DNA from: a virus
DNA length: 55,086 bases
Strand: one strand, 5' to 3'
Virus record (IMG/VR): IMGVR_UViG_3300046533_000764
Span: 1 to 55,086 of that record
A program made the translations under genes and the position numbers. Positions 1-55,086 of this stretch are shown here, piece after piece. Numbering within the stretch: position 1 is the stretch's first letter; each line of letters starts with the position of its first letter. The notes under the pieces were generated by a model. The model saw only the letters and a program-made list of their open reading frames with translations, had not been told where the DNA came from and searched no databases.

Positions 1-22
1 TCCAGGGGCGATAGATGCATTA

Positions 23-418
23 ATGGACAACCTCGTCCAATTCAATATTTGTGACGCTGGGCTCAACGATCGCCTGCAGCGGGCATTAACTCTCAACTTT
101 CATATCTTCGACCTCTACGTAAAATCAGGTGGAGGGATCGACTACCGTGGCGAAGAGGGTCAGCAACGCATGGTGCAGGACGCCGCGAGCTTTATCGGAG
201 GCTCAACGATCGCCTCGAAACACGGGGACCTTGCGGCCGCGCATCTCTCGATTGACTACCACGACAGCCAGAGCCGGCTGAAACAAGCTGACCTGCCTTT
301 GCTGCCTTCGGACGTTAATCAGCTCATTCACATGAGCCGCAAGCTGGCCGAGATGCCGCCCCAGACCGAGCAGCGGGTTGCCCTCCTGCTCGATTACCTG
401 AGCAAGAGGCCTGGGTGA
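23..418 (+). CDS. hypothetical phage protein (131 aa)
   Basis: I do not recognise this protein. It is soluble-looking and mildly acidic, with no signal peptide or membrane segment, and its C-terminal half is helical in character. The start is the ATG at 23; its stop overlaps the GTG start of the next gene by four bases (GTGA), which supports both as members of a translationally coupled pair. It opens a short rightward run of three small genes that converges on the leftward ATP-grasp/portal block. Confidence 0.65.
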   Translation: MDNLVQFNICDAGLNDRLQRALTLNFHIFDLYVKSGGGIDYRGEEGQQRMVQDAASFIGGSTIASKHGDLAAAHLSIDYHDSQSRLKQADLPLLPSDVNQLIHMSRKLAEMPPQTEQRVALLLDYLSKRPG

Positions 419-666
419 AGGTCAAAGTTACAACGCCATGGGGACATCAATCCCACCACGTTGCGGAGTGGCACCATTGGGACGGACAAAATATCACGAT
501 CCATCACGTAACAGGTCCACTCTTTGCCGATCGGGACTCACCGCAAGAGCGTGAGGCCTACATAGAGTTTTTGAATCTGAAGAACAAACAGATGCTCAAA
601 TACCCCCCGTGCGATCGCGCTAAAGTGCTTGAGGAGATTCGGAAAAAGAACTACAGGAAGGCATGA
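415..666 (+). CDS. hypothetical small protein (83 aa)
   Basis: Unrecognised, histidine- and tryptophan-rich at the N terminus (HHVAEWHHWDGQNITIHH), basic at the C terminus. The GTG start overlaps the stop of the upstream gene and its own stop overlaps the ATG of a further tiny ORF, an arrangement typical of co-translated phage genes. The spaced His residues could bind metal, but no family motif is visible, so no function is given. Confidence 0.6.
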   Translation: MKVKVTTPWGHQSHHVAEWHHWDGQNITIHHVTGPLFADRDSPQEREAYIEFLNLKNKQMLKYPPCDRAKVLEEIRKKNYRKA

Positions 667-839
667 ATAGAACACCATGGGCGGGACAATCTTGGAAACC
701 TGAACGTAGAGGCGGAACACCCTGGCCAGGGGCAACTTGGCCGCCTAACCGAGAGCGATCTCAGGCCCCGGGACCGGCCCCTAAAGCGCCACGTCCAATG
801 AGTTATCGCGCTGCTGGTCCCAAAAGACCGAGCGCCTGA
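663..839 (+). CDS. possible tiny Pro/Arg/Trp-rich protein (58 aa)
   Basis: A 58-codon ORF starting at the ATG that overlaps the upstream stop (ATGA). The product is rich in Pro, Arg, Gly and Trp (MNRTPWAGQSWKPERRGG at the N terminus) and has no hydrophobic core, so it would be disordered. Its last 37 bases overlap the 3' end of the opposite-strand HNH-AP2 gene. Support is only the coupling and the open frame; it could be the untranslated tail of the operon. Confidence 0.35.
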   Translation: MNRTPWAGQSWKPERRGGTPWPGATWPPNRERSQAPGPAPKAPRPMSYRAAGPKRPSA

Positions 840-1294
840 TTAGTCAGCGCGAACTCTCCAAAGTGGGTCTGAGCAGCACTGTCGTACGCTTGAGCTGCAT
901 CATCCTCGTGGTCAAACAGGCCAAGGTAAACCACTCGATTGTCAGCGCGTATCTGAGCAACCCATCGATTGCGGTTAGCGCGCCATGACACCCCTTTGAA
1001 TTTTGAAGTGTGTGGCTTTTTAGACCTTCGGTTTTGGCCGTTCTGGGAGTGTGTTGAAATCCGCATATTCCGCCTCTGGCAGTTGAGTCCGTTACCGTCC
1101 TTGTGGTCTATGCGAACCCCAGCAGGCGGCTGCGTCAGGAAGTTGTGTAGGCGTTGCTGGCGCTTCTTAACCTTTCTTGCGGCGTACCAGTTCCAGCCAT
1201 CAAAGACGGCACACCACTTGTGCGCTGAGACACTTTCGAAGTCGGGATCGTCAATGAGAGCAAACTTGCCTTGGGTCAGCGGGATTTGTTTCAC
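803..1294 (-). CDS. HNH-AP2 homing endonuclease, copy 1
   Basis: A 163-aa free-standing endonuclease of the HNH-AP2 type. The N-terminal region (IPLTQGKFALIDD) is shared with two other copies in this window. The HNH core lies around residues 60-80 (RIDHKDGNGLNCQRRNMRI) with the QNGQNRR motif after it, and a C-terminal AP2-like DNA-binding domain spans about 98-152 (FKGVSW, YLGLFDHEDDAAQAYD, HFGEFALTNQALG). Start is a GTG. The protein continues past the usual family end (ALGLL) by a few residues. Such proteins cut DNA so that the gene copies itself into empty sites; here it sits downstream of the ATP-grasp gene, overlapping a convergent plus-strand tail. Confidence 0.85.
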   Translation of the reverse strand: MKQIPLTQGKFALIDDPDFESVSAHKWCAVFDGWNWYAARKVKKRQQRLHNFLTQPPAGVRIDHKDGNGLNCQRRNMRISTHSQNGQNRRSKKPHTSKFKGVSWRANRNRWVAQIRADNRVVYLGLFDHEDDAAQAYDSAAQTHFGEFALTNQALGLLGPAAR

Positions 1295-1324
1295 ACCCCG
1301 TTCTACAATGAAAACCCACCAAAG

Positions 1325-2623
1325 TCACTCTTTGTTTTCGAGAAGTATTTCCGGCCCTGGGATCGGCTCGTCGGAAATATCTATCCCCTGATCTTCTGCT
1401 GATTGAGCCTGTTCGAGTAATTCGGAAAAGCCATCCGTGTTTGCTTTAACGGGCTCCTCCTTCAGTTCTTCGAGATTCTCTTTCAGGTGGTCAATGGCTT
1501 CCTCGACACTATCTCCAATGCCGATGATGACCCCAACTTCGTCAACGGCGTGAGGTGGGAAATGGTAAAGGTCATCCGCCATGGCGTACTGATAGAGTTT
1601 AACCCATGGGCGCACCGAATCCGGCACGCGCATTACCTTCCAATCGTCACAGTCCCCCGAGTAATGTAGGGTTGCCTCTGCGGCAAAAGACCCATCGAAG
1701 TCAGGCTCTATCAATTCGCCGTTAGCTCCATGCCAGATAACCGCAGGCAGGTTTACGCAACTGGTGAGCAAATGCTCCTGTGTCTGCCCTGCCATACGGA
1801 GCGTTGGATCGATGAAGTAAGCCACGTCATCCTTGATCCGAAGCTCGCTGGCAAAGAAATTCCGATAGCCGTAACTCTCGAGTACTGGCGCAAATTTCTC
1901 ATTCACGAACTTTACCGCTTCCGGCAGATCGTCATTGTCTTTGAGGAACCCAAGATAGAGCTCGTTTTTCAGCTCGAGTCCCTGAAATGACCGAGATGGG
2001 AACCCGCCTGCGTACCATCCATCGTAGCCGAGTTCAACGTCAGTTTCGATTTCGTCCTGAACCACAAAGATCACGTGTTCGCGGAGGCCGCCAAACTCAA
2101 TCGCCAACTTACTCAGGAGCGGCAAGCTGTGGGCGTAGTCTCGATGCCTCACGGTTTCCATGTTGCCGCGATAGCGGTTTACCTTGATGAACTTGTTTTC
2201 AACGTGCTTCAAATACTCTGCCAGGGCCGTAAGCCCACGGATCGTTTCAGAGTGAACAACTGGGAGGCCACAAGATTTCAGGACCTTCAGGAACCGAGTG
2301 CGGTAAAGCTCTAACTCGCTCGCGCCCATGGAACCCCAAATAGCCTTGCCCATTTCCTTCAAGTGGCGCTGCAATCCCCCACCGCCCACGTCTGGAAACA
2401 GAAACAAATCGATCTCACTCAGAACCTTTGGATCGAGGAACTCATCAAGCCGCTCAACGTGATCTAGCCCATCCCCAATGCAGCAATCTTGAAGGTTGGC
2501 GTACTCTGCCTCGTAAGGGCTGTAATAGTAGCATTTTTTGACAGCGCCCCCCATCGTTTCGGCGAGCTCGATAAAGCACCCGTAATCCACCACGCAGCAA
2601 ATGACATCTTCGAGCGGCTTCAT
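1325..2623 (-). CDS. ATP-grasp fold ligase-like protein
   Basis: A 432-aa protein resembling ATP-grasp enzymes of the PurD / carbamoyl-phosphate type. Visible pieces are a candidate ATP-binding lysine segment (KFIKVNRYRGNMETVRHRD, about 144-162), a second nucleotide-contacting strand (VVQDEIETDVELGYDGW, about 187-203) and a metal/ATP segment (FFASELRIKDDVAYFIDP followed by TLRMAGQTQEHLL, about 257-288). ATP-grasp enzymes join a carboxylate to an amine or thiol through an acyl-phosphate. The substrate is unknown: the glycinamide-ribotide parts of PurD are not seen. Its ATG overlaps the stop of the preceding 132-aa gene (ATGA), suggesting a functional pair. The C terminus (from about 390) is acidic and probably disordered. 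Confidence 0.7.
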   Translation of the reverse strand: MKPLEDVICCVVDYGCFIELAETMGGAVKKCYYYSPYEAEYANLQDCCIGDGLDHVERLDEFLDPKVLSEIDLFLFPDVGGGGLQRHLKEMGKAIWGSMGASELELYRTRFLKVLKSCGLPVVHSETIRGLTALAEYLKHVENKFIKVNRYRGNMETVRHRDYAHSLPLLSKLAIEFGGLREHVIFVVQDEIETDVELGYDGWYAGGFPSRSFQGLELKNELYLGFLKDNDDLPEAVKFVNEKFAPVLESYGYRNFFASELRIKDDVAYFIDPTLRMAGQTQEHLLTSCVNLPAVIWHGANGELIEPDFDGSFAAEATLHYSGDCDDWKVMRVPDSVRPWVKLYQYAMADDLYHFPPHAVDEVGVIIGIGDSVEEAIDHLKENLEELKEEPVKANTDGFSELLEQAQSAEDQGIDISDEPIPGPEILLENKE

Positions 2624-3018
2624 TTCTTTTTGGAAGGCCCCGGGTAGCTCTGGGCGAGCTCGGTATCGTATTTGAGCCAGTTGACGTCCAGCTCGGCGGC
2701 CATGATACGCTCGATCGCCGTGGCAAAGCAGTGCTCACGCACGTAGGGCGCGTCCGGGTCATCGCCGGCGTTCACGTCAAAGGTGTGGGTTTTGTCGTAC
2801 TCGAGATCGAAGGCGTCAACTGATGCCTGGGTGACTCCGTTGTGTTTGCAGAGGATGGCCTCGCAAGTTTCGTGAATGGCGAGGAGGATCTCATAACGCC
2901 AATCGCTCTGAGGGGATACCCGCACCTGCAGATCGCCGTTTGCGTCCCAAAACCAGTCGCACCCGTTGACCTGCTCTCTTTGTTGGGCCTCGGGTATCAC
3001 TTTTATGTTTATGTTCAT
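2620..3018 (-). CDS. small protein with HExxE-like motif
   Basis: A 132-aa protein starting at the ATG that overlaps the TGA of the HNH-AP2 gene before it; a longer in-frame upstream reading lies inside that HNH gene and is rejected. Residues about 44-54 read EILLAIHETCE, which resembles the HExxH/HExxE helix of small phage metallopeptidase-like proteins, and several later His/Asp/Glu residues could complete a metal site. The family is not recognised, so this is only a hint. It is coupled to the ATP-grasp gene downstream. Confidence 0.65.
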   Translation of the reverse strand: MNINIKVIPEAQQREQVNGCDWFWDANGDLQVRVSPQSDWRYEILLAIHETCEAILCKHNGVTQASVDAFDLEYDKTHTFDVNAGDDPDAPYVREHCFATAIERIMAAELDVNWLKYDTELAQSYPGPSKKK

Positions 3019-3494
3019 GAGAGGAGTCCAAGGGCCTTGTTGGTGAGGGCAAATTCGCCAAAGCGTTTGATCGCCGCGTTGTCGTAGGCGCGCGCGGCTT
3101 CCAGCCGGTCGTCGAAAACTCCGATTAGCTTCTTTGGACCTCGATTGACACCAGTACAGGCCGCCCACTTCTTATACTGCTTGTGCCACGAGACACCCTT
3201 AAAGCCAGATGTGCTAGTTCGCCTGAGTTTGGAGTTAGCGACATTTTGAGATCTAGAACAGGGCCTCAAATTGGCCTTCCGATTGTCCAAGGTCTGATGA
3301 TTCTTATGATCGACATGTTCGGATTGAAAATCCTGGAGGATCTCGCGATGCATCATTAGGGATTTTTTGCCGCGGGCTGCATAAAAGTTTCCAGTGGAGC
3401 CTTTCAAGGCGTGCCACTTGAAGTGAGAGATTCGCTCGTAGTCTTCATCGTCAACGATTGCAACCATGCCGCGGGTAAGGGGGATCATTTTCAT
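3015..3494 (-). CDS. HNH-AP2 homing endonuclease, copy 2
   Basis: A 159-aa HNH-AP2 endonuclease, the second of three copies. The start is placed at the ATG giving MKMIPLTRGMVAIVDD because the paralogues begin MKxIPLTxG; a TTG two codons upstream is possible. The HNH core is EHVDHKNHQTLDNRKANLR, followed by the AP2-like part (FKGVSWHKQYKKWAA, IGVFDDRLEAARAYD, RFGEFALTNKALGLL). It lies just downstream of the portal stop, and its own TGA overlaps the ATG of the 132-aa gene (ATGA), so the insertion has kept or created translational coupling. Confidence 0.85.
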   Translation of the reverse strand: MKMIPLTRGMVAIVDDEDYERISHFKWHALKGSTGNFYAARGKKSLMMHREILQDFQSEHVDHKNHQTLDNRKANLRPCSRSQNVANSKLRRTSTSGFKGVSWHKQYKKWAACTGVNRGPKKLIGVFDDRLEAARAYDNAAIKRFGEFALTNKALGLLS

Positions 3495-3519
3495 TGGCAA
3501 CAGGTTACCAGAAACAACG

Positions 3520-5622
3520 TCATTCGGAAGTGCTTTTTAGACGAGATTTTGATTTCGCCACGGCGTTATTCCTTTGGATTTCGGCGAACGCGCTCGCATC
3601 AGCACGCCGCTGTTCCCTAACGAATCGCTCGGAATTTTGCTGCAACTTCATCTTATCCATCATGGCTTTGCTATGAATCTTTGCCTGAGCGAGAGCCATC
3701 GTTGCTCCAACCTTGGCGTGAGTCGCGGGGTCCATTTGCCCGTTGCCATTCTGTTTCTGGGCGGCTTCCTGGCCGCGCTGGACCAATCCCTTGATCTGGT
3801 TATCGAGCTGGCCCAATTGTTGGCCGAACTGTTTAACGGCCTGCTTCTGGGTCGGGTCCTGGGACAACTGCTGGATCAGAGCCTTGATGTACTGCTCGAC
3901 CTCCTGCATTCCGATCGCTTCATCCGGCTTGGCCATGTTATCCCGTTGCTCGTACTTCACGATCACCCCCGCCAAGAGCGGCAGGAGGGCTTGGATCTGT
4001 TCGGCGGCGCTGAGTTCTTCCCGTGGGGCAACCATAACTCCCTGCATGAGGGTGCCAAAGATAGCCTGCGCGTCCCGGGTCGAATCGGTGATACCGCGGG
4101 CCTTGCCCAGTGGCGCCCACCGTGCAGCTTTCCTGGCGTCATTGGTAACGGCGATAATGTACTCGTGCTTGATCTCCTGCTGCGCGGTGGCGTCAAATTG
4201 CGGGGCGGCCGCCATGAGCTGCTGCGCTGCGGACATGGCCATTGTTGGATTGCCCATTCCCAGGGGTGTAACGGGCTCAATATCCCACATGGCAGAATCG
4301 ATCCACTTGCGTGGGATCCCGGCTTCTTTGCAACGTTTCTGGAACTGTTGAACGTCAAAGTCATCGGACCCGCCCAGGCAAAAGCGCCGGCTGATCTCTT
4401 TGTAGGCGTGTTTCTCGTAAATAAAGGCCGTCATCAGTAGGCCGCCCATGAGGGCATTAACCTGCTGGAGCTTCACCCCGGTTTCGTAAGCTGTCTGTTC
4501 GCGCTTGGTGCCGGTATCGGTGTCCTGGGTGTAGGTGGAGCTGGCCTCCTGCTGCAGTTGCTTTAGCTGGCCCATGCCCATTTCAACCAAGTCAGCCTCG
4601 ATCTGGTGGCGCTGATTCTGGGGAACAATGTCCACCCCGGGCTTGAGCACCCCCATGTTGCCGAACTCCTGAACGCTGGCCCGCGCCTTGTCTATCGGGT
4701 CATTGGTCCTGAGCCAGATATTGAAATTGTCGTGGATATGCTGGAGCAGCCGGCAGCGGGTCAAATTGGTGTAGAAACACGGCTCGAGGAGCGCATAGCC
4801 CAGGGAGCGGATCGAGTGATAGTTGAAGGGCGCTTTGTTGCACAGGTCCCCGAACTGGCAATGCAGCATTTCGGACAGGCGGGAGGCAACCGGGGTATCC
4901 CCATCCCATAGAAATTGCTCAGGCGGGCTGCCGCGCACGGTGCCGTTTTCGGGAACGATCCGCATGAACCACCCCGAATTGTCTTTGTCGGAGTTGTCCT
5001 GAAAGTAGAAATGCCACAGCGGGATCCCGGGCATGGCATCGGAGGCGTAATAGCCGCCGTCCTGCTTGACCAGCTCGGCCAGTTTTTCTGGCGTGGTTTC
5101 CCAATCGTAATGGTTGGGGGCGTAGTCGTAGTTGATCTCCTTGTAATTCTTGAGGATGCCGGCGACTTGCTTTTTGTGCCATTTGTTGAGCGGCGAAGGG
5201 CTGAACGCCTTCTCGATCAGCTCGTGCGGGGTGTAAATGTGGCGCACCCCATACCAGTTGAGATTTTTGAAGTCCAAAGTGGTGTCCGTGGGGATCCGCA
5301 GGTCCTCGATGGCAACGTAATCCGGTTCCCACTTGTATTTCCCATGCCAGACCATCGGGCCTACGCCGTGACAGACCACGGAAGCCCATTTCGACCGGTG
5401 CAGCTCAAAGAAGGACAGCGACTCGCGCAGCGGTTTGTTGATCTCCTGGCTGATGAAGCTGCCCCACTCTGATTGATATTCGCTGGGCGCCAGGGGCAGA
5501 GTCACCTTGAAAAACTGCAGATTGGACCAAAAGGCGCTCATGTACTGGCGGCGGGCGTGCGCCATGAGGATCATAAGCTCACCCCAATTCACATTGATCT
5601 TGATCCCCAGCTTCTTTGCCAT
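3520..5622 (-). CDS. portal protein (N terminus apparently truncated)
   Basis: A 700-aa protein with features of tailed-phage portal proteins: an N-terminal segment with GELMILMAHARRQYMSAFW, a long central clip/wing region, TKREQTAYETGVKLQQVNALMGG followed by a long helical stem, and a Gln/Ala-rich helical C terminus like the barrel of P22-type portals. The portal dodecamer forms the DNA channel at one capsid vertex and docks terminase. The first ATG is at 5622, but the frame stays open and protein-like for about 41 codons further upstream (ending near the stop of HNH-AP2 copy 3) with no ATG, GTG or TTG. This suggests that the native N terminus was disturbed by the endonuclease insertion. Confidence 0.8.
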   Translation of the reverse strand: MAKKLGIKINVNWGELMILMAHARRQYMSAFWSNLQFFKVTLPLAPSEYQSEWGSFISQEINKPLRESLSFFELHRSKWASVVCHGVGPMVWHGKYKWEPDYVAIEDLRIPTDTTLDFKNLNWYGVRHIYTPHELIEKAFSPSPLNKWHKKQVAGILKNYKEINYDYAPNHYDWETTPEKLAELVKQDGGYYASDAMPGIPLWHFYFQDNSDKDNSGWFMRIVPENGTVRGSPPEQFLWDGDTPVASRLSEMLHCQFGDLCNKAPFNYHSIRSLGYALLEPCFYTNLTRCRLLQHIHDNFNIWLRTNDPIDKARASVQEFGNMGVLKPGVDIVPQNQRHQIEADLVEMGMGQLKQLQQEASSTYTQDTDTGTKREQTAYETGVKLQQVNALMGGLLMTAFIYEKHAYKEISRRFCLGGSDDFDVQQFQKRCKEAGIPRKWIDSAMWDIEPVTPLGMGNPTMAMSAAQQLMAAAPQFDATAQQEIKHEYIIAVTNDARKAARWAPLGKARGITDSTRDAQAIFGTLMQGVMVAPREELSAAEQIQALLPLLAGVIVKYEQRDNMAKPDEAIGMQEVEQYIKALIQQLSQDPTQKQAVKQFGQQLGQLDNQIKGLVQRGQEAAQKQNGNGQMDPATHAKVGATMALAQAKIHSKAMMDKMKLQQNSERFVREQRRADASAFAEIQRNNAVAKSKSRLKSTSE

Positions 5623-5747
5623 AGCGGGATCCAGTGGCGGCGAGCAGTTGGCCGCGTTATTGACTTTGACGCGATTGACGCCGCGCTCCCATTCGACGGT
5701 ATCACCGGCTCGTATGGTTTGTTGGACTCGCGGGGCAGTAGAGAAGT

Positions 5748-6236
5748 TTATAAGGCACCTATTTGTTGGTTGGTTCTCGCGAATTCACCAAAATGCTTTA
5801 ATGCCGCCGCATCGTAAGCGCGTGCAGCTAGCTCCGGTGAATCGAAGTAACCAAGATGTTTCTTCTTTTTGTTAACTCTAATACTGGCGGTCCACCCGCC
5901 TAAAGCTTTGAAGTGGTGAACGCCCTTAAACGGTGCAGAGTGGATTTGCAGCTTGCGGTTCTGGCCATTCTGAGCGCGTGTCGCAGGGCGGATATTACTT
6001 TTCTGATTGTTGAGCCCGTTGCCGTCTTTGTGGTCAGTATGCTCTGCGTGATGATCTAAAATCAGGCGGTGCATTTTTAATTCTTTTCGTTTCCCATTCC
6101 TCCGAACGGTCGTAACCGCATAGCGCCTTCCGCTTTTGGGATCGACGTGGCTTTGCCAGTTGTAACGGGACACCAATTCAAAATCTTCATCATCGACAAT
6201 GGCAAAATCACCACGGGTAAGAGGGATCGCTTTCAT
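5748..6236 (-). CDS. HNH-AP2 homing endonuclease, copy 3
   Basis: A 162-aa HNH-AP2 endonuclease (MKAIPLTRGDFAIVDD start; HNH core EHTDHKDGNGLNNQKSNIR; AP2-like FKGVHHFKALGGWTA, LGYFDSPELAARAYD, HFGEFARTN). Its ATG overlaps the stop of the upstream 133-aa gene (ATGA). Its TAA lies where the portal reading frame, in a different phase, is already open, so the gene abuts or interrupts the 5' end of the portal gene. This is the copy whose insertion has the clearest effect on a neighbour. Confidence 0.87.
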   Translation of the reverse strand: MKAIPLTRGDFAIVDDEDFELVSRYNWQSHVDPKSGRRYAVTTVRRNGKRKELKMHRLILDHHAEHTDHKDGNGLNNQKSNIRPATRAQNGQNRKLQIHSAPFKGVHHFKALGGWTASIRVNKKKKHLGYFDSPELAARAYDAAALKHFGEFARTNQQIGAL

Positions 6237-6634
6237 GGCGCGATGCTAGCCGAAATCTCCCGCTTCTTCCAGCAGTTATCCGGAAATCGCGCAAGAAGTT
6301 TTTGGCTGGTGTGATCTTTTAAGTGCGCCACCGGGACATGTACGGCGAGCGCGTTGCAACAGCCGCAAACCTTGCACATGCCCATAGCCGCCTCGTTGGG
6401 CACCGAGATTTTCATGCCGCTTTTAAGTTCCAGCTCGGCCTTGATCGTTTGGGCAATTGGCAATTTGATGTGCGTGTCCCACCACCCCGGTTGAACATTT
6501 TCGGGGCAATCCTCGCAAATCTTGGCGCGGTAATAGGACACCACCGGATGAACTGGTTCCCCAGTCCCAAGCCAGTCGTGCAGTAGACCAAGGCCCGCCA
6601 AATCGTTTCTGATCTCTTTGAGAATCGGATTCAT
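6233..6634 (-). CDS. small cysteine-containing phage protein
   Basis: A 133-aa protein with a cluster of cysteines (CEDCPENV near residue 40; MCKVCGCCNALAVHV near 90; NCWKK near the end) that could bind zinc or another metal. The start chosen (ATG at 6634) overlaps the stop of the gene before it; an ATG 27 bases upstream is also in frame. It lies between a 109-aa conserved-looking protein and the endonuclease/portal genes. Function unknown. Confidence 0.65.
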   Translation of the reverse strand: MNPILKEIRNDLAGLGLLHDWLGTGEPVHPVVSYYRAKICEDCPENVQPGWWDTHIKLPIAQTIKAELELKSGMKISVPNEAAMGMCKVCGCCNALAVHVPVAHLKDHTSQKLLARFPDNCWKKREISASIAP

Positions 6635-6960
6635 TGTACTGGTGCCCCACACCCAGCACATGGTGCAGCTACGAGCGGCGCGTTGGCCGCCAGGGCAACC
6701 GGATTAAGCTGTCCCGCCGCGTTCTTCCCGCTTTCGATGCACCATGTACCGTTGTTGCCCAGGCGCTGGCACTGGTAGCTATCAACGTCCCTGAGGCATT
6801 CTTGAATACTCGAACGGGGACGACCATTGCCTTTTCTGAACGCGGAAAGGTTACGTGCAATATCATCGATCATGGGGAGGCACTGCCTCGCGAACCCCGG
6901 TTCTTGAAAGCAGAAACCCCCTGGCGGGTTAACGTCGTAGCTACGGAGCCGAAATGACAT
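6631..6960 (-). CDS. hypothetical protein next to the head genes (109 aa)
   Basis: Begins MSFRLRSYDVNPPGGF and contains a motif-like stretch QECLRDVDSYQCQRLG. It ends with a Cys/Ala-rich tail (APCAGCGAPVQ). No domain is recognised. Its stop overlaps the next ATG (ATGA), and it sits three bases after the HAD gene, so it belongs to the packaging/portal operon. Confidence 0.6.
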   Translation of the reverse strand: MSFRLRSYDVNPPGGFCFQEPGFARQCLPMIDDIARNLSAFRKGNGRPRSSIQECLRDVDSYQCQRLGNNGTWCIESGKNAAGQLNPVALAANAPLVAAPCAGCGAPVQ

Positions 6961-6963
6961 AGG

Positions 6964-7353
6964 TTACTTCATCGCCTCTCTCGCTCCGTCCTCCCAGGAT
7001 TGGTCATGCCTGGTGTGGCCACCCAGAACCTTGCCCGTGTTGCGCTCGACGGCGATTGCGCGATCGTCCCAGATCTCCCCGATCTCCTTGCCCTTCTTGT
7101 TGGTCACCTGCAGATCGGGTATGCCCTGGGCGCGTAGCCACGCGTGAATGTGTGGAAAAGAACCACTCTCGCCGGCTCGCGCAGTGAAAATGATCACTTT
7201 ATGCCCCTGGGCGATCCAGCGTTTGACCCTCTCGACCATGGGCTTGATGGGCTTGCCGATCTTGGTCGGGTCGTACTCATCCTTGGGATCCCAGTGAGCC
7301 AAAGTTCCATCCAAATCCACCGCGATAGTATCTTTGTGTTCAACGTCTTTCAT
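6964..7353 (-). CDS. HAD-superfamily phosphatase/hydrolase
   Basis: A 129-aa minimal HAD-fold protein. Motif I is VDLDGTLA near residue 13 (nucleophile Asp and acid/base Asp), motif II is IIFTARA near 57, and the final acidic motif is WDDRAI near 95. Small phage members dephosphorylate nucleotides or nucleic-acid ends; the length fits the phage subgroup without a large cap domain. The substrate is not predictable from sequence. Its ATG overlaps the stop of the 63-aa zinc protein before it. Confidence 0.8.
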   Translation of the reverse strand: MKDVEHKDTIAVDLDGTLAHWDPKDEYDPTKIGKPIKPMVERVKRWIAQGHKVIIFTARAGESGSFPHIHAWLRAQGIPDLQVTNKKGKEIGEIWDDRAIAVERNTGKVLGGHTRHDQSWEDGAREAMK

Positions 7354-7541
7354 TGTGACAAAATTAGCTTTTCCATTTCTGGGTGAACGGGGCTTTGAGC
7401 ATGACGGTATTCATGGAGAATCTGCGCCGTCTGCAAGGCATCCGATCCCTTTCTCCACATTTTCATGTAACAGGCACAGCACAGGCCTCGCGCTCTGGCT
7501 GGTCTATCGGGATGGCATAACGCTGGTGGCGGGGTTTTCAT
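7350..7541 (-). CDS. small putative zinc-binding protein (63 aa)
   Basis: A 63-aa basic protein with CHPDRPARARGLCCACYMK, a short Cys/His cluster of a type seen in small phage proteins. It overlaps TerL upstream (ATGA) and the HAD gene downstream (ATGA), making it part of one tightly coupled transcript. A DNA-related role is likely but not shown. Confidence 0.6.
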   Translation of the reverse strand: MKTPPPALCHPDRPARARGLCCACYMKMWRKGSDALQTAQILHEYRHAQSPVHPEMEKLILSQ

Positions 7542-10252
7542 AATTCTTGGTGGGAGAGCAGTCCTGCTTGAATCGCCTCCTGATACTCCTGTGCCTCAGT
7601 GTCAAAATAGTCCCCTTCATCCCCCTCAGCCTCGATGACCCTGTAACCAGCGTGCCCTACGATAAAACCACGCTGGCGGGCGCCTTCCACTCCGAAGCTA
7701 ACGCCGTCCGCAAGGTCGGGGGAGATCCCCATACGCTCCCGAGTCTCATCCTTGCCCTCCAGCTCAGTCTTGCCGGCCCTGGTCGGGCGATACTCGCGCA
7801 TGGAGAATTCGCGGGCAGCTTCCTTGGGGAAATTCCGCATTTGATCGCACTCCACCACGTTTCGAACCGCAAACCACATTTCAGCGTTGAACCGTCCGTA
7901 CTCCTCATCGGCCCGTTTTGGCCGCTTGATTTTGGTTTTCTCGTCATAGATAAGCCAATCCGCCCGCACGGGGCGAGTGGTAGGCTTATCTCCTTCAGCC
8001 AGGGCAACCGGAACCTCACGGCCAAACACTTTGGCGAACGCGGCACCTGTAGTGCCACGGCCTGTAGAGCCGTAAAAGATATTGTTCGGGTCAATCCCCA
8101 GGCGCAAAGAGTCCCGGTACACAAAGTTGGCTATCTGGTCATCTGGGCTAATCTTGGTGGCGACCAAGATCGGAATGTCACTGTGCTCACCAAAGGAGAT
8201 AATTTCCCGCCCTTCAGTGTCGAAACCAAAGTCCAGCCAACCCCACATACACCGATCGGCAGCATCACCACCCCAGGCAGGATCCAGCCAGCCGATCCGA
8301 GTCTGTTTGTCATCCCGCCACACCACGGGACCGAAAGCGCCGTGTGCCTCACACTGGGCGACTGTAAGCACGCGCTTGCCCAGCATGTTCATTTTCATTA
8401 TGCCCACGCATTGGGTCCAGTAATGGAGAGAGTCCTCAGTCCATCGTTTGGCTACCAACTTGATCGAGTTGCGGCTTATCAGCCGTGGGTAGGGCGGCCG
8501 CACACCCTCAGGAACATCGAAGTTTGGCGAGTCCGTGCCGACAAGGTTCAGGCATTGGCCGCGGTGGAACTTGATCGGCCAACTTGCAGTTTTGCGATTG
8601 CCGTCAACGCTCGGCCACCCGTCAACGGGCTCGGCGGCCATGGAAAGCTGGTCGTAAGGGTCGTGCTTGGGGTTGCCTGAGCCAATGACCTTAATATCTG
8701 GATCCCCGGCAGCATCCAGATCGGCGCTTTGGAACATGTTCGGCAGGCAATCGAGGAAAGTAGGTTGCATGAACTGCAGCTCATCGGCGAGGAAACGGAT
8801 ACGGGCTTGTTTGATGCCGGCGAACACGCCCAGGCCCACCCAGGACTTGCCCACGTAACAGGCGCGGCCAACTATCCCCTTTCGAATGTCCCTGGAGCTA
8901 TCAACTTGAATGTTATCAGTGGAGATCGCCCGTTTGCTCTCGATCACGTTGCCTGGAAGCCAGGAATACCGCTCCCGGGCCTTAGCCATGAGCATTTTAA
9001 TTTCTCCGTAAACCGCCATGTCCAGCTTGTCCACCGTGGTTGTGGAGATCAAAACTAGCGTGTCATTTGGGTGAGCCCAGTAGTCGATCAGGACAAACTC
9101 TGAGGCATGGCTTGTTTTCTGAGTGTTGTGATGAATCGTGCCTTCGGCGAAGTAGTGACGCGGCCCAGGTACTTCCAAGTCGTAATAAAAATCTTCACCC
9201 ACCGATTTTATGCTTGAAATGGGTATTGATCGCACCCCATACTGGGCATATGGCTTTTCAATCCCCTTCTCAGTGCGAGAAAAATCGGACGCTTGTGCTA
9301 CGTATGTCACGGGATGGTGCGTCATTGACGAAAATCGCGAAAGCTGTCGGAACGAATCGGCGTCATGTCGAAACCTTCCTGAGGAAGAATGGGGCATGGC
9401 GGAAGTTCCCGCATGGGAGCCCGGGAGCAAAACACCCAGCGTGGAAGGGCGGAAAAAGGAAAGACCCGCGTGGCTATATTCGGGTTTCCGCACCAGACCA
9501 TCCGCGCAAAGCGAAGTATGGCGGCGATGTGTACGAACACCGATTGGTGATGGAAAAGGCACTTGGTCGATTTCTTCGAAAGGGTGAGGTCGTTCACCAC
9601 AAAAACGAAAACCCGGCCGACAATCGGATTGAAAATCTGGAGTTGTTCTCCACCAATGGCAGACATCTGCAAGCGGAGTTAAAGGGCCGCTGCCCGAACT
9701 GGAGTCTTGGCGGGATTCACCGTATGCAAGAAGTCGCCGCCCGACGCGCAAAGTATCCACGGTCAAAAATCCCGACTCGGTTAAAACGCGGTGTTTCGGG
9801 GAAGCTGTAAACACCCTCCCGTCCGCAAGGCGGATTTCTAACAAGCCGGTGAATCCCTTCACGAAAGGGATTTCCGCCAGTTTCGGCCCTTCGAGCGTCA
9901 TCACCATCGGGCGAATACCCTTGCGGCAGAGTTCCTCGATGGGGGTTTGCTGTCCAGTGACCGGGTTTAAGAGTCGCGTGTGCCCCGCTACGCACGAACC
10001 GGCGCCCATGAGGATCGTGACGATGTTTTCAAGGAAATGGGTGTAAATAAGGTCGGTCCATCGGTGGCGATAGCGGTCGGGCCAAGCCAGCCGGCGCGCT
10101 TCCATGAAATGCTCGAAAAGGCCTAAACCGCACTCCTGACCTTCACTGCCAACCCACTTTCCCCCCTGCGCGATGGCTGACAACTCTATAGCTAGGTCGT
10201 CCGCGTCAGATGGCCAGCGGGCAGAGTATTTGAGGATTTCAGAATCAGCCAC
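7538..10252 (-). CDS. terL: terminase large subunit interrupted by an intein
   Basis: A 904-aa precursor; without residues 87-376 it is about 614 aa, a normal TerL length. TerL is the ATP-driven motor that fills the capsid and cuts the concatemer. The Walker A motif is rebuilt only after splicing (GAGS before the intein, TQKTS after it). Walker B is IRFLADELQFM (about 485-495), the coupling motif is VIGSGNP (about 522-528), and nuclease acids appear at GWLDPAWGG (Asp about 657) and SPDLADGV near the C terminus. Start is a GTG. Because the intein splits the ATP-binding loop, packaging would depend on splicing. TerL heads the leftward block. Confidence 0.92.
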   Translation of the reverse strand: MADSEILKYSARWPSDADDLAIELSAIAQGGKWVGSEGQECGLGLFEHFMEARRLAWPDRYRHRWTDLIYTHFLENIVTILMGAGSCVAGHTRLLNPVTGQQTPIEELCRKGIRPMVMTLEGPKLAEIPFVKGFTGLLEIRLADGRVFTASPKHRVLTESGFLTVDTLRVGRRLLAYGESRQDSSSGSGPLTPLADVCHWWRTTPDFQSDCRPGFRFCGERPHPFEEIDQVPFPSPIGVRTHRRHTSLCADGLVRKPEYSHAGLSFFRPSTLGVLLPGSHAGTSAMPHSSSGRFRHDADSFRQLSRFSSMTHHPVTYVAQASDFSRTEKGIEKPYAQYGVRSIPISSIKSVGEDFYYDLEVPGPRHYFAEGTIHHNTQKTSHASEFVLIDYWAHPNDTLVLISTTTVDKLDMAVYGEIKMLMAKARERYSWLPGNVIESKRAISTDNIQVDSSRDIRKGIVGRACYVGKSWVGLGVFAGIKQARIRFLADELQFMQPTFLDCLPNMFQSADLDAAGDPDIKVIGSGNPKHDPYDQLSMAAEPVDGWPSVDGNRKTASWPIKFHRGQCLNLVGTDSPNFDVPEGVRPPYPRLISRNSIKLVAKRWTEDSLHYWTQCVGIMKMNMLGKRVLTVAQCEAHGAFGPVVWRDDKQTRIGWLDPAWGGDAADRCMWGWLDFGFDTEGREIISFGEHSDIPILVATKISPDDQIANFVYRDSLRLGIDPNNIFYGSTGRGTTGAAFAKVFGREVPVALAEGDKPTTRPVRADWLIYDEKTKIKRPKRADEEYGRFNAEMWFAVRNVVECDQMRNFPKEAAREFSMREYRPTRAGKTELEGKDETRERMGISPDLADGVSFGVEGARQRGFIVGHAGYRVIEAEGDEGDYFDTEAQEYQEAIQAGLLSHQEL
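9125..9994 (-). mobile_element. Cys1 intein inserted in the TerL Walker A motif
   Basis: Residues 87-376 of the TerL precursor form a 290-residue intein. Block A begins CVAGHTRLLNP, block B is VFTASPKHRVLT with the conserved His, block F is FYYDLEVPGPRHYFAEG and block G is TIHHN followed by Thr as +1 residue. These are the elements needed for standard class 1 splicing (Cys1, penultimate His, terminal Asn). The central 150 or more residues, where an endonuclease normally lies, read as a low-complexity His/Pro/Ser/Arg-rich linker with no LAGLIDADG or HNH motif in the sense frame. That same DNA encodes an HNH endonuclease on the other strand. Confidence 0.88.
9250..9810 (+). CDS. HNH endonuclease encoded antisense inside the TerL intein
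   Basis: A 186-aa protein on the plus strand wholly inside the minus-strand intein. Residues about 21-47 (RDGASLTKIAKAVGTNRRHV) look like a helix-turn-helix, and residues about 96-139 are a good HNH core: EHRLVMEKALGR, then VVHHKNENPADNRIENLEL and a final His (NGRHL). The ATG at 9250 is preferred; the frame is open further upstream but that part is the antisense of the intein's C-terminal splicing block. It starts opposite intein residue 335 of the precursor and ends opposite residue 148, so it spans exactly the tolerant region between the N- and C-terminal splicing blocks. No good ribosome-binding site is visible. Inference: the homing enzyme that moves the intein. Confidence 0.85.
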   Translation: MAFQSPSQCEKNRTLVLRMSRDGASLTKIAKAVGTNRRHVETFLRKNGAWRKFPHGSPGAKHPAWKGGKRKDPRGYIRVSAPDHPRKAKYGGDVYEHRLVMEKALGRFLRKGEVVHHKNENPADNRIENLELFSTNGRHLQAELKGRCPNWSLGGIHRMQEVAARRAKYPRSKIPTRLKRGVSGKL

Positions 10253-10293
10253 TCCCCCCGCATTAGGCTATTGAGGGGAGCGTTGCAACCCGC

Positions 10294-10331
10294 AAAAGCC
10301 ACATAGCCCCCTCCCCCCTTATGTGGTTTTT
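10294..10331. promoter_or_regulatory. inverted repeat in the divergent TerL / tail intergenic region
   Basis: AAAAGCCACATA is repeated in inverse as TATGTGGTTTTT around a C/T-rich 14-base loop (12 paired positions, one G-T). With A and T runs at the ends it has the form of a two-way intrinsic terminator, yet it lies between divergent gene blocks (TerL leftward from 10252, GIY-YIG rightward from 10388), where a terminator would not end a gene of this window. It may insulate the two transcripts or be an operator or packaging-related site. Confidence 0.5.
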
Positions 10332-10387
10332 GGGTATTGCTGCCATTCAAAGATCGACGTATTGACCAGAAAACGGTACACTGTGGT

Positions 10388-11200
10388 ATGCCATTCATTT
10401 ACGCACTTTCAGACCCGCGCAACCCGAGACTCCCGAGGTACATCGGTAGGACGACTAAAAGTCTAAACTGGCGACTCACTAAGCATTTCTCGTTGGCGAA
10501 GCAACGCCCACACTATGCCATTTCTAAATGGATTCATGAGCTGAGATCTCTTTCGTTGTGCCCTATAATTTACGTGCTGGAAACAACTTCTGCCGAAGCA
10601 ATGCGGCTTCGGGAAACTCACTGGATTCAGTTTTTCAGACCGCTTGGCACGCTGCTTAATCAGTCTGATGGGGACGGGATGCTGGGGATGAAACATCCGC
10701 TTCCGAGAAGCGTTTACGAACGAGCGGCGAAAACCAGAACGGGCAGACCGATGAGTCAAGTCCAGAAAGAAAACTGGATTAGGGCGGGAGGACAAACCAA
10801 ATTCAAAGCAGGTGGAAAGATGTGGTGTGATTCCGTATCCAAAGCCATTTGTTCCGAGGACGGTTTATGGATGTTCAAATCCATCAGAGAAGCAGCCAGC
10901 ACTATCGGCGCGCATCCATCCAATCTGGGACACTCCATAAAACTGGGTTGGAAATGCCGTGGGACGCCCTGGAGATACTGCGCCTTTGATCCGGCCCACG
11001 AAAATCCATCATCAACCCTTGGAGCGCGGCCGTTCCGAAAACAAACAGCTCGAATTACAGAAGAGGACAAAAAACGAATTCACGCCATGTCGGTTGAAGG
11101 CGTAACCCAAACGGAAATAGCCAGATGTTTTGGTTGTGACCAATCACACGTAAGCAGAATTATTAATAATCAACGAAAGAATTCACAGTGCCAAGCGTAA
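10388..11200 (+). CDS. GIY-YIG homing endonuclease, copy 1
   Basis: A 270-aa protein. The GIY-YIG core is FIYALSDPRNPRLPRYIGRT at residues 3-22, followed by the Arg/His helix (NWRLTKHF) and a catalytic-type Glu (RLRETHWIQFF). The middle holds a NUMOD-like DNA-binding part (MFKSIREAASTIGAHPSNLG, CRGTPWRY) and the C terminus a helix-turn-helix (GVTQTEIARCFGCDQSHVSR). The ATG at 10388 places the motif at the N terminus as usual. It is the first gene of the rightward tail block, upstream of a fibre gene whose GTG start lies in its last codons. Confidence 0.87.
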   Translation: MPFIYALSDPRNPRLPRYIGRTTKSLNWRLTKHFSLAKQRPHYAISKWIHELRSLSLCPIIYVLETTSAEAMRLRETHWIQFFRPLGTLLNQSDGDGMLGMKHPLPRSVYERAAKTRTGRPMSQVQKENWIRAGGQTKFKAGGKMWCDSVSKAICSEDGLWMFKSIREAASTIGAHPSNLGHSIKLGWKCRGTPWRYCAFDPAHENPSSTLGARPFRKQTARITEEDKKRIHAMSVEGVTQTEIARCFGCDQSHVSRIINNQRKNSQCQA

Positions 11201-12099
11201 CTCCATGTGTCCCGAATTGCTGTACTACGGTCCAATCTGTTCAAATTCCCGGAGTTGAAGGAGTTCCCGGGTCTAACGGAACAAACGGCCTAAACTCTTT
11301 CACCGCAACAACGGTGGATTTTGTCACCCCTGCTGCAGACAATACCACCGTACCTATTTTCGTCGGGTCAACCCTCTGGATGGTAGTCGGACAGACCGTC
11401 ATCATAGGCCAAGGGAACGGCGCCGCCCTGCTGGGACCCGGGCCAGGGACATTCGAAGTGGATTCGATTACGAGCCTTACCCAATTTGTAGGAAAGTTCC
11501 TTCACTACACTGGGGACGTTGGAAATGTGGTCACAATCAGCGCGGGCGCTACGGTCTCGCCGGCAGGCGGCCTATTCACTTCGCCTTTGCCGATCGCTTT
11601 AGGCGGCACAGGCGCCGCATCTGTAGCCGCGGCTCTGACTGCTCTGGGGCTGGGATTTTCGCCGTCATCCGTTTATGGGTTTGGAGCGATTGGTACGACG
11701 GCCTACGTAATGACGGCAAATGCGGTCAACGATGTAAGCACCCAGGTTACAATTAACGGAACACTGATCAGCATCCCCATCCCGCGTGCGGGGACCTATC
11801 TGATTCAAGGTATGGCAAAATTCGATTACAACGGAGCTACGTTTGCGGCCTCGCGCCAGATCACGGCAAAACTCAGGAATACTTTCACGGCCGCCGATCT
11901 CGTCAACGCAACTGCGAATTTCTTTACCCAGGTCATCACCACACTCACCTTTACAGAGGGGATCATGGTCCTGCCGGCAGTGGTGGCAACGCTGTCGAAC
12001 ACGGACATAATCACCCTCCTTGCGCGGGTGGCCGTTTTGCCAACGGCGGGAACGCTGGAGATCGCCGAGGCCTCAATCGTGGCAACGAAACTGTTCTGA
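11188..12099 (+). CDS. tail fibre / virion surface protein with short collagen-like start
   Basis: A 303-aa protein. The N terminus is Cys-rich, followed by a brief Gly-X-Y stretch (GVEGVPGSNGTNG); the middle contains PIALGGTGAASVAAALTALG, a motif common in phage tail fibres, and the C-terminal 140 residues are a beta-rich domain without Cys. The GTG start overlaps the end of the GIY-YIG gene by 13 bases and the stop overlaps the ATG of the collagen-like gene. Likely a structural or adhesin subunit; the exact place in the virion is not shown. Confidence 0.65.
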   Translation: MPSVTPCVPNCCTTVQSVQIPGVEGVPGSNGTNGLNSFTATTVDFVTPAADNTTVPIFVGSTLWMVVGQTVIIGQGNGAALLGPGPGTFEVDSITSLTQFVGKFLHYTGDVGNVVTISAGATVSPAGGLFTSPLPIALGGTGAASVAAALTALGLGFSPSSVYGFGAIGTTAYVMTANAVNDVSTQVTINGTLISIPIPRAGTYLIQGMAKFDYNGATFAASRQITAKLRNTFTAADLVNATANFFTQVITTLTFTEGIMVLPAVVATLSNTDIITLLARVAVLPTAGTLEIAEASIVATKLF

Positions 12100-13511
12100 T
12101 GGCCATACTCAGACCAGACCAGATCCGGGAGTCGCTGCTGCGGAACACACTTCTTCCTATAGATACGGGCGGGGGCGGCGGCGGGGCACAAGGGCCACAG
12201 GGGAATCAGGGCAACCAAGGCGCGTTTGGTGGGCCTCAAGGTCCACAAGGCAACCAGGGCAATCAGGGCACGAACTATCCGGCTGGCCCAATGCCCTACG
12301 CCCACGTTAGTGTCAATACACCGTTTTCAACTACTTCCGCCACGTTTGTAGATGCAACTGGGTGGACGGTGACAGTGGGCAACACCATTACGGACGGAAT
12401 TCTTAGCATCGCCACGGGCGAAGCTCTGGTCACCACTGGGACGAGTGCGACTCAGTTAGAGTACTGCTTAGGGATAGACGGTGTGGACACAGACCCCGAG
12501 CAAATTGATTTCGCCAAACAAAACTCATCTGAAACTTTTGCCATTCATCAGATAACCTCTCTTGCTGCTGGGGCGCATACCATAAAACTCAGAGTAAGGC
12601 GGGCGAGCGGAATTGAAACACTCCAGATAAATAGCGGGATGCTTTCTGGGATTTCCCTGGAAGGGACCGGCAACCAAGGCTTTCAAGGCGTCCAAGGCTT
12701 TCAAGGAACTCAGGGGACGCAAGGCACGCAAGGCCCTCAGGGAACGCAAGGCGTGCAGGGAACACAGGGCAACCAGGGCAATCAGGGCAACCAGGGCAAC
12801 CAAGGCCCACAGGGCTTCCAAGGCACTCAGGGCACCCAGGGGAATCAGGGGAATCAGGGATTTCAGGGCACACAGGGCACACAAGGCAACCAAGGGAACC
12901 AGGGCAGCCAGGGCAACCAAGGGAACCAGGGCAGCCAGGGGGCGCAAGGCAATCAAGGCAACCAAGGTTTTCAAGGGACACAGGGTAACCAGGGCAACCA
13001 AGGGTTTCAGGGCACCCAAGGGAATCAAGGTAACCAAGGGTTTCAGGGTAATCAGGGCTTTCAAGGTAACCAAGGCTCTCAGACCACTTACTCGGTGCAG
13101 GGCAACCAAGTCGATCTCGGAGTGCAAACCGTCACCAATATTTTCACCGCGCTCAATCTGGTAGCCGGTGCAACGTACGAGTATTACGCGCTCTGCATGA
13201 TGCAACCAACCGCTGGCGTTCAGGGTGTGCAAATGGGCATCCAGTGTTCAGTCGGGGCGGCAACTGTTTCAGGTTTTGTCATCGGCCCTCAAACAGCCGG
13301 TGTCTCAGACTCCTCTTACGCGCAGTTAGCCCAGGGATCAGGCACACTCCCAACACAGCGAACAGCCGGGACTCAGGCTGTTGAAATACGTGGATTAATC
13401 ATCGCCCCGGCCGGCTCGCCCACAGTCGGAGTGCAGGCCAAGGGCGTGCAATCGGTGCAACGCTGGTTCGCAAAAGCCAATTCGTACCTTAAAGTGATAA
13501 GGATCTCGTGA
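12099..13511 (+). CDS. collagen-like tail fibre protein
   Basis: A 470-aa protein with three parts. Residues about 27-65 hold a first block of Gly-X-Gln triplets, about 70-190 a beta-rich globular domain, about 190-330 a long uninterrupted collagen-like run of G-x-Q triplets (GNQ, GTQ, GFQ, GPQ), and the last 140 residues a second globular domain. Such triplets form trimeric stalks that carry receptor-binding heads. Almost every Y position is Gln rather than Pro or Lys. The DNA is a near-tandem 9-base repeat, which also produces long meaningless antisense frames. Confidence 0.82.
   Translation: MAILRPDQIRESLLRNTLLPIDTGGGGGGAQGPQGNQGNQGAFGGPQGPQGNQGNQGTNYPAGPMPYAHVSVNTPFSTTSATFVDATGWTVTVGNTITDGILSIATGEALVTTGTSATQLEYCLGIDGVDTDPEQIDFAKQNSSETFAIHQITSLAAGAHTIKLRVRRASGIETLQINSGMLSGISLEGTGNQGFQGVQGFQGTQGTQGTQGPQGTQGVQGTQGNQGNQGNQGNQGPQGFQGTQGTQGNQGNQGFQGTQGTQGNQGNQGSQGNQGNQGSQGAQGNQGNQGFQGTQGNQGNQGFQGTQGNQGNQGFQGNQGFQGNQGSQTTYSVQGNQVDLGVQTVTNIFTALNLVAGATYEYYALCMMQPTAGVQGVQMGIQCSVGAATVSGFVIGPQTAGVSDSSYAQLAQGSGTLPTQRTAGTQAVEIRGLIIAPAGSPTVGVQAKGVQSVQRWFAKANSYLKVIRIS
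12669..13083 (+). repeat. collagen-coding tandem repeat (9-bp units)
   Basis: Dense repetition of GG-N-N-N-N-CA(A/G) codon triplets such as GGCAACCAG and GGGAATCAG coding Gly-Asn-Gln and variants. Synonymous changes between GGC, GGG and GGA are common, so units are related but not identical. Repeats of this kind shorten and lengthen by recombination and may be collapsed or expanded in an assembly. Confidence 0.85.
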
Positions 13512-14161
13512 TTATTTACCTAATCCAAAACCTCGTTAACGATAAGGGATATGTGGGCAAAACCGTAGGCACTTTTGCTAGGCGATGGAGTTTGCACTGC
13601 TCGCAAGCTCGACGCGGCAGTGCAGGGCTGCTGCATAGGGCAATCCGAAAATACGGGGTGGAGCACTTCGAGCACTGCATATTGGGCACAGCTCACACGA
13701 TCGCGGAGTTGAACGAATTAGAAAAATATCACATTGCAGCCCAAGGAACTTTGGTCCCAAACGGCTATAACCTAACGATGGGTGGCGAAGGAAGTGTTGG
13801 GTGGTCCCCGTCCGAAGAGACAAGAACTAAAATTTCAGTCTCCCATATGGGGATGGCCAGGAAGCAATCTCAAGAAGAAAGGGCCAAACGATCCGCGAAC
13901 ATGACCGGAAAGCCAAGGCATCACTCAGATGAATGGAGAAAGAAACGCAGCCTTTTAATGACTGGAAGAAAACTTTCTGATAGCCATCGAGCCGCAATAT
14001 CTGAGGGAAACAAAGGCAAAAAACTTTCCGAAGCACACAGAGCCAAATTGAGAAAACCCAAATCCGAGGACAGCAAGGCGAAAATGAAAATTGCGGCACT
14101 GCGTAGGTACCACCCACTACTTTTCAATGATCTCAGTCTTTACACCGGATCATCGCGCTGA
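13508..14161 (+). CDS. GIY-YIG homing endonuclease, copy 2
   Basis: A 217-aa protein with the GIY-YIG core at the extreme N terminus (IIYLIQNLVNDKGYVGKT), the Arg helix (FARRWSLHCSQA), and NUMOD3-type repeats in the C-terminal half (SEETRTKISVSHMG, SDSHRAAISEGNKG, SEAHRAKLRK). The GTG start overlaps the stop of the collagen gene (GTGA). Its last 35 bases overlap the start of the glycosyltransferase fusion gene in another frame, consistent with insertion at a gene boundary. It is not closely similar to GIY-YIG copy 1. Confidence 0.88.
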   Translation: MIIYLIQNLVNDKGYVGKTVGTFARRWSLHCSQARRGSAGLLHRAIRKYGVEHFEHCILGTAHTIAELNELEKYHIAAQGTLVPNGYNLTMGGEGSVGWSPSEETRTKISVSHMGMARKQSQEERAKRSANMTGKPRHHSDEWRKKRSLLMTGRKLSDSHRAAISEGNKGKKLSEAHRAKLRKPKSEDSKAKMKIAALRRYHPLLFNDLSLYTGSSR

Positions 14162-15344
14162 TTTTTTGCCAGAGGTTTACAAGAGCCTTAAGGCGCAGGC
14201 GTACGCCAATTGGGAATGGGTAATTCTTCAAAACAATGGCGCTAAGGATTTCAAATCTGATGATCCTCGGGTGAGAGTTTACCGGGACGATACCGGGATC
14301 GGAGGCGTAGGGTATCTAAAACGGATGGCTTGCAAGAGAGCGACTGGAGATATTTTATTTGAGCTAGATTCAGACGATCTTCTATTGCCTGGGGCGCTGG
14401 AGGAAACAGCCAAAGCCTTTGACGATCCCACGGTAGACTTCGCGTACTCCAACACGGTCAACCATGACGTGCGGTCCAATTCCGCAATCACTTGGCCCAA
14501 CATATACGGATGGACTCAGCGGCCTTACGTGCAGAATGGGACCGTTTCGATTGAGTCTGTTTCCGCCGAGCCATACCCGCAGAGCATTAGCCGAATTTGG
14601 TTTGCCCCAAATCATTTCCGCGCGTGGAGGGCAAAGACCTATTGGGCCGTGGGCGGGCATGATGCCACGATGAAGATCACCGACGATCACGATCTCATGT
14701 GCCGCACCTTCATCGCTGGGAAGATGCACCACATTGACAAACCGCTCTATTTTTATCGCGTCAACGGCGATAACACTTGGCTTAAGAATCAGGCTGACAT
14801 CGAGACGACCATGTGGGCCTGCCACGACAAGTACATTGAGCCGATGATGCTGCGATGGGCCAAAGACAGCGGTTTGAAGTGCATCGACATTTGCGGCGGG
14901 GTCAACCCGACTCCCGGCTATGTGTCGGTGGACCGAGCCAACGCCGAAGTAACCGCTAACCTAGATGAACGCTGGCCCTTTGAGGATAACAGCGTGGGTC
15001 TGATCCGGGCACATGACGCCATCGAGCACCTGCGTAGCCACGTCCACACGATGAACGAGGCATACCGAGTCCTGGCGCACGGCGGCATGTTCGATATTTT
15101 AGTTCCCAGTTCAAACGGTGAAGGCGCGTTCTGTGATCCAGGGCACATCAGCTTTTGGAACCGGCGCAGCTTCCGGTATTACACGGAGGGCGCCTTTAGG
15201 AAATTTGTGCCGGATGCTGTGTGCCGCTTCCAGCAAATCAAATTGCGCGATGTTCGCATGTGGGATGATCTGCCTTACGTGTCAGCCCACTTGGTTGCCG
15301 TGAAATCAGACCAACCACGCTTTTATGGAGAGCTGCTGATCTAA
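14127..15344 (+). CDS. glycosyltransferase (GT2)-methyltransferase fusion
   Basis: A 405-aa two-domain protein. Residues 1 to about 230 are a GT-A family 2 glycosyltransferase: MISVFTPDHRADFLPEVYKS, NWEWVILQNNG, ATGDILFELDSDDLLLPGAL with the DxD-type metal site, and TDDHDLMCR. Residues about 255-360 are a class I SAM-dependent methyltransferase (CIDICGGVNP, WPFEDNSVGLIRAHDAIEHL, NEAYRVLAHGGMFDILVP). The start is the ATG at 14127; the longer frame upstream is in the overlap with the GIY-YIG gene. It lies inside the tail module, which suggests sugar decoration of a virion protein, though a surface-glycan role is equally possible. Confidence 0.82.
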   Translation: MISVFTPDHRADFLPEVYKSLKAQAYANWEWVILQNNGAKDFKSDDPRVRVYRDDTGIGGVGYLKRMACKRATGDILFELDSDDLLLPGALEETAKAFDDPTVDFAYSNTVNHDVRSNSAITWPNIYGWTQRPYVQNGTVSIESVSAEPYPQSISRIWFAPNHFRAWRAKTYWAVGGHDATMKITDDHDLMCRTFIAGKMHHIDKPLYFYRVNGDNTWLKNQADIETTMWACHDKYIEPMMLRWAKDSGLKCIDICGGVNPTPGYVSVDRANAEVTANLDERWPFEDNSVGLIRAHDAIEHLRSHVHTMNEAYRVLAHGGMFDILVPSSNGEGAFCDPGHISFWNRRSFRYYTEGAFRKFVPDAVCRFQQIKLRDVRMWDDLPYVSAHLVAVKSDQPRFYGELLI

Positions 15345-17413
15345 TGGCCAAGACCTCAAATTACGAGCCTGGGGTTGAACAGCTCGACGCTACTACCACA
15401 TTCCAGCAAGGAATGAATTCGGGGATTGCGCCCGAGCTCCTACCCAAAAGCCAACTTGCCTTTGCTCTAAATGGCACTGTCCGAGGCACGTTCATAACCC
15501 ATCGGCCGCCCTTCCATGACCGCGGGATCACCTTCGCCACACCCGGCCAGCAAAGCGCGTTCGAGCAAGGCCTGTGGCAGGGCGCATGTTGGGCTCAGCC
15601 GTCCAACGCTCCCGAGGGCTTGGTATGCCAGATCGCCGGTCGGCTCTATTACGTTGAAATCGTGGGGAACGTGGCAACGTGCACAGACGTTTCCGTTCCA
15701 GGCAACCCAAACCCACCCACCAATCCCCAGGCGTGGCTGTTCCAGGCTGAGAAGTGGGTAATCCTCAATGACGGGGCGAGCACCCCTATTTTTCTGGATC
15801 TGTCCTCCAAGGTGGCACGCCGCTCCTTGGTGCAGAATCGGGTAGCGTTCAACGCGACCTTTGTCCCACCCAACAACTTCGTTATTCCGGTCATTGACGG
15901 AACCACCACAGTCAATATCACGTTCTCAGCCGTCACGGGCCTCACCGTTGGCCAGATCATTAATGTGTGGGGCGTGGGCCAGTTCCAAGTGACAAACGTA
16001 GGGGCGGATCCCGTTATAACGGTGATCAACATCAACGGCTTGCCGGTCGGGGGGACAGTTGTTGCGCCCGGGACCGTGACTTGGAGCACCGCGATCAGCG
16101 AATTACCTCCCGGCCGAATGGGCGCCTACTGGCGCGGCCGCATCTGGCTAAGCCTTACGGACGGGATCCAATTCCTGGCGGGTGACATCGTTGGCGGGCC
16201 TAGCGGGACCCTGGCTGAGAATTTCGAGGATGCCATACTCAAGATCTCCGAGAACACGTACCTTGCCGGTGGCGGAAATTTCCGAGTCCCCGGGACAGTG
16301 GATCATATCCAGGCCATTGTGCCAACCGCGACCCTCGACGCCTCCCTGGGCCAAGGCCAACTCGCCGTAGTGACGAGTTCGATCGTTTTCTCGGTCAACG
16401 CCACTGTGGACCGGCTGACGTGGCAATCCATGCAGAACCCGATCCTCACCGAGAGCCTGCTTTCCAACGGCGGCCAGGGCCAGAATTCCACCATCCCGGC
16501 CAATGGAGATACGCTCATGCGATCCATTGACGGGATCCGCTCGCTGATTCTGGGCCGGCGCGAGTTTGATACCTGGGGCAACGTGCCACAGAGCCGGGAG
16601 ATGAACCGGATCCTACCCCTGGATCAACTCGAGCTGCTTCCATTCGGCAGCGCGGTCGTTTTCGAAAATCGGTTTCTGCTGACAGCCTCGCCCAGCTCTG
16701 ATCCGCAGGGGGTTTTCCATTCGGGACTGGTGGCGTTGAATTTCGACCCGATTAGCACCCTGGGCGGGAAGGCCCCCAGCGTGTATGACGGGGCATGGAA
16801 GGGGTTAAACACCCTGCAACTGGTAGTAGGCTACTTCAACAAAGTCCAGCGGGCCTTTGCTTTCAATCTCGAATTCCGGCAGCCCACTAATCGGATCACA
16901 CTGCGCGAGATCTTGCCCACGCCGCCAGACGTGCTGAGCGAAAATGTGGTTGTCACGCCGGATCAGATTTACGACAACGGCAGCTTGCCGATCGCCCTTG
17001 AGTTCGAAACGCCAGTGTTTTTCAAAGGCCAAGACCCGCGCACGGCGCCGTACTTGCGCCTGATGGACGGGGAATGCGCCGTTGATCTGCTGGTAGGCCA
17101 AGTTTTCTTCCAAGTGTTTTGGAGGCCCGACCAGTATCCCTGCTGGATCCCCTGGTCTGAATGGTCTGAATGCGCCGTCATTGGCAACAACCAGCAACCG
17201 CAGTTTCGGCCGCGGATGGGGTTTGGCCGACCCCCGGTCAACGTGTGTGATCCGTCCACCAATCGGCCATTAGTCGAAGGCTACCAGTTTCAAATTAAGA
17301 TGATCGTTACCGGTCATTGCCGCGTGCGGGATATTCGGCTCCTTGTTGTCACGGCGCCGCAACCCAAGTTTGCGCCGCTTAAATGTGTTCCGGTCTGCCC
17401 CCCTTCACCATGA
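15344..17413 (+). CDS. large tail-module protein, beta-propeller-like
   Basis: A 689-aa beta-rich protein. Segments such as QGQLAVVTSSIVFSVNATVD and NGDTLMRSIDGIRSLILGRR resemble repeated blades in tail nozzle or hub proteins of short-tailed phages. A small beta domain is inserted around residues 185-255 (INVWGVGQFQVTNVG). Its ATG overlaps the preceding stop and its stop overlaps the next gene (ATGA). The assignment to the nozzle/hub group is inference from position and general look, with no diagnostic motif. Confidence 0.6.
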   Translation: MAKTSNYEPGVEQLDATTTFQQGMNSGIAPELLPKSQLAFALNGTVRGTFITHRPPFHDRGITFATPGQQSAFEQGLWQGACWAQPSNAPEGLVCQIAGRLYYVEIVGNVATCTDVSVPGNPNPPTNPQAWLFQAEKWVILNDGASTPIFLDLSSKVARRSLVQNRVAFNATFVPPNNFVIPVIDGTTTVNITFSAVTGLTVGQIINVWGVGQFQVTNVGADPVITVININGLPVGGTVVAPGTVTWSTAISELPPGRMGAYWRGRIWLSLTDGIQFLAGDIVGGPSGTLAENFEDAILKISENTYLAGGGNFRVPGTVDHIQAIVPTATLDASLGQGQLAVVTSSIVFSVNATVDRLTWQSMQNPILTESLLSNGGQGQNSTIPANGDTLMRSIDGIRSLILGRREFDTWGNVPQSREMNRILPLDQLELLPFGSAVVFENRFLLTASPSSDPQGVFHSGLVALNFDPISTLGGKAPSVYDGAWKGLNTLQLVVGYFNKVQRAFAFNLEFRQPTNRITLREILPTPPDVLSENVVVTPDQIYDNGSLPIALEFETPVFFKGQDPRTAPYLRLMDGECAVDLLVGQVFFQVFWRPDQYPCWIPWSEWSECAVIGNNQQPQFRPRMGFGRPPVNVCDPSTNRPLVEGYQFQIKMIVTGHCRVRDIRLLVVTAPQPKFAPLKCVPVCPPSP

Positions 17414-18441
17414 GTGCGCCATGTTATTCCTGCGGGGCCGTGATCGACTGCCATGAATTTGGCGGCATCACAGCGGATCTTTCTCCGAGCGTAGGATTTT
17501 TCGCCCAACAATCCTACAGCTTCTTGCTGGACTGCCCCCCGGGATACTTATGTTTCCCGGGATTTTACCCAATCGTCATCACGATCCCGCCGATTGACAT
17601 TCCTCCGGTTACTCAGACGGGCGACCGGTTCAGTATCTACGGTTGCCAGGGTATGGTGTCGGCCCCAATCCCATTCGGGATCAGTGTCTTTGCCACCCAG
17701 CAGATCGTAAATGGGCTCTTTGCGCAGTGGGCGTTTCAGGAGGCCCAATGTCGGCTAAAGAAAAGCCCCGCTCCCGGCATTCCCCCGCCCACGCTCATTC
17801 CAACTGGGAAAAAGCGAACAGACGTTGGAAACACGCCTCAGAGTTTTACGGCGCATTGCACTCCGGATAATGCGGGAACACCCAAAACGGCAACGCAGGC
17901 AGCAGGAACGATAACTGAAACACTTTTTAACGCTACCCCGGACCAGATCGCCGAGGCGCAGGCGCGGGTCAACGCAGTCGCACTAGACCAAGCGACCAAG
18001 GATGCTAATAGCCAACTGCTTTGCGGAGTGTGCAACGTGGAAGCGGCCGGAACCGCAGAATGCCCAGGTTTCCCGGGCATCAGCAGTCATTTAGTTATTC
18101 CAGCCGGAAAATACTGCCAGATCGGCGGGATCCAAGGGCAGCAGGACGCAAAGGCCCAGGCAGATCTGATCAACGGACTAGCGAGTTTACAGCAGGGCCT
18201 TGGTTGCATCTGCCGAACCACGGTAAACAATACCGCTCGAACATTAAGCGTGACTTGTCCCGCAACGATATTTTTAGTGACTCAAAACGGAAGCATCATT
18301 CCCCCGCCATCTTTGTTCAGCTTTGGCCCCGCCGACAGCCCTGTTGATCTGACTACCTATGTCAGCATCATCCTTACCGGTAACGTCGTCGTAATTCCCC
18401 AGAGCTACACTGGTCCCAATCTCCACTTTTACTACCCATGA
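17410..18441 (+). CDS. cysteine-rich virion-associated protein
   Basis: A 343-aa protein starting MSAPCYSCGAVIDCHEFGG with an N-terminal Cys cluster and a second one near residue 215 (LLCGVCNVEAAGTAECPGF). The C-terminal 120 residues are beta-rich. Position between two tail-type proteins with ATGA overlaps on both sides points to a structural role. No family recognised. The ATG at 17410 is chosen because it overlaps the upstream stop. Confidence 0.6.
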   Translation: MSAPCYSCGAVIDCHEFGGITADLSPSVGFFAQQSYSFLLDCPPGYLCFPGFYPIVITIPPIDIPPVTQTGDRFSIYGCQGMVSAPIPFGISVFATQQIVNGLFAQWAFQEAQCRLKKSPAPGIPPPTLIPTGKKRTDVGNTPQSFTAHCTPDNAGTPKTATQAAGTITETLFNATPDQIAEAQARVNAVALDQATKDANSQLLCGVCNVEAAGTAECPGFPGISSHLVIPAGKYCQIGGIQGQQDAKAQADLINGLASLQQGLGCICRTTVNNTARTLSVTCPATIFLVTQNGSIIPPPSLFSFGPADSPVDLTTYVSIILTGNVVVIPQSYTGPNLHFYYP

Positions 18442-19451
18442 TCACTTTACAAACAGCTCAAGACGATCTTCGTATCCAGGCCGTAGCCTCCTCCTGTCCG
18501 ACCTCGCCCGAATTCCTATCCCTGGTTAACAAGGCGACCGGGATGTACATGCGGCGTGGGGATTTCATGGGGACCGTGGAGGACATTTTTGTCTGCGTCA
18601 CCCAGGGCTGCTTTGTCGCACCGCGTTACGTGGGCAAGATTCGCCGGATCAACGTGTGCAATCGCGCCGTGGACGTGGAAAATGGCTGGTGGAGGTTTAT
18701 GAAGTCCAGCTCGGCAAACCATTCCTGGGAGAATTGGCGCGGAGCGGATTGCGGGCCGAACCTGCAGGATCGCGGTGTGCGGCCAGTCTTTCAGGACATT
18801 ATGGGCGATGGCCGGCTAGTTCGTGCCTATCCGCGCTGCCAAGCCGACCTGGGCAAGACGATGCAGATCTTTGGCACGGACAACAACGGGCAAACCTTGA
18901 TGACCAAAAACCCAGACGGGACATGGGACCAAGGGATCACTCTCACCCTGGCCATTCCGTTTGCGAGTTCGAGCGTGTTCGTGAGGCACATTGATTACAT
19001 CATTCGGGACCAGACCCAGTGCCCCGTTGATTGTTACGCCTACAATGCGGCGGCTGACGTCCTCGAGGAGCTCGCCCACTACGAGCCGAGCGAGACTCTG
19101 CCGCAGTACTCCAGCTACTTCCTCAATATCCGTTGGCCTACGTGCGGCACGGGCTCGATCCAGCCAAACTGCTGCTCAAGCAAACGCGGGGTTCTTTTGC
19201 GGGTGAAGCTTCGTTTTATACCAGCGCAGGTCCCCACAGACGTCCTGGCGATCGACAATACGGACGTGCTTTCGCTGATGATCCAGGCCATCAAGTCTCA
19301 GGAGAGCGGTAACTTTGACGAAATGCAGAAGTGGACAGCGGCCGCCGTTAAAGAGGGGAATTTGGAGCTGAACGACGCGATCCCAGACGAGGAGTTCGCG
19401 GCCAGCAATAACGTTTTAGGTCCGTCCGTTTGGAACCAGCAGTGTTTTTAG
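18438..19451 (+). CDS. possible head-tail adaptor / tail gatekeeper protein
   Basis: A 337-aa protein. The N terminus has the helical start and GGD-like core of small adaptor proteins (FLSLVNKATGMYMRRGDFMG), followed by IFVCVTQGCFVAPRYVGKI, a pattern I associate with gatekeeper/adaptor proteins at the base of short tails. The C terminus is helical and acidic (MQKWTAAAVKEGNLELNDA). ATGA overlap with the preceding gene. The call is tentative. Confidence 0.55.
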   Translation: MITLQTAQDDLRIQAVASSCPTSPEFLSLVNKATGMYMRRGDFMGTVEDIFVCVTQGCFVAPRYVGKIRRINVCNRAVDVENGWWRFMKSSSANHSWENWRGADCGPNLQDRGVRPVFQDIMGDGRLVRAYPRCQADLGKTMQIFGTDNNGQTLMTKNPDGTWDQGITLTLAIPFASSSVFVRHIDYIIRDQTQCPVDCYAYNAAADVLEELAHYEPSETLPQYSSYFLNIRWPTCGTGSIQPNCCSSKRGVLLRVKLRFIPAQVPTDVLAIDNTDVLSLMIQAIKSQESGNFDEMQKWTAAAVKEGNLELNDAIPDEEFAASNNVLGPSVWNQQCF

Positions 19452-19461
19452 AGGATAATTT

Positions 19462-20400
19462 ATGCCTACGATTCTCAATCCCACCCCCACGCAAGGAACC
19501 GGGACACCATTCGGCGCTGTACCGGGGGCGCTGGGACTCCCAGACCCATTCGGTGATCTGTCCAAGGTTGCGCCTGGGCTTGGAGGGGTGAATAAAAATC
19601 TCCTCACCAACCTCACGTCGAACTCATTGGGCATCATTTCTCCTGGCACTCGGAACGCCCTTCAGTTGGCGGCGGCGCAGCGTGGAGTTGCTGGCGGCAT
19701 GGGACCGAACAGCGGTCTGTCCACCAATGACCTTTTCGGAAACATAGCTGGATTTTCTGAGGGGCTTCAGAAACAGGCCGTACAGGATTATAGCAGCTTG
19801 ATCCCGACCATCAGCGGAACTCAGACTGTGAACCCAGCTTTGCAGACGGAGATCGCCAACCGCAACTCTATCAATGCGGCGGCACCCAGCCCGCAGGCGG
19901 CGGCCAGTTATGCCAAACAGCTTTTTGACGAGTACGCGGCCAAGGTGCGCGGGCCGGCTGGCGGGATTTCGTTTGGGCCTCAGCCTTACACGCCAGCACC
20001 GCTTAATTTCGGCAGCCCTGCAGGAGGCACAGCCCCTGATACAAGGGGGATTAATTATGGCGGCACGACTTACTATGGAGGGGCAACTCCTGGGGCAGGG
20101 GGGGCGACTGGAATTACGAGTCTCGCCGGTGACGTTGGAGCGGGAGGAGTACCAATCAACACAGGCTCAAATCCTGTCACAGGGACCAGCAACTTTGACC
20201 CATTCGGCGGTTTCGGATCCTTCTTCGCCCCGACCGGTGGAAATGACTTAGCCGGCCAGGGTTACGGAGCCAGTGAAGCGGCAACGGAACAGACCCAGCC
20301 TGGGCCTGGGCAGTCTGGCTACGTTTATATGGGTGCGAACCCCGACAAACCTGCAGGACAGACGTTCGATGACGCGTTTGCGGAGTTATTTGGCGTATAA
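19462..20400 (+). CDS. Gly/Pro/Thr-rich virion-associated protein
   Basis: A 312-aa low-complexity protein rich in Gly, Pro, Ala and Thr, with a short helical centre (about 60-165) and a Gly-rich C-terminal half (GGTTYYGGATPGAGGATG). There is a good ribosome-binding site (GAGG about eight bases before the ATG). It is placed just before the coiled-coil and giant proteins, where short-tailed phages encode ejected internal proteins. No family recognised. Confidence 0.6.
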   Translation: MPTILNPTPTQGTGTPFGAVPGALGLPDPFGDLSKVAPGLGGVNKNLLTNLTSNSLGIISPGTRNALQLAAAQRGVAGGMGPNSGLSTNDLFGNIAGFSEGLQKQAVQDYSSLIPTISGTQTVNPALQTEIANRNSINAAAPSPQAAASYAKQLFDEYAAKVRGPAGGISFGPQPYTPAPLNFGSPAGGTAPDTRGINYGGTTYYGGATPGAGGATGITSLAGDVGAGGVPINTGSNPVTGTSNFDPFGGFGSFFAPTGGNDLAGQGYGASEAATEQTQPGPGQSGYVYMGANPDKPAGQTFDDAFAELFGV

Positions 20401-20403
20401 CAC

Positions 20404-20874
20404 TTATTGAATATGAGCCCACGTAGTTCCATTGATTGCGTCAACCGCCGTCCGATCGCAGACGCCAAAGCGTTCAGAGATCGCCGTGGTACTCAACCCC
20501 TGTTGTTTCAACTGGCGCATTTCGAGAACGGCTTGCGGATTCAATTTCGCCGCATTGTTGTTCTCCCCCTTCAGGTCTGGCCACCTTCCTCTTTCAAGGC
20601 AGTCTGCCGCGTTATCCTTTTGCTTCCCAAGCTTCAAGTGGGCGGGATTACAGCACGGTGGTTTATCGCATCTGTGCTGAACCTGAAAACCTTTTGGAAT
20701 TTCTCCATTTTTGGAGGTCCAGGCAAAACGGTGCGCGAGCATGTGGATGCTGTGGGTTACATCAAACCGACCGTAGCCGCCAATGGTGCGCCTGCCCGTG
20801 AAAAGCCAACAGTCATCCGCGCCTCGAATCACGACCTTACTCCAAAATCGGTCTGTTGTTGTGGGGTTGTTCAT
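20404..20874 (-). CDS. HNH endonuclease inserted against the tail operon
   Basis: A 156-aa HNH protein on the strand opposite to all its neighbours. The core is VQHRCDKPPCCNPAHLKLG (about 80-98) with a preceding GYGRFDVTHSIHMLAHRFAW, the pattern of the HNH_3 type; the C-terminal part has a helix-turn-helix (GLSTTAISERFGVCDRTAVD). It fills the gap between two tail genes almost completely. Orientation and placement mark it as a mobile insertion, and its promoter side faces the leader of the next tail gene. Confidence 0.87.
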   Translation of the reverse strand: MNNPTTTDRFWSKVVIRGADDCWLFTGRRTIGGYGRFDVTHSIHMLAHRFAWTSKNGEIPKGFQVQHRCDKPPCCNPAHLKLGKQKDNAADCLERGRWPDLKGENNNAAKLNPQAVLEMRQLKQQGLSTTAISERFGVCDRTAVDAINGTTWAHIQ

Positions 20875-20930
20875 TCTTTAATTCTCCACATCCGCTTGAT
20901 TTTTTCAACCTTTTTGAAAGGAAATTCACT

Positions 20931-21773
20931 ATGACCGGTCTTGGCCCCTGGAATGACATCACTCCCCAAACTTATCAAACTGCTATACAGTCAGGGGCGC
21001 AGCTCGGCACGACGCTCCGGGGACAAGATATAGCGGCGGGTGAGTCGCGGGACCGGCTTTCGCTGGCCTATGCCCAGTTGCAATCCCAGGAGGAGCGGGC
21101 GGCCGAGCAGGCCCAGGCCAAGCTCACCCTGGCCCATGCGACACTGCAGGCGAAACAAGAGCAGCAGGATCTAATGATGGGCTACCGCGAGCAGGCTTTG
21201 AAGCAGCAAGCCCAGCGCGATCAGGAGTTAGCTCAATCACGAGCGGCTTCCATGGCCGAGCGGCAAAGCTCTGGGGCGGCTATGATGGACATGCGCCAAC
21301 AGCGGCTCGATGATCTGAATACCTACCGCACTAATCTGGAAACCAGTCGGGACAAGAACGAAAAATTGAAAGAGGCTATTGCGACCGCGCCGCGGCTCTC
21401 GCCGATGGACCAAGCCTTGATGGGCTCAGATGTTGCTGAGCTAAAGGGCGTGGAAAAGAAGATCGCCGCGACTGAGCCAAGCGGCATGGTCCGCACGGCA
21501 CTGCATAGCTTGTGGAGTCCCACCGAAGGATGGGTCAACCCGGGTGAGCAGGAGATCACCGATCTAAAATCTCAAGCCTTGAATCTGCGCCGGAAGATTG
21601 CCTCCTACACCCCGCGCCAGCGCAACCTTGGTCTGCCGGCCTCGCCCACTCCAGCGGCGGCCACTCCAGATGCAGCGGCCACCCCATTCAAAGAAGGCGC
21701 ATTGATCCGAAGCAAGAAGGACGGAAAATTGTACCGCGTCAAGGATGGTGAACCAGTTCCCGAGGAACAATAA
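20931..21773 (+). CDS. coiled-coil internal virion-type protein
   Basis: A 280-aa protein with a long Gln/Glu/Ala-rich helical region (about 40-160; LAYAQLQSQEERAAEQAQAK) that should form a coiled coil, then a basic C terminus ending GALIRSKKDGKLYRVKDGEP. A clear AAAGGA ribosome-binding site precedes the ATG at 20931. It directly precedes the giant 1871-aa protein, as expected for an ejection-complex partner. Function inferred from position. Confidence 0.6.
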   Translation: MTGLGPWNDITPQTYQTAIQSGAQLGTTLRGQDIAAGESRDRLSLAYAQLQSQEERAAEQAQAKLTLAHATLQAKQEQQDLMMGYREQALKQQAQRDQELAQSRAASMAERQSSGAAMMDMRQQRLDDLNTYRTNLETSRDKNEKLKEAIATAPRLSPMDQALMGSDVAELKGVEKKIAATEPSGMVRTALHSLWSPTEGWVNPGEQEITDLKSQALNLRRKIASYTPRQRNLGLPASPTPAAATPDAAATPFKEGALIRSKKDGKLYRVKDGEPVPEEQ

Positions 21774-24700
21774 ATGCCAATTAACGCCAGCGACTTCGAA
21801 GTAGTGGACGAGGGCAAAGGGACCAAATGGGACGACTACGAAGCCGTCCCAGACCCTAAAGCCCTGGCCTTTGGCGTGCAGGAGTCGATCGCTGAGCCCG
21901 CCCGCCTCATGGGCCTTCTGACAAATCCAGCCGTTATTGCTGGTTCACAGATGGGACAAAGCCAAGGACGGCAAATTAGGGCAGATCTCCTCCAGCAACA
22001 GGCCCAACGTGCAGCGGCGATGACTGGAGGAGGCACGGTGGGCCCGACTGGACCGGGAATGCCGGCGTTGCCTGAGGAGGACATTGCCGGGATTAAAGCA
22101 GCACTCACCCAAGGGCCTTTGAGTCTGATCCCTGAGGAAGCGCCATCCGCGCCTACGGGACCTTTCGGAGCCAATATTCGCCCGCCTGCCTTTGACCTTG
22201 CTGACCAGGCAGCCCAAGCGCCAGGGCCACTTGAACTACCCACACAGCGGGGCGCATTCCAAGCGCCCGATATACAACAGCCTTCCACCTTACGGGCAGT
22301 TGGTGAAGGTGTGGGCGAAAGCGCAACAGGCACGGCTGATTTCATGCTCTCTCCAGTGGGTATTGCTACCTTGGGTATGGGTGCATTATCTCGGCCGATC
22401 CAACGGTTGATCTCCCTGGCATTCGCCGGCCAGATGGGCGCCGGCCTGAAGGACGCCGCCAGAGAGCTCGGCACGGAGTTTGGAAAACCAGCGGCACAGC
22501 GGGACCCCAAGAAGATCGCGAAGCTGGTCACGGATATTACCTCGAGCGGCGCGTTTGCTACTGCCGCGGGCTTCCATGGCGTAGGGCCAGCCGCGGATCT
22601 GCCAATGCCTTTTTTGAACCGGTTTGGCAATCGGCCCTTGGAAGGCCCGCCCGCCCCAGGCAACTTGCTGCAAATTCCCCGAGGCGCACCAGTGCCCAGA
22701 GGCGAGGCCCCGCCAGGGCTACAATTAACGAGCCCAGAGGAGTCGGCCGCCAGGGCAGAGCAGATGACCCGCGAAGCCACGGCTGGCTTCGGTCCGAAGG
22801 GATTAGCCGAGGCGCAAGGGGACCGTCTGCCACGACTGGAAGTGCCTGAAGGCCCGTCCGATCCACGAGTGGGCGAGATCCGCGATCAGGGGCTCAGGGA
22901 GATCAACCAGATCCTGGCGAAGTATCCAGATTTGAAAGGCAACCGTGAGGATGCCCGGGCGTTACGCAATGACGCGTTCCCCGAAATGCGAAAGGAAACA
23001 GATGCCACTAGGAAGCAACGCGAGCAGCAACATCAGCGAGCTACACAAGGGGCCGATGTACCGGCGCAACCTGAGGAAGTTCGGCCGGCAGAGGGCGAAC
23101 CGGATCGCGGTGGCGGCAGGCCTGTCGGCGGCGCGGAAGAACAAGCGCCGGTTCAAACGGAAATAAAACCCGCCACTGATGCCGATGAGGCTTGGTTTAA
23201 ACAGCAGTTAGGCGAGATCCAGGCTCGACAAGCCCAGACGATCAATGCGGAGATCGTAAAAACGGTGCAGGAGAAAGGGTGGGCGGCGCTGGACGAGTCA
23301 GATCGCCGGTTTATGACGCCCGAGCAGCGCAAGGCTTACAAGGCTTGGGTAGATGCCGGCAAACCTGAGGGCGGCGGGAAGGTCAAGCCGAGAGAGGAAC
23401 CACCCACCGAGGAAGGCGCGGCGCCGCCGACCGAGCCCACGCCACCAGCACCAGCAGCGGGAACCGCTTCGCCCCACGACCTGAAGCCCGCCTTGCGGAC
23501 CAAGGACGGCCGGATCATCGAGGGCCAGAAGGGCAATGTGCATGACGATATTTACAAATCGTTGCCCGGAACCGAGGGGCTGGAATTGAAAGTGGAGCAG
23601 CCTGAGCACGGGTTTATGTACAAGGGTGAGTTCAAGACCCGCCGTGAGGCTGCGGACATGCTTGGGGAAAAGGACGATCTGCAATCTGAGCGGCTGAACG
23701 AGCTTCAAAAGCCGACTCCGACCCCAGCCAAGAGCCTTTTTGAGCAGTGGAACGATAATCAAAACCAAATGGCGGCGTTGGCTAAAGACAAAACTTTGCC
23801 GATGGAGCAAAGGTTTGCTCGTATGGCAGAGCTTTTGAAACAAGGCGAGGCATTGAAGAATCTCGACCCAAGCCCAGAGAAGGGTAACGCGGCCAAGGGG
23901 ATGCCACCAAAAGAGCCAGTTAAGGCCAAAGTTGAAACGAAAGCGCCCGTTTCTGAAACGAAACCGGCCGCGGCTGCAACACCCACCCCTGCCGCAGAGA
24001 CAAGTGCCCAGTTCGTTGCCAAACTTGACGGCTTCAGCCCCGCCGAACGCCTGAACATTCAGCGCACGATTGACAGCGATCCGAACCGGCCAGAGTTGGC
24101 AAAGTGGAAATCGAATTGGCTCAAAACCAACGAGGTTCGCAAAACGGCCAAGACGGTAGAAACTGCATCACAAATTGCTGACCTAAAGAGGCAACTTGCC
24201 AAGGAGCAAAAGGCTCTCGACAAAAACGTAGCTAAAATGGGGACTATGGTCCCGCCTCCCATAGTTGCGGAAATCACCCGTAAGATCTCTACGAGGATGG
24301 CGAAAATTCAGGATAAGATTGACGCACTCGAGAAGGCCGAAACCAAACCAGCCGAGCCCACAACTCCCCCCGTCGCGGATAGGGTATCAGAGAAGCTGGA
24401 CTCAGCCGCCGAGGCCGCTTTGCAGCGCATCAAGAAGCGCGGGGATAGCACCACGTTTGGCTCCGGGCCATTACATGAGCTACCGAATATCGCCGATTAC
24501 GCCATCTATGGCGCGGCCAAGCTCGCCAAGTTCGGCCTGGACAAAGCCCGCTTCGCCGCCGAGATGATCGCCGTGTTTGGCAAGCGTATCTCCCCTCACC
24601 TTGATCGCCTGTTCGACGAGGCCAAGCTCGTCCTCGATCGCCATTACGAGATCGAGAAGGCCAAGGCGACTCCGATCCAGCAAATCATTGGCGAAGCGAC

Positions 24701-27389
24701 CGGCGCCCCCCACGCCAAGCTCGACACGATCGGCAAGATCGTTGACACCCTGCAGAGCGGCCTTAAAACCGTGCGGGCTCTGCGCGACCATTTCACCGAC
24801 AAACCCCATATCAGCCGCGCTGAGGTAAAGCTCGCCGATGACTTCCTCGAGGCTGACGCCAACCGCATCCGCGAGAGCTTGACGGACCTGATCAAAAAGG
24901 AACTGCCACCGTCCCAACGCGGGATCTTCATCACGGCGATCAATAACGCCACCAAACGCACCCCGCTCCTGCAGGGGGATCCGGAGGCCATGTACCGCCG
25001 CGCCGCCGAAGTGGCTGCCCGCATCGAGGAACACGGGGTCAACGTGCAACGCACGGCGGCCGTGAACGCCATCAAGGATAACGTGGCAAAGGCCCTGGCC
25101 TCGCCCACGGTGGATATTGCTTTCAAATCCAAGATCGGCGACTTGGTGAAGAACTTCAATTTTACCAACCCGACTGAGGGCACCCTTGTCAAGCTGCAGA
25201 AGATCCGCGACTACATCACGAGCCAGGAAGCTTTAGGCCGGGACGTGGCGATGCCCAAGGCTATCCTCGAAAGTCTGGAAATCCTCAACAAAACTCCGAT
25301 CCGGGACTTACCATTGCACGTCCTCGAGGCCATGCGCGACCGGATTGCGCTCCTCGATGAGATGGGCCGGCGCACCGTGGCGACCCGCCAACTACGCTGG
25401 GAGAATGAGAAGGAGATCAAAACCCGCGAGCTGAGCGCAGAGCCGACCAACCCGATTGACAAGCGGCCGGAATTCACGCGGGGCTTAGTGGAGGGCGAGA
25501 GCCCCACGCAGAAGATCCGAAACTTCCTCAACCGGCGCATGGACGGCGCGGCCTTGTTTGATAAGGCGCTGCTTCCCATTGACGCGCTCTTTGATCTGCT
25601 AGGGGATGCCAAGGCCAATTACAAAGGCTGGCTGTTCAAACACGTCCGTAACCCGATTGACCTTGGGTTTAATGCGGCCATCGTCATGCGAGACAGGATC
25701 GCCCAACCACTGGTTGACCTAATAAAGAAACACAATCTCAACGAGCAGAACGAGAAAAGGGTAGGCATTTACGCTGACCTGCAGCAGGAGGGAGGCCGAG
25801 AACGACTCTTGGCCATGGGCGCAACTCCCGCCGAACTGTCCAGAATCGAGACAAGCCTCACCGCGCCTGAGCGGGCCGCTTACAATTACATGCGTTCAGC
25901 CCTCGACGAACTCCTTCCACTTGTGCAAAAGGTCATGCACGACCTATATAACATACCAGTTGATCCTGTGGAGAACTACTTCCCGATGCCGCGGGACCCC
26001 AAAACAGTGGAAATTGAGCCTAAAACACCCTCCGAGCCTAAGTTCGGCGAGGAAACCAGCTTTGACGACCTGGGCGGGTTCAAAGATCTATATGGCGATT
26101 ACACACCCAGGACCACAAAGACAGAACGCGGATTCACCATTGAGCGTCAGCCAGGAGCCAAAACAGGCATCAAGATCAATGCCTTTGACGTGTTCAATAA
26201 TCATATCAATGACGTGGCGTACTTGCTGAGCACCCAGCGGGATATAAAGATGATCGGCGAGATGGCCAAGAGCGAGTTGTTCGCCGAGAAGTACGGCCAA
26301 ATCGGCCAGAGCATGGTGTTGAACTGGTTGGATACCGTTGCCCGCCAGGGCAAGATCGGCGGGTTCCGGCGCTGGGATCTGCTCGACACCCTACGGAAGA
26401 ACACCAGTGTTGGGGTGATTGGGTTCCGCCTCGCCTCGCAGTTTTTTCACTTGTCCAATATCCCCTTGGCGATGGAGCGCACTGGAGTTCTTAACTACGG
26501 TGCCGGCGTGAAAGAAGCGTTCACCGAACGTGGCCAGAAGTTCCTACAGGAGAATTTTGCTGAGACTTTCGCCCGCGGCGGCGGGGAGCCCGCCCTGGAT
26601 GAAGCCATGAAGGAAGGCGCGAGTGTCTTTGGCAAACAGATCGTGCCTAAGTCGTACGTTAAAGCGGGCTTTTATTTCGCCCGCATGATCGATCAGAAGA
26701 ACTCCCAGGCAACCGTGCTGGGGATGTACTTCCGGGCTTTGAAGGAAAAAGGGATCGATCCCAGCCAATACGCTGAATTGCCGGTGGACAAAGAAGCCCA
26801 GGCCCGCGCCCTGGTCATGGCCCGCCGCGCTGTCGCCTCGCCGCTGCCCAAAGATGTGCCGATGATCCTGTCTCGGGGCGCGATGGTGGGGAACAATGTC
26901 TCGATCGGCCGCGCCCTGTTCCAGTTCCAAAACATTTTCTTGGATCAATGGTCCAACATTCGCCACGACTTTGCCCGCGCCGGCATCCGTGAGGTAAACC
27001 CCGTTAAGGCCGCCCGCATCGGTGCCGCCCTGGCGACCATGGTCCTCTTGGAAACCGGGATCCGCGAAGTATCCAAAGAGGCCATTGCGGGTGTTACCGG
27101 CTATAAGCCCAAGAAAAAGAAACAGCCGATCGAAAACAAAATGCTGATCGAGGCTGTGCGCCGTTTCCCTGTCATGGGCCAACTCACCGCGGCCGCGATG
27201 TACGGCGAAACCGGCGTGCCCGTGATCGATTCACTGCTGCAGATCCCGCGATCAGGGATAGAGGCTTTGACGGCCAAGAAGGCCAAGGCGTCTGACAAGG
27301 GCGCGATCCGCGCCGTGGCGGGAGCCGCGCAAGTCGCGGGCGTCCCGGGCGCTTCCCAGATCGGCGAGCTGATCGAAAAATCCCAATGA
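21774..27389 (+). CDS. giant polyvalent / ejected internal virion protein (1871 aa)
   Basis: The largest gene of the window. The N-terminal quarter is Pro/Ala-rich with one hydrophobic stretch (about 180-225); the region from about 430 to 880 is charged and low in complexity with coiled-coil parts (IADLKRQLAKEQKALDKN); the C-terminal half from about 890 is well folded and helical (DKARFAAEMIAVFGKRISPH, SVGVIGFRLASQFFHLSN). The last 350 residues resemble the C-terminal domains of large phage polyvalent proteins carried in the virion. Such proteins enter the cell with the DNA. No catalytic motif is seen. The ATG follows the preceding stop without a gap, and the stop overlaps the next gene. Confidence 0.65.
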   Translation: MPINASDFEVVDEGKGTKWDDYEAVPDPKALAFGVQESIAEPARLMGLLTNPAVIAGSQMGQSQGRQIRADLLQQQAQRAAAMTGGGTVGPTGPGMPALPEEDIAGIKAALTQGPLSLIPEEAPSAPTGPFGANIRPPAFDLADQAAQAPGPLELPTQRGAFQAPDIQQPSTLRAVGEGVGESATGTADFMLSPVGIATLGMGALSRPIQRLISLAFAGQMGAGLKDAARELGTEFGKPAAQRDPKKIAKLVTDITSSGAFATAAGFHGVGPAADLPMPFLNRFGNRPLEGPPAPGNLLQIPRGAPVPRGEAPPGLQLTSPEESAARAEQMTREATAGFGPKGLAEAQGDRLPRLEVPEGPSDPRVGEIRDQGLREINQILAKYPDLKGNREDARALRNDAFPEMRKETDATRKQREQQHQRATQGADVPAQPEEVRPAEGEPDRGGGRPVGGAEEQAPVQTEIKPATDADEAWFKQQLGEIQARQAQTINAEIVKTVQEKGWAALDESDRRFMTPEQRKAYKAWVDAGKPEGGGKVKPREEPPTEEGAAPPTEPTPPAPAAGTASPHDLKPALRTKDGRIIEGQKGNVHDDIYKSLPGTEGLELKVEQPEHGFMYKGEFKTRREAADMLGEKDDLQSERLNELQKPTPTPAKSLFEQWNDNQNQMAALAKDKTLPMEQRFARMAELLKQGEALKNLDPSPEKGNAAKGMPPKEPVKAKVETKAPVSETKPAAAATPTPAAETSAQFVAKLDGFSPAERLNIQRTIDSDPNRPELAKWKSNWLKTNEVRKTAKTVETASQIADLKRQLAKEQKALDKNVAKMGTMVPPPIVAEITRKISTRMAKIQDKIDALEKAETKPAEPTTPPVADRVSEKLDSAAEAALQRIKKRGDSTTFGSGPLHELPNIADYAIYGAAKLAKFGLDKARFAAEMIAVFGKRISPHLDRLFDEAKLVLDRHYEIEKAKATPIQQIIGEATGAPHAKLDTIGKIVDTLQSGLKTVRALRDHFTDKPHISRAEVKLADDFLEADANRIRESLTDLIKKELPPSQRGIFITAINNATKRTPLLQGDPEAMYRRAAEVAARIEEHGVNVQRTAAVNAIKDNVAKALASPTVDIAFKSKIGDLVKNFNFTNPTEGTLVKLQKIRDYITSQEALGRDVAMPKAILESLEILNKTPIRDLPLHVLEAMRDRIALLDEMGRRTVATRQLRWENEKEIKTRELSAEPTNPIDKRPEFTRGLVEGESPTQKIRNFLNRRMDGAALFDKALLPIDALFDLLGDAKANYKGWLFKHVRNPIDLGFNAAIVMRDRIAQPLVDLIKKHNLNEQNEKRVGIYADLQQEGGRERLLAMGATPAELSRIETSLTAPERAAYNYMRSALDELLPLVQKVMHDLYNIPVDPVENYFPMPRDPKTVEIEPKTPSEPKFGEETSFDDLGGFKDLYGDYTPRTTKTERGFTIERQPGAKTGIKINAFDVFNNHINDVAYLLSTQRDIKMIGEMAKSELFAEKYGQIGQSMVLNWLDTVARQGKIGGFRRWDLLDTLRKNTSVGVIGFRLASQFFHLSNIPLAMERTGVLNYGAGVKEAFTERGQKFLQENFAETFARGGGEPALDEAMKEGASVFGKQIVPKSYVKAGFYFARMIDQKNSQATVLGMYFRALKEKGIDPSQYAELPVDKEAQARALVMARRAVASPLPKDVPMILSRGAMVGNNVSIGRALFQFQNIFLDQWSNIRHDFARAGIREVNPVKAARIGAALATMVLLETGIREVSKEAIAGVTGYKPKKKKQPIENKMLIEAVRRFPVMGQLTAAAMYGETGVPVIDSLLQIPRSGIEALTAKKAKASDKGAIRAVAGAAQVAGVPGASQIGELIEKSQ

Positions 27390-27601
27390 GAAAGCTAATC
27401 CGCAATGGTAAAAACCGTAAGATCTCGGAGCACTTACGCTCGATGGTTAAGGCTTACATTAGTTATTTGAATTCACGGAAAGGATTAAAAGAGTCCTGCG
27501 ATCGTTTTTCCGCCACTCGGCACCGCAATAAAAAGATATCGGATCGCCTGCGCCAACAGGGCCACTCATTCAAACGGATTGTAATTAAAAAATCTCAGTA
27601 A
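27386..27601 (+). CDS. small Lys/Arg-rich protein (71 aa)
   Basis: A strongly basic 71-aa protein (MRKLIRNGKNRKISEHL; RHRNKKISDRLRQQGHSFKR) with predicted helices and no Cys. The ATG overlaps the stop of the giant virion gene. It could bind DNA or be a minor virion component; no family recognised. Confidence 0.5.
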   Translation: MRKLIRNGKNRKISEHLRSMVKAYISYLNSRKGLKESCDRFSATRHRNKKISDRLRQQGHSFKRIVIKKSQ

Positions 27602-27638
27602 GGGGCTTGACTATTTTCCGGTGACGTGGTGGACTAGC

Positions 27639-27719
27639 CGCGTGACTGCGGCTCGACATTTGACCTCTCCTGCTGGTGATTCCTTACCGAATCCGCAGTC
27701 ACGTGCAGCCGGCAGGAGA
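27639..27719 (+). promoter_or_regulatory. interleaved inverted repeats, possible pseudoknot leader
   Basis: Two inverted repeats are interleaved in the order A-B-A'-B'. A is CGCGTGACTGCGG (27639-27651) and A' is CCGCAGTCACGTG (27693-27705), 13 pairs with one G-U. B is TCTCCTGCTGGT (27666-27677) and B' is GCCGGCAGGAGA (27708-27719), 12 pairs with two G-U. As RNA both cannot form as nested hairpins; together they make a pseudoknot, or they compete. B' contains the only GGAG-type ribosome-binding site before the next small gene, so pairing would hide it. Confidence 0.55.
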
Positions 27720-27725
27720 ACTCAA

Positions 27726-27905
27726 CTGCCAAGACCGTTGGTAGTTGGCTCGTTAGTGCGAACAGAAGGCGACACGAAATTTGTTTCAACTGGCATCGTG
27801 GAAACGATTTCCGAATGCGGCCGCTACGCCGTGGTGGTCAAGAAGTACGGCCGCAGGCCCCGTTTTTACAGACGTTACAAAACCGCGGACCTGAAGGTTC
27901 TATGA
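27726..27905 (+). CDS. small basic beta-type protein (59 aa, start uncertain)
   Basis: The folded part reads VVGSLVRTEGDTKFVSTGIV and onward to a basic end (KKYGRRPRFYRRY), similar in style to small SH3-like DNA/RNA-binding proteins. The frame is open upstream to a GTG at 27621, but that part runs through the inverted repeats and does not look like protein. A CTG at 27726, seven bases after GGAG, is the best-placed start; a TTG at 27738 or a GTG at 27756 are alternatives. The stop overlaps the nucleotidyltransferase start. Confidence 0.45.
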   Translation: MPRPLVVGSLVRTEGDTKFVSTGIVETISECGRYAVVVKKYGRRPRFYRRYKTADLKVL

Positions 27906-28468
27906 ACACCCCCACCAAGAAGAAGTACGATCGGCGCGTTGTCATCCTCGCAGCAAAGGAAGTGGTGGACGCAATCACTCCCGCATGTGAGCGCATCATC
28001 GTTGCTGGCTCGTTAAGGCGCAGGAAGCTCAAATGTACCGACGCGGAAATTTGCTACGTGCCTACGTTCAAAACAGAAAAGGACGGGCTCTTTGACACTA
28101 AACAGGTGAATCAAGTGGACCTAATCATCGAAGCCTTGATCAAGGATGGGATTCTCGAAAAGAGAAAAAACGCACTGGGCTCTTTCGTGTTCGGAGAGAA
28201 AAACAAACTCATGCTCCATGTCGCAACCAGGGTCCCAGTTGATCTGTTTTCCACCACCCTCGATTGCTGGTATTCGTATTTAACCTGCCGTACTGGTCCA
28301 TCCACAAGCAACATTAAAATCGCTTCTGAGGCAAAACGGCGCGGACTGAAGTGGCTACCTTATGGACGTGGATTTGAAAAAGCAGACGGCGAAATCATCC
28401 CGATTAAAAGCGAGGCTGATGCTTTCGAAATTGTTGGACTGAAATACCTCCACCCTTGGCTTCGATGA
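27902..28468 (+). CDS. Pol beta/X-type nucleotidyltransferase
   Basis: A 188-aa protein with the nucleotidyltransferase signature IIVAGSLRRRKLKCTDAEIC at about residues 34-53 (Gly-Ser, Arg, then acidic pair) and the Pol X C-terminal pattern (ADAFEIVGLKYLHPWLR). DNA polymerase X family members fill short gaps in repair. This one lacks the N-terminal lyase and the PHP exonuclease domains, so it is a minimal palm-thumb form common in phages. ATG at 27902 overlaps the preceding stop. Confidence 0.78.
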   Translation: MNTPTKKKYDRRVVILAAKEVVDAITPACERIIVAGSLRRRKLKCTDAEICYVPTFKTEKDGLFDTKQVNQVDLIIEALIKDGILEKRKNALGSFVFGEKNKLMLHVATRVPVDLFSTTLDCWYSYLTCRTGPSTSNIKIASEAKRRGLKWLPYGRGFEKADGEIIPIKSEADAFEIVGLKYLHPWLR

Positions 28469-29094
28469 GTAAACTTTTAGAAACACCTCTCGGGAAGCGG
28501 TTTGGAAGATTGGTTGTGATAGGACGAACTTTCACCCACCTTGGAAAATCCGCTTGGGTGTGCCAGTGCGACTGCGGAAACCAGAAAACAATTTGCCCAA
28601 GTTCTCTGCGAAGAGGAGCTAGTGCCTCTTGCGGGTGTTTGCGTAAAGAGCAATCAGCAGCACTCTTCACTACTCACGGAATGAGGGGAACCAAGGAGTA
28701 TCGAGTGTGGTCAGGTATGATTCAGCGATGTACCAACCCCAAATTGGACTCATGGAAGTACTATGGCGCGAAAGGGGTCAAGGTCTGCGATCGTTGGCTT
28801 AACTCATTTGAAAATTTTTCAGCCGATATGGGTTGCTGCCCACCTGACATGACCCTGGAACGAATTGACGGGAACAAGGATTACGAGCCATCAAACTGCA
28901 AATGGGACACGGTGGAAGCCCAGGCAAATAACAGGTCCAACAATAGGAGAATCGCGTTCGGTGGGAAAATTCAAACACTCGCCCAGTGGTCCAAGATTAC
29001 CGGCATTGACCGCAAGACAATTTCCGACCGGATAGAAGCTGGCTACCCGATGCAAACCGCACTGTGGGCAATCCCAGGAACGCTTTCCACTTAA
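28465..29094 (+). CDS. phage HNH-type endonuclease with N-terminal Cys motifs
   Basis: A 209-aa protein of a common phage homing-type family. It starts with GKRFGRLVVIGRTFTHLGKS and a zinc-like WVCQCDCGNQK / SCGCLRKE, then YRVWSGMIQRCTNPK, YGAKGVKVCDRWLNSFENF and the degenerate HNH-like MTLERIDGNKDYEPSNCKW, with a C-terminal helix-turn-helix (TLAQWSKITGIDRKTISDRI). The ATG overlaps the stop of the nucleotidyltransferase gene. Likely a mobile insertion in the operon. Confidence 0.82.
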   Translation: MSKLLETPLGKRFGRLVVIGRTFTHLGKSAWVCQCDCGNQKTICPSSLRRGASASCGCLRKEQSAALFTTHGMRGTKEYRVWSGMIQRCTNPKLDSWKYYGAKGVKVCDRWLNSFENFSADMGCCPPDMTLERIDGNKDYEPSNCKWDTVEAQANNRSNNRRIAFGGKIQTLAQWSKITGIDRKTISDRIEAGYPMQTALWAIPGTLST

Positions 29095-29134
29095 TTTCTC
29101 TCCAAACAAAAACTAAACCAAACAAAACAAAAAT

Positions 29135-29434
29135 ATGGCACGACCCAAAGCACAAGATCTCCCAGGCGTTGAAGGCCCGGGAGTGTCCCCGGTTAAAATC
29201 AAAGAGCTCGATCGCCTGGGCGATAAGTTCATCGAAATTCGAGATGATAAAGCCGACCTCGCCGGCAAACTCACCAAGGTTGAGGCGCAAATGGCCGAGA
29301 TCATGGAGGAGCACGGCGTAACCAAATACCAGTTCAGCGATCAGGAGATAATCTTGAAGCGCGGCAAAGTGCACGTGAAGATCAAGAGCGTGAAGGCCGA
29401 AGGCGTAGAGGTTAACCGTATCGAAGCGATCTAA
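29135..29434 (+). CDS. conserved-looking small coiled-coil protein (99 aa)
   Basis: A 99-aa charged protein with a central helix (KFIEIRDDKADLAGKLTKVE) and a C-terminal beta part (EIILKRGKVHVKIKSV). The leader is A/C-rich with no Shine-Dalgarno sequence. The pattern resembles small proteins near phage replication genes, but I cannot name it. Confidence 0.6.
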   Translation: MARPKAQDLPGVEGPGVSPVKIKELDRLGDKFIEIRDDKADLAGKLTKVEAQMAEIMEEHGVTKYQFSDQEIILKRGKVHVKIKSVKAEGVEVNRIEAI

Positions 29435-29493
29435 CCCACCATGTCCATTTTTTCTACCTCAATCGAGGCGGGGAAAATGGACAACCCTCTTTT

Positions 29494-29655
29494 ATGCTGG
29501 ACCTGCCTGATGACTTTTTCGACACCTACCCAGGATGGACCGATGAGGAAAGAACTCATTTTAAGGCGGCAGAACGCCGCTTTGTGGCGGACGTGCAGGC
29601 GGTTGCAGAAGGAAAACAACCAACTCAAGCGCCAGCTCGTCCAAAAAAACTTTGA
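29494..29655 (+). CDS. small acidic-to-basic protein (53 aa)
   Basis: A 53-codon frame starting MLDLPDDFFDTYPGWTDEER and continuing with a helix and a Lys-rich end. Its composition looks more like a protein than the longer overlapping frame at 29441-29704, whose start region (MSIFSTSIEAGKMDNP) is unconvincing but whose C-terminal part (LQKENNQLKRQL) has coiled-coil character. One of the two is probably the gene; I favour this one. No ribosome-binding site is evident for either. Confidence 0.45.
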   Translation: MLDLPDDFFDTYPGWTDEERTHFKAAERRFVADVQAVAEGKQPTQAPARPKKL

Positions 29656-29705
29656 GAAAGTTCTTGCACCCCAACCCGCCGCAGGCGTAGAAGGGTCCAA
29701 TTGAA

Positions 29706-29984
29706 ATGGATCACGACGAGCGAGCCCTGGTGCATGAGTTCCTCTGCGAGGTTCGAAAGTTAAACTTAAATCTGAACTATATGGCTTCCGCCCTTGAAAA
29801 TTTAACGGCTTCAACCACCCGCCTCACGGCCTCAGTTGACGCCGCTGTGACCGTCATCAACACCCCGCACCCAACAGATGCCCAGGTGCAAACCGCGGCT
29901 GACCTGATCAACGCCCAGTCTGACCGGCTGGACGGGGCGGTTAATCCCCCGGCGCCAGCCCCAACTCCTACACCCACGCCATAA
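29706..29984 (+). CDS. small helical protein with Pro/Thr tail (92 aa)
   Basis: A 92-aa protein with a helical N-terminal half (EFLCEVRKLNLNLNYMASAL, ENLTASTTRLTASVDAAVTV) of heptad character and a C-terminal Pro/Thr/Ala tail. Similar short amphipathic proteins occur in phages, often as oligomeric accessory proteins; the function is unknown. Confidence 0.55.
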   Translation: MDHDERALVHEFLCEVRKLNLNLNYMASALENLTASTTRLTASVDAAVTVINTPHPTDAQVQTAADLINAQSDRLDGAVNPPAPAPTPTPTP

Positions 29985-29994
29985 AGGGACCGTG

Positions 29995-30024
29995 TTGACA
30001 AACCACTCCACTATGGTTTAACCA
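29995..30024 (+). promoter_or_regulatory. candidate promoter with overlapping palindrome
   Basis: A perfect -35 type hexamer TTGACA at 29995-30000 is followed 16 bases later by TTTAAC. The perfect palindrome ATGGTTTAACCAT (30012-30024) covers the -10 position. The layout is that of a repressible promoter immediately before the HNH gene starting at 30031. The weak -10 makes the promoter call moderate. Confidence 0.45.
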
Positions 30025-30030
30025 TTTGTT

Positions 30031-30540
30031 ATGACTACGGACTGGCAGTCCTATCGCGGCAGCAATACGATTTCGGCCTCACAGCCGGAAGTTGACCGCG
30101 AAAAGTCTCCCGCCCCCCGAACTGCCAGTGACGGGGGCATTCCTTTTTTTTCTAAAGTGCTCCCCAAATCCGATGGACTGACGACGCAAGTAATCTGCCA
30201 GCGATGCGGATCTTATTTTACTATCGCAATCCGCTACTTATTGCGTGGGGGAGGAAAATACTGTTGTCTTCGGTGCGCCAATAGCCGATTCCGAAATCCA
30301 GACTGGCGCAAGCAATGGCTAAATCGGAACAAAGACACCCCGCTTTGGTATCGCCAGCGTAGAGCGGGGCACTTAGTAGAACGAGCCGTCAGGCGCGGAG
30401 CGCTCATCAGAAAACCCTGTGAGGTGTGTGGCCATGTTCCAACTGAGGCACACCACGAGGATTACGATAAACCATTCGATGTGCGGTGGCTTTGCCATTC
30501 ACACCACCAAAAACATGATCGAAATCGCATCGTCCGATAG
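30031..30540 (+). CDS. HNH endonuclease with zinc-ribbon
   Basis: A 169-aa protein. Two CxxC pairs (VICQRCGSYF and YCCLRCANS, about 55-85) form a zinc ribbon; the C-terminal HNH is EVCGHVPTEAHHEDYDKPFD followed by VRWLCHSHHQKHD. The N-terminal 45 residues look unstructured. It has its own candidate promoter and is followed by a 336-bp gene-free, strongly structured stretch. A homing role is likely. Confidence 0.85.
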   Translation: MTTDWQSYRGSNTISASQPEVDREKSPAPRTASDGGIPFFSKVLPKSDGLTTQVICQRCGSYFTIAIRYLLRGGGKYCCLRCANSRFRNPDWRKQWLNRNKDTPLWYRQRRAGHLVERAVRRGALIRKPCEVCGHVPTEAHHEDYDKPFDVRWLCHSHHQKHDRNRIVR

Positions 30541-30876
30541 AGCTCCACTCCCGCACGAGCCGTCCAGCAAAGAGGTTTTTGCTTTTCCCGCGGGCGCCCC
30601 TCTCTCGTTATCCCTGCTGCCGCCCCGAAAGGGTTTTGGGCAGGGAACCGGTTTGGGGCGAGTTCTTTTGCGGGGACTGAGGGGCGGGAGAGTCGCCCCG
30701 CGCACACGCTCTCAGTTTCCCGCACTTTTGGGGCCGCGCTTTTCATATTCCGCGGCCTTCCCCGGGCGGGGTCTTTCGCTCCTTTGGTTCCTCGCCTGGG
30801 GCCCTTTTTGTGGTGAAGGCGGCCAGGAAACTCCACGCCTGTTGGCTCGACGTGGCTTCACCACAGCTCTAATCTT
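30541..30876 (+). ncRNA. GC-rich gene-free stretch with several strong hairpins
   Basis: No convincing gene lies here. Several hairpins can be read on the plus strand: CCCTGC/GCAGGG (30612-30645) enclosing a CCC-GAAA-GGG GNRA-capped hairpin (30624-30633); GCGGG-ACTGAG with CTCAGT-CCCGC (30670-30723), itself enclosing GGGGCG/CGCCCC; GGCCGCG/CGCGGCC (30732-30757); GGCGGG/CTCGCC (30765-30796) followed by GGGGCCC and five T; and a perfect ten-pair stem TGTGGTGAAG/CTTCACCACA (30809-30865) just before the next gene. The density suggests a structured RNA or a set of terminators; no known RNA class is recognised. Confidence 0.45.
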
Positions 30877-31080
30877 ATGAAAACCGCTGAAGCTTGGATT
30901 GCTGTGCTTAATGACAATAGGCAGTCATGGACTGTCACGGTTCGCCAGATCCAGGCTGACGCGCTGCGCTATGCCGCCAATCTCTCTGGCCTGTCCCACC
31001 GCACCTATATCCTGGCCAGAGCCGACGAGCTCGATCCACCCAAAACCCAATCATGCCCTTCCTGCTCTCACCAAAAATGA
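30877..31080 (+). CDS. small helical protein with C-terminal CxxC (67 aa)
   Basis: A 67-aa protein (MKTAEAWIAVLNDNRQSWTV at the start, CPSCSHQK at the end). It begins right after the ten-pair hairpin of the gene-free stretch, and its stop overlaps the next ATG. Unknown function. Confidence 0.55.
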   Translation: MKTAEAWIAVLNDNRQSWTVTVRQIQADALRYAANLSGLSHRTYILARADELDPPKTQSCPSCSHQK

Positions 31081-31643
31081 GTTTCATCCCCGAAAATCCA
31101 GAAAACAGCCCCGAATGCCTATCCGAGCGCGACCCCGCCACCATCTACGGCCCGATGGGCGCCCACGTCCCCAAGTACTACAAGCCGGGGGATGCCATGA
31201 AAGCCGGCCTGCAAGGCCAAGACATCCCAGATTACTGCAAGCAGGCGCCGCCGCCCGTGGCCACCCCCAAAAACCCCTACCAACCCGGCACCGTCGCGCA
31301 CCAGCGATGGGAATTGGAAACAGCCCTCGCCCTGCTCGAGCGCGAGCGCCAAACCGATCCACCGCCCGAAAAATGGGAAGGCGTAGGCTTCTTACCAGTC
31401 CCCGGCACGGTTGAGGCCAAGGTGACGAGCCCCTATCCGTCCCACGCCACAGCCCATATCCCGCGCATCATTGAGATCTCCATTTCCTCTGTGGACCCCA
31501 ACATCCAGTGGCGAATATCCTCTAAACTGCGCTTTTCGGACCTGTCATCCCACACCCAGGCCGAGGCCATCTGGACCACTATCCAAGAGCTCAACGCCCG
31601 CATGTCGGCCGCCGCCCGCCCCATGAGCAGCCCCACCCCATGA
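31077..31643 (+). CDS. hypothetical protein (188 aa)
   Basis: A 188-aa Pro-rich soluble protein; residues about 75-100 hold an acidic helix (WELETALALLERERQTD) and the C terminus another (AEAIWTTIQELNARMSAAA). ATG chosen at the overlap with the preceding stop (ATGA); the stop overlaps the next gene likewise. Not recognised. Confidence 0.6.
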   Translation: MSFIPENPENSPECLSERDPATIYGPMGAHVPKYYKPGDAMKAGLQGQDIPDYCKQAPPPVATPKNPYQPGTVAHQRWELETALALLERERQTDPPPEKWEGVGFLPVPGTVEAKVTSPYPSHATAHIPRIIEISISSVDPNIQWRISSKLRFSDLSSHTQAEAIWTTIQELNARMSAAARPMSSPTP

Positions 31644-31870
31644 GCCTCGAACTACCATCCCCTGACGTCCTGGCCACCCTGGCCGTCCAAATCCGTATTT
31701 CCTTCAAGGAACTGACAATGGCTGAGTGCGCCGAATCCGCCCTGGAATGCTGGGAATCCTGCGCTGGCCTCCTCGAGCGCACCCGCCGCGCCACAGAAGA
31801 GGAGCGCGCCGCCTGGGCCGCCTTCCACGCCTTCTCAACCCCACCCAACCCAGCCAATAAGGCCAATTAG
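31640..31870 (+). CDS. hypothetical helical protein (76 aa)
   Basis: A 76-aa acidic helical protein (SLELPSPDVLATLAVQIRIS, ERTRRATEEERAAWAAFHAF). It is the last gene of the long rightward block: its TAG overlaps the TAA of the convergent replication gene by four bases, leaving no room for a terminator. Confidence 0.55.
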   Translation: MSLELPSPDVLATLAVQIRISFKELTMAECAESALECWESCAGLLERTRRATEEERAAWAAFHAFSTPPNPANKAN

Positions 31871-32337
31871 CCCTCTTGCAGGTCCACCCCAGTCCCCTCT
31901 CCATTGCTACCCGCCAACCCTTCCTTAATCGCCTGCCGCGCCCCGCCCTTAACCCCATCCTCGCCCGCCTCCTTCTTCCGCTTCCGATACTCTTGGTGAT
32001 ACTTCCGCTGATACTCGCGCCGGTCCTCCGCACTCATCAGCCGCCGATACTTCTCGTGATTCAGTAATAACCAACCGCCGTCCACCTCCTTAATCCGCCG
32101 CCCATCGTGGTCCTTGGTCCGACTCCACTTGTCCGGCTTCTGAAACTGCGCCAGCGCCCCTTCACACTCCTTCAACGTCACCTTCGCCCTGTCCGCCAAC
32201 CCCGGCACACTCGCCCTCACCACCCCATCACAATCCACCATCGCCAACATCGTTATCCACACCAACCGCTCCTCTTTACTCGCCTGCCAAATCGTTGAAT
32301 CCAATATGCTGTGAAACAGCTTGGTGTAGGTAATCAT
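31867..32337 (-). CDS. replication initiation-type protein (replisome organiser N-terminal-like)
   Basis: A 156-aa protein with the winged-helix pattern of phage replication proteins: MITYTKLFHSILDSTIWQ, VWITMLAMVDCDGVVRASVP, then GLADRAKVTLKECEGALAQF, SRTKDHDGRRIKEVDGGW and LLNHEKYRRL. In related phages this domain begins replication proteins that bind the origin or load helicase. The C terminus is a short basic region (KYHQEYRKRKKEAG) with no ATPase part. The ATG overlaps the stop of the upstream PAPS-reductase-like gene. Confidence 0.72.
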   Translation of the reverse strand: MITYTKLFHSILDSTIWQASKEERLVWITMLAMVDCDGVVRASVPGLADRAKVTLKECEGALAQFQKPDKWSRTKDHDGRRIKEVDGGWLLLNHEKYRRLMSAEDRREYQRKYHQEYRKRKKEAGEDGVKGGARQAIKEGLAGSNGEGTGVDLQEG

Positions 32338-33158
32338 ACCCCGCACATCCCCTCGCATTCGTTGTTGAACATGTTGAGCTGGCCGCGTTCTTCTTCGGTG
32401 GAGAAATCAACTTCGGAGAGTGGCTTTCCAGATCGGTGCAGGAATGGTTTGCCTCTAAATCCAGTAGCCGCGCAGATAGCTTTTTGCAGCTTAATTTCGT
32501 AGGCAACCGCCCTCACAAATTGATCTGGCATTTCCACTTTTAAGAACCTCCACTCTGAATCGCTATGGTAGGGACAAAAAACGCAAGCCGAACGCATCGG
32601 AACCGGAAAGGAGTGCGCCAGCATCCATTTTTTGCAACCCGTGCGCGTCATCCCTATTTCTACGAGCGGCCATCTATGAGTAATGCCAGCAGTCCGGCTC
32701 TCTTTCATTCTCAATGATTCATCCGCGCTTATACCAATCCAGTTAATAGCCGGCTGCTTATTCCGTAGCCGATTGGTTTCCTTGATTAACGGCCTTAGCT
32801 TGCTGTCCCTGGTGCATTGGCGCATGAGTGGCCCTGAGCACTTACCGTTTTCAAACATAAAAGCCGGTGGTGCCAGCCGCGTCCAAGTCTTTCCCCCGGA
32901 AGAAAAGACCGTAGTAGATTCATCCTCCAGACTGCCACGCGTGACGCGATGCACCGGAAACGGCAGTTGCTTCTCCAACCAGTCCAACCACACGTAAACA
33001 CTCTTGGGCTCGGCCTGCGTGTCCGCGAATATCGCCGCAACCGGCATCGGCGTTATCTCACCAGCAGCAGCCATCAAGGCCATCGCGCTCGACTGCACAC
33101 CAGCACCTAAACTGATTATTTCTATCGGTTTCTGCAACACCCTCAAATTCAACCACAT
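32334..33158 (-). CDS. PAPS reductase-like / alpha-hydrolase (PP-loop) family protein
   Basis: A 274-aa protein with the PP-loop-like nucleotide motif IISLGAGVQSSAMALMAA near the N terminus, FADTQAEPKSVYVWLDWLEK after it, and a Cys pair CVFCPYHSDSEW in the C-terminal third. Phage proteins of this group are usually annotated as phosphoadenosine phosphosulfate reductase-like; several are suspected to act in DNA or RNA sulfur modification rather than sulfate reduction. The ATG at 33158 is preferred; the open upstream extension contains the repeat-coded LYLYLYVF and is doubtful. Confidence 0.75.
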   Translation of the reverse strand: MWLNLRVLQKPIEIISLGAGVQSSAMALMAAAGEITPMPVAAIFADTQAEPKSVYVWLDWLEKQLPFPVHRVTRGSLEDESTTVFSSGGKTWTRLAPPAFMFENGKCSGPLMRQCTRDSKLRPLIKETNRLRNKQPAINWIGISADESLRMKESRTAGITHRWPLVEIGMTRTGCKKWMLAHSFPVPMRSACVFCPYHSDSEWRFLKVEMPDQFVRAVAYEIKLQKAICAATGFRGKPFLHRSGKPLSEVDFSTEEERGQLNMFNNECEGMCGV

Positions 33159-33733
33159 CCCCAAAAACCTGTCAATCTTTTCGTAAACAAAAGTAAACGA
33201 AGTAAAGACATACAGATACAGATACAGATCTAAGGCGGATGTTTGACTCTCCGCTCCGCGAGTTCCCGGCTCAGAAGCGGTCATAAATTGGGGGTGAGAG
33301 TGCTTCCCAGCACCCCCACCACCCTCCCTCACCATACTTTCTCAATACTGCGAAAAACCACCCACGTCAACTGTTCCACGTGGAACCCAACCTCAGGTGG
33401 ACTCCGCCACCCTCTCCAGATATTCCTCTGCGCTCTTCCCCGAGCTCCTAACACACGATCCTCACCCAGCGTCCATGTGGCTGCCACTCAGCCTCATCCA
33501 CACTTCCCCTCACCCTTTTATACACAGCGTCGAACTGGGAGTCACTGGCGGGCGCGAGGCCGTCAAAGGCGGGGTGGCGGGTGTGGGGTGTGGGGACGGT
33601 CGGGCGCGAAAGAGATGCCTTGTTTTCCTACGATTGGGTGTGTTCGCAGCCCACCCCGATTGGGTGAGCAATGGACTGAGGCTGATGCATTGTAGTGAGC
33701 AGCGCGTGATGTACGCAGCAGCGTCACTGTCGA
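33159..33733. other. 575-bp gene-free region, candidate replication/partition locus
   Basis: Long frames here are low-quality overlaps with no recognisable domain. The region holds three GTAAA-containing repeats (33183-33206), three ATACAG units (33209-33228), a hairpin TGGGGGTG/CACCCCCA (33289-33318), a parS-like palindrome (33372-33387) and two DnaA-box-like 9-mers: TCATCCACA (33494-33502, one mismatch) and TTATACACA (33518-33526, full TTATNCACA match). It lies upstream of the leftward replication and PAPS-reductase-like genes. Together these suggest an origin or partition site. Confidence 0.45.
33372..33387. promoter_or_regulatory. parS-like centromere site
   Basis: TGTTCCACGTGGAACC is a near-perfect 16-bp palindrome that matches the bacterial chromosomal parS pattern TGTTnCACGTGnAACA at all but the last base. 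parS is the loading site of the CTP-dependent clamp ParB. No parA or parB gene is in the window, so the site would have to be used by a host ParB or by a protein coded elsewhere in the phage. Confidence 0.65.
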
Positions 33734-34078
33734 TCAGCGTGGCGTGGGTAGCGTGGACCTTGGCGCCGGGTCAGGGGCGCGGGATCGGTTGACAGTGCCA
33801 GGTAGCGGGCGCCCTGCTAGCTTGCGCTCCATTTCGGCGAGGTGCGAGCAGGCCCGGGCTAAGAGCTCGCGGTCCTTGGGTTCCTTGGCGGAGGCGAGGC
33901 GTTGTAGGGTATCGGTGAGTATTTCGCGGGTGCGGGCTAGTGTTTCCTGTTGGAAGTCCTCGCCATTGGAGGCCATGCGGAGGCGTTCCGCGTGGAGGAG
34001 GCGAGAGGCGGCCTTCGCGGCATTGGCGCGTTGGGCCATCTCGACCGCGTTCTCTTTGGTGAAAACCGGGCTTGGCAT
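33734..34078 (-). CDS. small helical protein, possibly terminase small subunit-like
   Basis: A 114-aa, largely helical, basic protein (FTKENAVEMAQRANAAKAAS, then TLARTREILTDTLQRLASA, ARACSHLAEMERKLAGRPLPGT) with a disordered Pro/Arg tail. The pattern FTKENA plus a helical bundle reminds me of small DNA-binding proteins proposed as small terminase subunits, but there is no firm motif and it lies far from TerL. It flanks the putative origin region. Confidence 0.5.
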   Translation of the reverse strand: MPSPVFTKENAVEMAQRANAAKAASRLLHAERLRMASNGEDFQQETLARTREILTDTLQRLASAKEPKDRELLARACSHLAEMERKLAGRPLPGTVNRSRAPDPAPRSTLPTPR

Positions 34079-34232
34079 TGCTGGCAGGATAGGGGCGTGT
34101 TGGGGCTGCGCAAGCCCTGGGTGAGGCTGGAGGGGAGTGGAGGCAAAGGAAGAGCCCCGGGGGCATGGGCGGCGCCTGGGGCTTGGGGTTGAGGAGGAGT
34201 GGTGGGGTGTTAGGTCAAGCGTACGCCGGCTG

Positions 34233-34325
34233 TCATGAGAGGGCGGCGAGGAGCCAAGCGGCGAGGGCGGCGGCTAGGGCTACGAGTTCGAGCGGGGTGA
34301 GGGTGAGGGCAGCGCGGGTAGTCAT
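34233..34325 (-). CDS. tiny membrane peptide (30 aa)
   Basis: A 30-codon frame (MTTRAALTLTPLELVALAAA then LAAWLLAALS) that is one hydrophobic helix. Its ATG overlaps the TGA of the 81-aa membrane protein upstream (ATGA), which is the main support. A single-helix peptide next to a small multi-helix protein could be a holin/antiholin-type pair, but this is inference. Confidence 0.4.
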   Translation of the reverse strand: MTTRAALTLTPLELVALAAALAAWLLAALS

Positions 34326-34567
34326 AGGGTGATGGGGTAGGCTTTGGAGCAGAGCCAGTCACAAGCCCGGGCGCCATTCCAGGCGATTAGAAGGAGGAAA
34401 AGGCAGGCGTAAGCATAGGCCAAGGTGAGGTTAATGAAGTGAGGCACCCCAGATGGGCAGAATAGGCAGATGATGGCGAATAAGCCAAAGGTGATGAAGG
34501 CGCCTGCGCCGGCGAGCAGGGTGAGTATGGCCAGAGGCCAGAGGGCGAGGATAAGCAGTAGTTTCAT
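34322..34567 (-). CDS. small membrane protein (81 aa)
   Basis: An 81-aa protein with two clear hydrophobic segments (about 3-38, LLILALWPLAILTLLAGAG and the following FITFGLFAIICLF; and about 46-64, LTLAYAYACLFLLLIAW). The first may be two helices. No charged catalytic residues. Could belong to lysis or membrane takeover; no family recognised. Its stop overlaps the 30-aa membrane peptide. Confidence 0.6.
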   Translation of the reverse strand: MKLLLILALWPLAILTLLAGAGAFITFGLFAIICLFCPSGVPHFINLTLAYAYACLFLLLIAWNGARACDWLCSKAYPITL

Positions 34568-34582
34568 GGAGTCAAAGGTCGT

Positions 34583-34981
34583 TCATGGGTGAGGGTGAGG
34601 GCAACCCGGGGTGTTGCTGGTTATAGGCCCGGGGTTTGCCTGGGGGGCTTTGAGGATGGCTTTGACCTTGGCATGGAGGCGCGCCCTGGCGGCGGGCGGA
34701 ATGTCCTTGGCGGGTGGCGCCTGGGTGGCTTCCAGCAGTTGAAGGACGGCGCGTAGGGTGCGCAGGTCCTCGCGGGTAAGGTCGGCGTCACCCAGTGTGA
34801 CAATGAGCCGGTGTGTGCGGTCCGCCTCCGAGGCTTTGGCGATAGCAGCGCGGGCGATTGCTTGAGTTGCTATCAGTCGAAGCCGCAAAGCATCGGCGGA
34901 ATAATAGCCATCCACTGGCCCTCGAGTGGCTATCTCTTTTAACGCTTCCAGCAGGGTTGAGATCAATTCTCGATCAGTCAT
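34583..34981 (-). CDS. hypothetical helical protein (132 aa)
   Basis: A 132-aa protein starting MTDRELISTLLEALKEIATR with helical character throughout (ALRLRLIATQAIARAAIAKA) and a Pro-rich end. The ATG lies five bases after the stop of the preceding gene; the longer frame upstream is a shadow of that gene. Not recognised. Confidence 0.5.
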   Translation of the reverse strand: MTDRELISTLLEALKEIATRGPVDGYYSADALRLRLIATQAIARAAIAKASEADRTHRLIVTLGDADLTREDLRTLRAVLQLLEATQAPPAKDIPPAARARLHAKVKAILKAPQANPGPITSNTPGCPHPHP

Positions 34982-34986
34982 AAGTT

Positions 34987-35211
34987 TTAGGCGTGGTAGC
35001 AGCCGATCAGCGTTCCCCAGGCGGGATCGTGAATGGTAGTGCGAGCCTCGCACGGGGCGAGTAGTGAAATCCAGTCTGGCGCCTGAACGCCAGCCGGCAC
35101 AAATACGATCCAGTCCAGATCGTCGGGTGAAATTTGCCGGCGAAAGAAGGGCGGGCAATCCTGCACGCTCCAAACAAGCACGGCCTTTGATGTATCAATT
35201 TGTATCTGCAT
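34987..35211 (-). CDS. hypothetical small protein (74 aa)
   Basis: A 74-aa beta-type protein (QIQIDTSKAVLVWSVQDCPP, DDLDWIVFVPAGVQAPDWIS) with a ribosome-binding site AAGGTGG eight bases before the ATG. Its start lies inside the 12-base sequence GCAATGCAGATA, which recurs near the start of the gene at 36097. Function unknown. Confidence 0.55.
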   Translation of the reverse strand: MQIQIDTSKAVLVWSVQDCPPFFRRQISPDDLDWIVFVPAGVQAPDWISLLAPCEARTTIHDPAWGTLIGCYHA

Positions 35212-35268
35212 TGCGAGGCCACCTTATCACACTGGCGGGAAATTAGTAGTCCGCAAAACTACCTAATT

Positions 35269-35574
35269 TTACTCAGCCAACACCCAGGCTTGATCGGTGA
35301 TTGGGCCGCCGTGTGCCTCAATGATTTTGAGGTAAGTCTCTAGTGCCTCAGCCGCGAATTGTAAGTCCAGCAGTTCCTCGCCCGTGGCAACATGCTCAAC
35401 GCTCTTGAGGGTTAGTATTAAACGCTCTGCCCGCTCGCGGATCTGCTCATTTGTTCCATGAACTAGTAACGATCCTGAAATGATCTTGAGCGAATCGGGG
35501 ACACCTTTAAAAACTAAGCCAAGGAGCAGGCCGGCGACTGTCGCGGCCTCCTTCTCGCTAAGGGTTATATTCAC
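35269..35574 (-). CDS. hypothetical helical protein (101 aa)
   Basis: A 101-aa protein (VNITLSEKEAATVAGLLLGL at the start). The GTG at 35574 overlaps the stop of the preceding gene (GTGA) and is preferred to a TTG further upstream. Mostly helical, no motif. Part of a run of small accessory genes. Confidence 0.55.
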   Translation of the reverse strand: MNITLSEKEAATVAGLLLGLVFKGVPDSLKIISGSLLVHGTNEQIRERAERLILTLKSVEHVATGEELLDLQFAAEALETYLKIIEAHGGPITDQAWVLAE

Positions 35575-35774
35575 TCCCTGCCTTTCGTCCAGTCCAGATC
35601 CGCCCAATCCCAGTTTTTGGCCGGCTCAATTACTAGCGGCTGATCGTCGTGCATGTCGCGGATCTGATACCCGCCCTTTATCATCAGAGCTGCTATGGCC
35701 TCCAGGGTGTCGGGCGTCCATTCCACCCCGTCTAATAGCTCTTGAATGGCCAGAAGCAGGTCTTGCGCGTTCAC
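35571..35774 (-). CDS. hypothetical small protein (67 aa)
   Basis: A 67-aa acidic protein (MNAQDLLLAIQELLDGVEWT) with Trp/Asp-rich C terminus (KNWDWADLDWTKG). GTG start overlapping the stop of the zinc protein upstream, and its stop overlaps the following gene, so three genes are coupled by GTGA junctions. Function unknown. Confidence 0.55.
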   Translation of the reverse strand: MNAQDLLLAIQELLDGVEWTPDTLEAIAALMIKGGYQIRDMHDDQPLVIEPAKNWDWADLDWTKGRE

Positions 35775-36097
35775 TTGTTAGCCTCCAGATAGCAGAGCCC
35801 GCCACACTCCGGGCACTCACCCGCGGGCACCTCGGCCCCGGGTTCGAGTCGCTGGGCCAGATGGTGGATCTCATCCAGCTTGCATTTGAGTTTGGACTCA
35901 GGCCCTTGCCACTCACAGATCCCACAGGTGCAAAGCGGGTCACCGTTAAGATCGGGCAGGCCGCCGATTTCTAAATATGCCGCTTTATCGGCTGATACTA
36001 AGGCGTGCCGTAAGGTTAAGCCACCATCGTCAACGCCCACCGAGGCGCCCGCGGGTAGCGTGGCCAGCCATTGGCACAACTCTAAAACTGTGATCAT
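35771..36097 (-). CDS. small zinc-binding-type protein (108 aa)
   Basis: A 108-aa protein with an N-terminal helix (ITVLELCQWLATLPAGASVG), a beta hairpin (VGVDDGGLTLRHALVSADKA) and two Cys clusters (CTCGICEWQG and CPECGGLCYL) that should hold zinc. The ATG at 36097 is used because it opens the folded domain. It heads this leftward run of small genes, next to the gene-free stretch. Confidence 0.55.
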   Translation of the reverse strand: MITVLELCQWLATLPAGASVGVDDGGLTLRHALVSADKAAYLEIGGLPDLNGDPLCTCGICEWQGPESKLKCKLDEIHHLAQRLEPGAEVPAGECPECGGLCYLEANK

Positions 36098-36414
36098 ATC
36101 TGCATTGCTCCATAAGAAACCCCCGCCCAGGGTTGCAATGCAGTCTAGGCGAAGCGGCAAAGCCTGCCCAAAAGGATTTCCCCAGGCGAGGGAGATTGTT
36201 ATTTGTTAGCTGCATTGCGCTTCTACTTTGGCACAGTCGGCGCCGCTTGTCTATCCGTAATCTTGCGGTGACAGTCACACTCGCAACGCCTTGTCGCTCA
36301 TAGGCCCGGGGTCGTGGGTGTCGTTCCAGGCCGCGCACATGGACCGCGCCACCACAGCAAAAAAAACTCAAGAAAATTGTTGAAGTATTTCTACAGATGT
36401 GTAGGGTTTTGAAT
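36098..36414. other. 317-bp divergent intergenic region
   Basis: No convincing gene. It separates leftward and rightward operons, so promoters should lie here, though I see no clear -35/-10 pair. It holds three copies of CTGCATTGC (36100-36108, inverted at 36135-36143, 36210-36218), an inverted repeat built around GTGACAGTCAC (36263-36286, flanked by TTGCG and CGCAA), and CTACAgatgTGTAG (36391-36404) close to the zinc-ribbon gene. These look like operator-type sites. Confidence 0.4.
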
Positions 36415-36567
36415 ATGCAAGTAGCCGCCCTGCCGATCCTCACATGTTTTCGGTGCCTCCGCCAGTGGTATCCCCGCAAGCCGCATCCGGTTGTTTGCCG
36501 CTTCTGTAAGAGCCCGAATTGGGATAAACCGCCTCGCCGTATCAAATTGAAAGGAGGCCGCCGATGA
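36415..36567 (+). CDS. small zinc-ribbon protein (50 aa)
   Basis: A 50-aa protein with two CxxC knuckles (LTCFRCLRQWYPRKPHPVVC and RFCKSPNWDKPPRR), a pattern common in small phage regulators that sit next to ribbon-helix-helix genes. Its stop overlaps the ATG of just such a gene (ATGA), which supports both. Likely DNA-binding. Confidence 0.7.
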   Translation: MQVAALPILTCFRCLRQWYPRKPHPVVCRFCKSPNWDKPPRRIKLKGGRR

Positions 36568-36863
36568 TCAAAAAGCGTTTCGGCCCACGTGTCTATATAG
36601 GCGCAAAGCTGCCGGCGAACCTGCACAACTGGATCGCCCGCAAAGCGAGAAAGGATCACCGGTCAAAATCACAAACGATCGCGATCCTCCTGGTGGCGGC
36701 TCGTGCTTTCCTCTGTGCGAAAAACATCATAGAGAAGCCCGCGCCGCCGCCGCCAGAAACGCGCTACATTGGCGGCTGGCTTTCAGTCCATCCACCAATA
36801 AAACTCCGGAACCACAAACGTAGAAAATCTTATGGAAACCAAACTTCTCGAAATCCGCGATAG
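36564..36863 (+). CDS. ribbon-helix-helix (Arc/CopG-like) regulator
   Basis: A 99-aa protein. Residues about 5-50 form the ribbon-helix-helix pattern (RVYIGAKLPANLHNWIARKA followed by RSKSQTIAILLVAARAFL); the rest is basic and probably flexible. Proteins of this kind dimerise and bind palindromes in promoters, perhaps the inverted repeats just upstream. An AGGAGG-type site lies before the ATG. The 3' end overlaps the next gene by about 30 bases. Confidence 0.68.
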   Translation: MIKKRFGPRVYIGAKLPANLHNWIARKARKDHRSKSQTIAILLVAARAFLCAKNIIEKPAPPPPETRYIGGWLSVHPPIKLRNHKRRKSYGNQTSRNPR

Positions 36864-37242
36864 TGCAACTTTTGTGCCAGTCATGGCAACGCTGCTACTC
36901 ACGACCGCGAGCCCTGGCAGTGAGGAGCGACAGGCCGAGTACTACCTTTTGAGGCGGACGGGATTTGGCTTTGCCCCGCCGTCCGTCATGTTATGTCGAC
37001 TGGATGCCAACGGGGGGAACCATCAAGCCTCGTACGATGAGTACGGCTGGGGGATGGCCCGCACGATGGGCGCCGCTCATCTATTTATCCGCGAACACTG
37101 GACGCGCCTCAAGAGTGGGGACGTGATCGACGTGGAGTACATTTTGGGTGAGACAAAAGTCCCGAAACAGAGCGAACGATTTGGCGACCTCCCCGGTAAA
37201 AAGGAAATTCTGAGCGGACCATCACAAGCCGACCAGGGTTAG
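36832..37242 (+). CDS. conserved-looking phage protein (136 aa)
   Basis: A 136-aa alpha/beta protein (METKLLEIRDSATFVPVMAT; RRTGFGFAPPSVMLCRLDAN; GWGMARTMGAAHLFIREHW; GDVIDVEYILGETKVPKQSE). The layout looks like a conserved phage protein of unknown function. It starts inside the end of the regulator gene and has no clear ribosome-binding site. Confidence 0.62.
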   Translation: METKLLEIRDSATFVPVMATLLLTTASPGSEERQAEYYLLRRTGFGFAPPSVMLCRLDANGGNHQASYDEYGWGMARTMGAAHLFIREHWTRLKSGDVIDVEYILGETKVPKQSERFGDLPGKKEILSGPSQADQG

Positions 37243-37283
37243 CCAGGGGAGGCGCCTTTAACCAAAAAAACAAAGGAAACACA

Positions 37284-37649
37284 ATGCAGAACGTAAAGAC
37301 AGAACTCGTGATGGAGACCTTACACATTAGGCGGCGGCACAGTTACGAGGAAAACGCCGGCAAATACACGGCTGAGATCCACTACGTGAGCGAGAGCAGC
37401 AACCACACACTCACCCTGGACGAAGTTATCTCAGAGCGGATCTTGCTCTTTATTGGGCCGGTGATCTGCGAAGCCGCGGCCATGGTGGCAGAGCAAACCA
37501 AGCAGCACATCACGCGCAGCATAGAGGCGCTGAACAACCTGAAAGCCATCGAAGCCGGGGATCTGGTCAATGCCGGGGTGAGCAAGACCGCCCCACCGCA
37601 AGAGTCGCCCGATCCAGTGACGACGCCTGAACCGGGGGACGTGTTTTGA
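37284..37649 (+). CDS. hypothetical protein with helical core (121 aa)
   Basis: A 121-aa protein with a beta N terminus (LHIRRRHSYEENAGKYTAEI), a hydrophobic helix (FIGPVICEAAAMVAEQTKQH) and an acidic Pro/Thr tail. Good ribosome-binding site (AAAGGA seven bases before the ATG). The stop is overlapped by the TTG start of the next gene. Confidence 0.58.
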   Translation: MQNVKTELVMETLHIRRRHSYEENAGKYTAEIHYVSESSNHTLTLDEVISERILLFIGPVICEAAAMVAEQTKQHITRSIEALNNLKAIEAGDLVNAGVSKTAPPQESPDPVTTPEPGDVF

Positions 37650-37990
37650 CTCCAGAACAATTAAAGGTGCTTGAAGAACCTGCAAAAAGTCGCGCTGCTA
37701 GGTTGGGCAGACGCCCCGGTATGCCAACTGGCGTAACCGGGGCGATCAGTGAGCTAATCGTCTGCGCTGATTTGTTACGTCGGGGCTTTGCTGTTTTTCG
37801 AGCCGTTGCCCAGTCCTGCCCTTGTGACATCGCGGTATTAAAGGAGGGCAAGGTTTTAAGAATAGAGGTTACCACCGGCACTCTCTCGCCAATGGGGAAG
37901 TTGATGTTCGCCCCTCACAATTCGGAAAATTATGACGTGCTAGCGATAGTGGTGAACGGCACGATCACTTATAAGCCAGAGGTCCAATGA
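37646..37990 (+). CDS. PD-(D/E)XK nuclease-like protein
   Basis: A 114-aa protein with the fold pattern of small PD-(D/E)XK nucleases: GAISELIVCADLLRRGFAVF (first helix with Glu), CPCDIAVLKEG (Asp) and VLRIEVTTG. In active members the last motif is normally ExK; here Lys is replaced by Thr, so catalysis is uncertain. The TTG start overlaps the preceding stop (TTGA). A role in recombination is suggested by the neighbours. Confidence 0.62.
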   Translation: MTPEQLKVLEEPAKSRAARLGRRPGMPTGVTGAISELIVCADLLRRGFAVFRAVAQSCPCDIAVLKEGKVLRIEVTTGTLSPMGKLMFAPHNSENYDVLAIVVNGTITYKPEVQ

Positions 37991-39243
37991 ACGATCCAAT
38001 TCCAATTAACGCAGAAGTTATGCCGTCTGAGAGCATGGCGGTTGCGGTTCGGCCACCATCTTCCCCGCCTGGGTTGTTTGGTGCCGTTGAGCCGGAACAG
38101 GTAATTGCAAAGGCTACTGCGGTTGCCACCGCATTAAAGGACGTACTCCACTCCCAAAAATTGATTTCTACGATCAGTGGGAGGGAATATCCAAAATGCG
38201 AGGCGTGGACGCTACTTGGAACAATGCTGGGGGTGTTTCCTGTTCTTGAGTGGTGCCGGCCTATTGAAGGTGGATGGGAGGCCAGGGTCCAGGCTAAAAC
38301 CAAGGACGGCTCTATTATCGGAGCAGCGGAGGCCGAATGTCTCAGAAGTGAGAAAAATTGGGCCAATCGTGACGACTTCGCCCTGCGGAGCATGGCACAG
38401 ACCCGAGCAACGGCTAAATGCCTCAGGATGCCACTCGGTTTCGTTATGACCTTGGCCGGTTACGAGGTTACACCCGCCGAGGAGATGGCCTTTGACCACC
38501 CCAAAACCTCCCAGCCGCCCCCAGGACGTTCCAGGCCCTCCCAGCATAGGGCCACACCACCCAAAGAGGCTGCTACCCCCAGCGCAGCCCCGGCATCCAG
38601 CCCTAAAACCGTTCCCCTCGCTGACGAGAACAGCCGGGGGCGGGTATTGCGGCAATTCGCGGATCTGGACCTCGCCAAGGAGTTTTTCGCCAAATTGGGG
38701 TGGATACTGCCAGCGGGTGAAACTGTGGAGGATCTTCCATTGCAATACGTTCCAATCACGAAGAAGCAAAACGATGCCCTGATCAACTCCTTCAAAAACT
38801 TCGAAGCGGGCGGGGAGCTGGTCCAGCCATACAAACCTAACCCAACCAAGCCGGCTGAACCTGCAAAGCCCACCCCCGCAGCCAAGCCTAAGGATCCGGA
38901 GTGGTGGCGGGGGATCCTTGTCCCAATCCCCCCTAAGGGTGTTCGGCGTGACGACTATTTGAAGGCGCCTCAGACCGTTGGTGGCCTATATGATGATCGG
39001 CACGACCCAGACACCGCAAAGCGACTCTTTGGGTTTATTGCACACTTTGAGGTTAAAAAGACCTGGGTAGGTGATGACGGGCAGGAGCGGGCCAATTCCC
39101 CGGGCCAAATTGCGACTGATACGAAATTCCGAGAAGCCCTAGATGCAGCCGCAGATTACCACGAAAAACACAAAAACGACACAGACCAACCCCAAGCGGC
39201 CTACGAGCCCGCTGAACCAGAGGACCTTGACGTCCCGTTTTGA
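37987..39243 (+). CDS. recombination/ssDNA-type protein with SSB-like acidic tail
   Basis: A 418-aa protein. The N-terminal domain (about 30-165) has GREYPKCEAWTLLGTMLGVF, IGAAEAECLRSEKNWANRDD and ALRSMAQTRATAKCLRMPLG, a pattern found in phage proteins suspected of single-strand annealing or ssDNA binding. A Pro/Ala-rich linker (about 170-210) leads to a second region, another Pro/Ala linker, a third folded part and the end PEDLDVPF. That end is very like the acidic tip of SSB proteins, which docks repair enzymes. Neighbours are nucleases, fitting a recombination module. The exact family is not certain. Confidence 0.62.
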   Translation: MNDPIPINAEVMPSESMAVAVRPPSSPPGLFGAVEPEQVIAKATAVATALKDVLHSQKLISTISGREYPKCEAWTLLGTMLGVFPVLEWCRPIEGGWEARVQAKTKDGSIIGAAEAECLRSEKNWANRDDFALRSMAQTRATAKCLRMPLGFVMTLAGYEVTPAEEMAFDHPKTSQPPPGRSRPSQHRATPPKEAATPSAAPASSPKTVPLADENSRGRVLRQFADLDLAKEFFAKLGWILPAGETVEDLPLQYVPITKKQNDALINSFKNFEAGGELVQPYKPNPTKPAEPAKPTPAAKPKDPEWWRGILVPIPPKGVRRDDYLKAPQTVGGLYDDRHDPDTAKRLFGFIAHFEVKKTWVGDDGQERANSPGQIATDTKFREALDAAADYHEKHKNDTDQPQAAYEPAEPEDLDVPF

Positions 39244-39678
39244 TTGCAAAAGCCCTGTAATATTTGCGGCATCTCGAAACCTTTGTCCGACTTCCCGAAG
39301 CGGGCTGAGATGAAGGACGGGCATCGCAATGAATGCGCGGCGTGCATGAGGTGTTACCGGCGCGGCCTCAGATTGAAGCACATTCACTCTGCACGGGCAC
39401 GCGAACGAGCAAAGTCAGCAGCACGCTATCGCGCTGGCCTTAGCACTCCGACCACCGCAGCGGCAGTACAAGCATGGCGGATTAGAAACCCCCACAAGGC
39501 GCGGGCACATTGGATTGCCCACCGAGCCCAGAAAAAGGGCTTGCTCGTTAACCCCGGGGTGTGCAAGTGCGGCGCCGTGGGGCGGATAGAAAAGCACCAC
39601 CCCGATTATTCAAAGCCGCTTTCCGTGGAGTGGCTTTGCTCAAAGTGTCACGGAATAACCAAACGGAAAGCGGAATGA
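39244..39678 (+). CDS. HNH endonuclease with N-terminal Cys cluster
   Basis: A 144-aa protein with CNICGISKPLSDFP and CAACMRCYRRG at the N terminus (Endo VII-like zinc pattern) and an HNH-type C terminus (CKCGAVGRIEKHHPDYSKPL, WLCSKCHGITKRK). The TTG start follows the stop of the SSB-tailed gene with no gap, and its TGA overlaps the ATG of the Cas4/RecB-like gene. A mobile insertion placed between two recombination genes. Confidence 0.83.
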   Translation: MQKPCNICGISKPLSDFPKRAEMKDGHRNECAACMRCYRRGLRLKHIHSARARERAKSAARYRAGLSTPTTAAAVQAWRIRNPHKARAHWIAHRAQKKGLLVNPGVCKCGAVGRIEKHHPDYSKPLSVEWLCSKCHGITKRKAE

Positions 39679-40520
39679 AGATCACCAACCATCAAGGATT
39701 ACCGGCGCCGCTCGTGCGGGCCATCGAGCTCGACCCCTACGATTCGAGCTCAGTTGACTACTCGACCACCACCCTGATCAAGCCTGCCCGTATTGTGGCC
39801 CTGGAAAGGAAACACGCCGCGGAGCTCGAGGAGGACGCGGCCGACAGGATATGGGCGCTCATGGGGCAGCTTGGACACTTGGTCCTTGAGCGGGCCGGCA
39901 TGGGCGAGCTCGTGGAGAAGCGGTTTAAGGCGCGGCGCCTGGGTAAGTTGATCGGCGGCCAGATCGACCTTTTCGCCAATGACACCCTAATCGACTACAA
40001 GATCACTTCCATCTGGGCGGCAAAGGATGGAGTCAAACCGGAGTGGGAACAGCAGGCAAATATCAATGCCCTGCTTTGCCGGGAGAATGGGATCACCGTC
40101 AAGGCCGCGCAGATCATCGCCATCTACCGGGATTGGAGCGTAGGGGCGGCCAGGAGGGAGGCCGACTATCCCAAGAGCCAAGTGCAGGTGTTTCAGGTGC
40201 CGCTCTGGCTGCCGGAACGCCAGGAGCAGTTTGTCCTCAGCCGGCTCTCGGCGCATATCGCCGCGGCTGTGGAGGGGCATTTGCCTGATTGCACCCCCCT
40301 GGAACGCTGGGCGCGGCCGGAAGTGTGGGCGGTGATGAAGGAGGGCAACAAACGGGCGATCAAGCTGTATAACAGCATGGACTCAGCCATGGATCTGTGT
40401 GTGACAAGTCCAAAATTCTATGTGGAACACAGACCCGGGGTGCAGACCAGATGCCTTGACTACTGTAGCGTTTCTGAACATTGCGATTGGTGGAAGGCTT
40501 ACCGAAAGGCCAACCCGTGA
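39675..40520 (+). CDS. RecB/Cas4-like PD-(D/E)XK exonuclease
   Basis: A 281-aa nuclease. The core motif is GGQIDLFANDTLIDYKIT (about 97-114; Asp, then Asp-Tyr-Lys in place of ExK), preceded by a helix with GQLGHLVLERAG. The C terminus has CLDYCSVSEHC, three cysteines which with the Cys of MDLCVTS could hold an iron-sulfur cluster as in Cas4/AddB-type nucleases. Such phage enzymes make the 3' single strands used for annealing. ATG overlaps the stop of the HNH gene. Confidence 0.78.
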   Translation: MKITNHQGLPAPLVRAIELDPYDSSSVDYSTTTLIKPARIVALERKHAAELEEDAADRIWALMGQLGHLVLERAGMGELVEKRFKARRLGKLIGGQIDLFANDTLIDYKITSIWAAKDGVKPEWEQQANINALLCRENGITVKAAQIIAIYRDWSVGAARREADYPKSQVQVFQVPLWLPERQEQFVLSRLSAHIAAAVEGHLPDCTPLERWARPEVWAVMKEGNKRAIKLYNSMDSAMDLCVTSPKFYVEHRPGVQTRCLDYCSVSEHCDWWKAYRKANP

Positions 40521-40726
40521 GCTTCAGCTACGAAGTCAATATGATGTGCGATCGGGACGGGTGCGACAGCCTTCTATCAGGCGAGCCCGGGCCAGTGGCC
40601 TACGCCGTGCAGACGGCGAAGCGCGAAGCCCAGTCTAACGGCTGGTTACGTGTGAAGCGCAAAGGTAAGTGGATCTGGCTCTGCCCATTCTGTCAACCCG
40701 TGGACCAACTCTTGCACCTTAAATGA
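40517..40726 (+). CDS. small zinc-finger protein (69 aa)
   Basis: A 69-aa protein with CDRDGCDSLL and CPFCQPVD, two Cys pairs around a basic centre. The GTG start overlaps the nuclease stop (GTGA) and its stop overlaps the next ATG. Probably an accessory of the recombination module. Confidence 0.62.
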   Translation: MSFSYEVNMMCDRDGCDSLLSGEPGPVAYAVQTAKREAQSNGWLRVKRKGKWIWLCPFCQPVDQLLHLK

Positions 40727-41166
40727 CTCCCGACGAAGAAAAGAAAGTCCGCGCCGCGTTCCCCGGCATGAGCCGCGCTTGCATGGCACGCACGTTTGGG
40801 GAGATTAAGCAATCAGAGCAGAAGGAGCGGCTCGATGTAAACCGGATGCTTGGAATTACCCCCAGCACGGATGAGGCAAACCTCAACAAAACAGAGAAGG
40901 GCTACCTCGATTATCTTCGCCGAATGCGGCCGCAATGGATCGGGGTCCAGTGTATCACGCTTAAACTGGGGCATGACTGCCGATACACCCCCGACTTCTG
41001 GGCGTTGGACGATACCGGTTTGCGAGCGATTGACGTCAAGGGCGGCCACACCTGGGAGGACTCACTGATAAAACTTCGCGTTGCCGCTCGACTATACCCG
41101 TTCATCTACTTTGTGATCGCCAAACGCAAGGGCCTGGTCTGGGAGCACACACCTTTCAAGGCTTGA
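40723..41166 (+). CDS. DUF1064-like resolvase/endonuclease
   Basis: A 147-aa protein with the pattern of phage Holliday-junction-type nucleases: LNKTEKGYLDYL, then CRYTPDFWALDDTGLRAIDV with KGGHTWEDSLIKLRVAARLY. PDF and DVKG give the PD-(D/E)XK acids and lysine, and the later Lys lies in the helix. It starts at an ATGA overlap. Likely resolves branched DNA before packaging. Confidence 0.72.
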   Translation: MTPDEEKKVRAAFPGMSRACMARTFGEIKQSEQKERLDVNRMLGITPSTDEANLNKTEKGYLDYLRRMRPQWIGVQCITLKLGHDCRYTPDFWALDDTGLRAIDVKGGHTWEDSLIKLRVAARLYPFIYFVIAKRKGLVWEHTPFKA

Positions 41167-41170
41167 CTCC

Positions 41171-41362
41171 ATGGCCCGTGTCTTTCTTAAAGAGATCAAG
41201 TGGCAACTCGAGGCTGTTATCGAGGCGATCCATGAGATAAAGGAGAGGGGTAAAACAGACGCATTCGGCACAACTATCCGGCCAAAAGACCTGAACGAGT
41301 ACCGATCACTGATCGCCCGAAAACGTGAACTTCGAAAAAAAATCATCCTGTTCGAACCATAA
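41171..41362 (+). CDS. small helical protein (63 aa)
   Basis: A 63-aa basic helical protein (FLKEIKWQLEAVIEAIHEIK; LIARKRELRKKII). Starts four bases after the preceding stop. Unrecognised; could be a DNA-binding accessory. Confidence 0.5.
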   Translation: MARVFLKEIKWQLEAVIEAIHEIKERGKTDAFGTTIRPKDLNEYRSLIARKRELRKKIILFEP

Positions 41363-41376
41363 CTGAAAGGCAAAAA

Positions 41377-41556
41377 ATGACTCCTTTAGCAAAATGGATT
41401 ACCGCAATAGCCCTCTGGCTGGCCTTTGGCTTGCTGGTCGGGGTTATCATCGCCGCGGCTGAGCCAAAAGTCGCGACTGCGGTCCTGGCTGTTTTGGCCG
41501 GCTTTACGTACGCGCTCTTAATCACTGTCCTCTTTTTCGGGAGGCGCACGCTATGA
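41377..41556 (+). CDS. small two-helix membrane protein (59 aa)
   Basis: A 59-codon frame with ribosome-binding site GAAAGG and an ATG at 41377. Two hydrophobic helices (ITAIALWLAFGLLVGVIIAA and VLAVLAGFTYALLITVLFF) are joined by a short turn and followed by GRRTL. The size and topology fit a class II holin, but a holin call rests only on shape. The stop overlaps the next gene (ATGA). Confidence 0.6.
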   Translation: MTPLAKWITAIALWLAFGLLVGVIIAAAEPKVATAVLAVLAGFTYALLITVLFFGRRTL

Positions 41557-42149
41557 AGGCCAGGATCCTCACAACTGCCGCCCTCGTATTGGCTTTAGCG
41601 GCCATTCCTCACCGCGGTCGGGCCCAGGCCCAACCCAAGCCGGCCGTAATGATGGAGCTGTGCGCCGGCCTCCTCGTAATCGGGATCGGCGTCTATGTGG
41701 GTTACAGCATCTATAAAATGTGCAAGAAGCTAAATGACCCGCCTAAAGCCAAGCCGGATGACCAGAAAGACCCGCCGCCCCCACCTCAGAATCAAGGCCA
41801 GTTCACGGCGCCAGGGACCAATGCAGTCACGGCAACCATGCAGCTCGATGACTCCAGCGGCGTGCTTTACTGGGATTGCACGACTAACAACTGGACGGAT
41901 CCCGTGTCGGGCGCCCCGGTAACGACCATAATGAAAACGCAGCTCCAGTCCACTGCCGACTTCCAGAGCTGGACCGAGGAAGTGGCGATCCTGGGGTATT
42001 GCTCGAGCAGCGGGATCACCCTGGTAATGAGCCGTGGTGGATTGCCGGTCTGTACGAACTATCTGGCGGGGGGGGCAACCAACGTGGTGCAGTTGGATCC
42101 GGCTGGGATGATCGCACCGCACAAGTTCTACCGGCTGTCCGCACCATGA
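41553..42149 (+). CDS. exported or membrane-anchored protein (198 aa)
   Basis: A 198-aa protein with a signal-peptide-like N terminus (ILTTAALVLALAAIPHRGRA), a second hydrophobic segment (about 33-53, ELCAGLLVIGIGVYVGYSIY), a Pro/Lys/Asp linker and a beta-type C-terminal domain (DSSGVLYWDCTTNNWTDPVS) with several Cys that could form disulfides. It is the last gene before the terminator. Possibly an envelope-acting protein; no family recognised. Confidence 0.6.
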   Translation: MKARILTTAALVLALAAIPHRGRAQAQPKPAVMMELCAGLLVIGIGVYVGYSIYKMCKKLNDPPKAKPDDQKDPPPPPQNQGQFTAPGTNAVTATMQLDDSSGVLYWDCTTNNWTDPVSGAPVTTIMKTQLQSTADFQSWTEEVAILGYCSSSGITLVMSRGGLPVCTNYLAGGATNVVQLDPAGMIAPHKFYRLSAP

Positions 42150-42243
42150 ATTTTAAGCCGCAATCGCGGGCTCTGCGAGCGATCCCACACCCTTGAATAA
42201 CTCAGCGGAGTAAGTAGGCCGTTCGGCCTGCTTCAAACGAAAG

Positions 42244-42281
42244 CCCGCCCGGGTTTCTAGTTTTGCCCCGGGCGGGTTTTT
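42244..42281 (+). terminator. strong intrinsic terminator between convergent operons
   Basis: CCCGCCCGGG (42244-42253) pairs with CCCGGGCGGG (42267-42276), a ten-pair GC stem with a 13-base loop followed by TTTTT. It ends the rightward 36415-42149 block. A second small hairpin AGGCCGttCGGCCT (42216-42229) lies just before it. The rest of the 159-bp gap to the lipoprotein gene shows nothing else. Confidence 0.88.
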
Positions 42282-42308
42282 ACTGGAGAGGAGGGGACCG
42301 TCAAATCT

Positions 42309-42746
42309 TCAGGCTTTAGGTAGCCCTGTAGCAGTCTGGTTGGCGCCGGTCTGCGCGTTGATCGCGTCGGCTACCGCCGCAAAAGTTCCGCTGTTGCTCG
42401 CATGATCAAGGACTGGCTGCGCAGCTCCAGCCTTAACCACGCCAGCGGCCATGGTGCTGATCACGGCATTCTTGTTCTTTGCCGCCGCGATAGCGCCAGC
42501 GATTAGACCGGCGAGCGTGAACCCTCCATTTATGGCCCAGTTGGTCAATCCGGCGTAGGGATTCGCCGGCGCCAACCCCCCGGCGATCTGAGTCACCGTA
42601 TTTGAGAGTGAGGAGATCCTTGGGTCGGGGATGTACTGTGGAACTGAGCTGGTTTGTCCCGGTGGTGGAGGCGTGTACGCCGGATTTGGGGCAGTGCAGC
42701 CCGCCAATAAAAGCAGGCCAATGATGGGAACGAGTAGTGTTTTCAT
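42309..42746 (-). CDS. lipoprotein
   Basis: A 145-aa protein with a lipoprotein signal and lipobox (MKTLLVPIIGLLLLAGC), then a Pro-rich stretch, a hydrophobic Gly/Ala segment (FTLAGLIAGAIAAA) and a helical C terminus. Being next to a TM/coiled-coil protein, it could be the outer-membrane half of a spanin pair or a small exclusion lipoprotein. It is the last gene of the leftward capsid/fibre block. Confidence 0.68.
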   Translation of the reverse strand: MKTLLVPIIGLLLLAGCTAPNPAYTPPPPGQTSSVPQYIPDPRISSLSNTVTQIAGGLAPANPYAGLTNWAINGGFTLAGLIAGAIAAAKNKNAVISTMAAGVVKAGAAQPVLDHASNSGTFAAVADAINAQTGANQTATGLPKA

Positions 42747-43021
42747 TTGTGTTTTAACTTTTGCATTTCGAGTTCGATCGATGCTTGGCGGACACGCACA
42801 TTGGCGATAGCGGCATCGGTCGTTTGTTGTTTTTGCCTAACCTCAGCGAGAGCTAAGTCAAATTGACTGTGATTAACCATGGTCACTTGGAGCGTCAAAA
42901 CCGCATCATGGGTCAAGGCGCTCTCTGACCACAGCCGATTGCCCAGGTAAGACACCAATATCAGGAACAGAGTGGATGTCGCGGTCAGGACAGTATTGAG
43001 TTTCAGCATGGGCTCAAGCAT
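42743..43021 (-). CDS. single-pass membrane coiled-coil protein (i-spanin-like)
   Basis: A 92-aa protein: hydrophobic segment (about 10-30, VLTATSTLFLILVSYLG) followed by a coiled coil (FDLALAEVRQKQQTTDAAIA, VRQASIELEMQKLKHK). This type-II anchor plus coiled coil next to a lipoprotein gene is the layout of inner- and outer-membrane spanins, which fuse membranes at lysis. The ATG at 43021 is used; a GTG one codon earlier is also possible. No endolysin is recognised nearby. Confidence 0.55.
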   Translation of the reverse strand: MLEPMLKLNTVLTATSTLFLILVSYLGNRLWSESALTHDAVLTLQVTMVNHSQFDLALAEVRQKQQTTDAAIANVRVRQASIELEMQKLKHK

Positions 43022-43257
43022 CACAGTTTTCTCGGCCTTCCTCGCTGGAGCGCGTTGGCGTGCATCTGGCAGTGTCGGCTATTCCCAGCCACCTTAACTC
43101 CGCAATCGGGACAAGTGTTCCTCTTGATTGGCTCGATCCGCTCGCGTTCAAGTCGGTTGAATTGGATTACCTCCTGATCTCCGAGCGCCAGGGCAAGAGC
43201 CAGATCCAGGCGCGTCAGCATCTCGCGCTTGTAATGTGCAGATTGGGTGAAGGTCAT
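43021..43257 (-). CDS. small zinc-type protein (78 aa)
   Basis: A 78-aa protein with a helical N-terminal half (FTQSAHYKREMLTRLDLALA) and a C-terminal metal-type cluster CPDCGVKVAGNSRHCQMHA. The ATG overlaps the stop of the FN3-like gene (ATGA). Function unknown. Confidence 0.52.
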   Translation of the reverse strand: MTFTQSAHYKREMLTRLDLALALALGDQEVIQFNRLERERIEPIKRNTCPDCGVKVAGNSRHCQMHANALQRGRPRKL

Positions 43258-43667
43258 TGGTTCCAGTTGGAGTACACGCCCGACACTCGGTCCCGGGCCC
43301 GCACGAGGAAAAAATCCCAAGCCAATCCTCCCACTGTCACCGGAGGGGCATCGGCGTAAGTGAACAGCGAAAACCCAAATGGGATCTGGTCGTAAGCGGT
43401 CAAAGGCGGGCCCTGGCTCAAAGTCTGGCAGTGGTAAACCTCGAAAACCACGTTGGTAATCTGGTCGGCGGGATAGTCCCAGGTGAGTTGCAAGCTGGGC
43501 TGGGCCGGCGCCAGGGCTGCCTTAATCATCGCCACGCCTAGGGAGGCCACGCGCTCAGCGTGCTTAGGAGAAAGCAGCTTGGTTGTGGTTGCGCCGGGAG
43601 GCGATGGCGGGAGCTGGGCCGTGACTGGCAGGGCTGACAGAAGTAAAAGTGTGGTGAACCATTTCAT
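43254..43667 (-). CDS. secreted fibronectin-III-like protein (137 aa)
   Basis: A 137-aa protein with a signal-peptide-like N terminus (MKWFTTLLLLSALPVTAQL) and an FN3-like domain (LQLTWDYPADQITNVVFEVY; AWDFFLVRARDRVSGVYSNW). FN3-like domains help phage particles stick to glycans. ATGA overlap with the fibre gene upstream. It may be a virion decoration or an exported factor. Confidence 0.58.
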   Translation of the reverse strand: MKWFTTLLLLSALPVTAQLPPSPPGATTTKLLSPKHAERVASLGVAMIKAALAPAQPSLQLTWDYPADQITNVVFEVYHCQTLSQGPPLTAYDQIPFGFSLFTYADAPPVTVGGLAWDFFLVRARDRVSGVYSNWNQ

Positions 43668-45295
43668 GCGGAGCCGCCCCCAGAATAAACCAGCGAGGCT
43701 TGCACCGCCGCAAACAGCAGCGCCGATTCAGCAGCCGTTAAGCCGTGATGAAAAGCCGTGAAACCAAGGGTGCGAGGCGTAAATAGAGCATCAGTCGGCC
43801 CCTCATAGGCAAAAACTGAAAATGCATCAATCCTTTGCGCTTGGCGTGTTCCGGAATTGGCTACGCTTTGACCCACCGCCACATGCGGGGTGATGGAATT
43901 CCCAAAGTAAATGTGGAAGTCTGTCGGTCCCACACGGTTAACGGAGTAATAACCTGCCCCAGGGCAGGCGATACTTATGACGCTGGTGTCATTCCAGATT
44001 TTGGCATTGGTGGTCCCGCCAGTGTTTATCTGTATCGCGCAGGCCAGGGTTCCCGCATTGTTGGTGTACCCCAAGTCGTAAGCGTTTAACCCCGCCGTGT
44101 TATTGAAGGCATAGACGGTGAAACCAGCGTCTGTGTCTGACCCGTAAAGAGTCGAAGCATTGGCTACAGGATACATTCCGCCACTACCGGCACTTATTAA
44201 ACCGTTTGCGCCGATGTCCGCATCCCCCATGTTGTTAAGTGTCCACGGATCATTGCCCGCCGTATTAACGATGGGCGTTTTAGCCTCGTTGATGGACGTG
44301 CGCTGCTTGTCGTACATGTTGGCCGTGTAAATCCTGGCCAGAATCCCGGCATTGATTAACGCGCTGTAAAAGTTGTTCTGGATGGATTTGGACGAGGCCA
44401 TGATCGGTCCACCAGAGTTTGCTAGGGCACGCGTTTCCCAATCACTTCGCTTGAACTGGACAGCAGTGGTGAAGGCGCTTTGAGCGGAAGCCGTCACCCA
44501 TCGGATCTTGGCGTAAATACTGTTTCCGATCGCCGGTATGGCTTGGTTATTCGTGACCCCTGGGGCAGCTACGGTAGTGGCCAGGGCGTAGGTAATCCCA
44601 TCGGTGCCAGTCCAAACTTCAGTTCCGGTGATGCCTGCTGGCGGCACGTCCCAACCCGCAACCACGTTGGCAAAGGTAATGTTGCTGGCAAAAACAAAAC
44701 CAGTGGGGGTGGTGGGGATAGGTGGGGTCACAACAGCAACATACTGCGCCAGCGCAGCGAGGATTTCCCGCAGTCCTCGGTCACTCAGTTCCGTCCACTT
44801 TCCGCTCCAGTTTAATAATGAAGGTGGCAAACATTGAGTCGAGTTGGCGGCGCAAATGACCGCTTCGATCCCAAGGTCAACATCGTTTTCCGAAAGACGT
44901 CCAAGCTTATCGGTGTTGATGGCGAGCGTTTCAACTGTCTGCGCCGAACCCGCGGTCCCGCCGCAATAGGCCGCGATGATCGCCCGCCGCAAGTCAGCGT
45001 GAGAAAGCTTGTCGTATCCCTGTTTTTGAATCTCGTTGACGATGCTCTGTGCATCGAACGCGCTCGCAGTGAAAGCGGCCAGGAGCGCCTGTTCCAACTG
45101 CACATCGCTCAGTTTTGGGTATCCGAGGGAATAAGCGAGTGCTACAGCCTTGGTTTCAAGCGGGAGCCCGACTGGGATTACGGCTATTACGCCAAACAGA
45201 TTGGCGAGGCATTCCAACCACTGCCGCTCGGAAAGCTCATAGTACTTATCCGTGGTAACGCTGAGCGTTTCGACTGATTGGGCATCGCAAGCCAT
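43664..45295 (-). CDS. receptor-binding tail fibre-type protein
   Basis: A 543-aa modular protein. The first 190 residues hold about five related units of 35-40 aa with the shape 'LSxxxLexxlaal' (YYELSERQWLECLANLFG, YPKLSDVQLEQALLAAF, YDKLSHADLRRAIIAAY, LGRLSENDVDLGIEAVI, WTELSDRGLREILAALA). Then comes an FN3-like domain (about 200-285) and a C-terminal LamG/lectin-like domain (about 290-540) with MGDADIGANGLISAGSGG and AFSVFAYEGPTD. It probably recognises the host surface. It belongs to the leftward block headed by the capsid gene. Confidence 0.62.
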   Translation of the reverse strand: MACDAQSVETLSVTTDKYYELSERQWLECLANLFGVIAVIPVGLPLETKAVALAYSLGYPKLSDVQLEQALLAAFTASAFDAQSIVNEIQKQGYDKLSHADLRRAIIAAYCGGTAGSAQTVETLAINTDKLGRLSENDVDLGIEAVICAANSTQCLPPSLLNWSGKWTELSDRGLREILAALAQYVAVVTPPIPTTPTGFVFASNITFANVVAGWDVPPAGITGTEVWTGTDGITYALATTVAAPGVTNNQAIPAIGNSIYAKIRWVTASAQSAFTTAVQFKRSDWETRALANSGGPIMASSKSIQNNFYSALINAGILARIYTANMYDKQRTSINEAKTPIVNTAGNDPWTLNNMGDADIGANGLISAGSGGMYPVANASTLYGSDTDAGFTVYAFNNTAGLNAYDLGYTNNAGTLACAIQINTGGTTNAKIWNDTSVISIACPGAGYYSVNRVGPTDFHIYFGNSITPHVAVGQSVANSGTRQAQRIDAFSVFAYEGPTDALFTPRTLGFTAFHHGLTAAESALLFAAVQASLVYSGGGSA

Positions 45296-45298
45296 TCA

Positions 45299-45730
45299 TC
45301 ACTTTCGAAGTTGTGCGCGGAGGAACGCAAGGATCCGGTCTAACTGAAGTTCGGAAAGATCATCCAGATCCCGCCCTTCTTTGAGGAGGGTAGGGACGTC
45401 CGTTGAGAGTGTGACATCGGCGACAACCCCGGCATTCCACTCGTTAGCAGCATCGGCCGTGGTTTTGTCGAGGTTGGATACCCCGCCCGCAAACACAACT
45501 GAGTCTTGGATCAAGCCGGCGTGGTTGCTCTTGTAGTTTGCGCCGCCGCCCGCCGTGAGCTCGTAAATGAGGCCAAGCGCGGAGATGGTCTTGCGGTCCC
45601 GATCTGACAGGCCAGGAACCGACAACTTGAAATAGTTGGCTTGGAACCCCTGGGCCGCCGTGGCGTTGGGGGTGATCGGAGTTGCGCCAGGAGCGGCGAC
45701 TGTTGCTAAAGTGATGCCGTAAGCTGCCAT
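45299..45730 (-). CDS. virion-associated protein (143 aa)
   Basis: A 143-aa protein (MAAYGITLATVAAPGATPIT at the start). Its C terminus (LDDLSELQLDRILAFLRAQL) matches the repeated unit of the adjacent fibre protein, suggesting that the two proteins share an assembly module or arose by splitting of one gene. Function unknown. Confidence 0.55.
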   Translation of the reverse strand: MAAYGITLATVAAPGATPITPNATAAQGFQANYFKLSVPGLSDRDRKTISALGLIYELTAGGGANYKSNHAGLIQDSVVFAGGVSNLDKTTADAANEWNAGVVADVTLSTDVPTLLKEGRDLDDLSELQLDRILAFLRAQLRK

Positions 45731-45734
45731 AATT

Positions 45735-46088
45735 TTACATTGGTTCTTGCTGTGACTCGCCCCCGCCTGCGCGTGGGCTCATTGACTTGCGGAAATCTTC
45801 TTCCCAGGAAGTACCTTTTTCTTCCGCTTCTTCGTCATGATCGGAGGTTTCGAAGTAGCCCGGACAATCCCCTTCCGCATCAGGAGGCCCAGTGATGCAA
45901 AACATGACCTTGGTGCCGGCCTTAGGCTCGACCCCCTTTGGCAGGTCCGTGGCCGCAACGTGAATAGTGTTGGCTTTCTCCATGTCCTGGCCCATGCCGT
46001 CCTGGCCCGCGCCAGAGTTGCCGGTGGGCGCCATGTCGGCACTGTCCATGTCGTCCCCGCCCGAGGGAGTCGGATTGTCGTAAGCCAT
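45735..46088 (-). CDS. acidic, Gly-rich protein next to the capsid gene (117 aa)
   Basis: A 117-aa very acidic protein (N-terminal GGDDMDSADMAPTGNSGAGQ, C-terminal SDHDEEAEEKGTSWEEDF) with a small folded middle (TKVMFCITGPPDAEGDCPGY). Its place directly after the capsid gene would fit a decoration or head-assembly protein. Not recognised. Confidence 0.55.
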   Translation of the reverse strand: MAYDNPTPSGGDDMDSADMAPTGNSGAGQDGMGQDMEKANTIHVAATDLPKGVEPKAGTKVMFCITGPPDAEGDCPGYFETSDHDEEAEEKGTSWEEDFRKSMSPRAGGGESQQEPM

Positions 46089-46104
46089 AAAGTTCTTTCG
46101 AAAC

Positions 46105-46138
46105 CCGGGAGCGGCGTGAAAAGAGGCGCCGCCCCCGG
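46105..46138 (-). terminator. strong hairpin between capsid gene and downstream genes
   Basis: CCGGGAGCGGCG (46105-46116) pairs with CGCCGCCCCCGG (46127-46138): 11 pairs with one mismatch, loop of ten bases. On the leftward transcript it is followed by GTTTCG, a weak T-tract. It may be a partial terminator or an mRNA-stabilising stem that keeps capsid expression above that of the genes behind it. Confidence 0.5.
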
Positions 46139-46164
46139 TAATGAACTAACCCAACAAACCCCGA

Positions 46165-47673
46165 TCAATCCTCGACCGGGAGAACAAATCCAGGCGTGGG
46201 GGTGTACTCGCCGCATTGGGCGTTGTAAGCCAGCAAGCTCTGGTAATCGGTGATACTGGTCGGGCCCGTAGGCGCCGTGTTGGTCCGAGGCACGCGAACG
46301 TACGGTTGCGGCTCGCCCAGCGCGAAGATTATACGCTCGATCTCAGGGTAGATGGTTTTCTCAGCCAAGTCGTACTCGCCGAGCCAGTAGCCCTTGTTCT
46401 TCTTATCGTTGTTGAACTGGCACAGGACACCCGTGTTAGGGTCAACCGCGTTGAAAAAGTCGGGGGACTTCCAAGTCCATTGGCCCATGAACGAGCGGGC
46501 CAGACCGAACTTCATGTCATCATTGACCGAGGTAACGTCCCCACAGTAAACGATACGGGCATCCCGGTTGTAACAGTGGTACATCCGGATGGGGGCGTTC
46601 TTCCAGGCAGTGGAGTAAACGGGCTTGAGGCCGAACGTAGCCGCCACGTTTTCAAACGGCCAAATCTGCTGGACCCAAACCGAGCCCGTAAGGGCCGCGC
46701 CCGAAAGGTCTTTGCCGTCCATGTCGCCGCGGAACCGGAAGCGCATCTGTGCCTTGTCCTCTTTGAACAGCCAGTCACCGCACCCCTGGGTAACGCCGTA
46801 GCTGTAGAAGGCGCCGCCTTTGGCGAAGTCAGCCGCCGAGTACATCTGCGTAAGGGCTGGGTTGGCAACCAAGAGCCGGCGCCGCGTGGTGGCATCCACA
46901 GTGATCGAGAATTTTCCGTCCACCAACCAATCCTTGTCGTGGTAGCCATTGGCCGCCAAGTCCTCCTGAATGTTGTTCAGGTATTCCATGGAGAGCTGGC
47001 CCAGGGCATTGGACAGCAGCGTGGTTGTGCCAAAGCCAAGCGCCGAAAGGGCGCCGTTGGCGTTGAGATTGATGAACAGGGAATTCTGGGTGATGCCCGC
47101 GCCGCCCGTGACGTTGACCGCGAACATGTTGTCCGCAATGTCGATCGAAACTGGGTTGCCCTGGCTGTCCTGCAGACCGGCCAAGAACAAACCGGCGCCC
47201 TGGGCTTGGGTGCCCGCCTTGCGGAGGGTGAGCAGGCGAAGGAAGTCGGAGCAGATATTTTCGGGCAGCTCTTTGTAGCCCTCAGCGATCGCGGCCATCT
47301 TGGCGATGCCTTCCTCGATCGTGTCGAGCTGGTCCAAACAGAAAACCGGCGTCTGATATTCCCGGCGATAGCGGTCGTAGCGAAGCTGGTCAACACCATG
47401 CCCGACGTACTGGCGCGGGGTGTCGCAGGGAGTGCCCACGCACGGATCGGCCGTGAACTGTGTCCACAGGCCCGGGTCATTTGGCCGCGTGACATAGACG
47501 CGCTCGTGCAGGTGAGTGGTGCCGGTGAAGGTGGGCCATGTCTCAGTGCGATACATGCCCGTGTAAATATAGGACATTGGCTTGCGGTCTTTGGAGATCC
47601 GCTTGTCCCAATCGTAGGGACGGCGCCCGAGGAAATCATTGAACTGCTGGCATTGAGCCGTTGTGAGAGGCAT
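46165..47673 (-). CDS. probable major capsid protein
   Basis: A 502-aa protein. It starts MPLTTAQCQQFNDFLGRRPY and shows the long mixed alpha/beta run expected of HK97-fold capsid proteins, with a helical segment (LDQLDTIEEGIAKMAAIAEG), an extended loop region, a nucleic-acid-like spine (FSITVDATTRRRLLVANPAL) and a beta-rich end. No motif is diagnostic. Size, its position first in an operon with fibre and decoration-like genes, and the following strong hairpin support the call. There is no clear ribosome-binding site. Confidence 0.62.
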   Translation of the reverse strand: MPLTTAQCQQFNDFLGRRPYDWDKRISKDRKPMSYIYTGMYRTETWPTFTGTTHLHERVYVTRPNDPGLWTQFTADPCVGTPCDTPRQYVGHGVDQLRYDRYRREYQTPVFCLDQLDTIEEGIAKMAAIAEGYKELPENICSDFLRLLTLRKAGTQAQGAGLFLAGLQDSQGNPVSIDIADNMFAVNVTGGAGITQNSLFINLNANGALSALGFGTTTLLSNALGQLSMEYLNNIQEDLAANGYHDKDWLVDGKFSITVDATTRRRLLVANPALTQMYSAADFAKGGAFYSYGVTQGCGDWLFKEDKAQMRFRFRGDMDGKDLSGAALTGSVWVQQIWPFENVAATFGLKPVYSTAWKNAPIRMYHCYNRDARIVYCGDVTSVNDDMKFGLARSFMGQWTWKSPDFFNAVDPNTGVLCQFNNDKKNKGYWLGEYDLAEKTIYPEIERIIFALGEPQPYVRVPRTNTAPTGPTSITDYQSLLAYNAQCGEYTPTPGFVLPVED

Positions 47674-47919
47674 AGGACGTTCTATTTTTGCGCGGTAAAG
47701 CGCGGTTTTTGGTGTTTCTGGGACTTCCGAGGAGGCGAAGCTCGGTGGTGCGCCGTGGAGCAGGCTTACGCTCTGGCTGTCAGTCGAGCAGCTTTACGGC
47801 TGATGGGCGGGTGAACCCTTTATGTCTCTACCCGTGGCGACACATACCCCCAAGGCCGTGCGAGCCCAATAAAAGAAAACACTTGAGTTGGTGGTTGGCT
47901 TGATCGCAAAGTGCCGGAG
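47674..47919. promoter_or_regulatory. divergent control region (capsid operon / glycan operon)
   Basis: A 246-bp gap between divergent operons. It must hold promoters for the leftward capsid block and the rightward block, but I see no clear -35/-10 pair. A short GC inverted repeat (GCGCGGTAAAGCGC, flanked by T-runs) lies at about 47691-47704, close to the capsid start. The HTH gene begins at its right end and may control both directions. Confidence 0.4.
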
Positions 47920-48237
47920 ATGCAATCCGCAAACGTGGACTTTGGTGCGTTTCTCCGAAAGTGGAGGAAAGCGCGAAAGCTCTACAAGAAGGAGGCAGCT
48001 AGCCTTTTGCGGGTCCCACTTCGCACTTACGAGAATTGGGAGTGGGGGTTATCACACCCCACAGAGATCGTCCGCGTAGCGATAGCCGATAGAATCGAAA
48101 AACTGACAATCCATGAGCTCAACAATGCCAAGTCTTACCCTCACCCGACGCGACTACTTCGCGATCCAGTTTGCACTGAAACTGATGCATGTAAAACAAG
48201 TGGCCCCGGGCAAAGTGGCCGTCCCCCGGAAGGGTGA
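47920..48237 (+). CDS. Cro/CI-type helix-turn-helix regulator
   Basis: A 105-aa protein with a HTH pattern at about residues 8-60 (FGAFLRKWRKARKLYKKEAA; LLRVPLRTYENWEWGLSHPT). Proteins of this group bind operators as dimers. The ATG at 47920 is used, with a GTG three codons earlier as an alternative; neither has a good ribosome-binding site. The last third (KSYPHPTRLLRDPVCTETD) overlaps the next gene in another frame and may be non-functional tail. Confidence 0.68.
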   Translation: MQSANVDFGAFLRKWRKARKLYKKEAASLLRVPLRTYENWEWGLSHPTEIVRVAIADRIEKLTIHELNNAKSYPHPTRLLRDPVCTETDACKTSGPGQSGRPPEG

Positions 48238-48385
48238 TTCCCCAACGATGCAGATCCAGTGTGAGTTTGGGATCGCAATCCGGATGGCTGATGACCTGTG
48301 CACAGCCCTGGACGTGCAGGCCGAACCGCAGTTAACCGTAGTTGAACCCCCCGCGTCTGAGCCGCCGACGACACCAGAAAATTGA
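48125..48385 (+). CDS. small phage protein with helical core (86 aa)
   Basis: An 86-aa protein (MPSLTLTRRDYFAIQFALKL; FGIAIRMADDLCTALDVQ) of a type often seen in phages, with an acidic Pro-rich tail. It overlaps the 3' end of the HTH gene by 113 bases in another frame. Function unknown. Confidence 0.55.
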   Translation: MPSLTLTRRDYFAIQFALKLMHVKQVAPGKVAVPRKGDSPTMQIQCEFGIAIRMADDLCTALDVQAEPQLTVVEPPASEPPTTPEN

Positions 48386-48407
48386 AAACCTTGATTGAAC
48401 GGTTTTT
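48385..48407 (+). terminator. weak hairpin before the glycan cluster
   Basis: AAAACC (48385-48390) pairs with GGTTTT (48401-48406) around a ten-base loop, ending in T residues. The A/T-rich stem makes it weak; it could be a partial terminator between the regulator genes and the glycosyltransferase cluster. Confidence 0.3.
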
Positions 48408-48449
48408 AGAGAAGTTGCCTGTCCGTGCTCAATAGGGAAACGTGGCGGC

Positions 48450-49760
48450 ATGTCTAAAAATACGTATATCCAACTCGGTAGAAATGGCGATTTGATGACA
48501 ATTCTGCCTTTACTCAAGGCCGATGCCGAAAAAGGAGAACGGTCAGCCCTCATGGTGGCCGAGGAGTATGCCGGGATCCTCGATGGAGTGTCCTATGTCG
48601 AGCCGGTGATTTACAAAGGACCGCACTACGAGATCGGCAAAGCCGTTGCCCAGTGCGAGGCTGAAGGACGTGATTGGGTGTGTACCCAGGTAAACGGACC
48701 GAAGGCGGCCGTGGCAGAGTTTGTTTACAAGCGGGCGGGCCAGGAAACCGCCAAGACAACCTCTTTCCAGAAAGAGCAATTCAAAGTAGCCGGCCGCATG
48801 AGCGAGTGGGATGAAGGCTACCCGCTTGCGTTCGACAAGCGGGACTTTAACCGAGAGGAGGCGCTCTATAATGCCAACATGCAGCCGGGGAAGAAATACG
48901 TCCTGGCCGCCTTGGACGGGCACTCCTCGCCCTTCCCTTACAAGGCCCTGGCGCTGGAGTTGCTCAAACACTGCGGTTACCCCGTGATCAATCTGAGTGG
49001 TATTCATGCCGATCGCCTTTATGACCTTCTGGGGTTGTACGAGCGGGCGCTGTGTTTGGTCGCCGTGGACTCCGCGCCTTTGCAACTGGCCAGGGCCTGC
49101 CCAACCCTGCCAGTGCTGGCCCTGGCCAATGACTCACCTTTGCTGTGGAACGGTTCGAGCTGGCGGCCCAACCATCACTGGTACTGCCGCTATAAGGATT
49201 TCCCGTTACGAGCGGTTGAAATGGTGGAGGCCATTCGGGATACAGCCCGTTTCCGGATCCGGACCTGGGAAGGCCACAGAGTAATTCACTTCTGGAATGC
49301 GTACGACGGGGCCAAGTGCGAGCGGCCGGCTGAGTGGTGGCAACCATTACCAATCACGGTCGGGGCGTGCGGCCGGGATAGTGCCATGATGCTCAAGGAT
49401 CCGCGGCGCCTGCCATTCCTGCGCGACACGCTGAGGATGGCCATACAGAAGGCGGCCGAAAAGGACTGGATCTGTTTAACCAGACCAAGCACCCGCTTTC
49501 TGCCAGGGGCTACCGAGCTGCTTACCACCAAAGAGGCGGCTTACGCCTACCGCATCAAGGAGAACGGCGAAGAGCGGGTCTTTATGCCGGTCGGGGATTG
49601 CTTCTGGGGCAAGAGAGAATTTTGGCAAAAAATCCTCCCTGAAATCCCTGACTTAGTACTGGGGTCGGATTTTTTCTGGTCGCACACGCTCGCTGCGTTA
49701 TTTAGAATGAAAGGTGCCGAGGACTTTACTGGCAGCGTTTACACCCTCACAGACAAATGA
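48450..49760 (+). CDS. GT9-like glycosyltransferase
   Basis: A 436-aa protein. The N terminus (YIQLGRNGDLMTILPLLKAD) and the segment about 178-220 (LSGIHADRLYDLLGLYERAL; CLVAVDSAPLQLARACPTLP) match the pattern of family 9 transferases (heptosyltransferase-like, GT-B fold), where the latter part binds the sugar nucleotide. Residues beyond about 270 form an additional region not seen in standard GT9 enzymes. It starts the five-gene glycan cluster and overlaps the next gene (ATGA). Acceptor unknown. Confidence 0.72.
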   Translation: MSKNTYIQLGRNGDLMTILPLLKADAEKGERSALMVAEEYAGILDGVSYVEPVIYKGPHYEIGKAVAQCEAEGRDWVCTQVNGPKAAVAEFVYKRAGQETAKTTSFQKEQFKVAGRMSEWDEGYPLAFDKRDFNREEALYNANMQPGKKYVLAALDGHSSPFPYKALALELLKHCGYPVINLSGIHADRLYDLLGLYERALCLVAVDSAPLQLARACPTLPVLALANDSPLLWNGSSWRPNHHWYCRYKDFPLRAVEMVEAIRDTARFRIRTWEGHRVIHFWNAYDGAKCERPAEWWQPLPITVGACGRDSAMMLKDPRRLPFLRDTLRMAIQKAAEKDWICLTRPSTRFLPGATELLTTKEAAYAYRIKENGEERVFMPVGDCFWGKREFWQKILPEIPDLVLGSDFFWSHTLAALFRMKGAEDFTGSVYTLTDK

Positions 49761-50731
49761 GCCACGAGACTAAGGAAGCGGCGCCACCCAGGATCCGCCA
49801 CAATAGCGAGCTGGCCGCGTGGTTCATGCTCCAGCACAAGGTCACGGGGCGTTATCCCCGAGTTATTGACCAGCTCCCAGCACTGGCTCTGGAACACAAG
49901 AAGCTGTTCGACGGAGGCTATAATCCGGGCATGGCTGAGTTTGAAGGCAAAGTTTATCTCTCCTATAGGTGGCACGACGGCAACACGTTGCACAGTTCTT
50001 TGGCGATAGCCGAGACTGACTTGTCTGGTGTCATTCACCACAATCGCAAAATCGAGTTGGGCACTGGTGGTGAAGATCCGAAGCTTTTTATTCACAACGA
50101 CCAGCTTCACATTTCTTGGATCGAAAGCACCTTCCCGGCAGTGCCTTGGCGATCGTCTGTTCAGTATGGGCATTTCGAAGGAGAGTTGCTGAAAGGCATC
50201 ACGCGCCCGGAAGTGCCGGGAAACGATGCCACTACGATCCAAAAAAATCACGTGCCTTGGAGTCAGGACGGATCGCTATTTTGGATCTATCAAACCTCCC
50301 CGGTTCAACAGGTTTATCGGCTCGAAGGCAGCGCCGCCAGCCAACCACTTGAAACGCCTGGGCCGAAGTGGGCGTATGGCCAGCCCCGCGGAGGAATACC
50401 CCCGTTACCGTTCGAAGGACACTTGCTTCGCTTCTTCCATAGCGGGCTCGACAATGAATTCGGGGCCAATCGGAGGCGATACTTCCTCGGTGCCTATCTC
50501 ATGAGGGCACAGCCACCTTTTGAAGTTCTGGCGACAAGCAGCCGTCCAATTTGCTACGGGAGCGAGACCGATGCCATAAAAGTGAGAGAACGCCCCACGC
50601 ATTGGAAACCCAACGTCGTTTTCCCTGGCGGCGCCGTTGCCGTGGACGGCGGTTGGCTTGTGTCGGTCGGCGTCAATGATAGCGCGTGCGAGATCCTCAA
50701 GATCACCGCAAAGGACCTGCACCTAACATGA
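49757..50731 (+). CDS. GH130-like five-bladed beta-propeller protein
   Basis: A 324-aa protein with repeated blade-like segments: YNPGMAEFEGKVYLSYRWHD, GGEDPKLFIHNDQLHISWIE, NHVPWSQDGSLFWIYQT, LRFFHSGLDNEFGANRRRYF, PNVVFPGGAVAVDGGWLVSV. This is the pattern of glycoside phosphorylase/hydrolase family 130 relatives, which act on mannose-containing sugars. The catalytic Asp of that family cannot be placed with certainty. Overlaps on both sides (ATGA) bind it to the transferases. Confidence 0.65.
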   Translation: MSHETKEAAPPRIRHNSELAAWFMLQHKVTGRYPRVIDQLPALALEHKKLFDGGYNPGMAEFEGKVYLSYRWHDGNTLHSSLAIAETDLSGVIHHNRKIELGTGGEDPKLFIHNDQLHISWIESTFPAVPWRSSVQYGHFEGELLKGITRPEVPGNDATTIQKNHVPWSQDGSLFWIYQTSPVQQVYRLEGSAASQPLETPGPKWAYGQPRGGIPPLPFEGHLLRFFHSGLDNEFGANRRRYFLGAYLMRAQPPFEVLATSSRPICYGSETDAIKVRERPTHWKPNVVFPGGAVAVDGGWLVSVGVNDSACEILKITAKDLHLT

Positions 50732-51330
50732 CTGATCTCTTTGAAACCATTCAGCAGGAGCAGCCGCGGATACCCGGTTGGTGCTCCAGGGATAAGTCGA
50801 TCACGTTGGCCAGCATCGTTGTCGCCTTGCGGCCGGCAATCAGTGTGGAGATCGGGATCTACGGCGGATCCAGCATCGTCCCGATCCTCCTGGCCCATAA
50901 GTGGATCGGCATGGGCGTGGTTTACGGGATCGAGCCCTGGTCCAAAGAGGAGGCAATGAAGGCCCAGACGACCCCGGCAGACGTGGAGTGGTGGGGAGTG
51001 CAGGACTACGATGGGCTGTATAACGGCTTCATGGATCTGATCCGCCGCCTGGGGGTTGCGGACATTCTCAGGTTACACCGGAACACCTCCCGCTTTGTCG
51101 ATCCGCCCCCGGGCATTGGCCTGCTGCACATTGACGGCGCCCATGACAATGTGGCCATTCAAGACGTCGTACGGTTCGCCCCCCAGGTGGTTATGGGTGG
51201 CATGGTGGTGATGGACGATCTTAACTGGGCGGGCGGGGCTGTTACCCGCGCCGCGCTTCGCTTGGAGCAATTGGGTTTCCGTTTCCTTTACCCGATCGGG
51301 ACCGGGGCGGTTTACCAAAAGTGTCGATGA
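50728..51330 (+). CDS. class I SAM-dependent methyltransferase
   Basis: A 200-aa protein of the methyltransferase 24 type: ISVEIGIYGGSSIVPILLAH (SAM site), LLHIDGAHDNVAIQDVV and VVMDDLNWAGGAV (later strands and metal-like acids). Members methylate sugar or small-molecule hydroxyls. The ATG overlaps the preceding stop, and its stop is overlapped by the endonuclease inserted behind it. Confidence 0.75.
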   Translation: MTDLFETIQQEQPRIPGWCSRDKSITLASIVVALRPAISVEIGIYGGSSIVPILLAHKWIGMGVVYGIEPWSKEEAMKAQTTPADVEWWGVQDYDGLYNGFMDLIRRLGVADILRLHRNTSRFVDPPPGIGLLHIDGAHDNVAIQDVVRFAPQVVMGGMVVMDDLNWAGGAVTRAALRLEQLGFRFLYPIGTGAVYQKCR

Positions 51331-51833
51331 AATGTAGATGGTGCAACCTTGACGGCGTGATGAAGCAGGGATCTGGCCACTACTGTTTGAAGCATGGCCG
51401 CTTCCTGCAAATGAGGATTAATGCAAAGTTCAAAGGCAAAACCGTTCCATCCTACGAGGAGTTAGAGGAATGCCTAAACCTGCTCATTGATTTTTTGTGT
51501 CCTCACTGCCATCGCCGAATGTGCTGGCGCCGCAGGGATGGCCAGAGCACGGTTTTAACTCTCCAACACGACAGGTCTGGAAAATTTAAGTTTCTCTGTT
51601 TCGGGTGCAATACTGCTCACCAGTTTGACCAAGGGGATGAGTTTTACAATCGCACCCCTGGGAGAAAGACTTGCCGAGACTGTGGGTTAGAATTGCCGCT
51701 CGATGCCTTTTGGAAAGATCGGCGGGTGAAAACAGGGGTTAAATCCTATTGCAAAAGGTGCGCCAACATTCGGATTTACGCTTGGCGTAGGACTGTTGCC
51801 TATCACGGAAAATCTGACTGGGTTGCTAATTGA
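51327..51833 (+). CDS. zinc-finger/HNH-like endonuclease inserted in the glycan cluster
   Basis: A 168-aa Cys-rich protein: MKCRWCNLDGVM, CPHCHRRMCWRRRDGQ, VLTLQHDRSGKFKFLCFGCN and CRDCGLELPLDAFWKD with CKRCANIR. The middle (LQHDRSG followed by CFGCNTAH) fits a degenerate HNH centre, and the C-terminal part is like the zinc region of phage Endo VII-type proteins. It is placed between a methyltransferase and a glycosyltransferase with overlaps on both sides (ATGA and TGATG), the same insertion habit as the other homing genes. Confidence 0.65.
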   Translation: MKCRWCNLDGVMKQGSGHYCLKHGRFLQMRINAKFKGKTVPSYEELEECLNLLIDFLCPHCHRRMCWRRRDGQSTVLTLQHDRSGKFKFLCFGCNTAHQFDQGDEFYNRTPGRKTCRDCGLELPLDAFWKDRRVKTGVKSYCKRCANIRIYAWRRTVAYHGKSDWVAN

Positions 51834-52741
51834 TGAAATTCTCTTTAACGCTGGTGTATATCACCGCACGGCACGAACCCCGAGTGGAGTGGTTTCTCGA
51901 TTCTCTCTATCGGCAACCCGGGGGACCAAGTTGTAAGGTGATCATTGTGGACCCGTTCAGGAAACCCGCCGAGAACGCAAGTGTAAGAGTGGTATCGCCG
52001 AAGCCGTGCGTTTGGCAAGGACCGCACCGTTTAACAAAGCAAGACTGGTGGGCGGCTTCAAATTCTCGCAACACCGGGATCTGTCTGTGCGAGACTGACT
52101 GGGTAGGTTTTTTGGACGATCGGAGCATCCTTCTTCCAACATGGCTTGAGGCTGTTCAGGTCGCCATGGAAGGTGAATATGCGGTGTGCGGCCCTTACGA
52201 GAAGGTACACGATCTCATTGTCGAAGACGGCTTGGCAAAAAGCTTCACAAAGACTGACGGACAGGACAGCCGGCTTGCCTACGTGGAGGAGCATTACGCC
52301 CACCATAAGCATTTGGGCAATCCCTATATGGCCCCAGGCGAGTGGACTTATGGTGCCTCGCTGGCATTGCCTTTAGAGTGGGCCTTGGTTATCAACGGCT
52401 TTGATGAAACCTGCGATGGACTTCGCTACGAAGATGTTTTTTTTGGGATGATGCTCGCCAACAACGGTTTTCCGATCCGTTATGATACACGGATGAAGAT
52501 CATCGAAGATCGAACACCGGGCTACACTGGTCCGGTGATGCAAGGGAAGGACAAGGGGACATCGCCCAATGACAAAAGCCATTGGCTTCTGAACAAGCTC
52601 AGGACCGAGCGCCGCGCTATACACCAGTGGGACATGCGGCAGGTGCGGGCGTGTGTCCTGGCCGGCAAAGGTTTCCCGGCGAGCTCATGGCCTAACAAAG
52701 ATCCCTACGATGGTCAACAACTCTCAGAAATGACCCCATGA
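51833..52741 (+). CDS. GT2-type glycosyltransferase 1
   Basis: A 302-aa GT-A fold protein (FSLTLVYITARHEPRVEWFL; NSRNTGICLCETDWVGFLDD with the metal-type DD; GASLALPLEWALVINGFDET; CDGLRYEDVFFGMMLANNGF). The ED of the last motif is the usual base/acceptor-loop position. The ATG overlaps the endonuclease stop (TGATG), and its stop overlaps the second GT2 gene. Confidence 0.75.
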   Translation: MKFSLTLVYITARHEPRVEWFLDSLYRQPGGPSCKVIIVDPFRKPAENASVRVVSPKPCVWQGPHRLTKQDWWAASNSRNTGICLCETDWVGFLDDRSILLPTWLEAVQVAMEGEYAVCGPYEKVHDLIVEDGLAKSFTKTDGQDSRLAYVEEHYAHHKHLGNPYMAPGEWTYGASLALPLEWALVINGFDETCDGLRYEDVFFGMMLANNGFPIRYDTRMKIIEDRTPGYTGPVMQGKDKGTSPNDKSHWLLNKLRTERRAIHQWDMRQVRACVLAGKGFPASSWPNKDPYDGQQLSEMTP

Positions 52742-53433
52742 ATTCAGACGTGATAATCCCGGTTTGTGCGCCTAACATGGGCACTTACCACCTTGCGATA
52801 ACAGCGATCAGGACATGCGCCGCCACCACTAAGGCGCGCATTCTGGTTATGGGCAACAACACCCCAGCGGAGAACTTGAGGGATGCTTTAAAGAGTACTT
52901 GTGAGCTGGTTGGCGCTACGTGGACCTACACGGAAGGGACTTTTTCGCAGAGCAAGTTTTGGAACCGTGGGGCGGATATGACCAAGGGTGATTACATCGC
53001 CTATTTCAATTCCGACGTGATTTTTTACCAAAACTGGTTTGAAAACTTGGTCGCGTGCTGGGAAAGCGATCCTCAATTCTGGACAGTGGCCCCGTACTCA
53101 TTGGACTTCAGAAACTACCCGTGCGTGAGTCACACCCCAGACCCTGTGCCAAGGATTGTCCAGACCCACAACCCTGCGGGAGGAGGGATCGTGTTCAGAC
53201 GTAAGGACAATTTCAGGTGGGATGAGCGATTCCCATTCTGGGAGATGGATGCAGATATTACCTATATGCTGGATCGGAGTGAGGGGAAGCTCAAAGGCGG
53301 GGTGTGCTACGCCTCCCGGGTGGATCACTTCTGCCGCGGCTGTGTGTCGCAGATTGACAGTGAAAAACATTTCGGCCCTGAGGCGGACTACGGGCTGGTG
53401 ACACAATCCCTTAAACGAAAATGGAACCTATGA
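52738..53433 (+). CDS. GT2-type glycosyltransferase 2
   Basis: A 231-aa GT-A fold protein (DVIIPVCAPNMGTYHLAITA; NRGADMTKGDYIAYFNSDVI with the DxD-like NSD; PAGGGIVFRRKDNFRWDERF; WEMDADITYMLDRS). It is shorter than gene 1 and not closely similar to it. Last gene of the glycan cluster, with ATGA overlaps before and after. Confidence 0.75.
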   Translation: MNSDVIIPVCAPNMGTYHLAITAIRTCAATTKARILVMGNNTPAENLRDALKSTCELVGATWTYTEGTFSQSKFWNRGADMTKGDYIAYFNSDVIFYQNWFENLVACWESDPQFWTVAPYSLDFRNYPCVSHTPDPVPRIVQTHNPAGGGIVFRRKDNFRWDERFPFWEMDADITYMLDRSEGKLKGGVCYASRVDHFCRGCVSQIDSEKHFGPEADYGLVTQSLKRKWNL

Positions 53434-53765
53434 CCTCGACCAAAGACCTATTCCAAAGCAAGAAACCGCTCCTCCAGTGGTGGATCCGCACCACCGACGA
53501 CCCGCAATTCGCTGAAGTGCTTTTACACGCCCGCTCAGAGTTCATTGAAAGCGGGCCAACCGAGGCTGAGCTCAAAGGGGCACGGCTTTACGAAATTATA
53601 TTAACCACCCTGGCCGAGGCGGGCCCATCAGACATGCCGATCCCCTCACCCGGCCTACTCCATCACCCAGACGAAATGCCGCCGCGGCCCAGTGCCCCGG
53701 AAGCGCCTCCAAAACCACAACCAAAACAGCAAAAGAGGAAAAATGAAGCCGCCACTCCTCATTAA
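53430..53765 (+). CDS. hypothetical protein with Pro/Lys tail (111 aa)
   Basis: A 111-aa protein with a helical core (MTSTKDLFQSKKPLLQWWIR; VLLHARSEFIESGPTEAELK; GARLYEIILTTLAEA) and a Pro/Gln/Lys-rich end. Resembles small phage proteins near head genes but is not recognised. ATGA overlap at the start. Confidence 0.58.
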   Translation: MTSTKDLFQSKKPLLQWWIRTTDDPQFAEVLLHARSEFIESGPTEAELKGARLYEIILTTLAEAGPSDMPIPSPGLLHHPDEMPPRPSAPEAPPKPQPKQQKRKNEAATPH

Positions 53766-54120
53766 CTCGGTATTGCCCTCCAAGATTTTCACGATCTATA
53801 GTGCCGAATGGAAAGAAATCACAGATTTCCCGGCCGATACGGCCGCCCAGGCCCTTGAAGGGGCGCAAAAGATGTACGGCGCTGTTTGCCGGTCAGCAGT
53901 CGTCAAAAACAAAATAACCCAAGATTATGCCAGAAACACTCCCAGCCCCCCCAGCAGCGCCAGCCGCGCCACCCGCGTCCGCTTCACCCCCGCCCACGGC
54001 AGCCCCGCCCCCTACACCAGCGCCGGCACCCGCCGTGCCCGCGGCCTCGCCGCCATCGGCGCCACCGTCAGCAGCACCCCCAGCGATCGGAACTTCCGGC
54101 ACCCAAGGCGCCGCGCCTGA
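53743..54120 (+). CDS. small protein, 3' half overlapping the next gene
   Basis: The first 60 residues look like a folded domain (MKPPLLINSVLPSKIFTIYS; AAQALEGAQKMYGAVCRSAV). The remaining 64 residues (Ser/Arg/Pro-rich) lie in DNA that in another frame codes the Pro/Ala start of the scaffold-like gene, and both frames are open. The ATG at 53743 is chosen over a start 17 codons upstream because of its position after an A-rich GAGG. Confidence 0.45.
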   Translation: MKPPLLINSVLPSKIFTIYSAEWKEITDFPADTAAQALEGAQKMYGAVCRSAVVKNKITQDYARNTPSPPSSASRATRVRFTPAHGSPAPYTSAGTRRARGLAAIGATVSSTPSDRNFRHPRRRA

Positions 54121-55086
54121 TAACCCATTTGCGGACCTCGAGGGGAAGTTCGCCGCCTTCGACAAGAAACCAGACACAACCAAGGGCAAACCCAAGGAAG
54201 GCGCCGCCGCGCCGGCCGCGCCCACCCCCCCCGCCAAACCGGAACCAAAGCGGCCCGCTGACAATCTGCGTGCCGAGCTTGAGAAGTGGAAAACGGAAGC
54301 CGCAACCAAAACACAGCTCGCCACCGAGTACGAGAAGCGGATCAAGGAATTCGAGCTCAGGGGGAAGGACACTGAGGCCTTAACCGCTCGCCTGACCGAG
54401 ATCGAGAAGGAGCGGGACAATGCCCAGGCTGAAGCGCGGCGAGCAAAGAAGGAAGTGGATCCGGCCTTTACCAAACGATTTCAGGAACCCTTTGACGAGG
54501 CATCCTTGAGCGCCGAGGACCTGATAACCCAGATGGACGTCACGGACCCCGAGACTGGCGACATGCGCCGCGGGACCAAAGCTGATCTCCAATATCTCTA
54601 CTCGATTGACTCGCCGACCAAGCGCAACGCCGAGATCCGCAAAATGTTCGCCGATGACGCGATCACTATCATCCCCAAGCTCGATCGGATGAAGGAGATC
54701 AACTCCTCTTTCCGCCGTGCGTTGGCATCCGAACACGCCCAGGCGATCGAGAAGGATAAGCAGGAGCAAGGCGCAAGGTTACAGGCGCGGCAGCAGTGGA
54801 AATCAACCGCGGATCGCTTAGGCGTGGAGCTGGCCGAGAAGGTGGAGGAGTACCACGATGCCGCCGACGACAAAGAAGCCGCGGAGCTTCGCCAGCAGGG
54901 GTACGGTATTTTTGATACCGAGCCGGCCAACCATGAGCAAGGGATCGTCAAATTCGCCCATGTGCGCCAGATGGTAGCCGCGCACTACCCCATGAAGCTG
55001 CAGATCACCCGCCTCAAGTCCGAGCTGGCGGCCGCCAAAGAGGAACTGGCCAAGATCAAAGAGCCCGACCCCAACACCACCACCCG
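53927..55086 (+). CDS. scaffold-like coiled-coil protein, cut by the window end
   Basis: An open frame of at least 386 codons reaching the last base of the window. The first 50 residues are almost only Pro and Ala (MPETLPAPPAAPAAPPASAS), then comes NPFADLEGKFAAFDKK, another Pro/Ala stretch, and a long charged coiled coil (ADNLRAELEKWKTEAATKTQ; LTARLTEIEKERDNAQAEAR), followed by an alpha-rich domain (FDEASLSAEDLITQMDV; ADLQYLYSIDSPTKRNAEIR) and a second coiled coil. This is the general design of phage head scaffolds or assembly chaperones. It begins in DNA shared with the preceding frame and has no clear ribosome-binding site. Confidence 0.65.
   Translation, partial: MPETLPAPPAAPAAPPASASPPPTAAPPPTPAPAPAVPAASPPSAPPSAAPPAIGTSGTQGAAPDNPFADLEGKFAAFDKKPDTTKGKPKEGAAAPAAPTPPAKPEPKRPADNLRAELEKWKTEAATKTQLATEYEKRIKEFELRGKDTEALTARLTEIEKERDNAQAEARRAKKEVDPAFTKRFQEPFDEASLSAEDLITQMDVTDPETGDMRRGTKADLQYLYSIDSPTKRNAEIRKMFADDAITIIPKLDRMKEINSSFRRALASEHAQAIEKDKQEQGARLQARQQWKSTADRLGVELAEKVEEYHDAADDKEAAELRQQGYGIFDTEPANHEQGIVKFAHVRQMVAAHYPMKLQITRLKSELAAAKEELAKIKEPDPNTTT

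Follow-up and report, generated by a model that had tools for sequence, protein, structure and literature searches.

The window is the whole stretch of DNA that was analysed, 55,086 nt in length, and it makes up an entire virus record, i.e. a phage genome of about 55 kb. In the relative G003, which is circularly permuted, only about 250 bp separate the two ends of the window; the genome is therefore essentially complete. The locus of interest is a gene-free stretch flanked by a phosphoadenosine-phosphosulfate-reductase-like (PAPS-reductase-like) gene and a small protein gene, both on the minus strand (Table 1). The start of the PAPS-reductase-like gene is most likely near position 33140 and not 33335, since its relatives align only from residue ~67 onwards. 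This gene turns up in hundreds of viral contigs with changing neighbourhoods and is missing from G003, the closest relative of the window, and it therefore looks like a mobile accessory gene. As such a gene does not keep its neighbourhood, its use as a synteny probe returned 80 loci, none of them with a parS site at ≤2 mismatches. The original prediction placed the site in the largest gene-free stretch of the window; based on our own gene calls, this stretch ranks second.

Table 1. Features of the window discussed in the text (positions in nt of the 55,086-nt stretch).
Feature	Position	Strand	Remarks
PAPS-reductase-like gene beside parS	32334..33140	-	
Gene-free stretch around the site	33141..33733	.	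593 bp, own gene calls
parS site TGTTCCACGTGGAACC	33372..33387	.	Identical to P. aeruginosa parS1/parS4
32-bp segment holding parS	33372..33403	.	Missing in closest relative G003 (junction of CCCACGTCAAC and CCGCCACCC)
Minimum of the cumulative GC skew	33525		153 bp from parS
Non-coding motif around GTGTGGGGACGGTCG	33578..33620	.	Conserved in G001, G002 and G003
Small protein gene of unknown function	33734..34078	-	Opposite side of gene-free stretch; homologue at same place in G003
Larger gene-free stretch	54121..54817		697 bp, own gene calls
904-aa protein gene	7538..10252		Weak intein-splicing match, residues 135-376
Homing-type HNH/AP2 and GIY-YIG endonuclease genes	803..1294, 5748..6236, 10337..11200, 20404..20874		Mostly missing at the same place in relatives

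The site itself, TGTTCCACGTGGAACC, contains the 14-bp perfect palindrome GTTCCACGTGGAAC and has an intact CACGTG core. A parS-type site in single copy had been predicted here, and its sequence, coordinates and copy number are all borne out; no further parS-like copy at ≤3 mismatches was found anywhere in the 55,086-nt window. Its final base, earlier regarded as a deviation from the parS pattern, is no defect, since the 16-mer is an exact match to parS1 and parS4 of Pseudomonas aeruginosa (PMC4368675). When chromosomal-type parS is taken as a match to TGTTYCACGTGRAACA or to a proven natural parS, the window's site belongs to this type. According to the same study (PMC4368675), parS1 and parS4 bind ParB with an affinity only slightly below that of the perfect palindromes parS2 and parS3, a strain in which only parS4 is intact segregates its chromosome normally, and an intact CACGTG core matters for binding. 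Moreover, one parS suffices to position a replicon (PMC7022226). The short distance to the minimum of the cumulative GC skew would fit an origin-proximal place as in chromosomes, with a mixed picture among the relatives (735 bp in G004, 3.6 kb in G005 and 13.9 kb in G002). A terminator or RNA hairpin was dropped as an explanation, as no terminator-like pattern is present at the site, the RNA fold is not unusual (z of -1.1 and -0.8) and no Rfam families were found in the window.

Six-frame searches of the window gave no match to ParB_N (PF02195), HTH_ParB (PF17762) or the ParA-type AAA_31 domain (PF13614). The absence of parA and parB, earlier read from the open reading frames, is thereby upheld, and a phage-encoded ParABS system of the P1/N15 type was rejected. 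Under a first-order Markov model, 0.0022 sites with ≤1 mismatch to TGTTYCACGTGRAACA are expected in the window, and 3e-5 exact copies of TGTTCCACGTGGAACC on either strand. The statement that a chance match is very unlikely thus stands for one genome; it does not stand alone for a scan of thousands of windows, where the comparative data decide. Since the window was picked because it has a site, its relatives and the databases provide the fairer test.

Six relatives (G001-G006, 54-59 kb) were found via two conserved proteins, giving with the window (G000) a family of seven genomes. A single-protein search for a relative of the large virion gene, a search for cultured-phage nucleotide relatives of the parS region and a two-profile search of genome contigs for a related prophage, made for host assignment, each returned none. 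Neither ParB_N nor ParA domains were found in the six relatives. A parS with ≤1 mismatch is present in three of the seven genomes: the window, G004 (TGTTCCACGTAGAACA) and G005, which has the perfect TGTTCCACGTGGAACA. G002 carries TGTTCCACATGGAACG, with two mismatches and a broken CACGTG core, which may bind weakly judging from its sequence. In G001, G003 and G006, no parS at ≤2 mismatches was found. With 0.002-0.004 matches at ≤1 mismatch expected per genome, the three observed compare with 0.02 expected over the family; leaving out the window, two of six genomes have such a site versus 0.019 expected (Poisson P about 2e-4). When each of the 65,536 possible 16-bp palindromes was looked for in the seven genomes, matches at ≤1 mismatch in three genomes were seen for just two of them; parS is one, and the other is common to G000, G002 and G003.

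The positions of these sites are mostly non-orthologous. In G002, the site is found in the corresponding gene-free stretch; a conserved motif follows it at about 270 bp and follows the window's site at about 200 bp. The site of G004 is inside a short open frame in the early region, and that of G005 is in frame inside a virion-type gene of 1,831 aa (translated ...TGNVPRGTITP...). In G003 the flanks align up to parS, and the site is gone in a clean 32-bp indel. Free mutation among relatives had been named as an observation that would speak against recruitment of the host ParB, and the outcome is divided: G003 and two others have no site, yet three relatives carry a parS-like site of their own. 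As G001, G003 and G006 are without it, parS is dispensable. The independent gains at different places, one of them inside a gene, fit a loading site that has no need of a fixed location and not a promoter operator. Taken from these alignments, parS in this family is a trait that has been gained and lost, and it is probably beneficial but dispensable.

In a collection of viral contigs, the exact TGTTCCACGTGGAACC occurs in at least 119 contigs. A scrambled palindrome of equal composition that keeps the ACGT centre occurs in nine, and one keeping the CACGTG core in a single contig; therefore, CACGTG as a restriction site was dropped as the explanation. From these control counts of 1-9 versus at least 119, roughly 1-8% of the occurrences would be due to chance. 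Among the matches listed, the contigs fall into 72 nucleotide clusters with no conserved flanks. Of those ≥15 kb among the matches listed (n = 45), a ParB domain was matched in six and in none of the other 39; 41 contain exactly one parS site. The genes beside parS in 32 ParB-less representatives include terminase, portal, tail, head, helicase and integrase genes; such neighbours indicate that the contigs are phages and not stray pieces of chromosome. One viral contig of 23.7 kb has three parS sites within 460 bp (8181, 8209 and 8628 in contig coordinates) and no ParB domain; it may be either a phage in which parS sites are clustered or a piece of a chromosomal origin.

Cultured phages were searched with 30-base probes, for which a 16-base match just clears the threshold. 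The probe with TGTTCCACGTGGAACA returned 184 records (94 at ≥99% identity) and the probe with TGTTTCACGTGAAACA 386 records (257 at ≥99% identity), versus 0, 19 (mostly flank plus half-site) and 4 records for three control palindromes in the same flanks; these counts include duplicates and close kin and are not independent events. The matching phages mostly belong to ParB-bearing hosts; the commonest hosts are Pseudomonas, Mycobacterium, Bacillus, Listeria, Microbacterium, Arthrobacter and Gordonia, genera that are known to carry ParB. Escherichia, the phages of which are numerous in the cultured-phage collection, is outside the ten commonest names in both probe lists. Ten records are Klebsiella phages, the hosts of which are not known to have a chromosomal ParB. 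Some matches are therefore chance or have another cause, and those in Klebsiella may be due to chance or plasmid-related. Named phages with an exact parS include phi29-like phages (in connector genes), Otagovirus-like genomes and Listeria P100-like phages, as well as Microbacterium, Gordonia and Arthrobacter phages, microviruses and the circular Tunturiibacter phage Tunturi_2.

In Pseudomonas phage M5.1, parS is found three times at one mismatch; two of these sites lie near the genome ends, with copies in a terminal repeat. Seven phages sharing its terminal-region DNA (Kremar, VCM, Psxphi15, KIL1, KIL4, Pyxpy01 and 16Q) lack the site there, but a perfect parS is present at another place in the Pyxpy01 genome. 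As far as these sequences go, the M5.1 family displays the same gain-and-loss pattern as the family of the window.

The predicted site is thus confirmed, and its occurrence goes beyond chance. The proposal that the phage recruits the host ParB is partly supported by the present analysis and is the best-supported reading of the data, given the exact match to a proven parS, the lack of a ParA or ParB of the phage's own, the shifting sites in relatives and the enrichment over scrambled palindromes. It is thus likely, judging from the sequence comparisons, that the window's site is a chromosomal-type parS that loads host ParB onto the phage genome. As the same tag recurs in unrelated phages far above chance, such viruses probably borrow the segregation protein of their host. 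In bacteria, ParB-CTP loads at parS, slides along the DNA, is moved by ParA and recruits SMC. After entry of the phage, host ParB-CTP would bind the phage parS and slide onto the neighbouring DNA, which would then resemble host origin DNA. Host ParA and the ParB-loaded SMC complex could subsequently place the phage DNA and share it out at division. The benefit would be that, with lysis delayed, the phage DNA is stably carried by cells that grow, starve or differentiate; by analogy with phi29 and Spo0J in spores, this carriage together with placement of the DNA is most likely what the site offers.

Phage phi29 is the closest known case. It is among the cultured matches, with an exact TGTTTCACGTGGAACA in gene 10. 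According to a passage in PMC9437464, which cites Meijer 2005, the phi29 genome is trapped in spores by the host Spo0J (ParB). Like phi29, for which that passage reports host ParB acting on the genome, the window phage carries an exact chromosomal-type parS and no ParB of its own. In contrast to phi29, it is an unrelated phage of 55 kb with the site in a gene-free stretch. A second parallel is the SGI1 island, a mobile element that has ParB sites mimicking the parS of the IncC helper plasmid and no ParB of its own, and is stabilised by the ParABS of another replicon (PMC10954446). It differs in that the ParB is of a plasmid (KorB) type, that its 22-bp site is present in two copies, and that the provider is the IncC helper plasmid, which the island displaces (PMC10954446). 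P1, N15, cyanophage Mic1 and extrachromosomal mycobacteriophages also have a centromere-like site on the phage genome; however, these phage-plasmids encode ParA and ParB beside a private site, whereas the window phage has neither gene and a bacterial chromosomal site (PMC7156551, PMC7157519).

A possible but rather doubtful alternative is that host ParB is recruited for a lytic purpose. The site could titrate ParB/SMC off the chromosome, serve to compact or position the phage DNA so that it can be replicated and packaged, or, through the spreading of ParB, silence genes in its vicinity. No integrase, Rep or plasmid-type genes are recognisable among the window's Pfam matches, and a lone parS is also found in Otagovirus-like and Listeria P100-like phages, both of which are known as lytic. 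In addition, promoters at a distance of kilobases can be affected by ParB bound to a single parS (PMC7022226). Against this, one site per genome makes a poor sponge, and copies in the terminal repeat of M5.1 or in structural genes point to no single regulated gene.

We regard it as unlikely that the site is a chance 16-bp palindrome that resembles parS without function. At the expected rate per genome given above, some ≤1-mismatch matches will arise among thousands of phages, and the closest relative lacks the site. However, the window's relatives carry parS independently, and the 16-mer exceeds its controls in the viral collection by far. Still less probable is an operator bound by a transcription regulator, of the phage or of the host, that recognises a parS-like sequence. 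Such an operator would agree with a palindromic site about 230 bp upstream of the PAPS-reductase-like gene and with the one early phage protein that matches an HTH domain (PF13560). The original prediction had itself named a repressor operator with a similar site elsewhere as an outcome that would overturn it, but the genome contains no further site resembling this one within three mismatches, and no promoter-like pair is present beside it. Furthermore, the site is missing from the orthologous stretch in G003, lies within a coding gene in G005, and its exact sequence is common to unrelated phages without shared flanks.

Returning to the loading of host ParB, a 16-bp sequence that is reachable by few mutations would give a phage the use of the host ParABS/SMC machinery without any partition gene. 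If true, this accounts for how phages with neither an integrase nor partition genes could be maintained while cells grow, and chromosome segregation joins the host functions exploited by phages. It would also provide a sequence-only marker that is testable in laboratory pairs such as phi29 with Bacillus subtilis, or parS-bearing phages with Pseudomonas putida KT2440. As a single case, the window would be a further example of the phi29 type; greater interest attaches to the broad pattern. With parS recurring across unrelated phages, what has been known mainly from phi29 can be tested for its generality. On balance, we lean towards the lone chromosomal parS being a widespread, repeatedly gained and lost phage adaptation, by which viruses of ParB-bearing bacteria would hitch-hike on or exploit host segregation by means of a 16-bp tag instead of a self-encoded protein, over a range much wider than phi29 in spores. 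On lone parS sites of phages using host ParB, nothing beyond phi29 was found in the accessible part of the literature; with this reserve, the breadth of the phenomenon looks under-reported there.

Several other features of the window were noted. Alignments of the 904-aa protein with its relatives begin only at residue 376, as would be the case with an intein that interrupts the window's copy near its start. The window also contains several homing-type endonuclease genes (Table 1). Finally, the motif around GTGTGGGGACGGTCG, with a AAGAGATGCCTTG-like sequence after it, is shared by the window, G001 (at 46892), G002 (at 41049) and G003 (at 38914), four genomes that have diverged elsewhere. It adjoins the GC-skew minimum in the window and in G003, and is possibly an origin, packaging or control element.
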